From Candidatus Bathyarchaeota archaeon (GTDB lineage: Archaea; Thermoproteota; Bathyarchaeia; Bathyarchaeales; Bathycorpusculaceae): a DNA stretch of 64,000 nt. Positions within the stretch are counted from its first letter, which is position 1. Each line of letters begins with the position of its first letter. The stretch covers positions 1-64,000 of the forward strand of contig JAOZHW010000011.1 in assembly GCA_026014685.1 (NCBI GenBank), in the 5' to 3' direction. Made by a program: the position numbers and the translations under genes. Shown here in pieces: positions 1-64,000 of this stretch. Below the pieces are notes generated by a model. The model was not told where the DNA came from. It searched no databases and was given only the letters and a program-made list of their open reading frames with translations.

Positions 1-90
1 CCTCTTTTTGCGAACTGGCTTTGAACATGTCTGATTTTTTTCTCCTTTGTGTATTTTTGTCCAACAGTTCGGCTGTTAGACGCATATACA

Positions 91-195
91 ATATGTCCAC
101 AACTGGACATATCTTGAATACAGAGTAACAATACACAACCATATAAAGCTTGACACATACCCCAAGCATACTAAAACATACCCCGACATATGTCG
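91..195. promoter_or_regulatory. Palindromic operator sites upstream of the PadR gene
   Basis: Two inverted repeats lie in the leader of the PadR-family gene. At 91-112 the half-sites ATATGTCC and GGACATAT are perfect complements around a 6-nt spacer. At 184-195 CGACATATGTCG is a perfect 12-bp palindrome. Both carry the ATGT/ACAT core that PadR proteins usually bind. A TATA-like ATATAAAG sits between them at 141-148, and two CATACCCC direct repeats follow. Autoregulation is inferred from position and core sequence. Confidence 0.55.
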
Positions 196-272
196 AAATA
201 CGAAAATTAACATAACACAAATAAATCCAAACATCCAATCCATACCTGAACGTAGCGGCAAAGGCTCAAGTC

Positions 273-605
273 ATGACTGAAACCTACAAAAAACAAATTG
301 TACAACACATAATCAGAAACCTCCTCGACATCCAACTGTTACGCATCATTCAAGTTGAGCCTACATGGGGATACAAGATAAAAAAACAGGTTGAAACCGA
401 TTTCAACATCAAAATCCGCCACGGCGCACTCTATCCAACGTTGAATTTGCTTGAGGAGAAGGGGTTTGTTTCCTGCCTGGTTCAGCAGATGGGGGGGCGT
501 GCACGTAAAGTGTATGCCATAACAGCAGACGGCAAAGCCTACTTGCAGACGTTCTATGATGTTTTACAGGGGCAACAGGCCAACCGCAATCCAGCAAGCG
601 TTTAA
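273..605 (+). CDS. PadR family transcriptional regulator
   Basis: A 110-residue winged-helix DNA-binding protein. Residues 15-90 have the PadR pattern: a helix ending in LLRIIQ, a WGYKIKKQVE segment, HGALYPTLNLLEEKGFV as recognition helix and turn, then a wing and YAITADGKAYL. It lacks the long C-terminal dimerisation helices of larger PadR proteins, so it belongs to the short class. The start is the ATG at 273. The next gene on the same strand, 113 bases later, encodes a DUF996 membrane protein; PadR genes often sit beside the membrane protein they control, so this pair may form a regulatory unit. The ligand is unknown. Confidence 0.85.
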   Translation: MTETYKKQIVQHIIRNLLDIQLLRIIQVEPTWGYKIKKQVETDFNIKIRHGALYPTLNLLEEKGFVSCLVQQMGGRARKVYAITADGKAYLQTFYDVLQGQQANRNPASV

Positions 606-718
606 CTTGCAACTGCAAGGGTGGTTGGTGGAATGCAGGTAGCGTTTGGGTGCCTGTTGGTTAGTCATGAAAAAGCTTTTATGCCCTTTGCGCTGAACAA
701 AACGCAGAGGAAAACGAA

Positions 719-1381
719 ATGAACTATGAAACGAACAAAATCTTAGGCGGCATCGGCGCGATCTTGATGTTCATCGGCATCTTGCCCGTGGCGAACTTTT
801 ACGGTATATTGGAATTAATCGGTGCAGTGCTCATCTTGGCGGCGTTGTATGGGCTTTCAGGGCATTTTCATGAGTCAGGCATCTTCAAGAACGCAGTCAT
901 CGGCGTACTTGCAGGCGTAGTGGGCGCGGTCTTAGCGTTTGTTATTTTGGTTGCGGTTGTCTTGGCTAACATTAGCAGTTTTCTCTACCAGCTTTACCCA
1001 GGTTGGGATGGCTCGTGGGCTTCTCTTTCAGGCATGACGGCTGACACAAGCCAGTTTACCTCAGGCAACTTTGACTACAGCACTCTTGTTCCGCTTGTAA
1101 CGGGTGCGCTTGCTGTGCTGGTTATTCTGTGGGTTTTTGCCATAGTCGGCACGTTCTTCATCAGGCGCTCACTAAAACAGGTCAGTGCAAAATCGGGTGT
1201 TGGCTTATTCGGAACCGCTGGAACCTTACTGTTGGCTGGCGCGTTTTTAACCATAATCGGCTTCGGCTTACTGTTGATGTGGATTGCAGCGCTGCTTTTG
1301 GCAATCGCCTTCTTCCAGCTAAAGCAAGCAGAACCCATAGCACCGCCAACTTATCCGCCGCCACCACAACCTCCCACTTAA
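719..1381 (+). CDS. DUF996 family membrane protein
   Basis: A 220-residue integral membrane protein with about five hydrophobic segments (roughly residues 8-25, 28-48, 58-85, 125-150 and 165-200). The N-terminus (NKILGGIGAILMFIG followed by a second Gly-rich segment) matches the archaeal DUF996 family, whose function is unknown. The tail after residue 200 is rich in proline (PPTYPPPPQPPT), probably a flexible cytoplasmic end. It lies downstream of a PadR regulator on the same strand. The start ATG at 719 is preceded by GAGGAAAACGAA, a reasonable Shine-Dalgarno. Confidence 0.75.
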   Translation: MNYETNKILGGIGAILMFIGILPVANFYGILELIGAVLILAALYGLSGHFHESGIFKNAVIGVLAGVVGAVLAFVILVAVVLANISSFLYQLYPGWDGSWASLSGMTADTSQFTSGNFDYSTLVPLVTGALAVLVILWVFAIVGTFFIRRSLKQVSAKSGVGLFGTAGTLLLAGAFLTIIGFGLLLMWIAALLLAIAFFQLKQAEPIAPPTYPPPPQPPT

Positions 1382-1414
1382 ACCCTCTTTTCTTTTTTGT
1401 CACTCACTCACCAA

Positions 1415-1534
1415 AACGTGCCCCTCGCAGACGCCTTAATCGCCTCGTGCGTCACCACAGGCCTCGCCAACTACGTCTTAACTGACGACCCACACTACAA
1501 AACCCTAAACATAAAAACAAAATCGACACCCTAA
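1415..1534 (+). pseudogene. PIN-domain toxin remnant (C-terminal part)
   Basis: Read in the frame ending at the TAA at 1532, this stretch gives NVPLADALIASCVTTG and then YVLTDDPHYKTLNI. That is the usual C-terminal half of a VapC-type PIN ribonuclease: the PLADALIAA helix with one catalytic Asp and the LTDD motif with another. No in-frame start or N-terminal half (first catalytic Asp) is found upstream; the preceding sequence is the end of the DUF996 gene. It is therefore a decayed fragment left by a lost toxin-antitoxin module. Confidence 0.6.
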
Positions 1535-1558
1535 AAAACCACGCCACCTCTCTACAGC

Positions 1559-1581
1559 TACCTCCCCTCCCTTATATAAAG
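1559..1581 (+). repeat. Dispersed element, copy 1
   Basis: The sequence TACCTCCCCTCCCTTATATA followed by AAG recurs almost unchanged at 13245-13267 (other strand) and 42737-42760. Fourteen bases before TACC each copy has a related CCACGC-like block, so the conserved unit is about 45 bp. One end is TATA-like. All copies are intergenic. Function is not known. Confidence 0.6.
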
Positions 1582-1622
1582 CCGTATCGAAGCGTTTATG
1601 CTATGGGCAAATTTTTGGGGGG

Positions 1623-1820
1623 TTAGGTTGCTTTTTTTCGTTTGGCTTTTTTGATTTCTGCCTCTATCTGCGCGATGGACAGCTTCGCTGTGGCTCCGCG
1701 AAGCTCAACCACCGAGTCGCCGTAGCACTCACGGATTTCGCTGATGAACTCCACTGCTCGCTTAGCACCCAGTTCCTTAACCAACGCTTCGAAAGGAACC
1801 TCAACCGTCGCCACAGTCAA
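1623..1820 (-). CDS. Small protein, possible antitoxin remnant
   Basis: A 65-residue protein with no family I recognise. It is helical by composition, with an acidic middle and a very basic tail (EAEIKKAKRKKAT). It starts 6 bases after the stop of a PIN-domain fragment on the same strand, so the two were probably co-transcribed, and another PIN fragment lies 90 bases beyond its stop. That setting suggests a toxin-antitoxin origin, but the order (toxin piece first) is reversed from the usual one and the sequence does not show an AbrB or RHH motif. Role uncertain. Confidence 0.4.
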   Translation of the reverse strand: MTVATVEVPFEALVKELGAKRAVEFISEIRECYGDSVVELRGATAKLSIAQIEAEIKKAKRKKAT

Positions 1821-1826
1821 CTTCTT

Positions 1827-2042
1827 TTAACTCTCCCCGAATTCTTCTAAGTAACTAATTGGATTTCTCACTTTTATGTTGTACCCCATTGACTTAGCCA
1901 GTTTCTCGATCAATGATGCCCTACCTGTAAGTTGATCATCGCAAGACAAAAAGTACCCCACGCCGCCTAAGCAGGCAGATGCAATGTGTAAAGCGTCTAA
2001 AGCCCCAAGGCGACAATGGGCAATGAATTCTTGGGCTAACAT
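1827..2042 (-). pseudogene. PIN-domain protein, C-terminal fragment
   Basis: A 71-residue frame matching only the second half of a PIN nuclease: GALDALHIASACL carries the conserved Asp of the third PIN motif, and FLSCDDQL carries the last acidic pair. A full PIN protein is about 130 residues and starts with an Asp-containing strand; that part is missing. The sequence upstream (2043-2160) has no continuation in the same frame that looks PIN-like. It could still be translated from the ATG at 2042, but it would lack a complete active site. Confidence 0.5.
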
Positions 2043-2162
2043 AACCAGTTTAATGCTTATCAGAAAATAGAAAAAATGGAACGAGATTTGAACGCAAGGA
2101 ATAGGTTGAGCGAATGATACGTCTGTCTTTGCAGGCGGACTCTTAAAAAAGGTAAAAGGGGT

Positions 2163-3524
2163 TTAGTTGATTTTTTGTTTTGCTTCTTCAATCAGCTTTA
2201 TCGTCTGTTGCTGCCATGTTTCGAAGCCGACTGGTGTTGCGGGGTACGTGTTGTAGTGTGCGCCTAGCTGTTTCATCATGCTGACGGTGGTGTGGAGTTT
2301 GTTTAGGAAGCCGACTTTTCTTATGCCGCGGAAGACTCGTTTGGCGGTTTCGGTGATGTTTAGGTGGAAGTCGTCGCCCATGCCTGCTTTGAGGACGTCG
2401 TCTTCGGTCATGAGTTTTTGGTTCATGCCGTAGTTGAGGTCTTCATCGCTGCAGCTGAGAAGGAAGATTTTGAAGATGTCCAGTGTGCCCTGCTTTTTGC
2501 CGTAGGTGTCGATGTAGCGTTTGTTGTAGCCCCACAGCGCCTCTTTGGTGGGTTCACCTTTTGAGAGGGCTTCTGCGATTTGTTGGCCTGCAAAGTAGCC
2601 GCTTAGCATGCTTGGTCCGATGCCGCCGCCGTGAATGGGGTTCACAAGCGAGGCTGCGTCGCCGACGAGCATGACACCGTTGCCGACCATGTTGTCGAGG
2701 GGTCTGCGTACGGGGTCAAACCATGCACCGCCAGTGATTAGCTTTGAGCCTTCGAACATGGGTTTCTTGTAGGCGGTGGCGTAGAGTTGCTCTTTTGGGT
2801 TGGGGTAGCCGGTTTTGCGCATGATGGCGCCGATGCCGACGTTGACGCGTGCGCCGCCTTTGGGGAAAATCCAGATGTAGCCGCCCGGCGAGGCTTTTTG
2901 GTTTAGGTAGATGCCGCAGTAGCGGGTGTCCTCTGTTTCCTGTTTAAGTTGGCGGATTTCGCGATAACAAGCCTCAACATCCTCGTTGTCGATTTCGCGG
3001 TCTAAGCCTAACTCGGCGGGGAGCTGTTTGCGTACCATGCCAAAGTAGCCTGTCGCATCAACGACAACTTTGCCGCGGATTTCGCTGATTTTGCCTGTTT
3101 TCATGTTTTTGGCGGTTACGCCGACGACTGCACCTTTCTCGATTATGGGGCTGCGGAAGTTTGTGTTGTCATGTAATTCGGCGCCTTTGTCGATGGCTTT
3201 TTTGAGGAGCCATTGTCCGAAGAGGTGGCGGTTTAGGATGTAGCCTTTAAAGTCTTTGTCAGCTATGGTGAAGATTGTGTTTTCGTCGGGGCTGTAGATT
3301 TTTAAGCCGTCGATTTTGGCTTCTAACTCGCCGCCCTGTGGTTTTTCGAGTCCGAGGAAGGTGAGGTGGTGTTCGCCCAGTGCGTCGCCGCAGATTTTTT
3401 CTCCAATTTCTGCACGGGGCTTCTTTTCGATTAATGCGACTTTGAGGCCTTTTTCAGCTACGGTTTTGGCTGCGAGACAGCCTGCAGTTCCTGCGCCTAC
3501 GACTATAGCGTCATATTTTTCCAT
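2163..3524 (-). CDS. Geranylgeranyl reductase family flavoprotein
   Basis: A 453-residue FAD-dependent reductase. The N-terminus has the dinucleotide-binding fold VVGAGTAGCLAAKTV followed by the Glu of the second strand (ALIEKK). CGDALGEHH fits the family's substrate-side motif, and GDAASLVNPIHGGGI (about residues 287-301) is the FAD-pyrophosphate motif typical of geranylgeranyl reductases. In archaea this family saturates the isoprenoid chains of digeranylgeranylglycerol phospholipids, so a role in membrane lipid maturation is likely; paralogues can act on other prenyl substrates. The start ATG follows GGGAGAGAG. The gene diverges from an HxlR-type regulator, with a palindrome in between that may link lipid saturation to a signal. 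Confidence 0.85.
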   Translation of the reverse strand: MEKYDAIVVGAGTAGCLAAKTVAEKGLKVALIEKKPRAEIGEKICGDALGEHHLTFLGLEKPQGGELEAKIDGLKIYSPDENTIFTIADKDFKGYILNRHLFGQWLLKKAIDKGAELHDNTNFRSPIIEKGAVVGVTAKNMKTGKISEIRGKVVVDATGYFGMVRKQLPAELGLDREIDNEDVEACYREIRQLKQETEDTRYCGIYLNQKASPGGYIWIFPKGGARVNVGIGAIMRKTGYPNPKEQLYATAYKKPMFEGSKLITGGAWFDPVRRPLDNMVGNGVMLVGDAASLVNPIHGGGIGPSMLSGYFAGQQIAEALSKGEPTKEALWGYNKRYIDTYGKKQGTLDIFKIFLLSCSDEDLNYGMNQKLMTEDDVLKAGMGDDFHLNITETAKRVFRGIRKVGFLNKLHTTVSMMKQLGAHYNTYPATPVGFETWQQQTIKLIEEAKQKIN

Positions 3525-3558
3525 TGTTTGTTCTCTCTCCCGAAGTTAACTTTACTAT

Positions 3559-3576
3559 TTACACTATGTTGTGTAA
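3559..3576. promoter_or_regulatory. Palindrome between reductase and HxlR genes
   Basis: TTACAC and GTGTAA are perfect inverted half-sites with a 6-nt spacer (TATGTT). A TATA-like TTATAAA at 3585-3591 can serve both directions. For the reductase the palindrome lies just downstream of TATA, over the expected transcription start, a position suited to repression. The adjacent HxlR-type protein is the natural candidate binder; this is inference. Confidence 0.5.
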
Positions 3577-3628
3577 GTAAACCCTTATAAACTGTGAAGT
3601 GAGCAAAACCACACCAAGTGTGACCCAC

Positions 3629-4057
3629 ATGAGCGCACCCCTAACCTTGAGCGCGGAATTCCGCAAAACCGTCGAAGCCCAAATGGACCAAGTCCTACGC
3701 GGCATAGAATTCACATTCAACCAAATCATAGAAAAACAGAAAATCACCCCAAAAGACCTCAAAGACGAAGTCGAAAGCCTCCAAGAAACCTTCACGGTCC
3801 TCTTCCAGAAATGGAGCCTAGAAATCCTCTACACCCTCATCCTAAAAGACACCATCGGGTTTGGCGAAATCAAGAAAACGCTTGGTGTAAACTCACGCAC
3901 CCTTAGCGATAAACTCAAGATGCTGCAGGTACATGGTTACATTACCCGAAACGTCACCGCAGGTCCACCCCTAAGAGTCGAGTACAAGCTGACCGCCAAG
4001 GGGAAAAACACTGTGCTTTTGGCTTTGCCGCTACTGTACTATTCGGGTTCAGCGTAG
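3629..4057 (+). CDS. HxlR-type winged-helix transcriptional regulator
   Basis: The C-terminal 95 residues carry the HxlR signature: FQKWSLEILYTLIL, then GFGEIKKTLGVNSRTLSDKL as the helix-turn-helix and ITRNV...YKLTAKGK as the wing. The N-terminal 45 residues are an extra helical segment. The frame is open from a GTG at 3599, but the TATA-like box at 3585-3591 predicts transcription starting near 3612, so the ATG at 3629 (142 residues) is the better start. It is divergent from the geranylgeranyl reductase gene. HxlR proteins usually sense small electrophiles or redox state; the signal here is unknown. Confidence 0.8.
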   Translation: MSAPLTLSAEFRKTVEAQMDQVLRGIEFTFNQIIEKQKITPKDLKDEVESLQETFTVLFQKWSLEILYTLILKDTIGFGEIKKTLGVNSRTLSDKLKMLQVHGYITRNVTAGPPLRVEYKLTAKGKNTVLLALPLLYYSGSA

Positions 4058-4558
4058 TTAAGGTTTAGGTTGGGGCTTCTTTATCTGGGGCAGGCTGGTG
4101 CTCTCTTTGACGGTTTCGAAAACCATGCAGGTGAGGGTTTTTTCTAAGCCTTTAATGTGCCGCAACTTGTCGACAACGAATTTGCCGACTTCCTCCACGT
4201 TCTCCGCGCGCAACTTCACCAGCAGATCCCAGTCGCCTGTGATGATGTGGACTTCTTGGACTTCTGGGAAGCGGGCGATTTCTTCAGCTACGTCGCGCTG
4301 GGTTATTGGAGTGTCGTCTTTGGTGCGGTAGGAGACGGAGGCTAAGATGAAGGCAGTGGTGGCGAGGTTGAGTTTTTCTGCGTTGAGTATGGCGCGGTAT
4401 TGTGTTATGATGCCGAGTTCTTCCATGCGTTTGATTTTTGCGAAGACGGTGGTGATGGGGCAGCTGATTTTTTTTGCGATTTGGTTGGCGGTTAGTTTGC
4501 TGTTTTCTTGTATGAGGGTGAGTATGGCTAGGTCTTTTTCATCTAATTTAGCACTCAT
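4058..4558 (-). CDS. Lrp/AsnC family transcriptional regulator
   Basis: A 166-residue protein with the two-domain Lrp layout: an N-terminal helix-turn-helix (residues 5-60, DEKDLAILTLIQENSKLTANQIAKKI and a recognition helix with TTVFAKIKRMEELGII) and a C-terminal RAM ligand-binding domain (about 70-150, including VHIITGDWDLLVKLRAENV). It diverges from the asparagine synthetase gene 116 bases away, and a nested palindrome fills the gap and overlaps its own TATA box. In bacteria AsnC controls asnA; the same pairing with an unrelated asparagine synthetase here suggests asparagine-responsive control, which is inference. The ATG at 4558 lies close to the predicted transcript start. Confidence 0.9.
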   Translation of the reverse strand: MSAKLDEKDLAILTLIQENSKLTANQIAKKISCPITTVFAKIKRMEELGIITQYRAILNAEKLNLATTAFILASVSYRTKDDTPITQRDVAEEIARFPEVQEVHIITGDWDLLVKLRAENVEEVGKFVVDKLRHIKGLEKTLTCMVFETVKESTSLPQIKKPQPKP

Positions 4559-4567
4559 ATGTAAATA

Positions 4568-4605
4568 TTACAGGTTACAGGTATAAAAACCTGTAGTTAC
4601 TGTAA
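4568..4605. promoter_or_regulatory. Nested Lrp operator between lrp and asparagine synthetase
   Basis: The inner half-sites ACAGGT and ACCTGT are perfect complements with 6 nt between them (4577-4594). Outer half-sites TTACAG (4568-4573) and CTGTAA (4600-4605) are also complementary. The regulator's own TATA-like element (TTTTTATA on the minus strand) lies inside the site, so occupancy would block its promoter. The TATA-like ATATAAAA for the synthetase is at 4621-4628. Confidence 0.6.
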
Positions 4606-4683
4606 AATATCCACATTTTCATATAAAAAATTTAATTACCACAACTGCGTTGGTGTACAACCAAACATATCCCAGTGACCAAA

Positions 4684-5652
4684 ATGACAAAACAAGAAAC
4701 AATCCAAATCCCAAAACCGCTAGAACAACTAACGGCAAGTGAAATAGAACGCAAAGCCTGCATAGGCAAAATCATGACTTACACTCTAAGAAGCCTCACA
4801 AATACCTACATAAACAAAGGCTTCCAATGGCTCCTCCCAGTGGCCCTCAGCCAAAGCACCGACCCCCTCTGGCCAGATCCAGGTGCATCCATAGAGAAAC
4901 GCATCGAAGTCGACATCTACGGCAAACCCGTCCGCACCATGTCAAGCATGATCATACACAAACTCGTCGCCGCCTCCACCGCTTACCCAAAACTGTTCAT
5001 CCTCTCACCCAACATCCGTATCGAAAAAGGCGAACGCGCCAAAACAGGCAAACACATCTACGAATTCACCCAACTGGATTTTGAAATGGCAGACTCTGGC
5101 TCCAAAGACGTCTTTGCCTTGGTTGAAGACGCCATATGTACCTTAGTTAAAGACCTCAAGAAGGACATGAAAAACGAATTAACCACTCTGTGCCGCTGCG
5201 ACACCCTAAAAGCGCCAAAAGCGCCGTTCAAAATCTATGACCGAGCCGATTTAGAAGCAAAATATGGCGCAGACGGCTGGGAAGAAGGGATAGCTAAAGA
5301 CATAACGGAACCTGTCTGGGTAACAAACATTCCACGTGAATTCTACGACTACGAAGACTTCAAGACAGGCAAATGGGACAACTACGACCTGTTCATGCCA
5401 CAATTCGGAGAAGTCCTCAGCGGCGCCAAACGTGAATACGAATACAAGAAAATCGTAGAGAAAATCGAACGCGACCAAGTTAAGAAAGAAAACTACGCCC
5501 TAATCATCAAGATGGCTAAAGAAGGCAGACTAAAACCCACCGCAGGCGCAGGCATCGGTATGGAACGTTTAGTCGGCTGGATTGCAGGCGTAAAGCACAT
5601 CGCGGAATGTCAACCTTTCCCACGCGTACCCGGAAACGTTAATGAACTATAG
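4684..5652 (+). CDS. Archaeal asparagine synthetase (AsnRS-like catalytic core)
   Basis: About 322 residues with a class II aminoacyl-tRNA synthetase core but no N-terminal anticodon-binding domain. The core shows motif 2-like SPNIRIE followed by KHIYEFTQLDFEMA, and motif 3 GAGIGMERLVGW near the C-terminus. This domain layout and length match the archaeal asparagine synthetase described from Pyrococcus abyssi, which converts aspartate to asparagine through an aspartyl-adenylate and ammonia. The frame opens at a GTG at 4675; the ATG at 4684 is preferred. It diverges from an Lrp regulator and is followed 17 bases later by PEPCK. A tRNA-charging role is unlikely because the tRNA-binding domain is absent. 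Confidence 0.85.
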   Translation: MTKQETIQIPKPLEQLTASEIERKACIGKIMTYTLRSLTNTYINKGFQWLLPVALSQSTDPLWPDPGASIEKRIEVDIYGKPVRTMSSMIIHKLVAASTAYPKLFILSPNIRIEKGERAKTGKHIYEFTQLDFEMADSGSKDVFALVEDAICTLVKDLKKDMKNELTTLCRCDTLKAPKAPFKIYDRADLEAKYGADGWEEGIAKDITEPVWVTNIPREFYDYEDFKTGKWDNYDLFMPQFGEVLSGAKREYEYKKIVEKIERDQVKKENYALIIKMAKEGRLKPTAGAGIGMERLVGWIAGVKHIAECQPFPRVPGNVNEL

Positions 5653-5669
5653 TGGACTGACTAGATAGT

Positions 5670-7565
5670 ATGAATCCATACTTAGAAGCATTACAAGCAA
5701 AGCTAAGCGCCGAAGACTTCAAAAAACTAAGCGCAATCGACAACCCCAACGTGCATGAGTTCATCGCTAAAGAAAGCGACCTCTGCCACCCCGAAAAAAT
5801 CTTCATCTGCAGTGACTCCGCTGAAGACATCGCCTACGTGAGGAAACAGGCGATTGCCACAGGTGAAGAGAAAGCCATCCTAAAACTCGAAGGGCACACG
5901 GTGCACTTTGACGGGGAGCAGGATCAAGGACGGGATCGCCAAGCAACCAAATACCTTGTTGCAAAAGGCGTAACCCTCAGCAAAGCCCTTAATCAGATTG
6001 ACCGCCAAGAGGGCCTTATGGAAGTTATGGGTTTGCTGCGTAACTCCATGGTGGGTAAAACCATGATTGTGCGCTTTATTTCTTTGGGGCCCGCTGACTC
6101 TGTTTTTACCATTTTAGGTCTGCAATGTACGGATTCTTGGTATGTTGCACACACCGAATCCTTGCTCTACAGGCCAGGATACGAGCAGTTCATTAAAGCA
6201 GGAAACAAAACTGACTTCCTTAAAGTGCTCCACTCTGCAGGGCGACTCAACAGCGACATGGTAAGCGTTGATTACAACAAAAAACGCATCTACATCGACC
6301 ACATGGACGAAACCATCTACAGCGTCAACACCCAATACGCGGGCAACTCTGTTGGTTTCAAGAAGCTTGCGTTCCGCTTAGCAATCCGCAAAGCCAGCAG
6401 TGAAGGCTGGTTAGCAGAACACATGTTGCTCATGGGTGTCTTTGGACCCAACAACCGCAAAACCTACTTTGCAGGTGCTTTCCCAAGTGCATGCGGCAAA
6501 ACCTCAACTGCTATGTTACCCGGTGAAACCATACTCGGAGACGACATAGCCTACATCCGCGACATCGGCTCCGTTGCACGTGCTGTGAACGTGGAGTCAG
6601 GCATATTCGGAATCATCCAGGATGTAAAAGCCAAAGATGACGCTCTAATCTGGAAGGTTCTCACAAACCCCGGAGAAATCGTATTCAGCAACATCCTAGT
6701 CAAAGATGGGCGGCCTTACTGGCTTGGAATGGGCGAAGAACTACCCAAAGACGGACTTAACTACACAGGCGCATGGTATGAAGGCAAAAAAGACGAAGCA
6801 GGCAACGACATCCCCGCAGCAAACAAAAACGCTCGATACGCAGTAGCATTAAAAGCGCTTGAAAACGTTGACCCTGAACTGGACAACCCCAACGGCGTCG
6901 AACTCGGCGGCATCATGTACGGCGGTCGAGACGCAAAAGCCTACGTGCCTGTTCAGCAAAGTTTCAGTTGGGAACACGGCATCATCGCATACGGTGCTTC
7001 ACTGGAAACCGAAACCACCTTCGCCACCATCGGCAAAGAAGGTGTCCCTGAAATCAACATGATGAGCATCCAAGACTTCATCAGCATTCCACTTGGCAAA
7101 AACGTCCACAACAACCTAGAATTCGGGCGTAAACTCAAAAAGCAACCCTTAATTTTTGGCGTAAACTATTTCTTAAAGGAAGTGGGCAACGGCAAATACC
7201 TCAACACCCCCCATGATAAGCATGTTTGGGTGAAGTGGATGGAACTTCGCGTCCACAACGAAGTCGGCGCCATAAAAACCCCCACAGGCTACATACCCAA
7301 ATACGACGACCTCAAAAAACTCTTCAAACAAGTCCTCAACAAAAGCTACGATAAAGAAGACTACATAAAACAATTCACCATACGTGTCCCAGAAAACCTC
7401 GCAAAAATCGAGCGCGTACAGCGGTTCTACCAAGAAAACGTCACTGACACACCACTGGAACTCTTCGGCATACTATACCTCCAACGCCAACGCCTTATGG
7501 ACGCTAAAGAAAAGTATGGCGACTACATTTCGCCCGAATGCTTCGAAAAAGAAGCCTGCCCATAA
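5670..7565 (+). CDS. pckG: Phosphoenolpyruvate carboxykinase (GTP)
   Basis: A 631-residue protein of normal length for the GTP-dependent family. It interconverts oxaloacetate + GTP with PEP + CO2 + GDP. The kinase-1a P-loop is visible as FPSACGKTSTAML near residues 275-285, preceded by the family motif GVFGPNNRKTYFAGA, and followed by LGDDIAYI (metal-binding kinase-2 region). A Met start at 5670 lies 17 bases after the asparagine synthetase stop, so the two are likely co-transcribed; both touch the oxaloacetate/aspartate node. A T-rich stretch follows the stop. In anaerobic archaea it can serve gluconeogenesis or anaplerosis. Confidence 0.95.
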   Translation: MNPYLEALQAKLSAEDFKKLSAIDNPNVHEFIAKESDLCHPEKIFICSDSAEDIAYVRKQAIATGEEKAILKLEGHTVHFDGEQDQGRDRQATKYLVAKGVTLSKALNQIDRQEGLMEVMGLLRNSMVGKTMIVRFISLGPADSVFTILGLQCTDSWYVAHTESLLYRPGYEQFIKAGNKTDFLKVLHSAGRLNSDMVSVDYNKKRIYIDHMDETIYSVNTQYAGNSVGFKKLAFRLAIRKASSEGWLAEHMLLMGVFGPNNRKTYFAGAFPSACGKTSTAMLPGETILGDDIAYIRDIGSVARAVNVESGIFGIIQDVKAKDDALIWKVLTNPGEIVFSNILVKDGRPYWLGMGEELPKDGLNYTGAWYEGKKDEAGNDIPAANKNARYAVALKALENVDPELDNPNGVELGGIMYGGRDAKAYVPVQQSFSWEHGIIAYGASLETETTFATIGKEGVPEINMMSIQDFISIPLGKNVHNNLEFGRKLKKQPLIFGVNYFLKEVGNGKYLNTPHDKHVWVKWMELRVHNEVGAIKTPTGYIPKYDDLKKLFKQVLNKSYDKEDYIKQFTIRVPENLAKIERVQRFYQENVTDTPLELFGILYLQRQRLMDAKEKYGDYISPECFEKEACP

Positions 7566-7575
7566 AAACGGCGAC

Positions 7576-7600
7576 TTTATCTTTCTTTTTTTCCTTTTTT
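7576..7600 (+). terminator. T-rich terminator after pckG
   Basis: A run of T with few interruptions (T6-T7 tracts) starts about 20 bases after the PEPCK stop. Archaeal RNA polymerase terminates at such oligo-T tracts. No strong hairpin precedes it. Confidence 0.45.
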
Positions 7601-7696
7601 AGGCGTCAAACTTTTAAACAAACACGGTTTACTGACTAGTAATTCATAATCGTTAATTAAGAAAAAGGTTAATTCAGAAACTGAAGTGAAGGAAGA

Positions 7697-7948
7697 ATGA
7701 TGATGAAGAAGCTGGAACAGAAAGGAAAATGCGAACACACCATCAACTTGGCAAGCCTCGAAGGCGACGGCTCATTCCCCTGCCCCAAATGCGGAACAAC
7801 CATCTCTCCAGACGACGAAACAGAAGACAACTACCAAATCATGGATACCAAAGTCGTCAACGACGAACTCACTGAACTGGTTATTGCTTGCGGTAAATGC
7901 GGCTGCACTATCAAGTTAACTGGTTTCCAGCAAGGATTAGACGCATAA
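7697..7948 (+). CDS. Small two-ribbon zinc protein
   Basis: An 83-residue protein with two CxxC pairs, CPKC (near residue 33) and CGKCGC (near residue 66), plus an early Cys and His (KCEHTINL). The pairs probably form one zinc ribbon or two half-ribbons. The middle is acidic (SPDDETEDN). No specific family is recognised. Three ATG codons occur in a row (7697, 7700, 7703); the GGAAGA upstream is best spaced for the last one. It is probably a single-gene transcript with a TATA-like region before 7680 and T-rich sequence after the stop. Function unknown. Confidence 0.7.
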   Translation: MMMKKLEQKGKCEHTINLASLEGDGSFPCPKCGTTISPDDETEDNYQIMDTKVVNDELTELVIACGKCGCTIKLTGFQQGLDA

Positions 7949-8075
7949 ACAAACCTTTTGCATTTTTTCAATTTTTAGCTATACTTTCTATTTTGCCCGC
8001 CGTATGCAGGGTTCACTTTTAGGTTTTAACTGAGTATCCCAAATCTTTTAAGCACAAAACGAATTAACGCTTGCT

Positions 8076-8846
8076 ATGGAAAACATCAACCCCATCTTCA
8101 TCATCCAACCTGTCGTCACCATAGCCATCGGCGCAGCCTTAATGCTTTACTGGTACAAAAAACGGCACTTCCACACAAACGTCTGGCTCTATTCCTTGGC
8201 TGCTTACGCCATAGCCATCGGATTAAAGTATGCAGTTCAAATCCCAACCGTAGGTTTGGTTTCTGGGGCTGGCGAGGTCTCTTTGGGCTTGTATTATGGG
8301 TTGCAAACGGTGGTTTTCGAAGTGGGGTTGGCTTATGTGGTGGCTTCTTATGCAGTTAAACGCAGCAAAATGGACAGGCGGGATGCTGAGGCGTATGGTT
8401 CAGGGCTGGCGTTTTGGGAAAACGTAGCTTTCATAAGCGTACTTTCGCTGATTAACTTGGTTGCTTACTACATTATTCTTTCAGGCAGCGGTTCCATCGC
8501 GGAGTTAACCTACAACCAATTAACTGCGGCTGCGCCCTCGCTGTTTGCGTCAAACAGTGAAGCACTCGGATTGGTCGGCATGGGGATTCTTGAACGCATA
8601 TCCTCTGCGTTGATTCACATAGCTTGGGGTTACCTCTGCTTGATGGCGGTTATCTACCGCAAAAAAATCCTCTTCTTCATCGCGTTACCGATGGGGTTGA
8701 TTGATTTTTTGGTACCATTTGCCAAGTACTCGCCACTGTTGTTTGAGGTTGTGGTGTTTGGTTTAGCTGTGCTTTCGGTTTTTGTGGCGTGGTATGCAAC
8801 TAAGAGGCTCTGTTTACAGCCTGAGATACCTAATCAGCAACTTTAG
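8076..8846 (+). CDS. Multi-pass membrane protein, YhfC-like
   Basis: A 256-residue membrane protein with about seven hydrophobic segments. The topology and the order of features (short N-terminal helix pair, then a cytoplasmic KRSKMDRRDAEAYGSG turn leading into a helix with FWENV, later a helix with IHIAWGYL) resemble the YhfC family, which has been grouped with glutamate-type intramembrane proteases. The Glu in FWEN and the His in IHIAWG would be the candidate polar residues. The match is by eye and moderate; a simple membrane protein of unknown role is the alternative. Confidence 0.5.
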   Translation: MENINPIFIIQPVVTIAIGAALMLYWYKKRHFHTNVWLYSLAAYAIAIGLKYAVQIPTVGLVSGAGEVSLGLYYGLQTVVFEVGLAYVVASYAVKRSKMDRRDAEAYGSGLAFWENVAFISVLSLINLVAYYIILSGSGSIAELTYNQLTAAAPSLFASNSEALGLVGMGILERISSALIHIAWGYLCLMAVIYRKKILFFIALPMGLIDFLVPFAKYSPLLFEVVVFGLAVLSVFVAWYATKRLCLQPEIPNQQL

Positions 8847-8949
8847 CTTGACCACAACATCTATGGCTGATTCACTGACGATTTAGCGCTTTTACAACAA
8901 ATCTTATATTTGTGGTTTAGTTCCTTTTGAAACAGGATGTTGTGATTTT

Positions 8950-9930
8950 ATGTCAGTCAAAATAACAACAGAATACATAGACATGTTGAACAAGGCAGTT
9001 GAACGCGAAATCGGCGTTTCACTTCAATACATTCTCCAACATGCCAAGATGGAGAAGCTAATGCGCAAAACACTGCCCGAAAACATACTCCTCGACAAAA
9101 CCACCTACGACGCAGTCGGAAAATTCCTAAAAGACATCGCCATCCAAGAAATGAAGCATGCAGCCACCATAATGGAACGCATCTACTACCTCGGCGGACA
9201 AGCCACCACTAAATCCAGCAAAGTCACCGTCGGCGACAGCTTAAGCGAATTCGCCAAGTTGGGCGTAAAAGCTGAAGAAGAAGCCCTAGTGCTCTATCGG
9301 CAAATCATCGAGACTGCTACAAAGATGGGCGACTGGGAAACACATGAAGTCTTCGAGAAAATCTACGGCGAAGAAGAAGGTCACCTTTTCAAATTCCAAG
9401 AATACACCAAATTCCAAGACGAAAAAGATGAACCCAGCAAGGTTCCGCTTCCTGAGTGGCGCAAAATCTACACCGACGACTACTTTGCCTTACTCAACAA
9501 GGCAGTAGCAGCAGAAATCACAGGCATAGTACAATACACCAACCAACACGAAAAAGCTGCGTTCCTCGAATTACGCCGCAAAAACACCCCGCTTGAAACC
9601 ATCACCGAAACCAACAAAGCCGACGTCGTCAGCAAACTGCTCAAAGGTGTCTTTATGCAGGAAATGGAGCATCTGGAGAAAATCAGCGAACGCATCTACC
9701 TCCTTGAGGGCGAAGCAGTAGCTAAACCTGATCCGTTGCCAGTCGTCGGAGAAACCGCACAAGACTTCCTGATCCTTGACCATGCATTGGAAAGCAGCGC
9801 AATAACGTTGTACCGCCAAATTATCGCTGAAGCACTTAAACGCGGCGACACCACCACAAGGCGCCTCTTTGAAGACATCGTCATGCAAGAAGAAGAACAC
9901 TTCTGGTCATTTGACGACTTCATAAGATAA
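8950..9930 (+). CDS. Fused tandem ferritin-like domain protein
   Basis: A 326-residue protein made of two ferritin-like four-helix domains in one chain (about 5-160 and 175-326). Each half has the same order of iron ligands. First half: EIGVSLQY, QEMKHAATIMERIYYL, then EEEALVLYRQII and EEEGHLF. Second half: EITGIVQYTNQHE, QEMEHLEKISERIYLL, ESSAITLYRQII and QEEEHFW. These E...ExxH patterns are di-iron ligands, so both halves could bind iron, although the first ligand of repeat 2's third helix is less acidic. Ferritin-like proteins of normal size carry one domain, so this is an internal duplication. Likely roles are iron storage or peroxide detoxification. It appears to be a single-gene unit. 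Confidence 0.85.
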   Translation: MSVKITTEYIDMLNKAVEREIGVSLQYILQHAKMEKLMRKTLPENILLDKTTYDAVGKFLKDIAIQEMKHAATIMERIYYLGGQATTKSSKVTVGDSLSEFAKLGVKAEEEALVLYRQIIETATKMGDWETHEVFEKIYGEEEGHLFKFQEYTKFQDEKDEPSKVPLPEWRKIYTDDYFALLNKAVAAEITGIVQYTNQHEKAAFLELRRKNTPLETITETNKADVVSKLLKGVFMQEMEHLEKISERIYLLEGEAVAKPDPLPVVGETAQDFLILDHALESSAITLYRQIIAEALKRGDTTTRRLFEDIVMQEEEHFWSFDDFIR

Positions 9931-9937
9931 CAAACCT

Positions 9938-9958
9938 TCTTCTTTTTTGTCATTTTTC
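9938..9958 (+). terminator. T-rich terminator after ferritin-like gene
   Basis: TTCTTCTTTTTTG and a second T5 tract follow the stop of the tandem ferritin-like gene by about 8 bases, as expected for archaeal termination. Confidence 0.4.
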
Positions 9959-10121
9959 TGTTTGCTCTGCCGCCTCCTACCGTTCCTTATACAAAGGCGG
10001 GTCACTTTTTTGTTCACCCACTCTATGAGAGAGTGCTATGTAGTGTTAAAAGGGGCAATTTATTATAATAGAAAACTGGAAAATACGGAAAAAAATTTTG
10101 GTAAAGAAAAAAGAAAGTGGT

Positions 10122-12041
10122 TTATTTGACTTTGTAGTCTTCTGAGTCAACCACGTTATCGCCTGATGGGCCACCCTGCTCGGGTCCGCCTGTAAAGGGT
10201 CCTTGTGGACCTGCTCCGGCTTGTGGACCAGCCTGCTGGCCTCCCTGTGCCTGTTGCTGCTTTGCGGCTTCAGCTGCGGCTTGCTGGTAGACTTTGGTGC
10301 CGACTTCTTGAAGTACCTTCTGTAGCGCGTCTGATTTGGCTTTAACTTGTGCCATGTCGTTGCTTGCTAAGGCGTTTTTGAGTTCTGTTACGGCTGCGTC
10401 GATTTTCGCGGTTTCATCCGTGGAGAGTTTGCCTGCTAAGTCTTGTTTGGTGCGTTCAGCTGTATAGATGAGGCTGTCTGCTGCGTTGCGTGTTTCAGCT
10501 TCCTCTCTCTTCTTGCGGTCTTGCTCTGCAAATTGCTCTGCTTCACGTATGAGGCGTTCTTTTTCTTCTTTAGAGAGTTTGGTTGAGGCTGTGATGGTGA
10601 TTTTGGATTCTTTGCCTGTGCCACGATCTTTAGCGGTTACGTTTAGGATGCCGTTGGCGTCAATGTCAAAGGTCACTTCGATTTGGGGTACTCCTCTGGG
10701 TGCTGGCGGTAGGTCAACGAGGTTAAACATTCCCAACGAGACGTTGTCTGCTGCCATGGCGCGTTCGCCTTGTAAGACGTGGATGGTGACGGCGGTTTGG
10801 AAGTCTGCGGCGGTTGTGAAGATTTGGCTACGTTTGGTAGGGATGGTGGTGTTCTTTTCGAGCACCTTAGTCATGACTCCACCCATGGTTTCAACTCCCA
10901 GCGACAAAGGTGTGACGTCTAACAGTAGCAGGTCTTTTACTTCACCTGTAACTACACCGCCCTGTATGGCTGCACCTATCGCGACGCTTTCCATGGGGTC
11001 GATTCCCCGTTCAGGGGCTTTGCCCAAGATCTGCTCCACGAAACGTTGAACTAAGGGCATTCGGGTCATGCCACCGATTAGGATGATTTTGTCGACTTGT
11101 TGTGGTGTGAGTTTGGCGTCTTCGAGTGCTTTTAGTAGTGTGGGTTTTGTGCGTTCTATGATGGGTTGTGCGAGGGATTCCAGTTTTGTTCTTGTAAGTG
11201 TTAAGTGGAGGTGTTTGGGTCCTGAAGCGTCGGCAGTTAAGAAGGGCAGGTCGATGTCTGTGCTCATCAATGTGGAAAGCTCGATTTTCGCTTTCTCAGC
11301 AGCATCTTTCAATCTAGACATGGCCATGCGGTCGTTTGAGACGTCTACGCCTGTTTGGCGCTTGAACTCTTCGAGGATGTAGCCCATGACTGCTTTGTCC
11401 ACGTCAGTTCCGCCGAGTTGGGTGTCGCCGCTTGTACTAAGTACTTGGAACACTCCTTTGCCGAAATCCATCAGGGTGACATCGTGGGTTCCGCCGCCGA
11501 AACTGAACACGAGGATTTTCATTTCATGCTCAAGTTTGTCGATGCCGTATGCAAGGCAGGCTGCGGTGGGTTCGTTGATGATACGCATAACTTCAAAGCC
11601 CGCGATTTCGCCTGCATCTTTGGTTGCTTGGCGTTGGTTGTCATCGAAGTGTGCGGGAACGGTGATGACGGCTTTGTTCACGGGTGTACCGAGGTAGGTT
11701 TCGGCGTCTTTTTTGATTTTCTGCAGTATGAAAGCTGAGATTTGCTGTGGAGTGTATTCTTTGCCGTGAATGTTGACTTTGTAGTTTGTTCCCATTTTGC
11801 GTTTTATTTCAAAGATTGTTCCTTCAGCGTTGGTGGTGGCTTGCCTCTTTGCAGGTTCTCCGACTAGCAGCTGTCCATCCTTGGTGAAAGCAACTACTGA
11901 GGGAAACATTTTGCCTGCCATCGTGGGTCCTTCGGCGCTGGGGATAACTGTTGCGTGTCCCCCCTCGTATATGGCTGCGGCTGAATTGGTTGTTCCTAAG
12001 TCGATACCTAAGACTTTTTGACTTGTTTTTTGGTTACTCAA
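10122..12041 (-). CDS. dnaK: Hsp70 chaperone DnaK
   Basis: A 639-residue DnaK of normal length. The ATPase domain shows [12 protein letters not shown] at the N-terminus (phosphate loop 1), [32 protein letters not shown] and [10 protein letters not shown]. The substrate-binding domain begins near residue 385 ([14 protein letters not shown]) and the lid ends in a Gln/Gly-rich tail ([12 protein letters not shown]) and an acidic end ([10 protein letters not shown]), not the bacterial EEVD-like ending. Odd: phosphate loop 2 reads [12 protein letters not shown], so the usual Asp of DLGGGTFD is Ser180. The Asp to Ser change at this place in Hsc70 is known to lower ATPase activity. It lies 33 bases after grpE. 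Hsp70 genes in archaea are patchy and are often taken as acquired from bacteria. Confidence 0.97.
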
Positions 12042-12074
12042 TTTGTTTTTTCCTCCAATGTTTTTCTTTTTTTG

Positions 12075-12596
12075 TTACTTTGATTTTGGTTTGGCTACTC
12101 TAACGATGCTGGGACGCAGCACCTTATCCTTCATCTTGTAGCCCTTCCGGATTTCCTCTAATATCGTGCACTCTTTAGCGTCGTCGCATTCTTCTGCGGC
12201 GATGGCGTTATGGTTTGATGGGTCAAAAACAGTGCCCACTGTGCACTCGATTGGGCAGACCCCTTCTTGCTCAAGGACTTTTTTGAGCTTCTTTAACGTC
12301 ATTTCTACCCCTTCAACGAGAGTTTTCTGCGAGTTATCAGCACACTTTGCAACTTTAACCGCCAACTCTAACTCGTCAACCACGTCAAGTAGCTGGTTGA
12401 TTATGCGTTCGTTACTGTAGCATCTGATTTGTTCGGTTTCTCTGTCGAAGCGTTTTTTGACGTTTTCAAAGTCAGCTTGCAGGTACTTTAGGCGAGTTAG
12501 GTAGTCTTCGGAGCGTTTCTTTTCTGATTCAAGCAGTTTTTCAAAGTCAACAGTTTGGGCTGGTTCCTTGACTTCCTTAGCTTTGTCTTCAGTCAA
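12075..12596 (-). CDS. grpE: Nucleotide exchange factor GrpE
   Basis: A 173-residue GrpE, the ADP-release factor for DnaK. A charged N-terminal region leads into the long coiled-coil helix (SEKKRSEDYLTRLKYLQADFENVKKRFDRE, about residues 25-55), then a helix with LLDVVDELELAV and a C-terminal beta domain (GVCPIECTVGTVFDPSNHNAI, KGYKMKDKVLRPSIVRVAKP) that docks on the Hsp70 ATPase domain. It sits between an upstream regulator-like gene (19-base gap) and dnaK. No dnaJ is seen next to them. Confidence 0.95.
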   Translation of the reverse strand: MTEDKAKEVKEPAQTVDFEKLLESEKKRSEDYLTRLKYLQADFENVKKRFDRETEQIRCYSNERIINQLLDVVDELELAVKVAKCADNSQKTLVEGVEMTLKKLKKVLEQEGVCPIECTVGTVFDPSNHNAIAAEECDDAKECTILEEIRKGYKMKDKVLRPSIVRVAKPKSK

Positions 12597-12615
12597 CTTT
12601 TTCCCTCTGGTTGGT

Positions 12616-13017
12616 TTATGTTATGTATTTTTGTTTCTTTGTGTTTTGGTTGTTGGTTTGTTCAGGTGGTAGAGCGGGGTTTTGTTTTGTTGGATCGCAT
12701 ACAGCGATGCTGGTTTGTTCGACGAGTTTTTTGAAGATGATTTCAGCGACTAGGTCTCCGACGGATTCTTCTTTTAGTTCTGAGTTGAATGCGTGTTTTT
12801 TGAAGGATTCGACGATTTCGTTTTTGTCGATGGTTACGTTTTGGCTGGTGTCGCCTGTGCTCCAGGCGGTGGACATGACTTTGTGGCCTAGCTCGATGAA
12901 TATATTGACCATTGTGGTGTAGTCTATGTCTAGTGGTGCGTCTCCTGTTAGGAATCGTCCTTTTGTGAGTAGGATTTTTTTGTCGTTTTCAGGGGTTACA
13001 GTTAGGCTTCTTCGCAT
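12616..13017 (-). CDS. Putative ribbon-helix-helix regulator of the grpE-dnaK operon
   Basis: A 133-residue protein from the ATG at 13017, which has AGGTGA five bases upstream; the frame also extends to a GTG at 13047 but that would lie in the operator. Residues 1-45 (RRSLTVT strand, then DKKILLTKG helix and DYTTMVNIFIELG helix) fit a ribbon-helix-helix fold by eye; residues 60-100 are a second helical region and the tail is Asn/Gln/Pro-rich. It is the first gene of an apparent operon with grpE and dnaK (19-base gap to grpE). Two copies of a palindrome flank its promoter. The setting suggests a repressor of the Hsp70 system. The fold and function are inferred; I do not recognise the family. 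Confidence 0.6.
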   Translation of the reverse strand: MRRSLTVTPENDKKILLTKGRFLTGDAPLDIDYTTMVNIFIELGHKVMSTAWSTGDTSQNVTIDKNEIVESFKKHAFNSELKEESVGDLVAEIIFKKLVEQTSIAVCDPTKQNPALPPEQTNNQNTKKQKYIT

Positions 13018-13075
13018 ATTTTCACCTGTGCATACGCGGTTTTGCACCGCTTCACCTTATGCACACCTGTGCATA
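13017..13075 (-). promoter_or_regulatory. Two operator sites in the grpE-dnaK operon promoter
   Basis: Site 1 at 13058-13075, TATGCACACCTGTGCATA, is a perfect 8+8 bp inverted repeat with a 2-nt centre. Site 2 at 13017-13034 keeps one perfect half (TGTGCATA) and a degenerate other half, and overlaps the start codon. The centres are 41 bp apart, about four helical turns, so the sites face the same side. On the minus strand a TATA-like TTTATAAG at 13081-13088 places the transcript start inside site 1. Confidence 0.65.
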
Positions 13076-13244
13076 CATGCTTATAAACATTCTCCGCATT
13101 CAACAAGCAAAACAAACATACCCGCCCTAAATAAGAGGCAGGAACAAAAAAACCCCACAAACACTCCTAAAATTATCGAACAGTCGCATTATTTGGTGGA
13201 AATGGCTTTCCTCCACCAGCTGGAAGGGATTCTTCTCATGGCTA

Positions 13245-13267
13245 CTTTAAATAAGGGAGGGGAGGTA
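13245..13267 (-). repeat. Dispersed element, copy 2
   Basis: On the minus strand this reads TACCTCCCCTCCCTTATTTA then AAG, one base different from copy 1. The flanking GCGTGG block (13282-13287 on plus) lies 14 bases beyond the GGTA end, the same spacing as in copy 1 at 1540-1581. It is in the 290-base gap downstream of the Toprim gene. A small hairpin (GGTGGA/TCCACC, 13195-13216) lies next to it. Confidence 0.6.
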
Positions 13268-13309
13268 CACACTGAGACGTCGCGTGGTTTTCAACATGAC
13301 AAAGTCTGT

Positions 13310-13720
13310 TTATGCAGCCTTCTGTTGGGCAGTCGCCAGATAAGCTGGCAAACTCTCGATACATTGCACGTCACGGTTAACCAGCGCTGCCAGTTCACGC
13401 CAGAAACGTATATTCGCCTTGATTTGATCTCGTTCGAGGTTTTGTTGGAGCCGTTTTGTTCCTTCTTTGCCACGGCGGTCAAAATCCAACAGCAAAATAA
13501 CCTCGCATGCACCAAAAGCCTCGATTTCCGTGGTGGCTTGCAAAAAAGATTTACCGCCCGTCTTCACGGTTAACACTTTGCCGCTGACGCCTAATTCACA
13601 GAGTGCATCTGCATCTTTTTTGCCCTCAACCACGATGGGTTTGCCTTTGGCTGCCTCTTCAGAGAGTTTAGCTATGATTTCTTCGATTTTTTCTAATCTT
13701 TCTTTTCTACGTGTGGACAA
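13310..13720 (-). CDS. Toprim domain protein, UPF0292-like
   Basis: A 136-residue stand-alone Toprim protein. The Toprim fold shows PIVVEGKKDADALCELG (the conserved Glu) near residues 28-44 and ILLLDFDRRGKEGTKRL (the DxD metal motif) near residues 75-92. Short archaeal Toprim proteins of this size are grouped as UPF0292 and are related to the nuclease domain of RNase M5 and primase-type Toprims; their substrate is not established. It starts 5 bases after the stop of tyrS on the same strand, so the two are co-transcribed, which hints at an RNA-processing role. Confidence 0.8.
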   Translation of the reverse strand: MSTRRKERLEKIEEIIAKLSEEAAKGKPIVVEGKKDADALCELGVSGKVLTVKTGGKSFLQATTEIEAFGACEVILLLDFDRRGKEGTKRLQQNLERDQIKANIRFWRELAALVNRDVQCIESLPAYLATAQQKAA

Positions 13721-13725
13721 GGAGG

Positions 13726-14814
13726 TTACCTTGTGATTTTTGCTTGACGAACCACTTCTAAGCAGTCTTTTGCTTCCTTGTTGTTTTCGAAGTAGCGTCG
13801 GACGGGTTCAAGGATATTGCCTAACTCAGCTGCAACACCGTTTTTGAGGTCCATCGGATGCAGCTTCCCCTCGGTGTATGCTGCTTCTAGCGCTTGAAAA
13901 CTCTCGAAAGAGACGGTTCCACCGAATTTGGCTGGACGCTCAACGGTGAAAACGGGTTTTTCTCGGAAGATGATGTAGCGGCAGATGTCCATTATGGGGT
14001 TATGTTTGACGGTTCGCTCGGGGCAGAAGGCTTTGGACATTTTCTTCTTGATTTCCTCGGGAGCGTCATAGATGAAGATGCATGTGTCAGGTTTGCTCTT
14101 AGACATCTTTGCAGACGCTATGGCTTCGCGTTCTTGTCCCTCTGGAATTGGCCAAACAGCAGGTTTAGCTAAACCCTGCAGCAGGTGGTGATGGATGCAG
14201 ACGGGTTTCCAGTAGCCGATTTTTTCGCCGATTTCCCTTGCAACCATGTTGGCTTTACGTTGATCCAAACCAAGCTGACACATTTTCACGTTTAACTGGA
14301 AAATGTCGGCAACCTGCATCGGTGTATAGAGGTAGTCGCCGACGTAGTGCGCTTCGCCCTCTTTTCGGCCTGCAATTTCCAGTGTACGGGTTGTGCGGGC
14401 AATCGTGAGTTCCTTTGCGATTTTAACGGTTTTTTCCCAATATTTGATGTCAGTGTAGAGTTCGTCAGAGTAGATGAATTCGACTTTGTCGCCTGGCACA
14501 CCCAACGCCAGCCAGCTGTGGCGGAAGAGGTCTGCGGCTTTGCGGATGAGTTCGCGGTCGCCGCCGAGTTTGTTGTTGAGCCATGCATGCCATGTGGCGA
14601 GGAAGGCTTTGTAGTGGATGCCTGCTTCGGCGAAGTCTTTCATTTTGTAAGCGCAGATGACGCCTGTGCCGAGGTGCGCGAGTCCTGAGGGTTCCCAGCC
14701 GTTGTAGGCGATGGGGTGTTCTTCTTTTTCAAGTAGGGCTCGGAGGTCTTCTGAGGTTACTACTTCTTCGGTTGGCGGTCTGCAAATAAGCTCAATCTTT
14801 CGTTCAATATCCAC
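13726..14814 (-). CDS. tyrS: Tyrosyl-tRNA synthetase
   Basis: A 362-residue class I synthetase that charges tRNA-Tyr. The Rossmann fold starts with YNGWEPSGLAHLGT (HIGH-like HLGT) around residues 38-50. The tyrosine pocket shows YLYTPMQVADIF and the KMSKS loop is SAKMSKSKP near residue 236. The C-terminal domain is short, as in archaeal and eukaryotic TyrRS, and there is no bacterial S4 domain. A gap of 5 bases separates it from the Toprim gene downstream. Confidence 0.93.
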   Translation of the reverse strand: MDIERKIELICRPPTEEVVTSEDLRALLEKEEHPIAYNGWEPSGLAHLGTGVICAYKMKDFAEAGIHYKAFLATWHAWLNNKLGGDRELIRKAADLFRHSWLALGVPGDKVEFIYSDELYTDIKYWEKTVKIAKELTIARTTRTLEIAGRKEGEAHYVGDYLYTPMQVADIFQLNVKMCQLGLDQRKANMVAREIGEKIGYWKPVCIHHHLLQGLAKPAVWPIPEGQEREAIASAKMSKSKPDTCIFIYDAPEEIKKKMSKAFCPERTVKHNPIMDICRYIIFREKPVFTVERPAKFGGTVSFESFQALEAAYTEGKLHPMDLKNGVAAELGNILEPVRRYFENNKEAKDCLEVVRQAKITR

Positions 14815-14888
14815 ATATCTCAGCTCAGTTACAGATAGCTAATTATAGATAGTTATTTAAGAACTTACTCAGCGAATTGAAAAGATAA

Positions 14889-15281
14889 CTACAGCCAAGT
14901 TGTTTTTATTTCTTTTATTAGTTTGAAGTGCGCGTCGTCTGAGATGCAGATTGCGTTAAGCACAAATGCTGTGGCTGCTATCATGCTATCTCCCATGGAG
15001 AGGTCGTATTTCTGTCTAAATTCAGCTGATACTTGCGCTATTTCTTCGTCTACAGGGACGATTTTGAATTCTTGCTTAACGTATGTTAGTTTTATTTTTG
15101 CTATTTCCCGTCCCTCTGTAGATAGAGAAGTTTTGTATAATTCGTGGAGGGCAATTGTTGAAACGTATTTTTCTTTTCTTGTCCGCTCGTTGATTATTTT
15201 TTTACGCATTTCTTCGTTTTTGGATCTATAAAGTTGGGTGAAAAATCTGGTATCATACACTGCAGGTTTATTCATTTTCAT
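14889..15281 (-). CDS. VapC-type PIN ribonuclease toxin
   Basis: A 130-residue PIN protein with all four acidic positions in place: VYDTRFF (first Asp), ALHELY (Glu), LSMGDSMIAATA (Asp of the third motif) and ISDDAHF (last Asp). The preceding AbrB-type gene overlaps it by 14 bases on the same strand, the usual antitoxin-toxin arrangement. Such toxins cleave tRNA or rRNA when the antitoxin is lost. The ATG at 15281 gives MKMNKP; the second ATG (15275) is equally possible. Confidence 0.88.
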   Translation of the reverse strand: MKMNKPAVYDTRFFTQLYRSKNEEMRKKIINERTRKEKYVSTIALHELYKTSLSTEGREIAKIKLTYVKQEFKIVPVDEEIAQVSAEFRQKYDLSMGDSMIAATAFVLNAICISDDAHFKLIKEIKTTWL

Positions 15282-15498
15282 GCCTTAGTTTATATAGTTG
15301 TTTATCTATTTCGTCAGCGGTTTTAGTGTCAGAAAATGCACCGATCATGTCCCAGATGGTTTTTTTGGGTTTGAACAAAATACCCTCTTCGGTTTCAATA
15401 ATTTGTAGTCGTGTGCCTTTTTCTATTTTGTATTTTTTTCTGAGGCTAATTGGGATGGTGGTTTGACCTTTCTCTGTGACGGTTACTTCGTTTTCCAA
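15268..15498 (-). CDS. VapB-type AbrB-family antitoxin
   Basis: A 76-residue protein with the AbrB/MazE swapped-hairpin N-terminus: EVTVTEKGQTTIPISLRKKYKIEKGTRLQI, followed by a Glu-rich strand (EEGILFKPKK) and a C-terminal toxin-neutralising tail. It overlaps the PIN toxin gene by 14 bases, so translation is coupled. Antitoxin-toxin complexes of this type usually repress their own promoter. Confidence 0.88.
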   Translation of the reverse strand: MENEVTVTEKGQTTIPISLRKKYKIEKGTRLQIIETEEGILFKPKKTIWDMIGAFSDTKTADEIDKQLYKLRHENE

Positions 15499-15589
15499 CT
15501 TGAAACCTCGTTCTTACTTGAATATGGCTCTTACTTTCTTAAAAATCTTACATCACGAAAGGTAAACCCAAAACACCAAAATACCTTTT

Positions 15590-15790
15590 TCGCGGGCGGT
15601 TTGTCTCCCGACGTAACCTAACACTTCACCTCACAGCTAAGCGTCGCTATAAGCTTGGTGAAGCTCTCTCGGCGCGGGAATTTGTGCCCGGCCCACCGTG
15701 TCCCTTGTTTGGGTGAACCCTTCGTCACGGCAGCGCAAGCGTATTGAGTCTTGCAGCTCTGTTGGGTCCGTCGTCAAGGGTGAACTTAAC
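15590..15790. ncRNA. Candidate structured RNA, strand unknown
   Basis: This 200-base stretch is visibly GC-richer than its AT-rich flanks and has no convincing reading frame. Several helices can be drawn: CTTCACC (15624-15630) with GGTGAAG (15657-15663); CGGG with CCCG around 15675-15690; CCGTG (15696-15700) with CACGG (15726-15730) enclosing GGGTGAACCC; and GCAAG (15735-15739) with CTTGC (15750-15754). Multiple local stems of this kind suggest a stable RNA. It lacks the GGAA loop and AGCAGC of SRP RNA and the GAGGAAAGUC block of RNase P RNA, so no known family is assigned. Confidence 0.4.
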
Positions 15791-15917
15791 CAGTGGGAGA
15801 ATGTAATAAAACCCATCAGCAAAATTAAGCATTCCTGTCAAAAACAACACTCAGCTAAGACTAAGATTTGGCAATTATTTAATTAACCAAACCCACAAAT
15901 CAAACAAGGACAACGCT

Positions 15918-16482
15918 ATGAACATTGGAAAAACCGTTTACTTCCCAGACAGGCAGGGGATGGCGCGATTGGCTAGAAAAAAATTACGGTCAGGAAAAGG
16001 AAATTTGGCTGGTTTTCCCCAAAAAAGCAAGCGGCCAACCCCGCATACCCTACAACGACGCCGTAGAGGAAGCACTATGCTTTGGCTGGATTGACAGCAC
16101 AGCCAAACGAATCGACGACGCCAAGTATGCCCAGCGGTTTACTCCCCGAAACCTCAAAACGCCCTATTCAGAAGCAAACAAGCAGCGACTACGTAAACTC
16201 GTAAAAGAAGGCAAAGTGCTTCCCGTAATAGAAGCCTCAATCAGAGACCTCCTTGCCGAAGAGTTTGCTATGCCAGAGGATATTTTAGAAGCCATCAAAA
16301 GCAACAGGGAAGCGTGGAACAACTTCCAAAAGTACTCCCTCGAATACAAACGAATCCGAGTCGGCTACATCGAAGACGCAAGAAACCGGCCAGACGAGTT
16401 CAAGAAGCGACTAAACAATTTTATCAAAAAGACTGCTAATAACAAACAATTCGGCTTCGGCGGCATCGAAAAACACTATTAA
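15918..16482 (+). CDS. YdeI/OmpD-associated family protein, frameshifted near start
   Basis: The main frame (from a TTG at 15925, 185 residues) has the family's central signature WRDWLEKNYGQEKEIWLVF, then CFGWIDSTAKRID and a C-terminal basic region. The family usually begins with a short strand ending in YFP just before the Trp-rich segment. That start exists in another frame: the ATG at 15918 gives MNIGKTVYFPDRQ and joins the main frame if one G is removed from the GGGG run at 15956-15959, giving RQGWRDWL. So the gene is either broken by one inserted base or the base is a sequence error. Proteins of this family have no settled biochemical role. The gene appears monocistronic. Confidence 0.7.
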
Positions 16483-16491
16483 CAGAGGTGG

Positions 16492-16565
16492 GGCCGGGGC
16501 AGGGATTTGAACCCTGGCGAAAGGCTCCACAGGCCTCTATGCTGCCAAGCTACATCACCCCGGCC
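16492..16565 (-). tRNA. tRNA-His (GTG)
   Basis: On the minus strand the cloverleaf folds fully. The acceptor stem is GCCGGGG/CCCCGGC plus the extra G(-1) paired with C73, the mark of tRNA-His; here G(-1) is gene-encoded. The anticodon arm is GAGGC-CTGTGGA-GCCTT with anticodon GTG. The T-arm is CAGGG-TTCAAAT-CCCTG. CCA is encoded at 16489-16491. An A/T-rich box (AAATAAAGG) lies about 45 bases upstream. Confidence 0.95.
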
Positions 16566-16803
16566 ACTTTTACCAAATCTGTAGCTTTGCTTCTTTACTC
16601 TCATGCTAAACCCCTTTATTTGCGTTTGCAAATGCTTTTCCATTCATGCCTAGAAGAAACCCGTGCTTATTGAGCGAGTTAACTTTTGGTTTTGGACATT
16701 AAAATGGGGTTTTTGTCGGCAACAGTTTTGAGAGCTTTGTCATCTATCTTCCTATTTCACTGTTTCCAATTATACATAGACCTGAGTTCAGCGTTTTCAC
16801 GGT

Positions 16804-19539
16804 TTAAGTTTTTGTTTTACGTTTTTTTCCTATTTTTCTTAAGAGTTTCTCCAATTCTACTAAGCCAAAGCCTGGAAGTAATGCAAGGAGTATCGATGGC
16901 CACCATTCAAGGGGTATGTTTGCCGTTTTGAAGATTAATTGCCCTGCAGGTACGTACACTATGAGCAGTCCAGTAATTACTGTTGCGCCCACCCCAACTA
17001 GTAGCCACTTGTTAGAGAACGGATTGAGAGTAAAGGCAGAATCGTAGACTGAACGGGCAGTTGCTACGTAACCTAAGTGTACAAATTGTACAGCTAGGAA
17101 CGCTGCGGATTGGGCTTGCGCTAAAACTATGGCATCGTTGGCCAAAGCTGAATGACCGTAAACCCAAAAGATGATGAAACCTGATAACGCCATGACCACG
17201 GATACCTGAATTACCCGTATGAAGAATAGTTTGTTGGCTATTTTCTCTTTGGGGTTGCGAGGAGGTTCATTCAGTAAACCTTTTTCTTTGGGTTCAAACA
17301 GTAGCGGCATAGTTAAGAAGACGGAGTCAGCGAGGTTAATCCAGAGAATCTGAATCGGTTCTAAGGGAAGTCGCAAAGCAAAGAGTGCTACGTATTGCGC
17401 CAGTATTATTGAGCCGATTATCAACAGCATTTGTCCAAAGTTGGTTGGGAGGGTGTATAGAATGGCTTTTTGGAGGTTCTTCCAAGCGTGTCGTCCCTCT
17501 TCAACGGCTGAAACGATACTTGCAAAGTTGTCGTCAGTTAAGACTACACTGGCGGCTTCCTTGCTGACTTCAGTCCCGGTTATTCCCATAGCTATACCGA
17601 TATCAGCGGCTTTAAGAGCGGGGGCGTCGTTCACTCCATCACCGGTCATGGCTACAATTTCACCCCTCTTTTGGAGTTGCTGGGCAATCCTTAGTTTGTG
17701 TTCTGGCGCAACTCTGGCGTAGACATTGTGATTTCCTACAACTTCGTAAAGTTGGGTGTCGCTTAGGTTGGCTAGTTGTTCGCCGCTAATCGCGTTGTCT
17801 TCTTTTTCATCGATTATTTTGAGTTTTCGAGCAATAGCTACAGCGGTACGAATGTGGTCGCCTGTTATCATTACGACCCGTATGCCCGCTTTCTTGCATT
17901 TCGCTATTGCCTCAGTTACTTCTGGCCGCGGTGGGTCTATCATGCCCTGTAAACCTAGAAAAACCATGCCTTTCAGGTCTTGTTTTGTTAGGGTGGTTTT
18001 AGTTTTTGGCACTATCTTGAAAGCCATGCCGAGAACACGCATTGCTTCGTGCGCCATAGATTCTGCTTCATGTATGATTCTCTTTTTATCTATTGGAACA
18101 TTTTTGCCGCCAATTGACTGGAATTCGCAAAGTTCAATAATTTTTTCAGGGGAGCCTTTGATGTAAATGACGTTTTTGTCCACATCTTGCTGTAGGGTGG
18201 CCATGTACATGTATGCAGAATCAAAGGGGATTTCATCCAACCGATGACCTTGTTCTGATATTCCTGCTTTAATAGCTGAAACCAGTAATGCGCCTTCTGT
18301 TGGGTCGCCGATGATGCGGTGTTGGTCGCCCTCTGTTGTTAGTGAGGCGTTGTTGCACATTTTTCCAGCTTTAAGGGTTTCGATTAGTTCAAAACTGTAG
18401 TCATCGGGGGTGAGAGATGTGTTATCTTCTTTGAGAAATTGTCCTTGAGGCGCATACCCCACACCTGTCACTAAGTAATTGGCATCCCCGGCGAATACTC
18501 TTGAAACAGTCATTTCGTTCTTGGTGAGGGTGCCTGTCTTATCTGAACAGATCACAGTGGTGCAACCTAAAGTCTCCGTAGCAGTTAATCTTCGTATCAA
18601 CGCGTTTCTCCGCGACATCTGAGTGGCAGCTAAAGAAAGAACACCAGTTACAATCATCGGAAGCATTTCAGGTATGCCGGCCACGATAAGCGCCACTGTA
18701 GCCATGAAGAGGTAAATCAGGCTTTGACCAATTGAAATACCAATTATGGTATTCACTATACCCAAGAAGAAAATTGCAATTATAAGCGTCTTAGTGAAAG
18801 CGTCAATCTGCTTTTGCAGGGGTGTTTTATGAGATTGAGTTTCTTTCACTAGAGTAGCGATCTTTCCAAATTCTGTCTTCTCGGCTGTCTTTACTACAAC
18901 ACCCAAAGCTGAACCGCGCGTAATGAAAGTTCCGCTGAATGCAATACACTGCTGGTCTCCGGGTGTTAAGTCGGGGGAAGCAAGTGGTTGGGTGTTTTTG
19001 ATAACTGGAGTTGACTCCCCAGTAAGTGATGCTTCATCGGCGTAAGCATCCTTTGCAAAGAATAAACGAAGGTCAGCGGGTACTTTGTCGCCGCTGTTGA
19101 GAACAACAACATCTCCGGGTACAAGTTCACGAGTTGGGATAACCTTTTGGACTTTGTCACGAATTACAGTACATTTCGGCACAGACATTTTTTTGAGGGC
19201 ATCAAGGGCGCCTTCAGCTTTGCCCTCTTGATAGAAGCCCAAGATAACGTTTATGATTACGACTCCAAGAATTACGCCTGTGTCTACCCATAAATCTTCA
19301 ATATGTAGTATCGACAAGGCTCCAGTGACTGATGCAGCCACAATAAGTATCAAAACCAAGGGACTACGGAATTGATCTAGAAAACGCATCACTGTGCTTC
19401 TCTTTTTCAGAGTGATCTCGTTGTAACCGTATTTCTGAATCCTAGCTTTCGCTTCTGCATCGGTAAGCCCTTGGCTGCTTGTTTCCAAAAGCTGAAAAAC
19501 TTTCTCGGTTTCTTGTTGATACCACTTAATTTCTGACAT
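16804..19539 (-). CDS. P-type cation-transporting ATPase
   Basis: A 911-residue type II-like P-ATPase with N-terminal cation-ATPase domain, actuator motif LTGESTPV, phosphorylation motif CSDKTGTLTKNEM, and hinge MTGDGVNDAPALKAADIG. About ten membrane helices are present (pairs near residues 60-110, 250-310 and six at the C-terminus). Helix 4 reads GIPEMLPMIVT rather than the PEGLP of Ca2+ pumps; PEMLP is typical of MgtA-like and some proton-type pumps. The ion is therefore uncertain (Mg2+, H+ or Ca2+). The frame opens at a TTG at 19584, but the ATG at 19539 (MSEIKW) matches the usual start of the domain. It lies alone between tRNA-His and apgM. Confidence 0.9.
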   Translation of the reverse strand: MSEIKWYQQETEKVFQLLETSSQGLTDAEAKARIQKYGYNEITLKKRSTVMRFLDQFRSPLVLILIVAASVTGALSILHIEDLWVDTGVILGVVIINVILGFYQEGKAEGALDALKKMSVPKCTVIRDKVQKVIPTRELVPGDVVVLNSGDKVPADLRLFFAKDAYADEASLTGESTPVIKNTQPLASPDLTPGDQQCIAFSGTFITRGSALGVVVKTAEKTEFGKIATLVKETQSHKTPLQKQIDAFTKTLIIAIFFLGIVNTIIGISIGQSLIYLFMATVALIVAGIPEMLPMIVTGVLSLAATQMSRRNALIRRLTATETLGCTTVICSDKTGTLTKNEMTVSRVFAGDANYLVTGVGYAPQGQFLKEDNTSLTPDDYSFELIETLKAGKMCNNASLTTEGDQHRIIGDPTEGALLVSAIKAGISEQGHRLDEIPFDSAYMYMATLQQDVDKNVIYIKGSPEKIIELCEFQSIGGKNVPIDKKRIIHEAESMAHEAMRVLGMAFKIVPKTKTTLTKQDLKGMVFLGLQGMIDPPRPEVTEAIAKCKKAGIRVVMITGDHIRTAVAIARKLKIIDEKEDNAISGEQLANLSDTQLYEVVGNHNVYARVAPEHKLRIAQQLQKRGEIVAMTGDGVNDAPALKAADIGIAMGITGTEVSKEAASVVLTDDNFASIVSAVEEGRHAWKNLQKAILYTLPTNFGQMLLIIGSIILAQYVALFALRLPLEPIQILWINLADSVFLTMPLLFEPKEKGLLNEPPRNPKEKIANKLFFIRVIQVSVVMALSGFIIFWVYGHSALANDAIVLAQAQSAAFLAVQFVHLGYVATARSVYDSAFTLNPFSNKWLLVGVGATVITGLLIVYVPAGQLIFKTANIPLEWWPSILLALLPGFGLVELEKLLRKIGKKRKTKT

Positions 19540-19669
19540 TTCAAAAAAATTAAAAAAATTCGTGTTAATTAATGTGGTTATCAAGAATTAGAAAAACTTA
19601 TGTTAAATTGCTTGGAGTTGAAAACTGCAAGTTCAATTTTCAGTCTTACACGCATCAAAAAAGCGGGAA

Positions 19670-20950
19670 CTATTTTTTAAGTTCCTCCATAAGTTTAGGC
19701 ATCAACATAAACCCGCGCTCTATTGTACCGAGACTGCCTTTAGCGCAGTTCCTCTCAGAGAACTTGACCTCTCTGCCCTCACCAACCACTTTACCACCAG
19801 CAATGAGCACCGCAACCGGGGTGTCACTGTGCACTTTAAGTTCGCAGGGTGTTGCGTGGTCAGAGGTTACACAGATGAGTGTGTCTTTTAGCGCTGTCTG
19901 TTTGAGAAGAGGACCAAAGAAGTATTTGTCTATGGCTGAGATGATTTCGGTTTTTAGTTTGTAGTTGCCGTCGTGACCTGGTTCGTCGGGACCTTTTAGG
20001 TGAATGTAGAAACAATCATGTTTTGGCATGGCCTCAAGGAGAGCTTTTACGCGGTATTCGCAGTCAGCTTGCAAGTTGCCTGAAGGGGGCGGAAGGAGCG
20101 TGGACTCCATGCCTGCTAGCTGTGCAATCCCTCGTTCTGTGTGCATGTCCGCAAGGCAAGCGAAGTTAACGTTGTAGTGCTGATTTATGTTGAAGAATTT
20201 TGGTAACAGGTGCCCAGCATCGCGGGTTAAGACTACGTTTGCTTTTAGTTTACCTTCTTTAGCCCGTTTAAGGTTTAGAGGGTGGTTCTCCCAAAGTTGG
20301 TGAGATTTCTCGATGAACTCGTTAACTAAACCTGCTGAAACTTTGGCTGCTTCAGTGTTATCCATGGGTTCACAGGTTTTCAGCACCATCTCGGGGTTAG
20401 ATTGTGCGACGCCTAAACCGTTGATTATTGCGTAAGCGGGGTCGCTGTTAGTTATATGGCTGCAGAGTGGTTTGTCTTTACTCTTTATGAGTAGGACTGC
20501 CCGGTGACCGAGCGTGTTTTTGAATTCAAAAGTCGCAGGATAAGAGGTCAATTGAACTTCATCGTTGACGGCTTTGCTTAGTTCTGCGGCTTCTTCGGTG
20601 GTTAGGTTTCTGCCGACGCGGCGATCCAAAATTTTTTTATTCTGCCCCAAAGTGGCAAAGTTGCATCGCAATGCTAAATCGCCATCTTTCATTTTAAGGC
20701 CTATTCCTGCTGCTTCGGTTACGCCTCTACCTGTGCTGTACTTGAAAGGGTCGTAACCTAACAGCGAAATGACTGCTACGTCGCTTTCTGGGGCGACACC
20801 TTTTCCCACAGTGTACATTAACCCTGTTTTGCCATTTTTTGCTAAAAAGTCAAGGTTTGGGGTTTGAGCTGCTTCAAGGGTTGTTTTGTTACCTAAAGCT
20901 TTGATGGGTAAATCGCCCATGCCGTCTATTGCGATGAAGAGTAGTTTCAC
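19670..20950 (-). CDS. apgM: Cofactor-independent phosphoglycerate mutase, archaeal type
   Basis: A 426-residue member of the alkaline-phosphatase-like superfamily. The N-terminus has IAIDGMGDLP (metal-binding Asp), ESDVAVISLLGYDP (catalytic Ser region) and GRGVTEAAG. The C-terminus has the second metal site, HLKGPDEPGHDG and CVTSDHATPCELKVHSDTPV. It interconverts 3- and 2-phosphoglycerate. The length and motifs match the archaeal ApgM group, not bacterial GpmI. It starts at the ATG at 20950 and sits near, but not clearly in an operon with, the gene upstream. Confidence 0.93.
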   Translation of the reverse strand: MKLLFIAIDGMGDLPIKALGNKTTLEAAQTPNLDFLAKNGKTGLMYTVGKGVAPESDVAVISLLGYDPFKYSTGRGVTEAAGIGLKMKDGDLALRCNFATLGQNKKILDRRVGRNLTTEEAAELSKAVNDEVQLTSYPATFEFKNTLGHRAVLLIKSKDKPLCSHITNSDPAYAIINGLGVAQSNPEMVLKTCEPMDNTEAAKVSAGLVNEFIEKSHQLWENHPLNLKRAKEGKLKANVVLTRDAGHLLPKFFNINQHYNVNFACLADMHTERGIAQLAGMESTLLPPPSGNLQADCEYRVKALLEAMPKHDCFYIHLKGPDEPGHDGNYKLKTEIISAIDKYFFGPLLKQTALKDTLICVTSDHATPCELKVHSDTPVAVLIAGGKVVGEGREVKFSERNCAKGSLGTIERGFMLMPKLMEELKK

Positions 20951-21014
20951 GCTTTTTTGCCTCTGAGGGGTTATTGCTGCCTTGCTAGTTTATTAGGTTT
21001 TTTTGTATAGGCAA

Positions 21015-21959
21015 CTATGGCTTTAAAGATAGAAGGCGCCTAATAACCCCTTGAGTGTCCTGTGGAGAGCCAGTGGTGTTTACGAGGTAAACGTCGGTCT
21101 GCTCAAAGAGTTTCTCGAAAAAGTTTATCCTCAACTCTGTTTTTCTCTGGTCACGCACTAACTGGTGGGGATTGCAAAAATTGTGTTCCAACATAAACCG
21201 CAAAGCGCCATCTAAATCAAGCGAAGTCACGATAGCTGAATCGCTGGGGTCGCGTTTTAACAGAATAATCTTGTGAATGGTCATCATTGGGATTACGCCG
21301 CCGTTGCCTGCAATCCAGCGAACGTTCACCACAGCTCTGCCGCGCTCGTCTAGTTGTGCCTTATCTACTAGACGCTCGTATTCATTCCAGATTTTTCCGA
21401 TATCAGCTTGAATGTATGTGTTTTTTTCTGAACCGAAAGCTAAGGGTTCACGGTTGCTTAATCGCACAAAATACCAGTCGTCGCTGATTAATCGTGCAGT
21501 CGGAATTCGCAGCAACCCCCATGAATGGGTGGTTTTTCCAGTGCCAGACGGACCAATTATCGAGACGCCGAGGCATCCGAGGTCAATTGAAGCGCCATGT
21601 ACAGAGTAGATTCTGTGCTCATCTTCCAATATGTCTCCTGCTACAGCTAAAGCGATGCTTTTTACCCAGCCATAGTAGTCTACGTTTACTAAGAAAGCTG
21701 TTTTTGTGTATGGGTCATACTTGACGCTTAACGGTTGACCTGCAATGTTAAGGACGATAAGGCGCCCGTGTGAGCGGATGTTTTCGTTGGCTGAGAAAAA
21801 GTTGTCTTCCCAGAGGTCTTTGACTTTTGGTGAATCGGTTAAGAGTTTTATGCAGCAACCATAGATGTCGGCTTTACTTGTGTATAGGAGTCGGGGTTCA
21901 TATGTTTCGTAGAGGGTGTTTTTTTCTTCTGGACTGATTAACTGCGCATTATAACTCAT
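21015..21959 (-). CDS. HPr-kinase/PEPCK-like P-loop protein
   Basis: A 314-residue protein from the ATG at 21959 (MSYNAQ; the frame also opens further upstream at 22001). Its centre has YSVHGASIDLGCLGVSIIGPSGTGKTTHSWGLL followed by LISDDWYFVRL, the same order as in HPr kinase and PEP carboxykinase folds: a strand with a His, the P-loop GPSGTGKT, then the SDD metal-binding pair. The N-terminal 120 residues are a separate mixed domain (ANENIRSHGRLIVLNIAG). No HPr or PTS genes are visible nearby. It may phosphorylate a protein or small-molecule substrate; which one cannot be read from sequence. Confidence 0.6.
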   Translation of the reverse strand: MSYNAQLISPEEKNTLYETYEPRLLYTSKADIYGCCIKLLTDSPKVKDLWEDNFFSANENIRSHGRLIVLNIAGQPLSVKYDPYTKTAFLVNVDYYGWVKSIALAVAGDILEDEHRIYSVHGASIDLGCLGVSIIGPSGTGKTTHSWGLLRIPTARLISDDWYFVRLSNREPLAFGSEKNTYIQADIGKIWNEYERLVDKAQLDERGRAVVNVRWIAGNGGVIPMMTIHKIILLKRDPSDSAIVTSLDLDGALRFMLEHNFCNPHQLVRDQRKTELRINFFEKLFEQTDVYLVNTTGSPQDTQGVIRRLLSLKP

Positions 21960-22025
21960 AGTTGCATCCCAAAACAAGTCAACTAGAAAAATGCAAATCA
22001 AGTGGATAAGCGTTTCTGCCTAACA

Positions 22026-23501
22026 CTAACTTTTGAGAGTTGCAATAAAACCCTTCGTTACATCTTTTATAGATTGAATCAACGGACTCCGCACCACCCC
22101 AGGTTTTAGGGTTTCAAGGCGGTCCACTCTGAAATATATAGGTGGGTGAGGGTCGAGTCCCAGCCATTCTTGAACACGATAAGAGGGGGTTCGCTCGTAG
22201 AGGAGCCTTTGGAAACCAATTTTCTCCAGCGACCCCGCCAGCACTTGCGGGTTCCCCACAACCATAGCGGACACCAAATCTGCGCGTGCTTCAAAGAATT
22301 TGGCTATGAAGAAAATCACAACCATCACAGCCCAGAAGTAAGCGAAAAACAGAAAAGACGAGAAAATCACTGGGAACAGGGGAAACAGTACATAGAAGCG
22401 GAATAGAAATTCGCTTGATACTAACCCGTACAGAATCAATGGATCGCGTCCTTTGAGGTGCCCAAATTCGTGACCCAGCACACCCTGCAACTCTTCTTCA
22501 TTTAGTTGAGCCAAAATGCCTGTGGTGATTAAGACTAAACCGCGTTTGGGGCTGGGTCCTGAAGCTGCAGCGTTGGGAACCATAGTGTTGGAAACCACAA
22601 TTTCAGGCATTGGGAAGCGAAAACGCTCAGCTATGCCTTTAACTAAATCGTAGACGTTGACTTTTTTTGCTTTAAGGTTCTCTAACTCGCAGGGCACGCC
22701 GTGTTTTAGGAAGATTTTCTGGGCAGATTCAACGTCCACTTGGCCCTTTTTGGCGATGATTTCTTCATAGATTTCTTTTTTTATCGCAACCAGTGTTTCG
22801 CGGGGGTAGGTTTTTGTGAAGCCCTCAGTTTCTGAAATCGGCAAATAATACTCCAAAAAATGTATTGTTGGGTTTTCTTTGGTTATGTGCCAATCAGCAG
22901 TTCGGGCGATAAAACGATTAGAAAAAAATACAAAGCCGAATTGGATGGTGATTAAAATGAGTGGGGCAATCCAGAAGGCGTCTGGAAACGCTGTCGATAT
23001 GGATACAAAGATAATCATGCCAAAGACGATGAACACAACAAAAAACAGAATCTGCGTCTCCAAAAAAAGCCTGTTAAAAGATTTTTCTGGTTTAGTGTAG
23101 GCTTCTGGAACGATTTCTTCACCTTCCCGCCAAGCAAAAAACACCGATGCACTACGCGCGTTCTGCGAAAAAAGCTGCATAGCGATAAGAATATCCTGCT
23201 TAGCCTCTTCGATGGCGGTATGAGAGGGAACTGAACTTAGAGGCGTGATGGTTAATTCGAGGGGCGTACCGCTTTTTGCTTCCACGTAGAAGAAGCGGTT
23301 GCCCTGTGAATCAGTTACCGTGTAGGTTAGTCTTTCGCCTTTGGTTGTGGATTCACGGGTGATGTCTGTGAACCGCTGTTTTTGGGGAACTAAATACTGC
23401 GTGTATATGAAGTCGAATAGTTTTTCGTAGTAACTAGGCGGAACCTGAGTTGTTATCCTGTACGAAAAAGACGGTAGCGGTGTAGACATTTCTACTGTCA
23501 A
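22026..23501 (-). CDS. htpX: HtpX-like M48 family membrane metalloprotease
   Basis: A 491-residue protein. The zinc site is VLGHEFGHLKGRD (HExxH, about residue 343) with helices immediately after it, and a downstream Glu (FFEARADLVSAM) is the third ligand region. Before it, NAAASGPSPKRGLVLITTGIL is the M48 strand and substrate groove. Two hydrophobic helices near residues 145-190 and two after the HExxH motif anchor it. The N-terminal 140 residues are extra compared with bacterial HtpX (about 290) and are soluble. M48 membrane proteases degrade misfolded membrane proteins. The start may be ATG 23501 or 23489. Confidence 0.85.
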   Translation of the reverse strand: MTVEMSTPLPSFSYRITTQVPPSYYEKLFDFIYTQYLVPQKQRFTDITRESTTKGERLTYTVTDSQGNRFFYVEAKSGTPLELTITPLSSVPSHTAIEEAKQDILIAMQLFSQNARSASVFFAWREGEEIVPEAYTKPEKSFNRLFLETQILFFVVFIVFGMIIFVSISTAFPDAFWIAPLILITIQFGFVFFSNRFIARTADWHITKENPTIHFLEYYLPISETEGFTKTYPRETLVAIKKEIYEEIIAKKGQVDVESAQKIFLKHGVPCELENLKAKKVNVYDLVKGIAERFRFPMPEIVVSNTMVPNAAASGPSPKRGLVLITTGILAQLNEEELQGVLGHEFGHLKGRDPLILYGLVSSEFLFRFYVLFPLFPVIFSSFLFFAYFWAVMVVIFFIAKFFEARADLVSAMVVGNPQVLAGSLEKIGFQRLLYERTPSYRVQEWLGLDPHPPIYFRVDRLETLKPGVVRSPLIQSIKDVTKGFIATLKS

Positions 23502-23731
23502 AACCTACAATTAATCCTTCGTTTCGGGTTTTATATCCTTATTGCATTCAAGGCAGGTTTTATCTCCCTTTCTGAGTTGGGAGAGCGTTTATTAACACCG
23601 AAAATAATTGTTAAAAATGTCAAAATCCAGTGTAAAGGCGACTTGTAGCATCAACTAACTCTTTGTTGATGCTGCGGATTTAACTGTTGAACTCAAAAAA
23701 TTCGCCGATTAATTGAAAGGATGTATGCAAG

Positions 23732-24127
23732 TTGGCGACCCCCAAAAAAACCATACTAGTTGTAGACGACGACAAATCTATACTTAGAACTTTCACCCGT
23801 ATTCTACAGAAAAGCGGCTACGAAATCGACACTGCAGAAACAGGAAAAGAAGCCATAGAAAAAACCGACAACCACCACTACGACCTAGCACTTGTAGACA
23901 TCAGACTGCCAGACATGGATGGCACGGATTTGCTTGCAAAACTAAAAAAGCCCCTTCAAAACACAGTTAAAATCATGATCACTGGGTTTCCTTCACTGGA
24001 AACAGGCGTTAAAGCGCTCGACGAAGGCGCAGACGCATATTTGGTTAAGCCAGTGAAACCCCAAGAGTTGCTGGTTCTTCTCGAAGAGAAACTGAAGAAT
24101 CGGGAAACCGCAGAAGTCAGCCACTAA
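23732..24127 (+). CDS. Response regulator, receiver domain only
   Basis: A 131-residue CheY-like protein. It has the acidic pair VVDDDKS, the phospho-acceptor Asp in LALVDIRLPDMDG (about residue 54), the Thr switch in IMITGFPS and the Lys in YLVKPVKP. No output domain follows, so it must act through partners. Translation appears to start at a TTG at 23732 after GAAAGGATG; no in-frame ATG is close. No kinase gene is adjacent; the nearest in this window is at 48118-49368. Confidence 0.92.
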   Translation: MATPKKTILVVDDDKSILRTFTRILQKSGYEIDTAETGKEAIEKTDNHHYDLALVDIRLPDMDGTDLLAKLKKPLQNTVKIMITGFPSLETGVKALDEGADAYLVKPVKPQELLVLLEEKLKNRETAEVSH

Positions 24128-24213
24128 ACGATTTGGCAATCTTTGCAGGGTTTTGTTGAAACTTCAAGTAGCTAAAAACAAAAAAATGGGGAATAGTTCA
24201 GTTATCGGGGTTT

Positions 24214-25470
24214 TCAATGTTTTGTGATTTGCTTTTTGCGTCTAACGACGATTAAAACAGCAGTCAAAACAACCGCAGTCACTACAACTGCAACAACGAT
24301 TACCCAGCCATCAACACCCACAAATTGACCTGCCGACTGAGAGGAACCCAAAGCATACACGTTATGGTCCCATGATGCAATGTAAATTATCCCATCGGAG
24401 ACGGCAGGAGAAGAGTTAATGTGGCTCTGAGTGGTGTAGGTCCAGATTTCTGCACCGTCAGTCGCGTTGAGACAATAAATGTTCCCATCCCAACCGCCAA
24501 CATAAACATAGCCACCAGCCACTGCTGGAGACGAGTAGATGCCATCGTAGGTTTCATAACTCCACACTTTTTCGCCAGTCTGCGCGTTTAAGCAGTAGAC
24601 GTTTTTATCTGGAGTGTCCGATACGCCTGAACCGACGTAGACGTACCCGTTGGCTACAGCAGGTGAAGAGTCAACCCAACTCTCTATCCAAGAATTCCAC
24701 ACTTTCTCACCAGTCAAAGCGTTTAGGCAATAGATGTTGCTGTCCTGTGAACCTATGTAGACATATCCATCTACCACTGCAGGGGAGGATTGTATGGTTT
24801 TATCTGTGGCGTAACTCCAAATTTTTTCTCCCGTCGTTGCATCGAGACAGTAAACGTTTTTGTCAGCTGAACCAAAATAGACTCTGCCATCCACAACTGC
24901 AGGAGAAGAATCAACCAGTGCACCGGTGGTGTAATTCCAAACCTTGTTGCCTGAGAGTGCATCTATACAGTAGAGGTCTCCATCCCACGAGCCAATGTAA
25001 ACACGGCCGTTTGCGACTGCAGGAGACGACTGGATGCTGTTTCTGGTTAGATAAGACCACACGGTTCTACCGTCAGTAGCATCAAGACAGTACACATAAC
25101 CGTTAAAGCTGCCAAAGTAGAGCCGCCCCTCAGAATATGCCATGGAAGAACTCACTATAGACCTAAAGCTTAAGCTAGTTTTCCATATTTGAGAGCCGTC
25201 CTTTGCGTTAAGGCAATAGATTGAGCCCGCGTTGGAGGCAATGTAGACTTTTCCATCTACAACTGTTGGAGAGGCACCTATGGTTGAGCCCGTGTCGAAT
25301 TTCCAGACAACTTCATTGGTTTTTGCTGGCGCGGTGGTTGTGTAGCCTGTGTGTTTTAAGTCTCCGCGAAACATCGACCAATTATCGCTTGAAGAAGCTG
25401 CTGATGCAGTCACGAAAAATGAGGATAAGAGAATTACAAAAAAGAATAGGGCAAAGATTTGTTTTTTCAT
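24214..25470 (-). CDS. Exported PQQ-like beta-propeller protein, C-terminal anchor
   Basis: A 418-residue protein with a signal peptide ([18 protein letters not shown]), about eight repeats of 40 residues with the blade motif VYxGSxDxxxYCLxAxTGxxxW, and a C-terminal membrane helix ([20 protein letters not shown]) ending in RRKKQ. The blades match the PQQ/quinoprotein-alcohol-dehydrogenase-like repeat, but no PQQ ligand set is evident, so it is probably a binding or scaffold propeller outside the membrane. Its ATG overlaps the stop of arsM by 4 bases (ATGA), so it belongs to the arsenic operon and is translationally coupled. Confidence 0.88.
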
Positions 25471-26258
25471 CTTTTTATCGGTCCAGTTTTTGTTGCCTCG
25501 ATTTTAATACTCTCAATGGGTAACCCCCCATATTGAGTTTTGCTTATGTCAACATCTTCGCCGACAATTTTCACCTTAAAACCTGCTTGCTCAATCTTTT
25601 TTATATAATCATTTTTTTGCAGGGCTCCAGATACACATCCAGAAAGCAAAGCCTCATCATTTAGTTGTTCCTCGGTCAGTTCTCCAAGCAAAACAATGTC
25701 AGAAACATACATCTTGCCGCCGTTTCTGAGAACACGATTAGCTTCCTTAAAGACCTGTGCCTTATCGGGAGCTAAATTGATTACACAATTGCTTATTATA
25801 ACGTTTACAGAGTTATCTTCGATGGGCATATTTTCAATGTCGCCCAGCTTAAACTCCACGTTTGTGTAACCGTGCTCTTTAGCTAAAAGCCGAGCTTTAG
25901 CTACCATCTCCTCGGTCATATCTAACCCGATGACTTTACCGTTTTTGCCGACTTTTTTGGAAGCCAAAAAACAGTCAAAGCCAGCTCCACTTCCTAAGTC
26001 AAGAACGGTATCGCCTTCTTTTATGTTGCTAAAGGCAGTTGGGTTTCCGCAGCCTAAACCGAGGTTTGCTTCGGGCACTGCGTTGATTTCTTCTTCGGAG
26101 TAGCCGATGCTTTTAGAGACTTTTTTAACGGTTTCTTTGTCGAGGGTTCCGCAACCGCACTGGCAGCAACAGGAGTTGCTGTTTGTGGCGATTTTGGAGT
26201 AGGCTTTTTTCACTGTTTTCTTTACTTCTTCATTTTTGTTTTTCATTCTTGTCACCAT
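25467..26258 (-). CDS. arsM: Arsenite S-adenosylmethionine methyltransferase
   Basis: A 263-residue SAM-dependent methyltransferase. The N-terminus is Cys-rich (SCCCQCGCG). The SAM site is [16 protein letters not shown] with LGCGNP before it and GLDMTEEMV after it, and [11 protein letters not shown] carries the conserved catalytic-site Cys of ArsM proteins. C-terminal [10 protein letters not shown] adds another Cys. ArsM converts As(III) to methylated species. It lies between acr3 (11-base gap) and the propeller gene (4-base overlap) in the minus-strand ars operon. The second in-frame ATG (26246) is also a possible start. Confidence 0.9.
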
Positions 26259-26269
26259 TAACTATTTTT

Positions 26270-27322
26270 TTACTTAATTACAGTAGCCTTTTTTCTTGGG
26301 AAGTACTTTCGAGTTCGTAACCCAAGCTTCACAAGCAACAGCATAAGCGGCACCTCAAGCAGAGGCCCGATCACAGTCGCCAAAGCCGCACCTGAACCAA
26401 TACCGTATAATGTGACTGCTACGGCGATGGCTACTTCGAAGTGACTGCTGCTTCCGATTATTGTTGTGTCGATGGCGCTTTCATATTTCCACCCTAAAAA
26501 GTAACCAAGCGGGTACGTCCATGCAATCATTATCGCGTAATGTAGCAAGTTGGGTATAGCGAGGTAACCTACGAGCAAGGGGTTGTTTAGGATTGTTTGT
26601 CCCTCAAACGAGAACAAAACAATCAAAGTAAGCAACAAGGCAACTATGGATATTTTGCCGACTGTTGGGTTGAATTTGTCTTTGAAGTATTCCTCGCCTT
26701 TCTTCTTGACTATGAGGTTGCGTGATATTGCACCTGCTGTAACTGGTAACGCGATGAAGACTAATACACTTAATCCTATTAGGTCCCACGGAACGGGAAT
26801 ACCGCTGACCCCCAAATAGAACGCAGCCAGCGGAGCATAAAGGCCTAGCATTAACAGCGCGTTTACTGCGGTGTTGATTAAGCCCTGTGCCATGTCACCT
26901 TTCGCAAGGTACATCCACCACATAACCATCGCAGTACAGGGTGAAAGACCCAACAGAATCAACCCGGGTATGTATTCGGGGTTGCCCGCCAAGAAGGTGT
27001 TCGCTAGAAAAGTCATCAGTGGCGGAGCAATAATCCAGTTGGCGATTACAGTTACGATTAGGGGTTTGGGGTTTCTTGTGGCTTGTTTAACGTCGCTGAA
27101 ACGTATCCCCACAACAGTTGGATACATCATAAAGAAAAGCAGTATTCCAATCGGGATAGATAGCTGGGCAAACTTTAAGGATTCCATGAATTCCCCAAAA
27201 GCAGGAAAGAAACGTCCCACAAGCAAGCCAACAACGATACAGATGGCTATCCATACGGTGAGGTATTTTTCCCAAAGTCCAAGTGATAGTTCTTTCTTTA
27301 AGTGTTCTCGTTCGGGTTCCAA
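26270..27322 (-). CDS. acr3: ACR3 family arsenite efflux permease
   Basis: A 350-residue transporter with about ten membrane helices. Typical ACR3 segments are visible: LLFFMMYPTVVGIRF, IANWIIAPPLMTFLA, and LLGLSPCTAMVMWW with the conserved Cys (about residue 129) needed for arsenite transport, and later SSSHFEVAIAVAVTLYG with the conserved Glu. It extrudes As(III) using the proton gradient. It starts 2 bases after arsR and is followed by arsM. Confidence 0.95.
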   Translation of the reverse strand: MEPEREHLKKELSLGLWEKYLTVWIAICIVVGLLVGRFFPAFGEFMESLKFAQLSIPIGILLFFMMYPTVVGIRFSDVKQATRNPKPLIVTVIANWIIAPPLMTFLANTFLAGNPEYIPGLILLGLSPCTAMVMWWMYLAKGDMAQGLINTAVNALLMLGLYAPLAAFYLGVSGIPVPWDLIGLSVLVFIALPVTAGAISRNLIVKKKGEEYFKDKFNPTVGKISIVALLLTLIVLFSFEGQTILNNPLLVGYLAIPNLLHYAIMIAWTYPLGYFLGWKYESAIDTTIIGSSSHFEVAIAVAVTLYGIGSGAALATVIGPLLEVPLMLLLVKLGLRTRKYFPRKKATVIK

Positions 27323-27324
27323 GA

Positions 27325-27672
27325 TTATTCCTCTTCACAAAAAGTGCAACTGACTTGTGCCATAACCTCTTTCTGCAATACGCCAACAAGTGAAGGAGTC
27401 AAAGCATCGATGGTATCGTATATTTTTGGGTCAACGGTTGAGTACATTCTTTTGGTTCCGTCTTTTCTGCACCGAATCAAGCCTGCGTCTTTGAGGATTT
27501 TTAGGTGTCTGGATACGACTGGTTGGATGAGGTTTAGGTGGGGGACGATTTCGCAGACGCATTTTTCGCCGTCGCGGAGGTATTCGAGGATTTCGAGTCT
27601 GTCGGAGGCTGAGAGGGCGTGGAAGATTTGGGCTTTGAATCGGAGTTGTTGGGTGGAGGTTTGTTGGGTCAT
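27325..27672 (-). CDS. arsR: ArsR/SmtB family metalloregulator
   Basis: A 115-residue winged-helix repressor. The recognition region is PHLNLIQPVVSRHLKILKDAGLI. The metal-binding Cys pair sits in EKCVCEIV at the start of the alpha-3 region (ELCVCDL in classic ArsR), and a further pair lies in the tail (CTFCEEE), so As(III) can be held by three thiols. It is the first gene of arsR-acr3-arsM-propeller and diverges from ferredoxin-arsC across a palindromic operator at 27687-27720, which it probably binds. Confidence 0.93.
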   Translation of the reverse strand: MTQQTSTQQLRFKAQIFHALSASDRLEILEYLRDGEKCVCEIVPHLNLIQPVVSRHLKILKDAGLIRCRKDGTKRMYSTVDPKIYDTIDALTPSLVGVLQKEVMAQVSCTFCEEE

Positions 27673-27686
27673 AACACCAAAATATT

Positions 27687-27720
27687 CATAGCAATATTTA
27701 AATATTTACATATTGTTATG
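27687..27720. promoter_or_regulatory. Divergent ars operator/promoter
   Basis: CATAGCAATAT (27687-27697) and ATATTGTTATG (27710-27720) form an inverted repeat with one mismatch in 11 and a 12-nt spacer. The spacer and inner arms (ATTTAAATAT) form a symmetrical TATA-like box that can fire both ways. ArsR dimers bind sites of this length; occupancy would silence both arms of the island. Confidence 0.65.
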
Positions 27721-27741
27721 GACTTGTAAGAAGGCAAACAT

Positions 27742-28023
27742 ATGACAGAAGAAACATACGAAGGAATCCCCCGAGAAAAAATCCCATGGGACCCAAAAAT
27801 CGACTACCAAAAATGCACCACATGCGGCAAATGCGTAGAATTCTGCCACATGAAAACCTTTACAACCGAAGAAAAAAACGGGAAAAAAATAACCATAGTA
27901 AACCCAAACAGATGCGTGGTTTTATGTAGAGGTTGCGAAGACATCTGCCCTGCAGGGGCCATAACACATCCATCAGAAGAAGAAACAGAGAAAATAATCG
28001 AAGAACTCAAAAAAACCATCTAA
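27742..28023 (+). CDS. Small 4Fe-4S ferredoxin-like protein in the ars island
   Basis: A 93-residue protein with ferredoxin-type Cys clusters. The first is CTTCGKCVEFCHMK, a full CxxCxxCxxxC. The second is CVVLCRGCEDICPAG: a CxxxC(xx)CxxxCP arrangement with one extra residue in the first gap. Two clusters are likely. The tail is a charged helix. It lies 28 bases before arsC on the same strand and is divergent from arsR, so it probably donates electrons to arsenic redox chemistry or stabilises a partner; the electron path is inference. Confidence 0.85.
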   Translation: MTEETYEGIPREKIPWDPKIDYQKCTTCGKCVEFCHMKTFTTEEKNGKKITIVNPNRCVVLCRGCEDICPAGAITHPSEEETEKIIEELKKTI

Positions 28024-28051
28024 ACGCAAACTTTCGAACGGAAATGAGATT

Positions 28052-28492
28052 ATGAACAAAACTAAAGTAATTTTCTTATGCACAGGCAATTCCGCACGAA
28101 GCCAAATGGCCGAAGCCTTCCTAAGAAAATATGGAGACGAACATTTTGAAGTCTACAGCGCAGGCTTTGAACCCAAACCAATCCACCCCCTTACGGTTAA
28201 GGTTATGAATGAAGTGGGCATCGACATGAGCGGGCATACCTCAAAAGACCTCAAACAGTTCCTTGGAAAAACACATTTTGGAATAATAATCACTGTATGC
28301 TCCCGAGCTGAAGAGAAATGCCCCACCTTCCCAGGCGTTTCAACCCGACTCCACTGGCCCTTCGACGACCCCGCCGCCGCTTCAGGTTCTCAAGAAGAGC
28401 AACTATCTAAATTCAGAGAAGTTAGAGACCAAATTGAAGCTAAGATAAAGTCTTGGCTCAAAGAAAGAGGCATCGCTCAAGCTGCAGATTGA
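28052..28492 (+). CDS. arsC: Arsenate reductase, low-molecular-weight phosphatase type
   Basis: A 146-residue ArsC of the thioredoxin-coupled class. The catalytic P-loop is FLCTGNSARSQMAE (CxxGNxxR), and the resolving Cys pair is in CSRAEEKCPTFPG (about residues 82-90). The general-acid loop is WPFDDPAAASG. It reduces As(V) to As(III) for export by Acr3 and methylation by ArsM. It follows the ferredoxin-like gene by 28 bases. Confidence 0.94.
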   Translation: MNKTKVIFLCTGNSARSQMAEAFLRKYGDEHFEVYSAGFEPKPIHPLTVKVMNEVGIDMSGHTSKDLKQFLGKTHFGIIITVCSRAEEKCPTFPGVSTRLHWPFDDPAAASGSQEEQLSKFREVRDQIEAKIKSWLKERGIAQAAD

Positions 28493-28519
28493 TTAAAGAA
28501 CCTGTTGTCACCTGAATGC

Positions 28520-28681
28520 TTAGCCGAGCGTTCCCTTAATTGCATCGGCTCTTAATCGCAGAAAATCCATTGAATCCTCAAAATCAAGGCATTCCTGTCC
28601 AGTTTTTTCAGGCTCTTTGAGGCTACAGTGGCCTTCTTTGTGGTGGATGCAGGTTTTTTGGTCACATTCTGGGAAACTCAC
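28520..28681 (-). CDS. 53-residue Cys-rich protein
   Basis: A small frame from a GTG at 28681, with AGGGG six bases upstream. The product starts with SFPECDQKTC and continues with IHHKEGHCSLKE and TGQECLDFED. Four Cys and two His are spaced like a small metal-binding or disulfide knuckle. The C-terminal 20 residues form a likely helix (DFLRLRADAIKG). It is convergent with arsC (28 bases between stops) and lies 31 bases after the membrane-protein gene at 28713-29333 on the same strand, so it may be in that transcript. Role unknown. Confidence 0.6.
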   Translation of the reverse strand: MSFPECDQKTCIHHKEGHCSLKEPEKTGQECLDFEDSMDFLRLRADAIKGTLG

Positions 28682-28712
28682 AGGTATCCCCTAAAAGAGG
28701 AAAAGGAGAATG

Positions 28713-29333
28713 TTATTGATTTGTTTTGTTCTTTACGCCTATGCCATACCAGAAGAATACTTTAGCAAGGACGGGTATGATTGCGCCAGCAGCCATGCGG
28801 GGCAGAAGAGTCAAAACAAAGCCATCAACGCCCGTCACGACATTGGCCGTGGAAAGCTGAAAGATTCCAAAAAGCATTACACCGCCGATGGTTGTAGCGA
28901 TTACCCCGGAGATAAGCATTCTTCGGAAGTCGTCAGAGCGTTTGTTTAATGCACCAGCCATGTATCCTATAAGCATTGCACTTAGGACGTAGCCGAGAAG
29001 TACCGTCCCTGATCCGTGAGCGCCCTGGAAAGCGTTGGACCAGTACAGGGCGTAGAATGAGCCCATGATGAAGCCTGATGCGCCGCCTGCCCATTGATTC
29101 CAGAGCAGCCCAAGCATAAGGGGAACTGCGACGATAATTGTAAGTTCAAGGATTTCCATGGTTATACCGATGATGATGCCTGCGCTCTCAGACGCGTAGC
29201 CGATAAGTGAACTGATTTGCGAAATACCCACAATAAGCAAAACCACGATTATTGGAACAATAATACCAAAGAATACATCATTTTTAGTCCAACTTCTCCA
29301 ACTCAAAGCCACAGACAACACCACATAAAACAA
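28713..29333 (-). CDS. Membrane protein of unknown function
   Basis: A 206-residue protein with six hydrophobic segments (about residues 20-45, 50-75, 78-98, 100-120, 135-160 and 175-198). A Gly-rich middle (GGASGFIMGSFYALYWSNAFQG) and the loop LNKRSDDFRRML resemble the general plan of ECF-type substrate-binding (S) proteins, but I cannot name a specific family. It is followed by the 53-residue Cys-rich gene on the same strand. The ATG at 29333 is used; the first 10 residues are moderately hydrophobic. Confidence 0.6.
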   Translation of the reverse strand: MFYVVLSVALSWRSWTKNDVFFGIIVPIIVVLLIVGISQISSLIGYASESAGIIIGITMEILELTIIVAVPLMLGLLWNQWAGGASGFIMGSFYALYWSNAFQGAHGSGTVLLGYVLSAMLIGYMAGALNKRSDDFRRMLISGVIATTIGGVMLFGIFQLSTANVVTGVDGFVLTLLPRMAAGAIIPVLAKVFFWYGIGVKNKTNQ

Positions 29334-29440
29334 ACAAACTGCTGCTTTGGAATTTAAGCTTTAACAACCGAGCAATACACCAACAGCCAACGGCATAGAT
29401 TTATCAGTCAGAATTATTTTTCAATAGTCAACAACGATGC

Positions 29441-29525
29441 GCAGGGGTCGCCGAGCCTGGTCAAAGGCGTAGGCTTCAGGAGCCTATCCTGTAGAGGTTC
29501 GTGGGTTCGAATCCCACCCCCTGCA
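29441..29525 (+). tRNA. tRNA-Leu (CAG)
   Basis: A complete cloverleaf with a long variable arm, as expected for a class II tRNA. Acceptor GCAGGGG/CCCCTGC, anticodon arm TAGGC-TTCAGGA-GCCTA with anticodon CAG, T-arm GTGGG-TTCGAAT-CCCAC, discriminator A. CCA is encoded at 29526-29528. No intron is seen. Confidence 0.96.
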
Positions 29526-29640
29526 CCAATACAAATCTTTGATTAGCTCCACATTGATGTTCAGTTAAAAGACCTAATCCCTCAATAAAATTCCTTTGTG
29601 ACAACGTTTTTGTAATTTAAACAAAAAAGGAAAAGTGGGT

Positions 29641-31284
29641 TTAATCGTAGCTGGGCATTTCAGGAGATTTTGAACTCTTTGGCTCCTTATCCATGCCCTT
29701 TGCTGCGATTAAATCGTCGATTTTCAGAATCATGTTCGCGGCTTCGGTGGCTGATTTGATCACTTGCTGCTTAACACGAATCGGTTCGACCACATTGAGG
29801 TCAAGCATGTTTCTGATTTTGCCAGAGAACACATCTACACCAAAGACTGGGCTGTGATTGCTCTCATGCTCTGCGCGCAGTGCAACCATTATGTCGATGG
29901 GATCTAATCCTGCGTTTTCAGCAAGCATCAACGGAATAGCTTCAACCGCGTCAGCATAGGCTTCTATTGCAAGTTGCTCTCTACCGCCAACCTTGACAGC
30001 GTAGCTTCGAAGTTGTCTTGAAACTTCAGCTTCTGGGGCGCCTCCGCCTGGCACGATTTTACCGTCTTCAACAGCGTTTCTAACGACGCAGAGAGCATCA
30101 TGAAGCGAGCGTTCTGCTTCGGCAACCACGTGCTCTGATCCGCCTCTGATGACGATGGTTACGGCTTTGGGGTTCTTGCATTCTCTAACGTATAGCAGTT
30201 TGTCATCGCCAATTTTCACTTCCTCAACAGCTTTTGCCGAACCCAAAGAATCGGCAGTTAAGTCTTTGATGTTAGCGATTATTTTCGCCCCTGTAGCACG
30301 GGCAAGTTTCTCCATATCGCTACTGCTGACATTTTTAACCGCAAGTATACCGGCTTTCGCTAAGAAGTGCAATGCTATGTCGTCGATGCCTTTTTCGCAG
30401 AACAAAACGTTGGCGCCTGCGTTACGCACTTTTTCAGTCATTTCTTTTAGCATACGTTCCTCTTCATCAAGGAAAAGCTGCATCTGCTCGGGTCTTTCAA
30501 TGTTGATTTTTGCGTCAAACTCGGTCTTGTCAATCTCCAACTTGGCGTTAAGCAGTGCGATTTTTGCGTCATGTATACCTTTGGGCATTTGGCTGCTTGC
30601 AACTTCTTTGTCAATGACCATCCCTTTGACAAGTTCAGTGTCCTCGAGGCTTTTACCATGTTTCTTTATGACTTTAATTAGGTCGATGTCAGCTTTTAGT
30701 TTACCATCTCTTTCTTCAGCCACTTGCTTAACTGCATCAACGGCTAGCCGAGCATAACGTTCTTTTGCTCCACTCATTCCTTTACTTCCCATAGAAGTCA
30801 ATGCAACGTTTAACAGAGCCGCATCATCGTTTATGTTAACGGGCTTTGCCATGGTGTTGAGGACTTCTTGGGCTTTGTCGCTTGCTTTTTTGTAGCCGTC
30901 GATGATTACGGTTGGATGGATGTTTTCATCTAAGAGGCTCTCGGCTTTTGACAACAGTTCACCTGCGAGAATCACCGAAGATGTTGTGCCGTCTCCGACC
31001 TCGTTGTCTTGGGTCTTCGCTACTTCTACGAGCATTTTGGCTGCCGGATGCTGTACATCGAGTTCTTTTAGGATAGTTGCGCCGTCATTGGTTATGGTTA
31101 CGTCGCCTATGCTGCTTACCAGCATTTTATCCATCCCCCGTGGTCCAAGGGTTGTTTTTACGGTTTCAGCCACAATCTTGGCTGCCGCAATGTTGTTTTT
31201 TTGAGCATCTTTTCCAGTTGCTCTTCCAGTTCCTTCTTTTAAAACGAGTATAGGTATGTTTCCTTGTTGTGCTATTGCTGCCAT
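29641..31284 (-). CDS. ths: Thermosome subunit (group II chaperonin)
   Basis: A 547-residue subunit of the archaeal group II chaperonin, which folds proteins in a two-ring chamber with a built-in lid. Hallmarks are KTTLGPRGMDKMLV near the N-terminus, NDGATILKELDVQHPAAKMLVEV, GDGTTSSVILAGELL with the catalytic Asp, and VPGGGAPEAEVSRQL in the C-terminal equatorial domain. The apical segment includes VLFCEKGIDDIALHFL. The C-terminal tail (EMPSYD) is short and lacks the GGM repeat found in many thermosomes. The gene stands alone. Confidence 0.97.
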   Translation of the reverse strand: MAAIAQQGNIPILVLKEGTGRATGKDAQKNNIAAAKIVAETVKTTLGPRGMDKMLVSSIGDVTITNDGATILKELDVQHPAAKMLVEVAKTQDNEVGDGTTSSVILAGELLSKAESLLDENIHPTVIIDGYKKASDKAQEVLNTMAKPVNINDDAALLNVALTSMGSKGMSGAKERYARLAVDAVKQVAEERDGKLKADIDLIKVIKKHGKSLEDTELVKGMVIDKEVASSQMPKGIHDAKIALLNAKLEIDKTEFDAKINIERPEQMQLFLDEEERMLKEMTEKVRNAGANVLFCEKGIDDIALHFLAKAGILAVKNVSSSDMEKLARATGAKIIANIKDLTADSLGSAKAVEEVKIGDDKLLYVRECKNPKAVTIVIRGGSEHVVAEAERSLHDALCVVRNAVEDGKIVPGGGAPEAEVSRQLRSYAVKVGGREQLAIEAYADAVEAIPLMLAENAGLDPIDIMVALRAEHESNHSPVFGVDVFSGKIRNMLDLNVVEPIRVKQQVIKSATEAANMILKIDDLIAAKGMDKEPKSSKSPEMPSYD

Positions 31285-31883
31285 GTTAAATCACTCTCCT
31301 ACCAAATCTTTTTGGGTTCGCTAGAAGCGAAACCTAACATAGCATTTTTTCTGGAGATAACACTTAAAAATAAAAATTTTTCGCCCATTTGCAAGCAAAG
31401 ATAACTACACTTTAACAAAGTGCATTACCTCAACACTTACGCTATTTTAATCCTCATATTCAAAAGACCCTACCAAAGTCTGCATTGACCAGAAGTGTAT
31501 TTTCTACCCGCAAAACGTGACTAATAGGCTCCAATGAAATCTAAAAAACTGTTGATTTTGTTATGGATGTTAGAAGGGTTGTAGCCAGCGTTTTATTGCG
31601 GATTGGAGTGCGTCGCGCTGGTCTACAACCCGACCCCCACAAACAGCATCGTATATCTCAATATATAATAGGTTTGTGGATTTACAATATGAAGAAGAAG
31701 GTCAAGGACCGCACGTTTCCGAGTGGGGGTGAAAGGGAGAGATGCAGCCCTTAACCCTCATCTTATGGGCAGTCGAGTTAGCATAAAAAACTTTGCAATA
31801 TTCAGATTCTGAATTTGAGCACCTTATGAAAATCCCACTAATATCCAAAACACAAAACAAAATTTTGAGCTAATTCTCAATCA
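31285..31883. other. 600-base intergenic stretch between thermosome and beta-CASP genes
   Basis: No convincing gene is seen. It contains the thermosome promoter region on the minus strand (A/T-rich block near 31360-31380) and the long hairpin at 31576-31631. A short frame after it (about 31690-31755) reads KKKVKDRTFPSGGERE and then stops; it could be a stub of a larger phage-type protein but is too short to call. Confidence 0.5.
31576..31631. ncRNA. Long hairpin, candidate small RNA
   Basis: GGGTTGTAGCCAGCG (31576-31590) pairs with CGCTGG (31616-31621) and CTACAACCC (31623-31631): 15 base pairs with one bulged T at 31622. The 25-nt loop is GC-mixed. An ACA follows the stem within ten bases (CCCACAAAC), loosely like the end of an archaeal H/ACA guide RNA, but no K-turn or pseudouridylation pocket was identified. 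Strand unknown. Confidence 0.4.
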
Positions 31884-33140
31884 TTATACATCAATTACTT
31901 CGCCCTTTTGAGGAATGCACACATCAGTTAACTCACCGATTTTCTCAGCCAACAACTCAGCCTGCTCCAAATCCCCATGAACCAGAACCGTACGCTTAGG
32001 CTTTACCTTAGAAACCATCCTGACAAGCTCGGTTTGGTCGGCGTGACCCGAAAGCTCAATCTGCTTAACCTCCGCCTTAACATCATACGTTCCGTCTTCT
32101 GTTTTAAAGAAACCTTCCTCTTTCGCAGTTTTCAACGGACTGTCAGGCGGAAGGTAACCCGAGGTTAGAATAACTGCGTTATCTTTGTCTTCACACCACT
32201 CCTGAAGCAGTCTCAAGCTTGCTCCTGCATGACCGAAGCCCGAGGTGCAGATGACAACAGCAGGTGTCTCAATTTGTGTGGTGCGGTAGAGGTGTTTTAC
32301 GTGGCGGTAGTTGAAGGGGTGTTTTTGGGCTTTGATTTCTTTTGTGAAGAGTTGCTTGTGGTAGTTAAAGTAGCCGTTTATCCTTTGGGCTATGTTGGAG
32401 ATCGTGTAGACGTGGTATTTTGGGAGAATGCCGTTTTGTATGGCCGTGTCGATTCTTTTTGCCATTTCTTGGCTTCTGTGAAAAGCAAAGGTTGGTATCA
32501 ACACGTTTCCACCCCTGTCCATAGTTAATTCCAATTGAGCTATGAACTGTTTAACAAGTTCTTTTCGAGGAGGTCTGACTTTTCCGCCGTACGTTGACTC
32601 GGTAATTAAAACGTCAGGTTTTTTGGGAAGCGTCTCTAACCGCAACCCCTGCAAAATCTCGGTATCATGAACACAGAAGTCGCCTGTGTAAACGACTTTT
32701 TTCCCTTCCGCTTGAACGGTTGTTATTTTGGCGCCTGCAACGTGACCCGCAGGTTGGAGCTGGATACTCATACCAGGCATGGCAACGGAGTCTCGGCTCC
32801 ACCAGCATGCAGAGACTTTCTCGGCGTGGCTATCGTTAAAGTCTAGGTTGCCTTTTTCGTTTTGAATTTTAACCATGTCATGGAGAAGGTCAACGGTTAC
32901 GTCTCGGGTGATGTCTGCTCCAACGATGGTTGGATTGTTGTTCTTACAAAGCCTCAAAAGACTGCCCGTGTGGTCTAAATGTGCATGACTTATGACTACT
33001 GCATCAAAATCTTTAGGTAGCTTTGGCATTTCTACCTCAAGCTTTGTACCGTAATCTAGGGCAATCTTGCATGAATCAGTTTCAACTGCGATACATGAGC
33101 CACCGACTTCTCTGGCTCCACCGTGAACTTCAATCTTCAA
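31884..33140 (-). CDS. Beta-CASP metallo-beta-lactamase RNA nuclease
   Basis: A 418-residue nuclease. The metal site is ISHAHLDHTGSLLRL (HxHxDH, about residues 50-63), with later ligands PAGHVAGA and YTGDF. The beta-CASP inserted domain shows LITESTYGG (motif A), FHRSQEM and CTSGFGHAGASLRL, and the C-terminal His motifs are LSGHADQTEL and VLVHGDLEQAE. There is no KH domain, so it belongs with the short archaeal CPSF/RNase J-like group that trims or cleaves RNA. It stands alone; the stop lies in A/T-rich DNA. Confidence 0.9.
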   Translation of the reverse strand: MKIEVHGGAREVGGSCIAVETDSCKIALDYGTKLEVEMPKLPKDFDAVVISHAHLDHTGSLLRLCKNNNPTIVGADITRDVTVDLLHDMVKIQNEKGNLDFNDSHAEKVSACWWSRDSVAMPGMSIQLQPAGHVAGAKITTVQAEGKKVVYTGDFCVHDTEILQGLRLETLPKKPDVLITESTYGGKVRPPRKELVKQFIAQLELTMDRGGNVLIPTFAFHRSQEMAKRIDTAIQNGILPKYHVYTISNIAQRINGYFNYHKQLFTKEIKAQKHPFNYRHVKHLYRTTQIETPAVVICTSGFGHAGASLRLLQEWCEDKDNAVILTSGYLPPDSPLKTAKEEGFFKTEDGTYDVKAEVKQIELSGHADQTELVRMVSKVKPKRTVLVHGDLEQAELLAEKIGELTDVCIPQKGEVIDV

Positions 33141-33345
33141 GTTTTCGTTCTTCCGAGTATTTTATGTTAATTTTTCAAAATTGGTTGATAGCCAACTTGA
33201 GGATGCTAAACAAGTGCTTAGCAATTGAGTTTACCGCCTAAAAGACAACTGGACAGATATTAACATATTGACCTGCCAAGACGACTTGAATCATCCAAAG
33301 GACATCTTTTAACCTTTAAAAGCAATATGGTAATAAAGTGGAAGT

Positions 33346-34020
33346 ATGAATCGCATCGTGAAGCTGCTGGCGCTTAGCGTTGCAATATTAGTGGTTGTAA
33401 CAAGTTTGGAGGCGGTATTGCTTGCTTCACTCTTAAATGAGGAAAAGCCTCAACGTTCTGTTCGAGTTGCCTGTGTGGGTGACAGCATAACCAGAGGCAC
33501 TGAATACACGCTTTATCTATGGGAAAAGTTGGGATCAAATTATGTCTTGAGCGATTTTGGCGTCGGCGGAGTCACGGTTTCACTCAAATCAGAAAGCGCA
33601 TACATGAACACCACGGCTTTTGAGCTTGCCAAGCAGTTCCAGCCCGACATCGTAGTTGTGATGCTTGGAACAAACGATGCAGACAACGACCTAAACGTGT
33701 CCAAAGAGCAATTCATATCTGACTACGTCACTTTGCTAAACGAGTTCCAATCCCTTTCAAGCAAACCACAAGTGTACATTGTGCTGCCACCACCGATATT
33801 CGAAAACGACGCGAACCTCAACGGAACCATACTTACTCAATTAATCATTCCAAGCATTAGGGAAGTCGCAAACCTGACGGGGGTGGGGTTGGCTGATGTT
33901 TACACGCCGCTTCGTGATCACGCGGATTATTTTGGTGATGGAGTGCATCCTAAGGTTGAGGGGGCGAAGGTGATTGCTGATGCGGTTTTTGGTGTTTTGA
34001 CTTTGGATTTGCCTAAATAA
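33346..34020 (+). CDS. Exported SGNH/GDSL hydrolase
   Basis: A 224-residue protein with a signal anchor (LALSVAILVVVTSLEAVLLASLL, residues 7-29). The SGNH blocks are in order: CVGDSITRG (catalytic Ser), a Gly in DFGVGG, VVMLGTNDAD (Asn) and GDGVHPKVEGAKV with the Asp-His pair. It is an esterase, lipase or polysaccharide deacetylase acting outside the cell; the substrate cannot be deduced. A second exported protein follows in the same direction after 118 bases. Confidence 0.9.
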   Translation: MNRIVKLLALSVAILVVVTSLEAVLLASLLNEEKPQRSVRVACVGDSITRGTEYTLYLWEKLGSNYVLSDFGVGGVTVSLKSESAYMNTTAFELAKQFQPDIVVVMLGTNDADNDLNVSKEQFISDYVTLLNEFQSLSSKPQVYIVLPPPIFENDANLNGTILTQLIIPSIREVANLTGVGLADVYTPLRDHADYFGDGVHPKVEGAKVIADAVFGVLTLDLPK

Positions 34021-34138
34021 TGTTGGTTTTGGCTGATTTGTAGTTTGGATTCATATTTTGTATAGGTGTTGTACAGTTGGGTGTTGTAGTAAACACCAAC
34101 TATATTATTTATTAAGACGTAATATAGAATAGGTTTTT

Positions 34139-34807
34139 GTGAATAGATTGCCAATCAACAAACCGCTTGTAATACCGCTAGCTGCGTTACTTGCCGTTGC
34201 AATTACTCTTACCGCAGTCACGGCAGCAGTTCTAAGCTCTCAACCCGCTACGCCAAACTACGTTCCGCCCGTTGGGTCAATTGAAGCCTCCGACACCCCA
34301 AACGGCAACAACGGAACTAATCGCATAGACACCAATGAGCAGCAAACTCCGGTTTTAGCAGATACTGAAACACAAAATGGCACAACGCCGAGTAACAGTC
34401 CAAACCCCACGGCAAGCGCAAGCAATCCAAACAGCCATAGTCAAACCGACAGCAGCAGCCAACAAAATACCATAACAAGCACCCTAAACCTTGCCATTTA
34501 CACAGATGAAAGCGGAACATCAAGATGCGAAAACATAATTTGGGGCGAATTGCAACCCGGTGAAACAGCCACAAAAACAATTTACATCAAAAATACAGGC
34601 AACACTGCAGCCACTTTAACGATGTCAACATCAGCTTGGAGCCCCACAGATGCAAGCAGCAAACTAACGTTGACTTGGAACAAAGAAGGGGCGTCATTGG
34701 CGGCAGGTGCTATGGTTGCTGCAACTTTGACTTTGCAGGTTGCCACAAATACAGGGGATTTAACTGAATTTAGCATGAGCATTGTTATTTCTGGATCGAC
34801 ACAATAA
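34139..34807 (+). CDS. Surface protein with Ser/Thr/Asn-rich stalk
   Basis: A 222-residue protein starting at a GTG. A signal or anchor helix (IPLAALLAVAITLTAVTAAVL) is followed by a low-complexity linker of about 80 residues rich in N, T, S, Q and P, then a C-terminal beta-sandwich domain (residues 118-222) with KTIYIKNTGNTAATLTMS and SIVISGS. The domain looks like a small Ig-like or adhesion module. No catalytic motif is visible. The linker is likely glycosylated in an archaeon. Confidence 0.7.
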   Translation: MNRLPINKPLVIPLAALLAVAITLTAVTAAVLSSQPATPNYVPPVGSIEASDTPNGNNGTNRIDTNEQQTPVLADTETQNGTTPSNSPNPTASASNPNSHSQTDSSSQQNTITSTLNLAIYTDESGTSRCENIIWGELQPGETATKTIYIKNTGNTAATLTMSTSAWSPTDASSKLTLTWNKEGASLAAGAMVAATLTLQVATNTGDLTEFSMSIVISGSTQ

Positions 34808-34937
34808 TAGGTGTGTTGATCTGCTCAGGTTGTCTGAGTGGGTAGAATGTGTGTTTGTGGTCTTTTCCAAGGCATTTATTGTTTCGCACATCTTAATAAA
34901 CAAAAGACTTATATCTCTTAAGCACTGATTAAAACAC

Positions 34938-35105
34938 ATGTCACAAGCAAATAGGCAGACACAAGAAACACAACAGCAACCAATAATCATCATAAGCTCC
35001 AGCGTAGACACGGAAACAAAACCCATCAAAATCTGCTGGCTCACTGGAGAAGAAAAAAACTGCGCTGCCTGCTACCTAAGTAAGGGTTGCAAAGCAAAAA
35101 CCTAA
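34938..35105 (+). CDS. 55-residue Cys-rich microprotein, paralogue A
   Basis: A small frame from the ATG at 34938. The N-terminal half is Gln/Ser/Ile-rich; the C-terminal half is ICWLTGEEKNC then AACYLSKGCKAKT. That C-terminal module of about 24 residues recurs almost unchanged in the gene at 35390-35551, with only two or three substitutions. Four Cys (C-x8-C-x2-C-x5-C) suggest a metal site. It lies upstream of a 63-residue single-helix membrane protein on the same strand. The family is not known to me. Conservation between the two copies despite diverged N-termini supports a real gene. Confidence 0.65.
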   Translation: MSQANRQTQETQQQPIIIISSSVDTETKPIKICWLTGEEKNCAACYLSKGCKAKT

Positions 35106-35195
35106 AATCATCCAACACAAATCTTTTTGAAAAGTGGCAACATATATATCTAGATATTATAAATATTTAAAAAGCAACCAAACTAAAAGCAAATT

Positions 35196-35387
35196 ATGGC
35201 GAAATTAGCAAAAAAAGCTATTCTGTTGCCTTTTTTGATATTTGTCTTCTTCATCGGGTGGTTTCTGATTTTTATGGGAATAAAAGAGCAAGCACCTAAA
35301 GGAAGCAGTAAGCAAAAACGTGGCGAGACAATAGAATTTGAGGTACTGCACCCTCAGGCGACAGTTATACAGCCAAGGAGAAGCTAA
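35196..35387 (+). CDS. 63-residue single-helix membrane protein
   Basis: A small protein with one strongly hydrophobic helix (LLPFLIFVFFIGWFLIFMG, residues 11-29) after a positive N-terminus (MAKLAKKA), and a charged C-terminus (KEQAPKGSSKQKRGETIEFEV). It sits between two paralogous Cys-rich microproteins and overlaps nothing; its stop is 2 bases before the ATG of the second one. It may anchor or regulate the microproteins. A TATA-like box (TTATAAATATTTAAA) lies at 35158-35172, about 30 bases upstream of the start. Confidence 0.65.
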   Translation: MAKLAKKAILLPFLIFVFFIGWFLIFMGIKEQAPKGSSKQKRGETIEFEVLHPQATVIQPRRS

Positions 35388-35389
35388 AG

Positions 35390-35551
35390 ATGAGCCCTGA
35401 AATAGAACAAATAGTAAAGAGGAACTATGGAACAATCGCCATAATAAACGCAACAGAAGAAAACATCCACACTAACATCTGCTGGAACACTGGTGAAGAA
35501 AAAAACTGCCACGCCTGCTATCTAAGCAAGGGCTGCAAAGCCAAAACGTAG
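35390..35551 (+). CDS. 53-residue Cys-rich microprotein, paralogue B
   Basis: Starts at the ATG at 35390, two bases after the stop of the membrane microprotein, so it is translationally coupled. The N-terminus is helical (SPEIEQIVKRNYG) and unlike paralogue A; the C-terminal module is ICWNTGEEKNC then HACYLSKGCKAKT. Four Cys in C-x8-C-x2-C-x5-C order. The two modules also match at the DNA level, so the duplication is recent or under strong selection. Function unknown; metal binding or redox sensing are possible. Confidence 0.65.
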   Translation: MSPEIEQIVKRNYGTIAIINATEENIHTNICWNTGEEKNCHACYLSKGCKAKT

Positions 35552-35752
35552 CCCAACAAAAAAGTGCAACAATTTTTCAAAGAATTCGCCTCACGTAACA
35601 TTATTTCTCATGCAAAAAATAAGTTCGCATAGGCTAACTGCAGTAAACTACCCTGTTCATTATGCTTTTAAGAGAGGAATCTCAAACTCCGCCGTTGCTC
35701 CGAATTTTTTGACTTAACTACAACAATCGTTAACACCTAGAAAAATTTGGAG

Positions 35753-36892
35753 TTAAGAATTTGCGTTCTGTGGCACAAACCGCCTTAGATTCTGCAGGGA
35801 ACGCAGCTTGTCGTTTTCGCCGATTTTGGCTTCTTCAACTGACTTTTTGAGGATTTCTATAGATTCATCAATCGCTTTACGGTCCACGGGAAACGGAACA
35901 CCGTCTTTGCCGCCGTATGCAAAGCTAAATTTAACGGGGTCTTCCCAACTTGGCGGCTCCCCATAAACCAACTCTGCAACAAGCGCCAATCCGCGAACAG
36001 TTGCGGGCCCCACACCTTTAACGCTCAAGAACTCTTCATAGTTGCTGGGTTGGAATTCGTAGAGGCGGCTGAGTGTGTCCCAGTTGATGTTACGAGGCAT
36101 GTTCAGCGTGGTTTGTGTTTGTATCCATGGGTCGTCGGTTTTGGGAATCCAGGTTTGGAGTGAAGCCTGATGTTGGGGTTTGGTGGCGGATTGGATGAGT
36201 CGCATTAGCTTCTTTGGTGGTTCCTTTGCTAAATCGACCGAGGCTTTGCGTGCTTCTTCGCTGGCGCGGGCAACCATGTTGAGGGCTTTTTCACGCTTTA
36301 CGTTGCATGCTATAGCGTGGTGTGGTTCAACCACGAAATCATGTGTGTGTTCTGAGAGCCAGTGGTAGCGGCGTGCGCTGCGGTCTTGATCGCTCATCCC
36401 TTGCTGAATAACCGCCCATTTGCCCTCTCTTGTAACGAGTAAAGTGTGGTGGTAGAGTTGATACCCTGCTTGAATAGCGGTGTTGTCGACTTTGGCGGTC
36501 ATGCGGCTGGTGTATGCGAGGTTGTCGATGCTTTCTTGTGAAAAACCCCATTTTTCGCCTGCTGCTTGGATGTCACTGGGAGTTTTACGGGATGTTTTGC
36601 CTTTTCCACCGCAAACTGCAACGCCATGTTCCTGCGGCGACAGCGCCGTTTTAAGGACGCCTGTAACGACAGTTGTTACCCCGCTACTATGCCAATCATA
36701 CGCGAGAACGCAGCCTAACGCTTGAAACCAATAGGGGTCGCTTAAACGCTCGATGAATTTCGCAGTGCCGTACTCATCGATTATGATGTGGGCTATTTCT
36801 CGGGCTAAACGACGCATGCGTCCTGTGAGCCAAGAAGGAGCCTTGCCGCCATGCAGGGGCAAAGTTGCAACGCCAGACCGAAACATAGCCAT
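35753..36892 (-). CDS. DUF763 family protein
   Basis: About 379 residues from the ATG at 36892 (MAMFRSGVATLPLHGGKAP); the frame extends upstream to 36937 but the family begins at the RSGVATLPLHGG motif. Conserved features are LAYDWHSSGVTT, CGGKGKTSRKTP, and HHTLLVTREGKWAVIQQGM. Near residues 310-330 EFLSVKGVGPATVRGLALVAELVYG looks like a helix-hairpin-helix DNA-binding element. DUF763 proteins are common in archaea and have no settled function; a DNA repair or nucleic-acid role is suggested by the HhH motif. The gene stands alone. Confidence 0.85.
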   Translation of the reverse strand: MAMFRSGVATLPLHGGKAPSWLTGRMRRLAREIAHIIIDEYGTAKFIERLSDPYWFQALGCVLAYDWHSSGVTTVVTGVLKTALSPQEHGVAVCGGKGKTSRKTPSDIQAAGEKWGFSQESIDNLAYTSRMTAKVDNTAIQAGYQLYHHTLLVTREGKWAVIQQGMSDQDRSARRYHWLSEHTHDFVVEPHHAIACNVKREKALNMVARASEEARKASVDLAKEPPKKLMRLIQSATKPQHQASLQTWIPKTDDPWIQTQTTLNMPRNINWDTLSRLYEFQPSNYEEFLSVKGVGPATVRGLALVAELVYGEPPSWEDPVKFSFAYGGKDGVPFPVDRKAIDESIEILKKSVEEAKIGENDKLRSLQNLRRFVPQNANS

Positions 36893-37010
36893 CACAATTG
36901 GAGGGGAAAGTTTGGATTTATGGATTATTGCAACCAACCCCTCAAAAATTAACGATTGATTGTTCCAACTTGAAAATTTGATAACAAGCCACGACCTGAA
37001 GTTATGGAAG

Positions 37011-37076
37011 AAGGTGCCGCAGAGGCAACGTAGCTTTTATTAAGGCAACAGCACCTTAACATGCCAAACAAGGTGC
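37011..37076. promoter_or_regulatory. Inverted repeats upstream of inositol-phosphate synthase
   Basis: GCACCTT (37051-37057) and AAGGTGC (37070-37076) are perfect inverted half-sites with a 12-nt spacer, ending 8 bases before the start codon. A third copy of AAGGTGCC lies at 37011-37018, 41 bases earlier than the first half-site. A TATA-like TTTTATTAA sits at 37036-37044 between them. The arrangement suggests a dimeric repressor site near the start and an upstream half-site. Confidence 0.45.
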
Positions 37077-37083
37077 CAAAAGC

Positions 37084-38127
37084 ATGCCCAAAATCAGAGT
37101 AGCTCTAATCGGCGTGGGAAACTGCGCCTCATCATTCATCCAAGGCATCCAATATTACAGTAACCAAACCAAAACCGAAGGTCTCCGCAACCCCATATTA
37201 GCTGGGTTCACCCCCAAAGACATCGAGGTTGTCGCAGCCTTTGATGTGGACAGCCGTAAAGTCGGTAAAGACCTCTCCGAAGCAATTTTCTCCAAACCGA
37301 ACAATGCGCCTAAAGTCTGCGACGTACCCAAACTCGGCGTCAAAGTCGCAAAGGGTCCGCTTCTAGACGGCGTCGGCGAATCAACAAAAGCCCTCATAGA
37401 GGTCAGTTCAGAAGCTGATGTGAACGTTGCGCAAATCCTCATATCCGCGCATGCAGAAATCGCTATTAACTTGCTTCCAAGTGGTGCCTCTAACGCAACA
37501 CGTTTCTACGCGATGCAAGCCATCGCTGCAGGCTGTGCATTTATCAACGCCACACCGAACTTCGTCGCCAGTGAACCCCAGACCGCTGCGCAGTTTGAAG
37601 ATGCAGAGCTGCCTCTTGTAGGCGACGACTTAGTTGACCAAATCGGCTCAACCGCGCTCCACAAAACCCTTCTAAAACTCCTAAGCGAAAGCGGCGTTCA
37701 TATAGACGAAACCTACCAACTCGACGTTGGAGGCGGCACAGAATCCGTTGACACCATGGACCGCACCCGCGACACAAAACGCATCATAAAAACCCAATCA
37801 GTTGCCTCTGCGCTGCCGTACAAAACCGAAATCGTCGCAGGTTCAACTGACTACGTCGATTTCCTACAGAACAAGCGTGACAGTTACTTCTGGATAAGCG
37901 GCACATACTTCTGCAATACACCTCTCAAAATCGACCTCAAATTCCAAACCACCGACGCACCGAACGCAGGCTCAGTCCTCTTTGACGTAGTACGCGCAGT
38001 CAAGGTGGCGTTGACTAAAAAGCAGGGCGGTGCGATTGAGGCAATCAGTGCTTATGGCTTCAAACACCCGCCAAAGATGTTGCCTCTTGAGGCTGCTGAA
38101 GCGGCATTCAAAAATTTTGTCGCATAA
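37084..38127 (+). CDS. ino1: Myo-inositol-1-phosphate synthase
   Basis: A 347-residue archaeal-type synthase that converts glucose 6-phosphate to L-myo-inositol 1-phosphate with NAD+. The NAD fold is IRVALIGVGNCASSFIQG. Family motifs include FINATPNFVASEP, GDDLVDQIGSTALHKTLLKLL and the lysine-containing YQLDVGGGTESVDTMDR. The product feeds archaeal phosphoinositol lipids or the compatible solute di-inositol phosphate. The start ATG at 37084 lies close to the predicted transcript start (leaderless or nearly so). Confidence 0.93.
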   Translation: MPKIRVALIGVGNCASSFIQGIQYYSNQTKTEGLRNPILAGFTPKDIEVVAAFDVDSRKVGKDLSEAIFSKPNNAPKVCDVPKLGVKVAKGPLLDGVGESTKALIEVSSEADVNVAQILISAHAEIAINLLPSGASNATRFYAMQAIAAGCAFINATPNFVASEPQTAAQFEDAELPLVGDDLVDQIGSTALHKTLLKLLSESGVHIDETYQLDVGGGTESVDTMDRTRDTKRIIKTQSVASALPYKTEIVAGSTDYVDFLQNKRDSYFWISGTYFCNTPLKIDLKFQTTDAPNAGSVLFDVVRAVKVALTKKQGGAIEAISAYGFKHPPKMLPLEAAEAAFKNFVA

Positions 38128-38216
38128 AAAGCTAAGCGCAAAAACGCTTTTTTTCTATTTTTTGTTTTTCGATAAATGTATAAGGCAGGGTTAATTTGCT
38201 TGTTTGAGGCATAGTT

Positions 38217-38750
38217 ATGGAGTTTATGGATGTAGTTACCTCAAGAAAAAGCGTACGGGACTATGAGGATAAACCAGTTGAAGAAGAAAAATTAACCGCC
38301 GTTTTGGAGGCGGCAAGGTGGGCGCCTTCTTGGGCAAACAAGCAAGCCACAAGGTATATCGTTGTAACAGAAAAGAGGCGAATTGAAGACTTATGCAACA
38401 TGTTTATGGGTTTTGTGAAAAAGGCACCAGTTGTTATTGTTGCATGCGCTAACCCTAAAGATAGCGGTTCACGCAACGGCATGGACTACTACCTTGTTGA
38501 TGTGGGAATTTCGATGCAACAACTAGTTTTAGCAGCGACCAACGTGGGTTTAGGCACATGCTGGATAGGCGGCTTCGACGAAGACAAAGTCAAAAAAGCA
38601 CTGGGAATCCCCGAGAACATCAAGGTGGTTGCCTTAACTCCTTTGGGGTACGCTGCAGATACAAGCATGAAAAATAAGCTTGTACGCAGCACGGTTGGCG
38701 CTGACAAAAGAAAACCGCTGGAAGAAATAGTTCATAGAGAAAAATGGTAG
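38217..38750 (+). CDS. Nitroreductase family FMN protein
   Basis: A 177-residue nitroreductase-like protein. The N-terminal SRKSVRDYEDKPV is the FMN-phosphate-binding signature, WAPSWANKQATRYIVV follows, and GLGTCWIGGFDEDKVKKALGIPENIKVVALTPLGYA is the typical C-terminal half. Such enzymes transfer electrons from NAD(P)H to small substrates; the substrate is unknown. It is convergent with the phosphoglucose isomerase gene (7-base gap). Confidence 0.9.
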   Translation: MEFMDVVTSRKSVRDYEDKPVEEEKLTAVLEAARWAPSWANKQATRYIVVTEKRRIEDLCNMFMGFVKKAPVVIVACANPKDSGSRNGMDYYLVDVGISMQQLVLAATNVGLGTCWIGGFDEDKVKKALGIPENIKVVALTPLGYAADTSMKNKLVRSTVGADKRKPLEEIVHREKW

Positions 38751-38757
38751 CAAATAA

Positions 38758-39873
38758 CTACCGTTTTTCTAGCTGGCTGATTATTTCGTCTCTAACCCCG
38801 TTTTCCTTCAACTTGTTCTTCAACAAATCAATAGTTGGAACAGGTGATGGATCAGCTTTACGTTCAACAGCCAAATAGACACTCAAAAAGTCACCCACAA
38901 CCACAGTGGAGAGCATCTTGGCAAGGCAGCTTTTACCCTGCACATGCAAATCAAAGGTGACTATGCCTGCACTTTCGATTATGGCTTTGGTAATGTCGAT
39001 GCGGCTTTCAATTTCGCCTGGTTCATCTGCGTCACGGATAAAGATGATGCTGAACCATTTGCACTGTTCCCCTTTGCCAGACCAGCCCACTATTTCGTTG
39101 TGGTCTAGCTCTGGGAAGTATTCCCATTTGGCAGGGGATTTGCTGTTTTCGTTAAATTGCTGCTTAAACCTCTGGGCTACGCTGCGATAGAAACCAAAGC
39201 CGTAAACAACGGGGGCTGAATCCCAAAGGAAATGCGCGGTGTTCTTGGCGAAGTTGTCGTTTTGCGGCCGCTCTGGACCGTTTTCTTCAACTATCCGCTC
39301 TAAAACCGTAAAGGTCTCTTCCAATTCCTCAGTTACACCCTTAACCAACCCAGCTTTCTCCATGTAAACCAGCAAAGGAACCAACATGTAAGGCAACGCC
39401 GCACGGGGAGACATTCCGCCAGGAACCTGCAGGTGAGGCACTTTGTGTTTTTTTGCGGCTTTAATCAATTCGCCGCCGCTGCTGATGCAGAAAATCATGC
39501 AGCCACGCTTCAACGCATCCAGAAACGCGCTTAGCGATTCTTCGGTGTCTCCTGAGTAACTTGAAACGACCACAAGCGTTTTTTGGTTCGCGTATTCAGG
39601 CAGGTTGTATTCTCGGCTCACTTCTATGGGCATAGCGATTTTGTTTCTTGCCCAATCCTTGAACAAATCGCCGCCGATTGCAGAGCCGCCCATACCTGCT
39701 ATGATTATGTTGGCGGGGGCATCGTAGCTCGTTTTGATTTTTTGAGCTATCTTTGCTGCTTCACGGTAATGCTTCGGCGCGTTGATGCAGAAATCTATCA
39801 TGCTGCTTTTGTCTACGGCACGAATTTTTTCTATGTCATCTAAAAGGGGCTTATTCACAGATGTGTCCTCCAA
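38758..39873 (-). CDS. Bifunctional phosphoglucose/phosphomannose isomerase
   Basis: A 371-residue SIS-domain sugar isomerase. The first SIS domain has IIAGMGGSAIGGDLFKDW and VVSSYSGDTEESLSAF (Ser-Gly loop for the phosphate), and the second has YGFGFYRSVAQRFKQQFNENSKSPAKWEYFPELDHNEIVGW. This is the signature of the archaeal PGI/PMI family that interconverts glucose-6-P, fructose-6-P and mannose-6-P. It is on the opposite strand from its neighbours and pairs functionally with the inositol-phosphate synthase. Confidence 0.92.
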   Translation of the reverse strand: MEDTSVNKPLLDDIEKIRAVDKSSMIDFCINAPKHYREAAKIAQKIKTSYDAPANIIIAGMGGSAIGGDLFKDWARNKIAMPIEVSREYNLPEYANQKTLVVVSSYSGDTEESLSAFLDALKRGCMIFCISSGGELIKAAKKHKVPHLQVPGGMSPRAALPYMLVPLLVYMEKAGLVKGVTEELEETFTVLERIVEENGPERPQNDNFAKNTAHFLWDSAPVVYGFGFYRSVAQRFKQQFNENSKSPAKWEYFPELDHNEIVGWSGKGEQCKWFSIIFIRDADEPGEIESRIDITKAIIESAGIVTFDLHVQGKSCLAKMLSTVVVGDFLSVYLAVERKADPSPVPTIDLLKNKLKENGVRDEIISQLEKR

Positions 39874-39946
39874 TAACCCGCAGTTTTATATCTCCAACCT
39901 GCCTTTTAAGCACAGCGCAGACAATTAAGCTTCAAGGACAAAAAAC

Positions 39947-40801
39947 ATGACAAAAAAGAAACTCTCAATCGCCATTCCTGCATCAGTGATTTCGGACACA
40001 CCGCATTTGCGAGAAAAAACCTCCAAAATCGGCTTAATCGCCCGATCAGCCGCGATTTTCAGAGTGGACGAAATCATCGTTTACCCCGACAACGCCAAAG
40101 TCAATCAACAACAAGACCTCGAATTCATCGCCTTGCTTTTGAATTATTTGGAAACTCCCCAGTATTTGCGCAAAGCCCTCTTCAAACTCGACCCCGACTT
40201 ACAATACGCAGGGATTCTGCCGCCACTTCGCACGCCCCACCATCCAGTCAGCGGCAAAACCAAGCACTTAAAAGTCGGCGAATACCGCGAAGGCTTAGTG
40301 CTATCTGAACGCAAAGACGGCTTAGCGGTGGATATTGGGGTGCAGCAGCCTGCGCTTCTGCGGCAGCGGCAGTTTCGGGTGGGTGAACGGTTAACGGTGC
40401 AGGTGGTTAATGTCGGTGATGTTGTGGAGGTTCAGCCAGTTAGCCGCGAGGATGTGCCTCTTTATTGGGGTTATTCTGTTAGTGTGGAGAAGCGGTCTTT
40501 TGGGCATCTATTCAAAGATGGCAACTTTGACCTCAAGATTGCAACTGCCCGCATAGGCGACAACTTTGTGGATGTAGCCGCAAAAATCGGTGAACAATGG
40601 ATCGGCAGCGCGCGGGTTTTGGTTGGTTTCGGGGCACCTTCGCGGGGGTTGCATGAAATCGTTGAAGATGAAGGCTTAAAGCTCTCAGAATTGGCGGATT
40701 TTGTGGTGAATACGGTTCCTAATCAGGGCACTGCAACGGTTCGCACTGAAGAAGCGCTTCTGGCAACTCTGGCGGTTCTTAACATCTATTTCGCGTATTA
40801 A
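39947..40801 (+). CDS. SPOUT-fold RNA methyltransferase with inserted OB domain
   Basis: A 284-residue protein of the archaeal group formerly called DUF171. The N-terminal strand LSIAIPASVISD and FRVDEIIVYPD begin the SPOUT knot domain; residues 75-175 are an inserted OB-like domain (GEYREGLVLSERKDGLAVDIGVQQP). The C-terminal part contains the knot: VLVGFGAPSRGLHEI and VVNTVPNQGTATVRTEEALLATLAVLNI. These bind SAM and methylate an RNA base, probably in rRNA or tRNA. The eukaryotic relative is C9orf114. It is followed by a membrane protease-like gene in the same direction after 60 bases. Confidence 0.85.
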   Translation: MTKKKLSIAIPASVISDTPHLREKTSKIGLIARSAAIFRVDEIIVYPDNAKVNQQQDLEFIALLLNYLETPQYLRKALFKLDPDLQYAGILPPLRTPHHPVSGKTKHLKVGEYREGLVLSERKDGLAVDIGVQQPALLRQRQFRVGERLTVQVVNVGDVVEVQPVSREDVPLYWGYSVSVEKRSFGHLFKDGNFDLKIATARIGDNFVDVAAKIGEQWIGSARVLVGFGAPSRGLHEIVEDEGLKLSELADFVVNTVPNQGTATVRTEEALLATLAVLNIYFAY

Positions 40802-40862
40802 CTTGCGGTTTTGTTTCTTTTTGGTAAAGGCATAAATGCCGCCGTCTGTTAATTTTGAGGCT

Positions 40863-41996
40863 ATGCCCAACTTAGACCTCGCCATGCCCACCGCCTTATT
40901 AATCGTGGTTACCGTCGCCATGTTCCTCAACAGGCGCGTCGAACGTAAACTGATTGCAACTGTTGAAGAAAAAGAATTCAAAGCACGCGACGTTGTTTTG
41001 CTCGTGGTTTTCATCGCCATCATGATCTCCGTCATCGCATATACCTCCTTAATCAACCCAGGAGGAGTCTTCCAAAACGTCCTGCTAATCCTATTCTTAT
41101 CCTCTTACACTATGCTGCTGTTCACGTTCTCCTACGTTTTCACCAACCTCACAAGAGCACGTGCACAACTGCTTTCGATAGGTTTTGGCGCCGCAAGCTT
41201 AGCTGCAGGGTCAGCCAGCCTCTTAAGTCAACTTGCAGACGCATACACCATATATCGGGCTGCTGCCTTCATAGGGTTAGCCGCGTTCTGTTTCGGTGCT
41301 GCAGCATACGAGCGCTTCAGCGTAAGCGTCAAAAAATCAAAATGGTACATCGCAGCGCAGCCTCCTGCAATTTTTGTGTTGCTGTTTGTGTTCTTTAATT
41401 TCCTCTACGATGGCACGGTTGCGCTTTGGTTTCCCTTCTTGATGGATTTGTTCGGTTTCACGTTTGCTGTTTTGATTATTCTGTATTTGTCTTCGATGTT
41501 TAATTGGAAAACTGTGAGCATATTCGCAGTGCTTCTGACCGTGCTGGATATTATTCTTGTTATCGGAACTGGCACAATGGTTACAGCAGCCAAGCAATTT
41601 ACGGGGCTCGGTTTGCCAGTGTTGGTGTACTTGCCAAACGTGCCTTTCTTGTATTCAGCTGACGGTTTGCTGTTGAATCGCGGTTTGGGGTTAGGTGACT
41701 TCTTCTTTGCAGGCATATTGGCAGTGCAGACTTACAAGAAGTTCGGCCGAAACACCGCTTTAGCTTCAACCGTTGCTATGGCGGTAGCGTTTGGAGTCTG
41801 GGAAGCATACTTGGCAGATATCTTGGCACTGCTTAACCCAATTATGGGGCGAGAAATCGGCGGGTTCCCGGGCACTTTGATGATTATCAGCGGGTGGGCT
41901 CCGGTGGTTGCTTACAAGTTGCTCAAAGCTAAAAGCCAAAACAAAACCATTGCAGTTATGTCTCCAGTGGCGCCTTCAGAAACTCAACCGTTGTAG
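40863..41996 (+). CDS. Presenilin-like intramembrane aspartyl protease
   Basis: About 377 residues from the ATG at 40863, with nine or ten membrane helices. Two features point to the A22/presenilin-homologue family: a helix with TVLDIILVIGTGTM (first catalytic Asp; YD in most relatives) and, about 60 residues later, GLGLGDFFFAGIL, the GxGD motif with the second Asp. Between them is the usual cytoplasmic segment LPVLVYLPNVPF. The expected PAL motif of the last helix is only loosely represented by FPGTLM. Family assignment is by motif order, so moderate. Such proteases cut membrane-embedded substrates. Confidence 0.6.
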   Translation: MPNLDLAMPTALLIVVTVAMFLNRRVERKLIATVEEKEFKARDVVLLVVFIAIMISVIAYTSLINPGGVFQNVLLILFLSSYTMLLFTFSYVFTNLTRARAQLLSIGFGAASLAAGSASLLSQLADAYTIYRAAAFIGLAAFCFGAAAYERFSVSVKKSKWYIAAQPPAIFVLLFVFFNFLYDGTVALWFPFLMDLFGFTFAVLIILYLSSMFNWKTVSIFAVLLTVLDIILVIGTGTMVTAAKQFTGLGLPVLVYLPNVPFLYSADGLLLNRGLGLGDFFFAGILAVQTYKKFGRNTALASTVAMAVAFGVWEAYLADILALLNPIMGREIGGFPGTLMIISGWAPVVAYKLLKAKSQNKTIAVMSPVAPSETQPL

Positions 41997-42071
41997 GGCA
42001 AAACGGCTATTTTTTTTGTTTTGTTAAAAGATGTTTGGGAAAAATTGGTTAAAAATAAGAGTGTGAGGCTT

Positions 42072-42395
42072 TTACCCGAATAGGGCGCCTAATCCTTCTA
42101 GTGCTGCTTCTTCCTTGGCTTTTTCTTCTTCAGCTTTCTTCTTCTTGTCTTCTGCTGGGGCTGCTGCTGGCTTTGCTTCTCCGCCTGCTGGAGCTGCGAC
42201 TGGCGCGGCTGCCATCATGGCTGGTGCTGCTTTGATTGCTTCATCGATGTTTACTTCGCTGAGTGAAGCTACTAGTGCTTTAACTTGGACTGCGTCGACT
42301 GTTAAGCCTGCTGCTTCGAGAACTTTTGTTACTGAAGCTTCGTCGATTGGTTTTCCTGCCTTGTGAAGGAGCATTGCTGCGTAAATGTTTTCCAT
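42072..42395 (-). CDS. rpl12: Ribosomal protein P1 (L12, archaeal stalk)
   Basis: A 107-residue acidic stalk protein. The N-terminal dimer domain is MENIYAAMLLHKAGKPIDEASVTKVLEAAG, the Ala-rich hinge is MMAAAPVAAPAGGEAKPAAAPAEDKKKK, and the C-terminal tail EGLGALFG binds translation GTPases. In many archaea it follows L10 and L1; neither is seen nearby, and the upstream 600 bases are non-coding, so the gene is transcribed alone here. Confidence 0.95.
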   Translation of the reverse strand: MENIYAAMLLHKAGKPIDEASVTKVLEAAGLTVDAVQVKALVASLSEVNIDEAIKAAPAMMAAAPVAAPAGGEAKPAAAPAEDKKKKAEEEKAKEEAALEGLGALFG

Positions 42396-42736
42396 ATCTT
42401 TTCACCTCTTCATCGGACTATTTTAACCTTATTGGTCTAACCTGTTCCCGCAATTCGAGAACTGGCTGTAACCTGAATTGGCAGATTCCTATGCCGATTT
42501 CTTGCCGTTTAGAAGAATACCCTATACCTTAAGAACCTTTCGTCAACTCATAAACAGTATCTACTCCATCAGACGACAATGCAAAGCTTATCGGTGGAGT
42601 AGCGTGGTTTGAGGGTCTTTTTGGGGCGGCGCAGCGAGTTCCCAAGCGAGGTTATTTCCAGGGGTTGTCTGAATTCAGTTGCGATTTTTTCTATAGCGCC
42701 TGCCTATTTATAGGCACAACGCTGCTGCTCTGCAGC

Positions 42737-42760
42737 TACCTCCCCTCCCCTTATTTAAAG
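42737..42760 (+). repeat. Dispersed element, copy 3
   Basis: Reads TACCTCCCCTCCCC then TTATTTAAAG, differing from copies 1 and 2 by one extra C and one base in the TATA-like part. The flanking ACAACGC block lies 14 bases before TACC, as in the other copies (CCACGC). Confidence 0.6.
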
Positions 42761-42907
42761 AACAAAGAGTGCGATGTTGCTCTGCCATAAAAACTATCAC
42801 TGTATAATATGGCTGGCGATTTTGTGGATTTTTAGCACTCGCCAAAGACCAAATCGTGAGTTGCACCAGCAAAGGCCGAGTTTTTGGTCGTTAAGCATTC
42901 TTTTCTT

Positions 42908-42964
42908 GGCATCACAACAACAGTAAATCTAACTGTATGTAGATTATGCTGCTTTGGTGATGCC
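42908..42964. ncRNA. Multi-part hairpin upstream of tRNA-Ala
   Basis: Three nested stems with small matched internal loops: GGCATCAC (42908-42915) with GTGATGCC (42957-42964); CAG with CTG; and AATCTA with TAGATT, closed by an 8-nt loop (ACTGTATG). It looks like a stable RNA or a small inverted-repeat element rather than a terminator, since no T-run follows. Confidence 0.4.
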
Positions 42965-43030
42965 TTACTGGGTAGCCTTAAGAAATGCTTATTAAACGAG
43001 GTGGATTAGAATTCAGAAGCCGCGTTGTTT

Positions 43031-43105
43031 GGGCGAGTAGATCAGCCTGGTACGATCGCCACGTTGGCATCGTGGAGGCCGCGGGTTCAAATCCCGCCTC
43101 GTCCA
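43031..43105 (+). tRNA. tRNA-Ala (GGC)
   Basis: Acceptor GGGCGAG/CTCGTCC (one G-T pair), anticodon arm CCACG-TTGGCAT-CGTGG with anticodon GGC, T-arm GCGGG-TTCAAAT-CCCGC, discriminator A and encoded CCA at 43106-43108. The 3' end abuts an AT-rich accessory segment with a broken nuclease gene. Confidence 0.95.
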
Positions 43106-43229
43106 CCAGAACACCCACCCCGTCCATTTTTAGAGGAATTAAAAAGAAGAGTACACTGAAGGCTACGAAAAACAAGATTCCTTGAAGCCAACACAGACAT
43201 AACAATAAGGGGGACAGTCTCGCACTACG

Positions 43230-44076
43230 TTAGAGCAGATAATTTTGAAGGCTACTCAGGTTAATTCTAAAAACACACTCTGGCAGCGTCGCTAAGGTAT
43301 CGTTCAAAACGACGCCTTGATTGTAAAACTTGAATTTTGGAAAAACAAATAGCCAAACTAAATTGTTATTCTTCAAGAAATAGCAAGGGTAAATATCAGC
43401 ATTAGATTTTTTAAACCTATTAAGAGGATACGCTATTTTATGCCAGCCAACGTCTAAACCTCCATAAGATAAATTCTTTGATTCAATAACAAAAATCGCT
43501 TTTTCGGTAAAAATTGAGTAATCTAACTCTTCTTGACCGTTATAGGTATAAATTGCTTGGTTTTTTTCTTCTTTAGAATTGTATAAATAGACGTCAAATT
43601 TTGATGTCCGATTTCCTCTGGGACCGATGTAATATTCTGTTTCCCCAGTGATTCTTTTGATTATTTTATAAAAAATACCTAAGAAATGCATTAGTTCCAG
43701 ACAAGCGTTCTCGGTTAATCTGTCTAAGTAAGCATTAACCAAGTTTTTGTGATTCTTAGGGACATCATAAAATAGGTCTTCAAATTGATTAAGTTTTAAG
43801 TCCAGATATGACGACTTAAAAAAATCTTTTGAAAACGACAAATTTGCCCTGTCCTGTGCGTAGAAGAAACAAGTTGTTATCTGTGAATTCTTTGGCTTGT
43901 TTTGAATAGAAGTCAATCGATAAGAGGTTAGCTGTAATAGCACCACTTCTTTGAAGAATTGACTGAAGATTATGTTGCCTTACATAATCTGTGAATTTTA
44001 TTTCTTGCGAATAGCCTCTCTTTGATATATAAGAATTGAATTCGGAATCTTTAAGCAAGTTATCCCAAATATTCAT
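43230..44076 (-). pseudogene. PD-(D/E)XK nuclease-like gene, frameshifted
   Basis: Two overlapping frames, 44076-43816 (86 residues) and 43946-43230 (238 residues), join into one protein of about 281 residues if one T is removed from the T7 run (A7 on the plus strand at 43818-43824), giving FVVFKRFFKSSYLDLKL. The C-terminal half has a nuclease-like core: SKFDVYLYN, EELDYSIF and then FVIESKNLSYGG, where D...ExK fits the PD-(D/E)XK active site. Base composition is much more AT-rich than the flanking housekeeping genes, and it lies at the 3' end of tRNA-Ala; both suggest horizontal arrival. No methyltransferase of matching type is adjacent on the same strand. Confidence 0.6.
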
Positions 44077-44251
44077 AGCCTATTTGGAGTAGGTGATTGG
44101 TATATTAGGATAATGTTTTATTGGCAGGTACTCCAAAATGAGAAAACAGAACTACCTTTTTGTTATTAACTTCCTGTCATAAGTTAACGAAAAAGCCCGT
44201 TAAATTAATCAACGGCCGCCGCATAATTATTGGAACGGGCAGTATTTGGGC

Positions 44252-44722
44252 ATGACTTCAATCGACTTAGGTTGCGGAAACAACAAAATTTCCAAATTTT
44301 TTGTAGGGATAGATAATCATCCTGGAGCGCAAGCCGACGTAACATGTGACATGACAAACTTGAGTATGTACAAGGATTCGTCTGTTACGGTGGTTACTTC
44401 GAGGCGTGCAATACAGCATGTTGAGGATGATGTGCAGGTTTTTAGAGAAATTAACAGAATCTTAACTCCAGATGGAGTAGCCATAATTGAAGTAGCAAGC
44501 ACACTAAATGCGGTTGTCAGTAAAACATTTAACCGCTTAAAAATCAAGAAATACCGCTATACAGTTTTCCACACCTATTCAAAATCAACTATTAAAAAAA
44601 GAGTCAAAGAGGGCGGCTTACAAATAGTCACATACGCGAAAGCGCCAACGAAGCTACCGTTTTATAATCATGTAATCATAGCTATGAAAGGCGAATCGGG
44701 CGAAAACAAAAACACAACCTAA
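44252..44722 (+). CDS. Class I SAM-dependent methyltransferase
   Basis: About 156 residues. The SAM-binding motif I is SIDLGCGNNKISKFFVGIDNHPG, motif II-like DVTCDMTNL follows, and motif IV is TSRRAIQHVEDDVQVFREINRILTPDGVAIIEV. It belongs to the methyltransferase 11 group with no substrate domain. The frame opens at a TTG (44246); ATG 44252 is the better start. It stands between the accessory segment and the polyferredoxin operon and is somewhat AT-rich. Confidence 0.8.
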   Translation: MTSIDLGCGNNKISKFFVGIDNHPGAQADVTCDMTNLSMYKDSSVTVVTSRRAIQHVEDDVQVFREINRILTPDGVAIIEVASTLNAVVSKTFNRLKIKKYRYTVFHTYSKSTIKKRVKEGGLQIVTYAKAPTKLPFYNHVIIAMKGESGENKNTT

Positions 44723-44740
44723 ACCTTTGGTCCTCGACCC

Positions 44741-45985
44741 TTAATCATTGAGTTTAGCAGTTGACGAAGTGCCCTTCTCCAGCCAGTTACGTGACTTAGC
44801 CAAAGTTTTACCTGCAAAAGTAATTTTTAACGCATCTTCATAGGGACAGATTTCAACACATCGAGCACAGAGAATACATCGAGCTTCAGTTACGTCTCCA
44901 CCTTTCTTCTCGTACATGTCAGTGGCCTGCGTTGGGCAGACACGTTTGCAAACGCCGCATTTGGTGCATTTCTTCTCGTTCTTCTCTAACTTGGTCAACG
45001 CGATGTAACGAAATGGTTTGAACGCACTGAACAATGCGCCTAAGCCGCCCATCGGGCAAATTCGGCACCACGCTCGACGATACGCGATAGCTAAAATCGT
45101 GACGATGATGAGTACAGTTACGTTTATTGAGGTTAAGTAGAAACCGCTTATCCAGAATGGCCCATACACTATCTGAGAAACATAAGACCAATCCATGGCT
45201 CCGATGGCGCACTCAACCGCGATACACAGAGGACGCGCGGGGCAAATTAGACAGAAAGGTTCGTTGATGTTGCTTACTATGCCTGCTTCGGTTCCTTCAG
45301 GCCCACCAGGTATGGTTCCTGGCACGATTTCTGTGCCGAAAATGGCGTAGGAACCAAAGATTACGCTAAGCAGCAACAGGACGGCGATTATTATGAAGCT
45401 TGACTGAATCAACTTCTTGTTGGTTTTGCCGGATACATTTAGGTGCTTGAGGCGTGTTGCTTTGCGCACCCGTGTTAGGAGGTCTTGGTAGAGCCCAAAC
45501 GGGCACAGCCACCCACAGAAAGAACGCCCCAGAACTATGCAAGCCGCAACTAACATACCGACAACTATGGCCAGTTTCTCAAGCCCAGAGGTGGAATAGT
45601 TAACTTGGTACCCCCGTGGATAATCCCAAAAGGGGAATATGTAGGCTTGAAGCTGCCAGATAGCGCAGGTTACAGTGCGACCATTCGGGTAATAGCATGC
45701 CAGAAAAGGCACAGAGATGCCGTCGGGGAACTGGTTGCCCAAGATATCAGCGCCCAGCAAGTTGTCGCGTGGAGAAGGACCCAGAGGCGCAAAAATTTCC
45801 ACGTTGAACGGCCCGACGAGTAAACCCATGAATACGGCAAAGACTGCTGCAATTTGGATGAAGAGTCTTAGGGTACTGATTTTTCGGGTTTTGTCTTTGG
45901 ATAACTTGAGGATTAAGATGATTCCGACGGCGACGATTAAGGCAAACAATGGGACAACTATGTAGGGTGAGTTTTCAGTCACCAT
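44741..45985 (-). CDS. NapH/NosR-like membrane polyferredoxin
   Basis: A 414-residue iron-sulfur membrane protein. About six helices carry two cytoplasmic Cys motifs of the NapH/NosR type: WLCPFGLYQDLL and CRICPMGGLGALF, plus FCLICPARPLC. The C-terminus has two classic 4Fe-4S clusters: CTKCGVCKRVCPTQA and CILCARCVEICPYEDA. It would pass electrons across or along the membrane. It is the last gene of a minus-strand operon; its first 7 bases overlap the end of the preceding exported-protein gene. No catalytic partner reductase is adjacent, so the acceptor is unknown. Confidence 0.9.
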   Translation of the reverse strand: MVTENSPYIVVPLFALIVAVGIILILKLSKDKTRKISTLRLFIQIAAVFAVFMGLLVGPFNVEIFAPLGPSPRDNLLGADILGNQFPDGISVPFLACYYPNGRTVTCAIWQLQAYIFPFWDYPRGYQVNYSTSGLEKLAIVVGMLVAACIVLGRSFCGWLCPFGLYQDLLTRVRKATRLKHLNVSGKTNKKLIQSSFIIIAVLLLLSVIFGSYAIFGTEIVPGTIPGGPEGTEAGIVSNINEPFCLICPARPLCIAVECAIGAMDWSYVSQIVYGPFWISGFYLTSINVTVLIIVTILAIAYRRAWCRICPMGGLGALFSAFKPFRYIALTKLEKNEKKCTKCGVCKRVCPTQATDMYEKKGGDVTEARCILCARCVEICPYEDALKITFAGKTLAKSRNWLEKGTSSTAKLND

Positions 45986-46737
45986 ACAGAAGGCTTCCTC
46001 CTGACGTTAAAGCGGATTAGTGATGCCACCGCCACCGTCACCGCCAAAACCGCAAGCGTAGCCAACGCTACAGAATGCTGTACATAAAACGGTTGATCGC
46101 TCTCTGAATCCACATTAAACCCGTAGTGCGAAACTGTAACGTTGCCTGTTTTGCCATAAACGATTATTGTGTTGTCTGAGAGAAGCTTCCAATCTCGACC
46201 GGGAGCCAAGAAAACTCCAGGCGGGTTGGTTACACCCCATTCGCTTGTGTGGGTGGATTTTGTGGTGTTTATGTTTAGGTTGATGGTTTGTTCGCCTGGT
46301 CTATCAGCGTAGTATCTGATGTAACCGTAGCGGTTGAAAATGTTGGAGATTCTGTCAGAGTAAAACGTGAAGATGGTTATGTGAGAGTCTTTTACCGATA
46401 TGTTTAGGTTGCCTAGTCTGGTGGCGTTTCTGTTGGTTAGGGTTAAGTCAGTGAAGGCCCATGTGTCGCCTTCAAGCGTGGCTGACGTGTAGGTACCGTT
46501 GAAGGCGAAGTTAAATGAACCGTTAAGGTGGGGGATTAAGAAAGTGTCACTGGCTGTAAAATTTTTCGGCGACTGAGCTTGAACAGGGGAAGTAAACAAA
46601 AGAAGCGCGAAAGCTAACAGTGTCACCGCAGCTATTCGTAAACTGAATAGTTTCTTCGCTTTCGCCCTCAAAGCCGCCCACAAGTTAACCAAAAATAAAA
46701 CACTTAGGGCTATAAGGCTTTTTATAAGCCAAGCCAA
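45979..46737 (-). CDS. Exported protein with two membrane segments, unknown
   Basis: A protein of about 252 residues from a TTG at 46737 that follows GGGGGG; the frame opens upstream at 46851, but that part overlaps the previous gene and is basic and low-complexity. N-terminal hydrophobic segments (LIKSLIALSVLFLVNLW and VTLLAFALLLFTSPVQA) precede a 160-residue extracytoplasmic beta-rich domain with many Asn-X-Thr sites and a C-terminal helix (ALATLAVLAVTVAVASLI) plus a basic tail. It is the middle gene of the polyferredoxin operon. The family is not recognised. Confidence 0.6.
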   Translation of the reverse strand: MAWLIKSLIALSVLFLVNLWAALRAKAKKLFSLRIAAVTLLAFALLLFTSPVQAQSPKNFTASDTFLIPHLNGSFNFAFNGTYTSATLEGDTWAFTDLTLTNRNATRLGNLNISVKDSHITIFTFYSDRISNIFNRYGYIRYYADRPGEQTINLNINTTKSTHTSEWGVTNPPGVFLAPGRDWKLLSDNTIIVYGKTGNVTVSHYGFNVDSESDQPFYVQHSVALATLAVLAVTVAVASLIRFNVRRKPSVW

Positions 46738-46759
46738 CAGCCCCCCTTTTGGCAATATA

Positions 46760-47437
46760 CTAAATGTTGAAGTCTTTGCTGGGTTCTTCTTCGTCGGGTT
46801 TTGGTTCTTCTGACGCTGGAGGCATAGGTTCCTCGCTTGGTGTTTGCTCAACGGCAGGTTTTCGTGGTTTCTTGCTTTTCATCATCACGAAGAGAACAAT
46901 CACAACAACGATTGCTGCAGCTGCCGCCACCACAATCCAGGGCAACCAGTCGGTTGTATCACCATCTGAGGCGCCCCCGCTTGTACTGGGGGTACGTGTT
47001 GAAGATGAAGCAACAACTTGAATGGTCGCCTCTGCAGAGTCAAACGAGAAATAGTTGTTACTAGAGTCCAAGACGTCTACACCAACACGGTAAGTATGTG
47101 AACCCAACGAGGCGCTGGTGGGGATTTGCATGGTAAATTGGGTGACGTAGACGCCGTTTGCTTCTACGGTCGCGGGGTTACTGGATAAGTTTGGACCGAA
47201 GAGTTGGTCTTTTTGCATCCAGTCTGCGTGGACACCTATCGCGTAGATTTTCAATACCTCTGAAACTTTGCTTTGGAATGTGACGCTGACAAGCACTGTG
47301 TCTCCTGGTTTTGGTGACGAGTTGGATAATGTTGCGTATATGCTTGCGTCGCTTGAAGAAAGCGCGGAAACTAAGCCTACAGACAAGAAAACAATTACCA
47401 CAAAAGATGTTAGGGTTGCGATTCGGAGTCCTTTCAA
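46760..47437 (-). CDS. Exported Ig-like domain protein with C-terminal anchor
   Basis: A 225-residue protein with a signal peptide (LTSFVVIVFLSVGLVSA), an Ig/CARDB-like domain of about 120 residues (SPKPGDTVLVSVTFQSK ... YVTQFTMQIPTSASLGSHTYRVGVDVL), a short Ser/Thr linker, one membrane helix (WIVVAAAAAIVVVIVLFVMM) and a charged acidic/Pro-rich cytoplasmic tail. It is the first gene of the operon with the exported protein and polyferredoxin. A binding or structural role at the cell surface is likely. Confidence 0.75.
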   Translation of the reverse strand: MKGLRIATLTSFVVIVFLSVGLVSALSSSDASIYATLSNSSPKPGDTVLVSVTFQSKVSEVLKIYAIGVHADWMQKDQLFGPNLSSNPATVEANGVYVTQFTMQIPTSASLGSHTYRVGVDVLDSSNNYFSFDSAEATIQVVASSSTRTPSTSGGASDGDTTDWLPWIVVAAAAAIVVVIVLFVMMKSKKPRKPAVEQTPSEEPMPPASEEPKPDEEEPSKDFNI

Positions 47438-47556
47438 CTGAATTCCTCTATATCCCTTTTGTCACGCCAGTTTGCTATATATAATTTTTCCATAATCTCG
47501 CCACACTAAAGAAAACAACTAACAAAAAATTGGAAACACACCGACTATGCGGATTC

Positions 47557-47691
47557 TTATGCCAAGCTTGCTTGGTCAACCAAGTGTGCGGTCCCGTCGG
47601 GGCAATAAACTTTTTCGCCTAACCCCACTCTGCGATACCGAGCCAAGCATGGTTTTTGCAATCCACAGCCATCACAATCTCTCGAAATCAC
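47557..47691 (-). CDS. 44-residue Cys-rich protein
   Basis: A small frame from a GTG at 47691, preceded by GGGAGAGGGG at a distance of 9-10 bases. It reads ISRDCDGCGLQKPCLARYRR and then VGLGEKVYCPDGTAHLV. Four Cys (C-x2-C-x5-C-x14-C) fit a zinc site. It ends 120 bases before the exported-protein gene at 47437 on the same strand and could head that operon, although the gap of 119 bases and a TATA-like region near 47475 suggest a separate unit. No family recognised. Confidence 0.5.
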   Translation of the reverse strand: MISRDCDGCGLQKPCLARYRRVGLGEKVYCPDGTAHLVDQASLA

Positions 47692-47819
47692 CTTGATTTC
47701 ACCCCTCTCCCTTCACAAACAGAGACACATAGCACGAGATGATTTAAGGTAATTTACGGCTCATGGCTTGTTTTGCGTTAACCTTAAGTTTATGCAACCG
47801 ATGTTTGCAGAGGAAAGAT

Positions 47820-48143
47820 ATGGATACCTTAGCCTTTGCAAACATGCTCCTAGATGTAGCCAGCATCATAAACTTCATAGCATTACTCTGGATGCTTCGG
47901 GCAATCATAAAAAACCGCAACTATCTGCGGGGCTTCAGTGTAGTCGGCTCCTTTTTGACTTTTATATCTATATTAGGCTTCGAGTTGGCTTATCACCTAC
48001 TCGGGAACGTGATCGGCTTTATGATCGGTTGGGGAACTGTAGCGTTTTGGTTCTTAGCGTTTGTCTACACCCTTAGACTCAAACTCAAAGACCGAAAAAA
48101 CCAAAAAGAAACACAAACTACCGAGCAGGAAACTTTATCGTAA
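47820..48143 (+). CDS. Small three-helix membrane protein
   Basis: A 107-residue protein with three or four hydrophobic segments (FANMLLDVASIINFIALLWML; GFSVVGSFLTFISILGFEL; GFMIGWGTVAFWFLAFVYTL) and a basic, polar C-terminus. The ATG at 47820 has GAGGAAAG upstream; the longer frame from 47763 has no such signal. Its last 26 bases overlap, tail to tail, the end of the histidine kinase gene on the other strand. Function unknown; membrane partner of that kinase is possible but unsupported. Confidence 0.65.
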   Translation: MDTLAFANMLLDVASIINFIALLWMLRAIIKNRNYLRGFSVVGSFLTFISILGFELAYHLLGNVIGFMIGWGTVAFWFLAFVYTLRLKLKDRKNQKETQTTEQETLS

Positions 48144-49368
48144 AAGTTGATCCTTTTCCCTCTTGACTTTCAAAACATATGCTTCCGCCATGTGCTTCGA
48201 TGACACGTTTACAGACAGCTAAACCGAAGCCTTGACCGCGGGGTTTTGTGGTGAAAAGCGGTGTGAAAATGTGGCTTTTTATCTTTTCAGCTATTCCCAC
48301 TCCTGTGTCCTTCACTGAAATAGACACCTGACCTGAAGCGTTAATTTTCGCTGAAACAGTTAGGACGCCACCGTTGGGCATAGCCTGCACAGCATTGGTA
48401 ACCAAGTTAACTAAAACCCGCTTTAACAGTTGAGGGTCAGCCAATAGGGTTGGCGCGGCGTTATGATTTTTGATTTGGACGGAAACGTTAGGTGGAATGG
48501 TAACGGTTGCCAACACGCTGTTTAGGAGTGCGTGCAACTCGACGGTTTTCTTTTCGATTTTTACAGGTTGCACAAATGCTTGCAGGTCACTGACGATTTT
48601 ATCCATGTAGGCAATTTGGTCTTCAATTATCCTGAAACTCTCTTTCAAATTGAGTTTAGCCTCTTCGTCAGATAATTCTTCGACCTCAGACTTTGCCAGA
48701 TACAATTCACCCAGCAACGTTTGCAGAGGATTACGCAAGTCATGTCCAACCATGGCGGCTGTTTGCCCAATCGCCGCTAACCGCTCTTTCTCTTTGAGCT
48801 GCTTGGTTCTTTCTTCCACGATTTTCTCCAGATTCCCCGCGTGCTTCTCTAAACTCTTTTGCAGACGCTTCTGAGCGCTGATGTCACGCACGATGGACCA
48901 GATGCCGACAACGTTACCTTTGCCATCGGTTAAACGCCAAGTCCGCACCGACGCGGGAAAAACAGAGCCATCCTTGCGCCTGTACTCCCTCTCAAAAACG
49001 ATAGAACGACCAGTTTTGAGGACTTTGTTTACTATTTTTTCTCTTTGCTCGTGATATTTTTTTGGCAGCAGCTGCTTTATGCTTAGGTTTTTTAGTTCAC
49101 TTTTGCTGTACCCCAACATTTTTGCGTAGGCTTGGTTGCAGTCGATCATCTTTCCCTCTAAGTCACGGGCCATTATGCCGTCTTTGGTGGTTTGGTATAG
49201 TCTTCGGTAACGTTTTTCTGCAGAAATTAGGGCTTTTTGGGCGTTTTTATTATGTTCATTGTTGTTTGTAGAGTTGGGGGTACTGCTATGTTGATTGATG
49301 TTTTTAGAATCTTTAAATGGGGTTTTCTGATTTTCCGCTGCGATTTGGGCAGTTTCGGTAGTAGGCAA
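48118..49368 (-). CDS. PAS-domain sensor histidine kinase
   Basis: A 416-residue cytoplasmic kinase. The N-terminal 45 residues are Asn-rich and disordered. A PAS domain covers about 55-165 (TTKDGIMARDLEGKMIDCNQAY, then GWRRKDGSVFPASVRTWRLTD-like ending GIWSIVRDISAQKR). A coiled coil leads to the dimerisation domain with the phospho-accepting His in GHDLRNPLQTLLGEL, and the ATPase domain has NLVTNAVQAM (N-box), VKDTGVGIA (G1) and GQGFGLAVCKRVI (G2). No response regulator is adjacent; the receiver-only protein at 23732 is a candidate partner. Confidence 0.92.
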   Translation of the reverse strand: MPTTETAQIAAENQKTPFKDSKNINQHSSTPNSTNNNEHNKNAQKALISAEKRYRRLYQTTKDGIMARDLEGKMIDCNQAYAKMLGYSKSELKNLSIKQLLPKKYHEQREKIVNKVLKTGRSIVFEREYRRKDGSVFPASVRTWRLTDGKGNVVGIWSIVRDISAQKRLQKSLEKHAGNLEKIVEERTKQLKEKERLAAIGQTAAMVGHDLRNPLQTLLGELYLAKSEVEELSDEEAKLNLKESFRIIEDQIAYMDKIVSDLQAFVQPVKIEKKTVELHALLNSVLATVTIPPNVSVQIKNHNAAPTLLADPQLLKRVLVNLVTNAVQAMPNGGVLTVSAKINASGQVSISVKDTGVGIAEKIKSHIFTPLFTTKPRGQGFGLAVCKRVIEAHGGSICFESQEGKGSTFTIKFPAR

Positions 49369-49598
49369 CCTACGTGACCCCTGTTCAGTAATTGAATACG
49401 TTTTAAATAAAAGGCTTTCTAAAATAGTTCCTTCTAAAGGGTAGAAATAGACAAAAAATAGACGTTTGAGGAAATTTTGCTGGAAATTAATGTTTAGTTA
49501 TCAGCGCCTCCTCATTAAGTTAACTTGACAACATAGTCGAATTCAACACGACTAGGCGGCAAGGAGTAACTTAAGCCACCCACGAAAATCGTTTCCGT

Positions 49599-49874
49599 TT
49601 AGATGATGCTGTAGGTTTGGCGGTAGATGAAACCTAAAAGCAGCGGCCACGGAGGCGGATACCCAATTAGGGGGTTTAACCCTGTCAGGTATGGATTGGA
49701 GAAAACAGAAATTTCGTGTTGCTGGTAGGGGTTTAAGCCTGAACTAACCAAGTAACCTGTTTCTAGAAAAATTCTTTGGTCATAGTAATGGCCCAGAAAG
49801 ACAGCTAGAGGCAACTGAACCAAGACACTTACTAAAACTTGTAGCTGCCCATGCCTAAGTCGGTATTTGCTCAT
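49599..49874 (-). pseudogene. Truncated polytopic glycosyltransferase-like fragment
   Basis: A 91-residue frame that begins normally (MSKYRLRHG), with one hydrophobic helix (LVSVLVQLPLAVFLGHY), then LVSSGLNPYQQH and YPPPWPLLLGFIY. The order DxxxY/GLNPY followed by YPPP resembles the first extracytoplasmic loop of GT-87-like (DUF2029) membrane glycosyltransferases, which are 350-500 residues long. The rest of the gene is missing: 49500-49598 has no continuation. It is probably a remnant. Confidence 0.45.
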
Positions 49875-49922
49875 CTAAAGTTACCTTTAAGAAACGGATA
49901 AAAAACGAGAAAAGAAGAAAGT

Positions 49923-51068
49923 CTAATTGAAAAGAAGGCTTTTTCTGAGAAGCTTCGACTTAGTCAAGACCGCCACAAGCAATACTGTAGCAAAAAGAAT
50001 CGGCACCGCTATTATAGGTATTTCTGGCACCCAAACCATACCGTTGAAAGCCATGATTTGGCCGCCGTCACCTACTGTCCACGCTTGCAGCATCCCGGTG
50101 GTTTCGCCGTGAATCATGGATATGCCTCGTAGGTTGCCGCTTATCAGGTTGGTGTTGCATTCCCACTGGGTTCCTGTCCAATACATCACTAACCCGTTGC
50201 TACCACATGCCCAAGCTGACGTAGCGTTCCCAATAGAGATTGAGTGTATAGTTGAGTTTACGGATTGCGAAGGAGTTGTTGTGTTCATTGTTCCGAAGTT
50301 GAATTTATCCCACACTTTCCAAGTAGACTGGTTAAGGTTCAATACTACACCGTTGTTGTTGCTGCCGCCAGCTGCCCAGCCATGGTTTGCGTCTACCATT
50401 TGGATTGTGTAGAGGGGCGCGTTGGTTGGGCTTGTCATCGCTTCCCATGTGGAGCCCGTCCAATGCATGATTGTGCCTGCGTCGCCGACTGCCCATGCCT
50501 CCGCTGAGTTATGAGCCATAGCTACACCTCTCAGCGTGTGGGGCGTTATGTCTGTCATAGCGAACCATGTGTCTCCGTTCCAGTTTAGGGTCAATCCGTT
50601 TGCGCCTACAATCCAGCCCATCATGCCATCAGTTGTTATCGTAACCGAATACAGAGTGGAGTTAATCGTGTCGAAAGTGTCTGTGAAGCCGCTGAAGCTG
50701 ATTCGGCTCCAAACATTCCAAGTGCCGTTATAATGCAGAATCACTCCTGAGTTGCCGCTTCCGCCCACAGCCCAACCGTTGGTTACGTTGTTAAATGCGA
50801 CGGAGTAAAGGTGGGATGTAGTTGGACTTGACACCGTAGCCCATGAGTTGCCGTTCCAGTGGGCGATGGTTCCTGCGTCGCCAACAGCCCAAGCTTCAAG
50901 TGTCGTGAGGTCACCGTTGGCGGTTAGGTTGTTTACTATGCATACAGCGTTAAGGGTTGTTGTAGTGGGACTTGTCACTCTGTCGATTGAGGTTTGTGCT
51001 GCTGCACTTGAGAGAGTTAAGCAGAGACTGAAAAGACAAAGCGTTAAAGCAATCTTTGAAAATTTCAT
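49923..51068 (-). CDS. Exported repeat propeller protein with C-terminal anchor
   Basis: A 381-residue protein with a signal peptide (IALTLCLFSLCLTLSSAAAQ), seven or so repeats with the pattern AWAVGDAGTIAHWNGNSW/VSSPT, and a C-terminal segment VPEIPIIAVPILFATVLLVAVL followed by KSKLLRK. The repeats resemble the YCF48/BNR type of beta-propeller. The C-terminus (PEIP, hydrophobic stretch, basic end) is like the sorting signals processed by archaeosortases. No catalytic residues are evident; binding role likely. Confidence 0.8.
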   Translation of the reverse strand: MKFSKIALTLCLFSLCLTLSSAAAQTSIDRVTSPTTTTLNAVCIVNNLTANGDLTTLEAWAVGDAGTIAHWNGNSWATVSSPTTSHLYSVAFNNVTNGWAVGGSGNSGVILHYNGTWNVWSRISFSGFTDTFDTINSTLYSVTITTDGMMGWIVGANGLTLNWNGDTWFAMTDITPHTLRGVAMAHNSAEAWAVGDAGTIMHWTGSTWEAMTSPTNAPLYTIQMVDANHGWAAGGSNNNGVVLNLNQSTWKVWDKFNFGTMNTTTPSQSVNSTIHSISIGNATSAWACGSNGLVMYWTGTQWECNTNLISGNLRGISMIHGETTGMLQAWTVGDGGQIMAFNGMVWVPEIPIIAVPILFATVLLVAVLTKSKLLRKSLLFN

Positions 51069-51305
51069 CTCTTACTTTTTCACCTGCCTAAAAATTTTCG
51101 ACAACCTAGCAACCCAACCCGCGCTAATATAAGTTTGTGACTGTACAACCATGACCACTAAAGAAACAAAAAAAGTCTAAGACACCAAAATCGACAAGTA
51201 ATATGCGTTTTCAAAAACATATAGACCTACTTGACCCTGTCACTTAGCGGTTTTTTGCAGAAATAGTCTTAAAGACCACTTTGCGTATGTATCAGCGAAG
51301 TTTAT

Positions 51306-52487
51306 ATGCCTACTAACCTGCCGCCTGAAGCACTGGACAAGTGGGAAGAAGTAGAAGCCGCCAAAGGCCCCCGCGAAAAAATGGAGAAAATGCAGGAATT
51401 CCTAAAGTACGTTCCTCAACATAAAGGCACCCTCAAACTCCGAGGCGAAATTAAACGCAAAATCGCCATCATCCGAGAAGACCTCGAAGAAAAAAAACGC
51501 AAAGGCACAGGCAAAAGCAGCGGCGGACCTAAACTATTCGTCGAAAAAGAAGGCTCCGCTCAAATAGCGATTGTTGGAATGACGAACGTGGGCAAAAGCT
51601 GCCTCATGCAAGCCGTCACCAAAGCCAATGTAGTGGTCTCTCCCACCCAGTTCACCACCCGCCAACCTGTACCCGGCATCATGGACTTTGGAGATGTACA
51701 GTTTCAGTTAGTTGAAACACCTGCGGTTATGGAAGGTAGCGGAGATGGACGCGCTTGGGGACCCGTAACGTTGGGGGTTGCACGGAACGCAGACGGAGTG
51801 ATTTTGATGGTGGATTTGACGCAGGATCCCGTGGCTCAACTTGAATTGTTGGTAGCTGAGTTGGAGAAGAGCCGCGTATTGGTCAATCGCCCCAACGGGC
51901 GAGTGGAAATCGATCGACGCCACACAGGAGCTGCACTCCGTATCATTCTAATAGGTAAACTACTCGACACCACCATGCAAGAAGTCGAGGAATTATTGCG
52001 AAATTATCGAATAAACGATGCTATCGTCAAAATCACAGGCGAAGTCAGCTTAAGCGACATCGAAGACGCCATCTTTGAAACAACCACCTACAAACCTGCA
52101 GTCATAGCCGCCAACAAAACAGACGTAAAAGGAACCGAAGCTAACCTGCGTAAACTCATACACCACGTTAACAACAAAATACCCGTCGTGGCGATGTCTT
52201 GCGAGCAAAAGCGGGGCATCGAGGAGTTGGGTAAAGCCCTGATTTCCACCTTGGGCATTATCCGCGTCTACACCAAAGAACCCGGCTCCAAAGAAAACAC
52301 AGGTCGCCCCTTCACTCTGAGGCGCGGCGCTACGTTGGGGGATTTAGCGCGTAACATCCACAAGGAGTTCATATCTAACTTTTTGTTCGCGATGGTTTGG
52401 GCGAAGAGGTTGCCGTTTAGCCCTAAAAAGGTCGGTTTGAATTTTGTGCTCGAAGACGGCGACGTAGTTGAAATTCATCTGCGTTGA
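51306..52487 (+). CDS. OBG/DRG-type GTPase with TGS domain
   Basis: A 393-residue GTPase. After an N-terminal helical region (HKGTLKLRGEIKRKIAIIRED), G1 is AIVGMTNVGKS, the G2/G3 region has TRQPVPGIMDFGDVQFQLVETPAV (DxPG variant), G4 is AANKTD and G5 is MSCE. The C-terminal TGS domain (residues 310-393) contains FTLRRGATLGDLARNIHKEF and ends in VVEIHL. This is the DRG-like layout; DRG proteins interact with translating ribosomes. In G3 the sequence ETPAV differs from the usual DTPG, which is worth noting. It is followed after 148 bases by a small RHH gene. Confidence 0.88.
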   Translation: MPTNLPPEALDKWEEVEAAKGPREKMEKMQEFLKYVPQHKGTLKLRGEIKRKIAIIREDLEEKKRKGTGKSSGGPKLFVEKEGSAQIAIVGMTNVGKSCLMQAVTKANVVVSPTQFTTRQPVPGIMDFGDVQFQLVETPAVMEGSGDGRAWGPVTLGVARNADGVILMVDLTQDPVAQLELLVAELEKSRVLVNRPNGRVEIDRRHTGAALRIILIGKLLDTTMQEVEELLRNYRINDAIVKITGEVSLSDIEDAIFETTTYKPAVIAANKTDVKGTEANLRKLIHHVNNKIPVVAMSCEQKRGIEELGKALISTLGIIRVYTKEPGSKENTGRPFTLRRGATLGDLARNIHKEFISNFLFAMVWAKRLPFSPKKVGLNFVLEDGDVVEIHLR

Positions 52488-52635
52488 TTGTAGCCGTGTT
52501 GTACTGTTCAAGTCGCAGTATTCAATATGCAAAATCGTTAAATACGTCTCTCTGTAGCGTCTGTTGCCTTCATGGGGGCATATTCATCGTCAGTTTTCGA
52601 ATAGAAGGCGAATAGGGAGAGGAGACGAGCAGGGG

Positions 52636-52821
52636 ATGGCGCGTAAATGTGTAGTTAAGGTAGTGTTAAGTAGAGAACAAAAAGAAATTTTAGCTGAAAT
52701 GTCGCGTCGACTGGGCACAAGCGAGAGCGAAATGCTACGAACCGCGATGATGGATTACGCCAAAGACCTCAGCATGGTCAAAGAAACTGTGCATAAACGA
52801 GAAAAACAGATATGCGCCTAA
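52636..52821 (+). CDS. Small ribbon-helix-helix DNA-binding protein
   Basis: A 61-residue protein. It has the RHH layout: basic strand (ARKCVVKVVLS), helix A (REQKEILAEMSRRLG), then TSESEMLRTAMMDYAKDLSMV as helix B. The start ATG at 52636 follows GAGGAGACGAGCAGGGG; the frame opens further upstream but only this part is conserved-looking. It is convergent with the S7 gene (27 bases between stops). Target unknown; possible autoregulator or antitoxin-like protein without a visible toxin. Confidence 0.7.
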   Translation: MARKCVVKVVLSREQKEILAEMSRRLGTSESEMLRTAMMDYAKDLSMVKETVHKREKQICA

Positions 52822-52848
52822 AAAAGAAAACAAAAAAGAAAGATTGGT

Positions 52849-53436
52849 TTATCTACTGCTTTGTGCAACGCGTTCAATTTCGTTGCGCTTAGCGACTGCC
52901 GCACTCTTTATGTCTTTAGCTGCAGCCAACACAAGCTCGTCTGCGAGTGTTTCCTGAATGCTTTTCGGTGTGTTGATGGAGGATGCTTTGGCTCCTGCAG
53001 TGATGTGGCGGATAGCGAGGTCGATTCTGCGTTGTGGCGCAACATCCACTGAAAGGTGGTAGACGACTCCACCGTAACTCACACGGGTTGTGTCTTCGCA
53101 TGGTGCGCTGTTTTCCACTGCTTGGACTAGAATTTCTATGGGGTTTTTGCCTGTTTTTACGTTGATGATTTCGAATGCTTCTTTAACGATGTTTGTGGCT
53201 TTGGCTTTTTTGCCTGCGTTTTTGCCCCCGCGCATCAAACCGTTGATTAAACGTTCTACGATGTTGACACGGGATTTGCGGAACCTTTGATGTTCGTGGC
53301 GACCCATGCTGTGTGGGGCAACCATCGGGGTGAGGTTTAGGTACCGCTGTAAACCTATGTCTTTGACTGTAATGTCTTTAAAGCTCCATTTCTGGAAGAG
53401 CTTGATTTCTTGAGGTTCTGCTACTGTTTGTGACAT
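52849..53436 (-). CDS. rps7: 30S ribosomal protein S7
   Basis: A 195-residue archaeal-type uS7, longer at the N-terminus than bacterial S7. Conserved parts are LTPMVAPHSMGRHEHQRFRKSRVNIVERLINGLMRGGKNAGKK, VKTGKNPIEILVQAVENSAP and SVDVAPQRRIDLAIRHIT. It binds the 3' domain of 16S rRNA and initiates assembly of the small-subunit head. It starts 5 bases after the S12 stop, forming the conserved S12-S7 pair. Confidence 0.97.
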   Translation of the reverse strand: MSQTVAEPQEIKLFQKWSFKDITVKDIGLQRYLNLTPMVAPHSMGRHEHQRFRKSRVNIVERLINGLMRGGKNAGKKAKATNIVKEAFEIINVKTGKNPIEILVQAVENSAPCEDTTRVSYGGVVYHLSVDVAPQRRIDLAIRHITAGAKASSINTPKSIQETLADELVLAAAKDIKSAAVAKRNEIERVAQSSR

Positions 53437-53441
53437 AAAAG

Positions 53442-53882
53442 TTACCTTGCTGGTTTTTGTTTACGTCCATAGACGAGTTCGTTAAGTGAAACGCCGTTAA
53501 CCATAACGACTTTCCATCTGACACCGGGAATGTCTCCCATGGCGCCTCCTCTGGTGCCACCGATGCCTTCTACGACGACTTCATCGTGTTCGTCGACGAC
53601 GTTTAAGGCGCCGTCTCCGGGGAGGAATGCGCTGATGGTGCGGCCGTTTTTGATAAGTTGTGTTCTGACACATTTGCGGATGGCGCTGTTAGGCTGCTTG
53701 GATTCGACACCGACTTTCTCAAGGACTATTCCTCGAGCTTGTGGTGCGCCCTGCATGGGGTCTACTTTTTCGTCAAGCATCAACATGCGTCTGTTAAAGT
53801 ACCTATCGTGCCAACGGAAATTCTTACGTTTCTTGGCTAGTTGCCTTGCGGCGAATTCGCCTCTTGGAGACTTGGAACCCAT
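53442..53882 (-). CDS. rps12: 30S ribosomal protein S12
   Basis: A 146-residue uS12 of archaeal/eukaryotic length. Motifs are [44 protein letters not shown] (with the QPNSA loop near the decoding centre) and the C-terminal [14 protein letters not shown]. It belongs to the decoding site of the small subunit. Its operon partner S7 follows; upstream is a 200-base A/T-rich gap with no other ribosomal gene, which differs from archaea where rpoA, L30e and NusA precede S12. Confidence 0.97.
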
Positions 53883-54082
53883 ACTTTAGATATTCCTTCT
53901 TTTTGCACAAGCATAGTCATAACACTAATATTTAAATGAAACGAAGAAAAACGCTTGACCTGAGCTTTATTGTGGCTAGTTTACTTATGGTTTTGTATGT
54001 GTTTTTCTAAAGGTTAGTTTGAAAATCTTTTTATTACCTGATAAATTAAGGCAATGAGAATCTTAAGCTAAGGGAAAAAGGG

Positions 54083-54268
54083 TTGATTGCATCAGAGCAA
54101 AACCTGTTTGCGCTTGCGGTTGAGATGTCTTTAGACGGCATCGTCATAGGCGACAAGACAGGAAACATAACCTACGTCAACGACGCCATAGTAAAGATGA
54201 TGGAAGCCCAAAGCAAAGACGAAATCGTCGGCAAACACATCCTCGAAAACTTAACGCTCTCAACATGA
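54083..54268 (+). pseudogene. PAS-domain fragment of a decayed sensor kinase
   Basis: A 61-residue frame from a TTG at 54083. It reads SEQNLFALAVEMSLDGIVIGDKTGNITYVNDAIVKMMEAQSKDEIVGKHILE, the first half of a PAS domain, then stops at TGA 54266-54268. The stop overlaps the ATG of the next frame by 4 bases. The second half of the PAS domain is missing, so the two frames together look like one kinase gene with an internal deletion. Confidence 0.6.
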
Positions 54269-54816
54269 AAGCTTACTTGGCTAAAAAAGACGGCGACTTG
54301 GAGGCTCTTTTAAATTCCACTCAAACTGCTTGTAGCCAAATAAGGCGGGTTATCGAGTTCTCGCGTGACTACGAAATGCTCGGCAAAGAAGCAATGACCT
54401 ACGTAAACGTCGGTAAAGTATTCGATGAAGTCGTCGAGTTGTTCCCCGACGTCAAGCTAGAGGTGAAAAACGAATGCCACGGACTGGCGGTTTTAGCGGA
54501 TTCTTTGCTACGAGAATTGTTCTACAACCTCTTTGAGAACACGTTCAAATATGGAAAAACCGCCACCCAAATCCGACTCAGCTACATCCTTGAAGACGAG
54601 CAACTCAAGTTAATCTACGAGGACAACGGCGTAGGAATAGCTGCCGAGATGAAACCGAAACTGTTCACCAAAGGCGCAGGACAAGGCAGCGGACTGGGGT
54701 TGTACTTGATTAAGAAGACAGCAGAGGTTTACGGTTGGAGCGTCGAGGAAACAGGAACCGAAGGCAAAAACGCAAAATTCACCTTCACCATACCAAAAAC
54801 AACCTACAAACAATAA
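54265..54816 (+). pseudogene. Histidine kinase C-terminal part lacking the phospho-acceptor His
   Basis: A 183-residue frame beginning in the middle of the dimerisation domain (AYLAKKDGDLEALLNSTQTACSQIRRVIEFSRDYEMLG) and continuing with an intact ATPase domain: LFYNLFENTFKYG (N-box), IYEDNGVGIAAEMKPKLF (G1) and QGSGLGLYLIKKTAEVYGW (G2). In related archaeal kinases the His-box lies in the helix just before AYLAKK; here that helix is gone. It could bind ATP but not autophosphorylate in the usual way. Coupled to the PAS fragment by ATGA overlap. Confidence 0.6.
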
Positions 54817-54854
54817 ACGCAGCAAAAAACCCTCTTTTAGAATGTGCTTCTGAA

Positions 54855-55355
54855 TTAAACGATGTAGCGATCTGTTTTTTCGAAGTCACGGACAATCTCC
54901 ATAACACGTTTAGGCGTGTAAGCTGAACTCAGATGGAGGTCTTTTAGCAGAACCCAGGGGCTTTTCTTTGCAAGAACCGTGGCGATGTGTTGTTCGCCGA
55001 AACTCTGCCGTGCAACGTCAACCACTTCGCGTCTAACCCCAACTTCGGAGAGGTCGCCTAAAGCGTGCAGGTACTCATGTAGCAGCAAGTTGTATACTAA
55101 AGCGTTTACTGTGGGTTTATCGGTTACTTGGGCTTCAACTACGTCGACAAGAGCGCGGTTGAGTACGATGTTGTTGGTTCCCACTGGATAGTAGGCGCCC
55201 AGTTGCAGTGGCAAGTCGTCGAGGAAAAGCATCATACAATTCCGCCGTTTACCTAACGCAGACTGTGCCGTTTCCTGCACGATTGCCCAGACTTCGGCGT
55301 AGTTTTTGGCTTGGTTTAGGCGGGTGGCGAAGTGTTCTGTGTCGGTTTTGCTCAA
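54855..55355 (-). CDS. Minimal HExxH metalloprotease-like protein
   Basis: A 166-residue soluble protein with a zinc-protease core: YNLLLHEYLHALGDLSEVGVRREVVDVA (HExxH plus a downstream Glu about 13-16 residues later). Upstream strands (MLFLDDLPLQLGAYYPVGTNNIVLNRALVD) match the short metallopeptidase group in which the active site sits in a small alpha-beta fold. There is no signal peptide. Substrate unknown. It stands alone. Confidence 0.65.
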   Translation of the reverse strand: MSKTDTEHFATRLNQAKNYAEVWAIVQETAQSALGKRRNCMMLFLDDLPLQLGAYYPVGTNNIVLNRALVDVVEAQVTDKPTVNALVYNLLLHEYLHALGDLSEVGVRREVVDVARQSFGEQHIATVLAKKSPWVLLKDLHLSSAYTPKRVMEIVRDFEKTDRYIV

Positions 55356-55483
55356 AATGAAGGCGCCTCTATTTGTTTTAAGCGTTTTTTCGTGCCTTTA
55401 AACGTTGCAGTAGAGAACACGAAAATTAATCGTAAAATACATAAACAACAACACCGTTGAGATAGCGTTAAGGTGAAAAATAA

Positions 55484-55903
55484 ATGGCAACCAATGTCAC
55501 AGTAAAAGACATCATGCAAAAAGACGTTAAAACCGTAGAAAACAACACCGTCCTAAAAGACGTAATCGCTTTAATGACTAAATACGACAAAGACGCAATC
55601 CTTGTCATCCAAAGCGGCAAGCCAACAGGCATCATTACAGCAAGAGACCTAATCGTCCGCGCAATGGAAGCTGAAGTTCCAATCAGAACCATCATTGCAC
55701 GAATGGTCTACACAAACCCACTCGTCGTCATCGACCAAAACGCAACCCTCAAAGAAGCAGCAGAACTTATGAAACACTGGAATATAAAACACCTCCCAGC
55801 AGTCGACAAAAACGGTGCACTCGTCGGCATGGTCGATGCAATGCAAATCGTCCAAGCAGACCCCAAATTGATCCCCATCATGGATTATGCCCGCCGAAAG
55901 TAA
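55484..55903 (+). CDS. Two-CBS-domain protein
   Basis: A 139-residue protein consisting of a CBS pair. CBS1 spans MQKDVKTVENNTVLKDVIALMTKYDKDAILVIQSGKPTGIITARDLIVRAM, CBS2 spans MVYTNPLVVIDQNATLKEAAELMKHWNIKHLPAVDKNGALVGMVDAMQIV. Such modules bind adenine nucleotides or SAM and sense energy state. The start ATG at 55484 follows AAGGTGAAAAATAA. It is not fused to an enzyme and likely regulates an unknown partner. Confidence 0.93.
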   Translation: MATNVTVKDIMQKDVKTVENNTVLKDVIALMTKYDKDAILVIQSGKPTGIITARDLIVRAMEAEVPIRTIIARMVYTNPLVVIDQNATLKEAAELMKHWNIKHLPAVDKNGALVGMVDAMQIVQADPKLIPIMDYARRK

Positions 55904-55989
55904 TTTCGGCTCAAACTTTATTTTTTAAAAACCCGAATTAACCAATTTTTTGAAATAAATGTTGCTAAAAAAGGTAATTGTAAGCAGTT

Positions 55990-56289
55990 TTACTGCTTGG
56001 TCGTTTCTTTTGCCCATGCCTCTTTGGATAGTTTTGCTAAAGCGTCGATGTTTGGCTGGGCGTTTAAGTCGTAGAGCACGTTTTTGAGTTCATTGTTGAC
56101 TAGCAGGGCGATTTCTCCGGGTCGTAGCGGTTCAGGTCGGGTTGATTGATAGACTCGTAGTGCCCGAAGAACGAATTTTACGATCACGTTGTTTAGTTCT
56201 TCTTGTAGTTGGCTGAGTTCATCTTTTGCTTCAAGCATCTTTTTGGTATAAGCGTTTGAATCTCTTTCTCCAGTAGGTTCCATTCCCAT
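55990..56289 (-). CDS. Small helical protein downstream of pyrG
   Basis: A 99-residue protein with a coiled-coil start (TKKMLEAKDELSQLQEELNNVIVKFVLRAL, residues 15-44), then PGEIALLVNNELKNVLYDLN and a charged tail. No family recognised. It lies 69 bases after pyrG on the same strand and may be co-transcribed. It has no signal or membrane segment. Confidence 0.55.
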   Translation of the reverse strand: MGMEPTGERDSNAYTKKMLEAKDELSQLQEELNNVIVKFVLRALRVYQSTRPEPLRPGEIALLVNNELKNVLYDLNAQPNIDALAKLSKEAWAKETTKQ

Positions 56290-56358
56290 TTTTCATCTTT
56301 CCTTTAGGGTGTCATGTAAACGCTGCATTATAACATTTACTAAAAATGCTAATAGAAT

Positions 56359-57987
56359 TTAAGAAAGGGATTCTTTGGGTTTACCAAGCTTTTTGTTTAT
56401 GCATGCTTGGATGAAACCAAAGTATTCTGGTGATGGTCTGCCTGGTCGGCTTTTGAATTCGCCGTGGAATTGCGAGGCAAAATAGAAGTATTTGTCGGGC
56501 AACTCGAGGGTTTCCATTCTTCTGCCGTCGCTGCTTTTACCTGTAAAGCATAAGCCTTTGTTTTTGAGGGCGTCGATGTAGTCGAGGTTTACTTCGAATC
56601 GGTGGCGGTGGCGTTCACAGATGTCTTCTTGCCCGTAAAGTTTGTGGGCTAAGCTGCCTTTCTGTAAAACGACCTTGTGGGCGCCAAGTCGCATGGTGGC
56701 ACCTTTGGTTTCTACGCCTCGTTGTTCAGGCATGAGGTCGATGACGGGGTATGGCGTGTCAGGGTTGATTTCGGTGCTGTTAGCATCGGTTAAGCCGCAT
56801 ACGTTGCGGGCGAATTCGATAACTGCTAATTGGAAGCCGTAGCAGATGCCGAGGAATGGTATGTCGTTTTCTCGGGCATATTTTGCTGCTGCTATTTTGC
56901 CTTCTGTTCCTCTTGGGCCAAAGCCGTAAGGGACGAAGACGCCGTCAAACTTGGCGAGGTCTTTTAGGCATTCGGGTTCCCGTTCAAACTTCTCTGCTTC
57001 TAAGTAGCTGATGCAGACTTTGGTTTTGCATGCAGCGCCGCCATGCCGAAGAGCTTCCGTCATGCTGACGTAGCTGTCTGAGAGGCCAGCGTATTTACCG
57101 ACTAATGCTATGTGGACTTCGTGTTCTGGGTGAATCATGCCGTCAACGAAGGTTTGCCATGCCGCGAAATCTTTTACGTCACATTTCAGTCCGAGGCGTT
57201 GGCATATGAAGTCGCCCATGCCTTGCTTGTCCAAGATGAGTGGTACTTGGTAGACTGTTTCTGCGTTGTATGAGCAGAAGACTGAGCTTTCTGGGATAGT
57301 GCCGAACAGGGCGATTTTGCGTAGCGCCTCAGCGTCAATCATTTTTGGGCTGCGGGCTACGATGGTGTCGGGTTGGATACCGATACGTCGTAATTCGTTG
57401 ACGCTGTGCTGAAGAGGTTTAGTCTTAAATTCGTCTGTAACATCTAAAATTGGAACCAACGCAACATGGACGTACAGGGTGTTTTCGTAGCCTTCCTCAA
57501 CGCGCATTTGTCGTATGGCTTCCAGAAAAGGTAAGCCTTCGATGTCGCCTACGGTGCCGCCTACCTCCGTGAGAACGAGGTCTGCGTTAACGGCTTTGCC
57601 TGCGTTTCTGATGCGGTTCTTTATTTCGTTAGTTATGTGGGGTACGATTTGGACGCATCTTCCTAAGAAGTCGCCGTGGCGTTCTTTTTCGATTACACTG
57701 CGGTATATGGTGCCTGTAGTGAGGTTGTTATCTTGTTTTAGGCTTAAATCCAAGAAGCGTTCGTACCAGCCTAAGTCGAGGTCGGTTTCGCCGCCGTCAT
57801 CGGTGACGAAGACTTCGCCGTGCATGTAGGGGTTCATCGTGCCCGCGTCGATGTTGACGTAGGGGTCGATTTTTACAACTGTGGGTTTTAATCCACGTGC
57901 CTGTAACATTTTTCCGATGGAGGAAGTTAAAATGCCCTTGCCAACAGAGCTTAATACTCCGCCTGTTACGAAAATGTACTTAACCAT
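56359..57987 (-). CDS. pyrG: CTP synthase
   Basis: A 542-residue enzyme that makes CTP from UTP with glutamine and ATP. The N-terminal synthetase domain starts KYIFVTGGVLSSVGKGILTSSIG (P-loop) and includes TKIDPYVN-like KIDPYVNIDAGTMNP and TEVGGTVGDIEGLPFLEA. The C-terminal glutaminase domain has FLGICYGFQLAVIEFARNV with the nucleophile Cys and a final His/Glu region (YFASQFHGEFKSRPGRPSPEYFGFI). Full length with no interruptions. Confidence 0.97.
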   Translation of the reverse strand: MVKYIFVTGGVLSSVGKGILTSSIGKMLQARGLKPTVVKIDPYVNIDAGTMNPYMHGEVFVTDDGGETDLDLGWYERFLDLSLKQDNNLTTGTIYRSVIEKERHGDFLGRCVQIVPHITNEIKNRIRNAGKAVNADLVLTEVGGTVGDIEGLPFLEAIRQMRVEEGYENTLYVHVALVPILDVTDEFKTKPLQHSVNELRRIGIQPDTIVARSPKMIDAEALRKIALFGTIPESSVFCSYNAETVYQVPLILDKQGMGDFICQRLGLKCDVKDFAAWQTFVDGMIHPEHEVHIALVGKYAGLSDSYVSMTEALRHGGAACKTKVCISYLEAEKFEREPECLKDLAKFDGVFVPYGFGPRGTEGKIAAAKYARENDIPFLGICYGFQLAVIEFARNVCGLTDANSTEINPDTPYPVIDLMPEQRGVETKGATMRLGAHKVVLQKGSLAHKLYGQEDICERHRHRFEVNLDYIDALKNKGLCFTGKSSDGRRMETLELPDKYFYFASQFHGEFKSRPGRPSPEYFGFIQACINKKLGKPKESLS

Positions 57988-58106
57988 CTGTTTCCCCGCA
58001 ATAGCTTACAACTTTCATGCAAACTTAATATAACTCTTTTGTGTGCGGACCTGAAAAACCGTGCAAAACACCTCAACAATCAAGAAAAAACGTGTAATTA
58101 CAGAGC

Positions 58107-58424
58107 TCAGAGTTGCCTGTACCTGCGGTTGCGTCTCACGCCTAACAAGATGATCCATATGCCGATTAAAATGAGCACAAGAGGCCAGAAATACGCCCAA
58201 AACACAGTAAAGCCCAAAAGTGCAGCGACTCCAATGATTACGATGAATAAGCCTGCTATGAGCAAACCGAAACCGCCGCCTTGCCTTCGAGGGTAATTTC
58301 GCTCGTAGCTTCTGTGAGGTACATATTTGTATGTTTTATCTGTTAGGGATGCGCCGCAGTTAGAGCAGTTATTAGCAGTATCGGGGTTAAGTGCACCGCA
58401 TTTTGTACAATAAACCAAAACCAA
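58107..58424 (-). CDS. Zinc-ribbon membrane protein
   Basis: A 105-residue protein with an N-terminal zinc ribbon (YCTKCGALNPDTANNCSNCGASL, CxxC-x14-CxxC), a basic Tyr/Arg-rich spacer, and two membrane helices (GFGLLIAGLFIVIIGVAALLGF and FWAYFWPLVLILIGIWIILLG) ending in RRNRRYRQL. This zinc-ribbon-plus-helices layout is common in archaea and of unknown function. The upstream start at the ATG 58424 is used. It lies upstream of pyrG on the same strand after 119 bases. Confidence 0.75.
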   Translation of the reverse strand: MVLVYCTKCGALNPDTANNCSNCGASLTDKTYKYVPHRSYERNYPRRQGGGFGLLIAGLFIVIIGVAALLGFTVFWAYFWPLVLILIGIWIILLGVRRNRRYRQL

Positions 58425-58561
58425 CTTCTCCCGATATCATCATGAAGCGTTTGGTCTGATAAGACTTGTGGTAACGTGGAAAGTTGTGTGGATAGAGTGC
58501 ACATTTATTTGCATAAGAACTATTAATTACACTTGTACTAGCATTAATGGAGACTCTATAC

Positions 58562-58795
58562 ATGCCACAAGCCTATGTACTAATCAACGTTGAATCAGGC
58601 GCAGAAGAAGAAGTAGTTAGACAGCTAAAGAAAATCGCGGGTGTAGAAGAAGCCTACTACTCCTACGGCGTCTACGACATCATCAGCAAAATAAAAGCTG
58701 ACTCCATGGAGAACCTCAAAGATATGGTTACCCGCAAAATCCGCACCCTCAACCGTGTCAGGTCCACCTTAACTTTAATCATGATGGAAGAATAA
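58562..58795 (+). CDS. Stand-alone Lrp/AsnC effector-binding (RAM) domain, copy 1
   Basis: A 77-residue protein that is only the C-terminal sensor of Lrp regulators: MPQAYVLINVESGAEEEVVRQLKKIAGVEEAYYSYGVYDIISKIKAD and TRKIRTLNRVRSTLTLIMME. There is no helix-turn-helix. Single RAM-domain proteins can form rings and sense amino acids or modulate full Lrp proteins. The frame opens at an ATG at 58547; ATG 58562 (MPQAY) matches the family start and its paralogue at 60736. The neighbour downstream is an exported protein. Confidence 0.9.
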   Translation: MPQAYVLINVESGAEEEVVRQLKKIAGVEEAYYSYGVYDIISKIKADSMENLKDMVTRKIRTLNRVRSTLTLIMMEE

Positions 58796-58863
58796 CTCAA
58801 AGAGCCCCATACTTTTCTATTCAACAACAATTTTATTAGAATAAACAAACAAAATAATCGTTT

Positions 58864-59526
58864 ATGAAAAGATTCTTCACTGCTGCCTTATTTCTACTTC
58901 TCTGCCTAAGTTTAGCGGCAACCGCGAATTCGGCGATTTCTGTGGGCGTAAAAAGCGGAGATTGGATCGAATACGCTGTTTCGTCTACGGGTTCGCCTAT
59001 GCAGGGGCATGATGTTACATGGGCACGTATGGAAATCCTCAACGTAGATGGAACTAACATTTCAGTAACCATTACCTCCCGTTTTAGTGACACATCAACA
59101 GACACCACACAATACATCCTGAACTTGCAGACAGGCCACTTAATCGACGACTTCATAATACCCGCAAACCTAAACGTAGGCGACACATTCCTTGACGAAA
59201 ACCTCGGAAACGTAACCATCACACAGAAAGAACAACGTGAATATGCAGGAGCCCAACGGACGGTTGTTTCGGCTTCCGTGGGCAACAACACCTACGTGTG
59301 GGATCAAGCTACAGGCGTAAGTGTAGAGGGCGACTCAAAAGGCTCAGACTGGACAATCCACACCATTGTTTCAGCCACTAACATGTGGCAGCCAACCCCA
59401 CAGATGGATTGGACTTCGATTGGATTAACCATCGTTGTTGTCTTGTTAATTGCATTAGTCTTAGTTGCATTTGCTCTGCGTTTTTCCAAAAACGCGCAGC
59501 AGGATCAAAACGTTAAGGCGTTTTAG
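58864..59526 (+). CDS. Exported single-anchor protein
   Basis: A 220-residue protein: signal peptide (FFTAALFLLLCLSLAATANSA), a soluble beta-rich domain beginning VGVKSGDWIEYAVSSTGSP, and a C-terminal helix (IGLTIVVVLLIALVLVAFAL) with a basic tail. The GDWIEY opening is a common feature of archaeal exported beta-domains with no known function. It stands between the two RAM-domain genes and the flippase-like gene. Confidence 0.7.
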   Translation: MKRFFTAALFLLLCLSLAATANSAISVGVKSGDWIEYAVSSTGSPMQGHDVTWARMEILNVDGTNISVTITSRFSDTSTDTTQYILNLQTGHLIDDFIIPANLNVGDTFLDENLGNVTITQKEQREYAGAQRTVVSASVGNNTYVWDQATGVSVEGDSKGSDWTIHTIVSATNMWQPTPQMDWTSIGLTIVVVLLIALVLVAFALRFSKNAQQDQNVKAF

Positions 59527-59585
59527 TTCTTTGGTATAGGCTTAAATGGTTAGGCACTAAACGTTAAGCAAGGCTTGAGCGTGGA

Positions 59586-60641
59586 ATGAATCCAGCGAAA
59601 AAATCGTTCCGACCCAACTTGATTGCAGTAATCTTAGTCGCAGGGTTAATCGCCTTCCTGTTTTACTTGGTTTTCTACGTTGACATTGCCCAAGTCGCAA
59701 AAACACTCTCACAAACAAACCTCGTCATCTATTCCTTTGCCTTCTTCAGCTACATCTTGTTTACGTTGTGTTCAGCTCTGGTTTGGCATAGTCTACTAGC
59801 CAGTTTGGCAGTTAAAATTACCCGACGTAAAGCGTTTCTCTTTACATGGGTGGGTCTATTCTTTGACGCCACGGTACCGCAGCTCGGCTGGTCTGCGGAA
59901 GTGTCCAAAACTTACCTGTTGTCTAAGGATTCCAACATTGAATCGGGGCGAATCGGCGCCTCGGTTGTGGGACAAAAAATCTTCACCATGACCTTGACGA
60001 TTGTGGCGTTAAGTTTAGGGTTAGGGTTACTGCTTGTTAGGTATTCTTTTCCGTTGATTGAATCCTTGTTGATTGGGTTAGTTTTGGGGCTGTCGATTCT
60101 GACTTTAATCGTCGTTTACTACGTCAGTTTCAAGCCCTCTGCAACCAAGACACTACTGAACTGGGCAATTAAAGTAGCAGTGTTTTTCAGAAAAAGCTGG
60201 AGCCCACAAAACTTTCAATCCAAAGCCGAAGCGATGCTGACAAGCTTCCATGCAAGTATCGATCAGTTAAAAGCAAAACCCAAAGCTTTGATTCAGCCAA
60301 TTAGCTACGCAGTTGTGGGGTTTGCGTTTGAAGTCTCGGTCATGTTTATCGCGTTTGCCGCTTTGGGGGAACCTGTGTCGGTGGATGTTGTGCTTGTTGT
60401 TTTTACTTTAACTGGAACCCTGCAAACCGTCGGACTGGCTTTTGTTGGCTTACCAGAACTAGTTATGTCAGTGACACTGTGGCAACTTGGAATTGACCCA
60501 TCTGTCGCTGTTTCTGTTGCGCTTTTGACGCGTCTTGTAAACCTGTGGTTTAGGCTAGTAGTCTCTTACGGAGCCTTACAGTGGACTGGAATAAAGGTCA
60601 TCAGACAAAACAAACAAAACACTACGGCTTTTGTAAGTTAA
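59586..60641 (+). CDS. Flippase-like membrane protein (UPF0104)
   Basis: A 351-residue protein with about eight helices of the lysylphosphatidylglycerol synthetase transmembrane/UPF0104 family. Recognisable segments are FSYILFTLCSALVWHSLLASL, LFFDATVPQLGWSAEVSKTYLLSK (conserved GWxAEVxKxYLL), RIGASVVGQKIFTMTLTIVALSLG and GLPELVMSVTLWQLGIDPSVAVSVALLTRLVNLWFR. These proteins are thought to move polar lipids or glycolipids across the membrane. No synthetase domain is attached. Confidence 0.85.
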   Translation: MNPAKKSFRPNLIAVILVAGLIAFLFYLVFYVDIAQVAKTLSQTNLVIYSFAFFSYILFTLCSALVWHSLLASLAVKITRRKAFLFTWVGLFFDATVPQLGWSAEVSKTYLLSKDSNIESGRIGASVVGQKIFTMTLTIVALSLGLGLLLVRYSFPLIESLLIGLVLGLSILTLIVVYYVSFKPSATKTLLNWAIKVAVFFRKSWSPQNFQSKAEAMLTSFHASIDQLKAKPKALIQPISYAVVGFAFEVSVMFIAFAALGEPVSVDVVLVVFTLTGTLQTVGLAFVGLPELVMSVTLWQLGIDPSVAVSVALLTRLVNLWFRLVVSYGALQWTGIKVIRQNKQNTTAFVS

Positions 60642-60735
60642 AATTTGTCTTGTCATTTAACCTTAAGAGGCAATACCGCAAGAAATGCAAAAGTTTTAAT
60701 TCAAACCTGACTTATCAGTTAATCAGAGGATTGAT

Positions 60736-60981
60736 ATGCCTACAGCGTTTGTGTTGATAAATACCGAGATAGGCTCCGAGTCCGATGTTTTAAAAGAACT
60801 CAAAAAAGTTGAAGGCGTGATAGAGAACGAAACATCAGCTGTTTATGGAGTCTACGACATCGTTGCCCGAGTAAGTGCCGACACGATGGATAAACTCAAA
60901 GAAATCGTCACTTGGCGAATCAGAAAACTAGACAAAGTCCGCTCGACACTCACAATGATTGTCGTAGAGGACAAACAATAA
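60736..60981 (+). CDS. Stand-alone Lrp/AsnC effector-binding (RAM) domain, copy 2
   Basis: An 81-residue single-domain protein of the same family as the gene at 58562: MPTAFVLINTEIGSESDVLKELKKVEGVIENETSAVYGVYDIVARVSADT and WRIRKLDKVRSTLTMIVVEDK. About half the residues match copy 1. The two genes lie 2 kb apart on the same strand, separated by the exported and flippase-like genes. A duplication or a hetero-oligomer pair is possible. The ATG at 60736 is used. Confidence 0.9.
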   Translation: MPTAFVLINTEIGSESDVLKELKKVEGVIENETSAVYGVYDIVARVSADTMDKLKEIVTWRIRKLDKVRSTLTMIVVEDKQ

Positions 60982-61074
60982 TCACCCCTTCTTTTATTAA
61001 CGTTAAATTGTTGTAACTTTTGTTTCATACACAACGTTAAACCCTCAAACAACCAAATCATTATCCGATTAAAA

Positions 61075-61191
61075 ATGAAAGCAGAATTAAAATCACAATA
61101 CAAGTGCCCATGGTGCGGTCTCGAACTAGAAAACGGCAAAGAACTCGACGCCCACGCCAAAAACCACTACATCACCCTCATCGAAGCATAA
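61075..61191 (+). CDS. 38-residue C2H2 zinc-finger protein
   Basis: A tiny frame from the ATG at 61075. It reads YKCPWCGLELENGKELDAHAKNHY, which is a classical C2H2 finger with C-x2-C-x12-H-x3-H spacing and the hydrophobic core positions in place. The whole protein is one finger. Single-finger proteins of 30-60 residues are known in archaea. It is followed by a strong hairpin terminator (61212-61252), which supports a separate transcript. Confidence 0.65.
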   Translation: MKAELKSQYKCPWCGLELENGKELDAHAKNHYITLIEA

Positions 61192-61211
61192 ACCGCAACC
61201 AAGAAACCGCT

Positions 61212-61252
61212 TGTGACTGTGCCCATACAGTCACATAGTTTTAAATTTTTTT
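61212..61252 (+). terminator. Hairpin plus T-run after the zinc-finger gene
   Basis: TGTGACTGT (61212-61220) and ACAGTCACA (61227-61235) form a perfect 9-bp stem with a 6-nt loop, followed by TAGTTTTAAATTTTTTT. This is a bacterial-style intrinsic terminator in form, or an operator; the T-run favours termination. Confidence 0.5.
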
Positions 61253-61566
61253 AACCCAACATCCAGCCGTGCGTCCACTGGCGAAAAACATGACCACACA
61301 CAAGCCCCACCAAACAGCACAGAGAAGAAAAGCGGCAGCATCCAGCAGATGCACCAAATTTTTAACCGGTTGGATAAAGAGGTTTGATTCAAAAAAGAAC
61401 CTTTTCGTGTTCCCCAAGTAGAGCACCAAACCTCTGAAGCCAACCACCCCCCTCTAATCCAATAAGATAAACCCCTATTACCCGATGAGGATAAAACAAT
61501 ATTTTTTACCCTCAAACCGTTTCTTAACTCGCAGTGGTGCCTTCAACGTTGACTTCACTACAAACT
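61253..61566. other. Intergenic stretch before tiaS
   Basis: About 310 bases with no clear gene. A weak basic frame at 61290-61421 (43 residues, no good Shine-Dalgarno) cannot be supported. The tiaS promoter is probably in the A/T-rich 61490-61515 block (AAAACAATATTTTTTA). Confidence 0.5.
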
Positions 61567-62895
61567 ATGCATATAGGTTTAGATGACACTGACTCAAAAA
61601 AAGGAGGCTGCACCACATACCTTACAGCAGTGCTCGTTGAGGAACTCAAAAAATTCAACGTAAACTTCCTCGATTATCCTGGATTGATACGCCTCAACCC
61701 CAACGTGCCTTGGAAAACCAGAGGTAACGGCGCCCTAAACCTTAGATTTAGCTACAGCGCCGAGTTCGAGGAAGAAATCAAAGAAACCACAGTAGCGCTC
61801 TGGGAGAAGCATTCTGCCGTAAACGAGAAGGGCACAGACCCAGGTATAGTGCTCTACAAAACCGCAGATGTACCAGTGGAATTGACCGCCTTCTCCAAGA
61901 GAGCACAAACCACGATTGTGACTCTCAAAGAGGCGATGGCGTTAATCAAAAAATTTGGCGCAGAAGCATTAGGCTACAACACCTGCCGAGGCATCATCGG
62001 CGCGTTAGCCGCCATAGGCGAAACACTCCAAAGCGATTATACATACGAATTAATCGCTTACCGAACAGCCGAAAACCGCGGCACCAAACGCTGCGTTGAT
62101 GAAGAGTCGATTTTTGAGATGGACCAAAAAACCCAACCCTTCACGTTTAACAATGTGGACTGGGAAAAGAAAAGAGTAATCATCACGCCACGCGGACCTG
62201 ACCCCATCTTTTTTGGCATAAGAGGCGAAACACCCCAATTAGTCAAACAAGCCTTTCAGATGGTTAAGACGCAGGAACCTGTGGAACGCTGGGTCATCTT
62301 CCGAAGCAACCAAGGCACAGACGCCCACCTAAAACCCGTAGCGAAACTAAACCAGCTTGAACCCTACTGCTCCGTTATCGCTAAAGGGGCAGTTTCTCAG
62401 AATCCGCGGGTTATCCCTGTTCGACACGTCATTTTTGCAATCAAAGATGAAACTGCAGAGGTCGATTGCGCAGCTTATGAACCAACGGGGGATCTGCGTA
62501 AAATCGCCAGACAACTTTTGGTGGGCGACGAAATCGAAGTTTATGGTGCAGTGCATAAATCAACAGTATCCAAGCCTGTTACGGTTAATCTCGAAAAAAT
62601 CAACATACTAAAATTAACTCAACCATTTAAAACAGAAAACCCCCTCTGCCCCACCTGCCAAAAAAGGCTCAAATCAATGGGCAAAAATCAAGGTTTCCGC
62701 TGCGAAAAGTGCGGTGCAAAATATCCTGACCTAACAAAAGACAAGAGCCCCTTGTTTCGTTCGCTTAAGTCTGGTTTGTATGTGACATCAACTAGATCTC
62801 AGAGGCATCTGACAAAACCGCTTAGACGTTATGGGCAGGAAAAAACGGGTTTTGAAGCTGAAAAGTTGATTGAGGGTTGGCATTTTAACAGTTAA
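61567..62895 (+). CDS. tiaS: tRNA(Ile2) 2-agmatinylcytidine synthetase TiaS
   Basis: A 442-residue archaeal enzyme that attaches agmatine to C34 of tRNA-Ile(CAU), needed to read AUA codons. It starts with MHIGLDDTDSKKGGCTTY (ATG 61567; the frame opens 11 codons earlier), the TiaS kinase-like DDTDS motif. Other family segments are LNPNVPWKTRGNGA, GYNTCRGIIGALAAIGETL and FRSNQGTDAHLK, followed by an OB domain (residues 290-350) and a zinc ribbon (CPTCQKRLKSMGKNQGFRCEKCG). Its presence is a good archaeal marker. Confidence 0.95.
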   Translation: MHIGLDDTDSKKGGCTTYLTAVLVEELKKFNVNFLDYPGLIRLNPNVPWKTRGNGALNLRFSYSAEFEEEIKETTVALWEKHSAVNEKGTDPGIVLYKTADVPVELTAFSKRAQTTIVTLKEAMALIKKFGAEALGYNTCRGIIGALAAIGETLQSDYTYELIAYRTAENRGTKRCVDEESIFEMDQKTQPFTFNNVDWEKKRVIITPRGPDPIFFGIRGETPQLVKQAFQMVKTQEPVERWVIFRSNQGTDAHLKPVAKLNQLEPYCSVIAKGAVSQNPRVIPVRHVIFAIKDETAEVDCAAYEPTGDLRKIARQLLVGDEIEVYGAVHKSTVSKPVTVNLEKINILKLTQPFKTENPLCPTCQKRLKSMGKNQGFRCEKCGAKYPDLTKDKSPLFRSLKSGLYVTSTRSQRHLTKPLRRYGQEKTGFEAEKLIEGWHFNS

Positions 62896-63116
62896 TTTTT
62901 TGCTGTTTTGTCGCCTTCAATTTCGCAGTTTACTTCGTGGTTTAGTAGGATTAACCCTGTTATTGCAAGTATTATGCCTATTACGAGCATTTCGATTAAG
63001 TATGAGTAGCCAATGTATTGGTCTAGTAGTGTCCAGAGGCTTCTGAAGATGAGTACTGAGGCTATTAGTACTATCATTTCGCCGAGGATGATTTTTGCGA
63101 ACCGCGTTGATTGCAT
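62892..63116 (-). CDS. Two-helix membrane protein
   Basis: A 74-residue protein from the ATG at 63116 (MQSTRFAK); the frame extends upstream but that part is not hydrophobic and lacks features. Two helices (IILGEMIVLIASVLIFRSLW and LIEMLVIGIILAITGLILL) and a polar tail (NHEVNCEIEGDKTAKN). It overlaps the tiaS stop codon tail to tail by 4 bases. Unknown function. Confidence 0.6.
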   Translation of the reverse strand: MQSTRFAKIILGEMIVLIASVLIFRSLWTLLDQYIGYSYLIEMLVIGIILAITGLILLNHEVNCEIEGDKTAKN

Positions 63117-63269
63117 GGTTAAAAGGTATGGGTTTGTGTGCTTAAAAGTGTGTCTCACAAGCCAATTGTGTCTTATTGTGCACATATATCGAGTTTGGAA
63201 ATATGTCAAACCAGAAAACATCGCTTATATTACGTCTCACTATACGTTGTGTGTTGAAGAGTGCAACAA

Positions 63270-63686
63270 ATGAGCAGTACAACACAACTACAAATAAACC
63301 AAACCATCGGAACTGAGAATAACCTTGAAACCATACTAATCGACCTCAACATCAAAGCACACAAAAAAACATCCACATTTGACCGCCTACTCATAGACGC
63401 AATCGAATCCGCCTTATCTAAACTGGGAAACGCCAACAAACAAGCACTCTACACCCACTTAGAACACCGCTTCGGCCTTAACAAACAAGCAATCCCACAA
63501 AACATAGAGTACTTCACAAACGCGCTGGAATACCTCTTCGGGGAAAGCGCTTTACTTATGCAGATAAACATCATGGAAGCGCTTCGCCGAAAATTCCCCA
63601 AATTTAAATACACACCCAAAGACGGAAACTTATCCTTCATCAGCTACGTCGAAAACATCCGCGGTTACTGTCATCACTCATCATAA
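63270..63686 (+). CDS. NitrOD5-like helical domain protein
   Basis: A 138-residue protein from the ATG at 63270 (an upstream GTG at 63261 is possible). The C-terminal 90 residues, STFDRLLIDAIESALSKLGNANKQALYTHLEHRFGLNKQAIPQNIEYFTNALEYLFGESALLMQINIMEALRRKF, match the helical NitrOD5-type domain often seen in thaumarchaeal and TACK archaea. Related proteins are frequently linked to signalling proteins; no specific function is known. The N-terminal 40 residues are Thr/Gln/Asn-rich and likely disordered. Confidence 0.6.
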   Translation: MSSTTQLQINQTIGTENNLETILIDLNIKAHKKTSTFDRLLIDAIESALSKLGNANKQALYTHLEHRFGLNKQAIPQNIEYFTNALEYLFGESALLMQINIMEALRRKFPKFKYTPKDGNLSFISYVENIRGYCHHSS

Positions 63687-63790
63687 TTACACATTTTAGC
63701 TAAATTTGATTTTTTTCTTATGCTCAGCTTTAAATCCGACAACCCCATAAACCCCTTCTACAACCCTAATCAGCAAAAGAGGCACCTTCA

Positions 63791-64000
63791 ATGGTTGAAA
63801 AAACCTTCCCACCAGAAGCCTACCAACTACCATTCTTCAAAGAAGAAGGCTTCATCCGCAAACACTGCCCAAAATGCGGCGAATACTTCTGGACCCAAAA
63901 CCAAAGTCAAGAAACCTGCGGCGAAGCAGGCAGCGACGAATGCGGCTGCTACAGCTTTCTAGGCAACCCCGCAACAAAAAAGAAGTTTACTCTCCCAGAA
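63791..64000 (+). CDS. alaS: Alanyl-tRNA synthetase, N-terminal part (cut by window end)
   Basis: From the ATG at 63791 the frame stays open to the window edge (70 residues). It reads FPPEAYQLPFFKEEGFIRKHCPKCGEYFW and later SFLGNPATKKKFTLPE. This is the archaeal AlaRS N-terminus: the FFxxxGFxRKxCxxCGxYFW zinc segment before the class II catalytic core. A GAGG lies 9 bases upstream. The rest of the gene lies outside. The tRNA-Ala (GGC) at 43031 is its substrate. Confidence 0.85.
   Translation, partial: MVEKTFPPEAYQLPFFKEEGFIRKHCPKCGEYFWTQNQSQETCGEAGSDECGCYSFLGNPATKKKFTLPE

Follow-up and report, generated by a model that had tools for sequence, protein, structure and literature searches.

In a genome of Candidatus Bathycorpusculum (Bathyarchaeia), the grpE-dnaK operon starts with a gene for a protein of 133 residues, which raises the question of whether this protein controls the operon that it heads. 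The window, i.e. the whole stretch of DNA that was analysed, comprises 64,000 nucleotides of this genome. In our judgement, the chances are slightly better than even that the protein is a genus-specific autoregulator, which would bind DNA at this single locus, repress the grpE-dnaK operon and respond to heat.

The operon and its distribution

The three genes lie on the minus strand in the order candidate regulator gene (12616-13017), grpE (12075-12596; Pfam PF01025, E=5e-45) and dnaK (10122-12041; Pfam PF00012, E=7e-221; NCBIfam TIGR02350 above the cut-off), and are separated by 19 and 33 bp. The operon described in the initial annotation, including both gaps, was borne out by the open reading frame coordinates and the Pfam matches. 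An N-terminal extension or upstream frame from the GTG at 13047 was also considered and rejected; stops break this frame in many orthologues, and therefore the ATG at 13015-13017 was retained as the start.

Orthologues of the 133-aa protein were found in 24 of the 32 genomes of the genus, with identities of 62-91% in the orthologue search and 58-91% over the full alignment, and all 24 are located directly upstream of grpE-dnaK. None was found in the other genera of the family (59 genomes), and a profile search of 257 genomes of the class revealed none elsewhere. Four congeners (G015, G016, G027 and G029) have kept grpE with neither the gene nor the palindrome described below at the grpE promoter; dnaK adjoins grpE in the three of them in which the stretch was read (all except G029). 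The same was observed at 15 loci of 10 other genera, where grpE has neither the gene nor the palindrome, and dnaK is adjacent wherever the stretch was read. Three more gene-lacking genomes of the genus, which are 60-82% complete, have no grpE at all. G032 also lacks the gene and has only a divergent partial grpE; the partial GrpE (G032:C122:4657-4953, L089) is encoded on a contig of uncertain origin.

The GrpE+DnaK tree recovers the genus as one clade, with the gene-lacking species spread across it. This pattern suggests that the gene and the palindrome were lost jointly and repeatedly, although support is weak at several deep nodes. Gene order and palindrome, whose lack of conservation in relatives would have refuted the initial annotation, are both kept in the genus. 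The co-occurrence of gene and palindrome is no proof that the protein reads the palindrome, because the loss of a gene would be expected to take its own promoter with it. Several grpE promoters outside the genus (e.g. L059, L063, L066 and L070) share another upstream signature, approximately ATATATTTCTGTTTGTA...GCTA, which is possibly another control element.

The promoter and its inverted repeat

The promoter elements follow one another in the order of TATA box, inverted repeat and a conserved block at the transcript start. The TATA box TTTATAAG (also given as CTTATAAA) is located at 13080-13087 on the minus strand, at about -30 to -23. The operator-like inverted repeat TATGCACA-CC-TGTGCATA occupies 13058-13075 (about -18 to -1; no strand assigned), and the conserved block AGGTGAAGCGGTGCA occupies 13043-13057. 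The site had been described as a perfect 18-bp palindrome over the expected transcript start. The site (TATGCACACCTGTGCATA) is real; its perfection is that of two 8-bp arms around a 2-bp CC spacer and does not extend over 18 bp. Its position is near the start, between the TATA box and +1, and it ends one base before the transcript start predicted from the TATA box. Apart from the half-copy described next, the whole window contains no other full-length site with three or fewer mismatches (0.04 expected).

A degraded second copy had also been proposed at a distance of 41 bp. A repeat is indeed present at that distance (13017-13034), in the form of the 13-bp direct repeat CACCTGTGCATAC, which corresponds to one half-site and not to a second palindrome. 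The only part kept in relatives is the Shine-Dalgarno sequence GGTGA (13022-13026, minus strand), and most orthologues read CTGGTGA. The half-site is therefore probably not a second operator.

In the alignment of 23 promoters, anchored on the +1 block, the TATA box almost always occupies -30 to -23, and its spacing from the inverted repeat and the +1 block is almost fixed among the orthologues. Inverted symmetry peaks at centre -10, with 4.48 of 7 pairs complementary per sequence; no other centre tested scored as high. Some species have changes on both sides of the repeat; for example, T-A is replaced by A-T at pair 6, and C-G by T-A at pair 4 in L039. A strong constitutive promoter with incidental symmetry and no regulator would agree with the left arm being degenerate in about half of the species; in those from termite guts, this arm decays by transitions and the right arm TGTGC is fixed. 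However, about half of the species have perfect 5+5 arms, with compensating outer changes and divergent flanks, and the symmetry at -10 stands out from that at all other centres, so that a constitutive promoter is quite improbable. The conserved inverted repeat between the TATA box and the start was found only where the 133-aa gene is present, which is the layout of an autoregulatory repressor.

There are two copies of the exact core GCACANNTGTGC in the genome, one at this locus and one inside the coding sequence of a DNA polymerase. The dnaJ gene is located elsewhere in the genome, and its promoter has neither the palindrome nor AGGTGAAGCGGTGCA. A wider regulon was rejected, since the second exact palindrome lies in the DNA polymerase gene, and the near matches either fall within open frames or lack an obvious TATA box in their vicinity. 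The predicted target of the regulator is this locus alone, because the other copy of the core is within a coding sequence and the dnaJ promoter lacks the core. A separate repeat of about 45 bp (TTWAATAAGGGAGGGGAGGTA...GAGANGTCGCGTGGTT), also intergenic, is found in the window at 13247-13292 (plus strand) and from 1579 to about 1535 (minus strand), and also upstream of dnaJ at L144:1303-1348. Its core was not found in the loci of relatives that were compared, and the copy at 13247 has no Rfam match.

The 5' leader of the transcript

A 5' leader of 40 nt, its start inferred, is predicted at 13018-13057 on the minus strand; nearly all orthologues keep the TATA-to-AGGTGAA spacing at about 29 nt. 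Its first 15 positions (+1 to +15, minus strand) are the near-invariant block AGGTGAAGCGGTGCA, with mostly 1.7-2.0 bits per column, which is better conserved than the palindrome. The block supplies the 5' arm of a hairpin (GCGGT-GCAAA-ACCGC, 13036-13050, minus strand), whose arms co-vary. The hairpin was assessed by folding against shuffles and by arm-swap permutation. When the variable part was shuffled, all 24 leaders folded below the mean of the shuffles. Swapping the left arms among species raised the total energy (observed -263.6 versus -240.0, sd 5.1; permutation p ~0.0005, with the kinship of the sequences still in the test). RNAalifold found no consensus structure on the plain alignment of the leaders, probably due to a register shift of the right hairpin arm, and there was no Rfam match. 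A second genomic copy of AGGTGAAGCGGTGCA is located inside a kinase-like open reading frame. An RNA thermometer was rejected; the opening of the Shine-Dalgarno sequence is close to one half at 25, 37 and 50 °C, with hardly any change, and there is no clear sequestration either.

The conserved stem-loop at the transcript start probably tunes mRNA stability or translation. The leader also bears on an alternative in which the protein binds RNA: it would recognise the +1 to +15 block and the hairpin and set how stable the operon mRNA is or how well it is translated, and the upstream repeat would also be read by the protein or be secondary. The better conservation of the block than of the palindrome, the co-varying arms and the folding of all 24 leaders agree with an RNA-binding autoregulator. 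Nevertheless, we consider it unlikely, given the lack of an RNAalifold consensus on the plain alignment, the half-open Shine-Dalgarno sequence at every temperature tested, which indicates neither a thermometer nor clear sequestration, and the absence of a recognised RNA-binding domain in the protein.

The 133-residue protein

The protein is composed of a conserved N-terminal block (residues 1-52), a helical middle, a variable Q/P-rich linker and the C-terminal tail KKQKYIT, in which Tyr131 is invariant across the aligned orthologues. Searches of Pfam, NCBIfam and PHROGs gave no match, with no credible family for any of the 24 orthologues, and a sequence search of the PDB revealed no solved relative. 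No credible viral, phage or plasmid relatives were found, and comparison of the two protein halves gave no signal of a tandem duplication. Two AlphaFold runs yielded mostly helical models with a mean pLDDT of about 51, and the Foldseek search with the low-confidence model returned no significant match, only meaningless ones.

The initial annotation noted that the protein looks like a ribbon-helix-helix DNA binder, and proposed an HMM search and structure prediction as a check. The resemblance found no support in either: there is no family or profile match, and both AlphaFold models are of the low pLDDT given above. A true ribbon-helix-helix repressor (MetJ/Arc fold) is a question of fold, compatible with an autoregulatory role, and might be regarded as possible but rather doubtful. 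By eye, RRSLTVTPE resembles a strand with alternating polar and hydrophobic residues, followed by two helices. An orphan protein from the Nitrososphaeria-like genome G364 (L155:2817-3248, minus strand), of the same phylum and another family, also shares the N-terminal 44 residues (34% pairwise identity; profile E=2.5e-5), which marks this block as a separable domain. However, when the profile was compared with ribbon-helix-helix proteins encoded in this genome, the score was no better than chance and the register was wrong, and AlphaFold did not build this fold, at low confidence. The orphan differs in its C-terminal part, and it adjoins an apparent transposase frame and succinate dehydrogenase-like genes instead of an Hsp70 operon; no relatives of it were found in 300 genomes of its order.

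The protein might instead be a DnaK co-chaperone or adaptor that is co-transcribed by chance, with the palindrome read by another, unlinked transcription factor. Its place within the grpE-dnaK operon, a flexible Q/P-rich linker and a conserved tail that could bind a chaperone, and the failure to find a DNA-binding domain are in line with such a role. However, the joint loss of gene and palindrome in four congeners is unexpected if control of grpE-dnaK through the palindrome lay with an unrelated factor, and dnaJ is present elsewhere, so that there is no obvious co-chaperone gap. A co-chaperone is therefore also improbable.

For the preferred autoregulator, the following mechanism may be proposed. 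A dimer would bind the inverted repeat GCACA-NN-TGTGC, which follows the TATA box and precedes the transcript start, and once bound would block the recruitment of RNA polymerase. In this way it would keep its own gene repressed together with grpE and dnaK. Stress would lift the repression, perhaps by titration of DnaK bound to the flexible, conserved C-terminal tail, or by direct inactivation. The resulting transcript would begin with the conserved stem-loop, which would tune its stability or translation. In this mechanism, we infer the binding of the protein to DNA, the repression, the stress signal and whatever part the tail may play, and the only pointer to a heat-shock role of the protein is the linkage to grpE-dnaK. 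The lack of a recognised DNA-binding domain and the decay of the left palindrome arm in termite-gut species count against the autoregulator. The initial proposal of an undescribed heat-shock repressor of an archaeal Hsp70 system is supported in part, by the conserved gene order and operator-like promoter, the joint absence of gene and palindrome, the lack of HrcA and the failure to match any named regulator family; its ribbon-helix-helix assignment found no support, and the second copy is not conserved.

Comparison with known heat-shock regulators

In bacterial hrcA-grpE-dnaK operons, the regulator HrcA is encoded first, an inverted repeat is located at the transcript start, and autorepression is presumed. 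The operator of HrcA is CIRCE, TTAGCACTC-N9-GAGTGCTAA. The present locus is similar in that a regulator gene heads the grpE-dnaK operon, with an inverted repeat at the transcript start and presumed autorepression; whereas its operator-like site TATGCACA-CC-TGTGCATA (GCACA-NN-TGTGC) is not CIRCE, and the protein has only 133 aa and no HrcA match. HrcA was absent from the 32 genomes of the genus (7 of 14 controls were positive in the same search), and Pfam gave no match of the HrcA domain PF01628 to the protein. The earlier statement that the protein is not HrcA, CtsR or Phr agrees with the absence of any Pfam or NCBIfam transcription-factor match among the 24 orthologues. The resemblance to HrcA/CIRCE is one of layout, not of sequence.

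Among archaea, the closest systems are those of Phr (Pyrococcus) and HSR1 (Archaeoglobus), which are dedicated heat-shock transcription factors. Family searches revealed no sequence relation to them, and the linked target here is grpE-dnaK; whereas the Phr/HSR1 regulons include a small-Hsp gene and an AAA+ ATPase gene (PMC10653856). Such dedicated regulators are known solely from some Euryarchaeota, and how Crenarchaeota regulate these genes is described as elusive (PMC10653856). The control of heat-shock genes in archaea outside the Euryarchaeota has likewise been called elusive (PMC10653856). A conserved protein heading the operon together with an operator-like site provides a specific and cheaply testable candidate, which would demonstrate that an Hsp70 operon is able to take on a new repressor made within a lineage, arranged as in the case of bacterial HrcA. 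The conserved +1 to +15 block and the co-varying leader hairpin are new here. It is a tentative idea, and on balance an unlikely one, that this might be the first dedicated stress repressor known outside the Euryarchaeota. Its protein family, an unrelated one, would have arisen in one bathyarchaeal genus and taken over an Hsp70 operon; DNA operator and structured RNA leader would work there in tandem, and the arrangement would have converged on that of HrcA/CIRCE.
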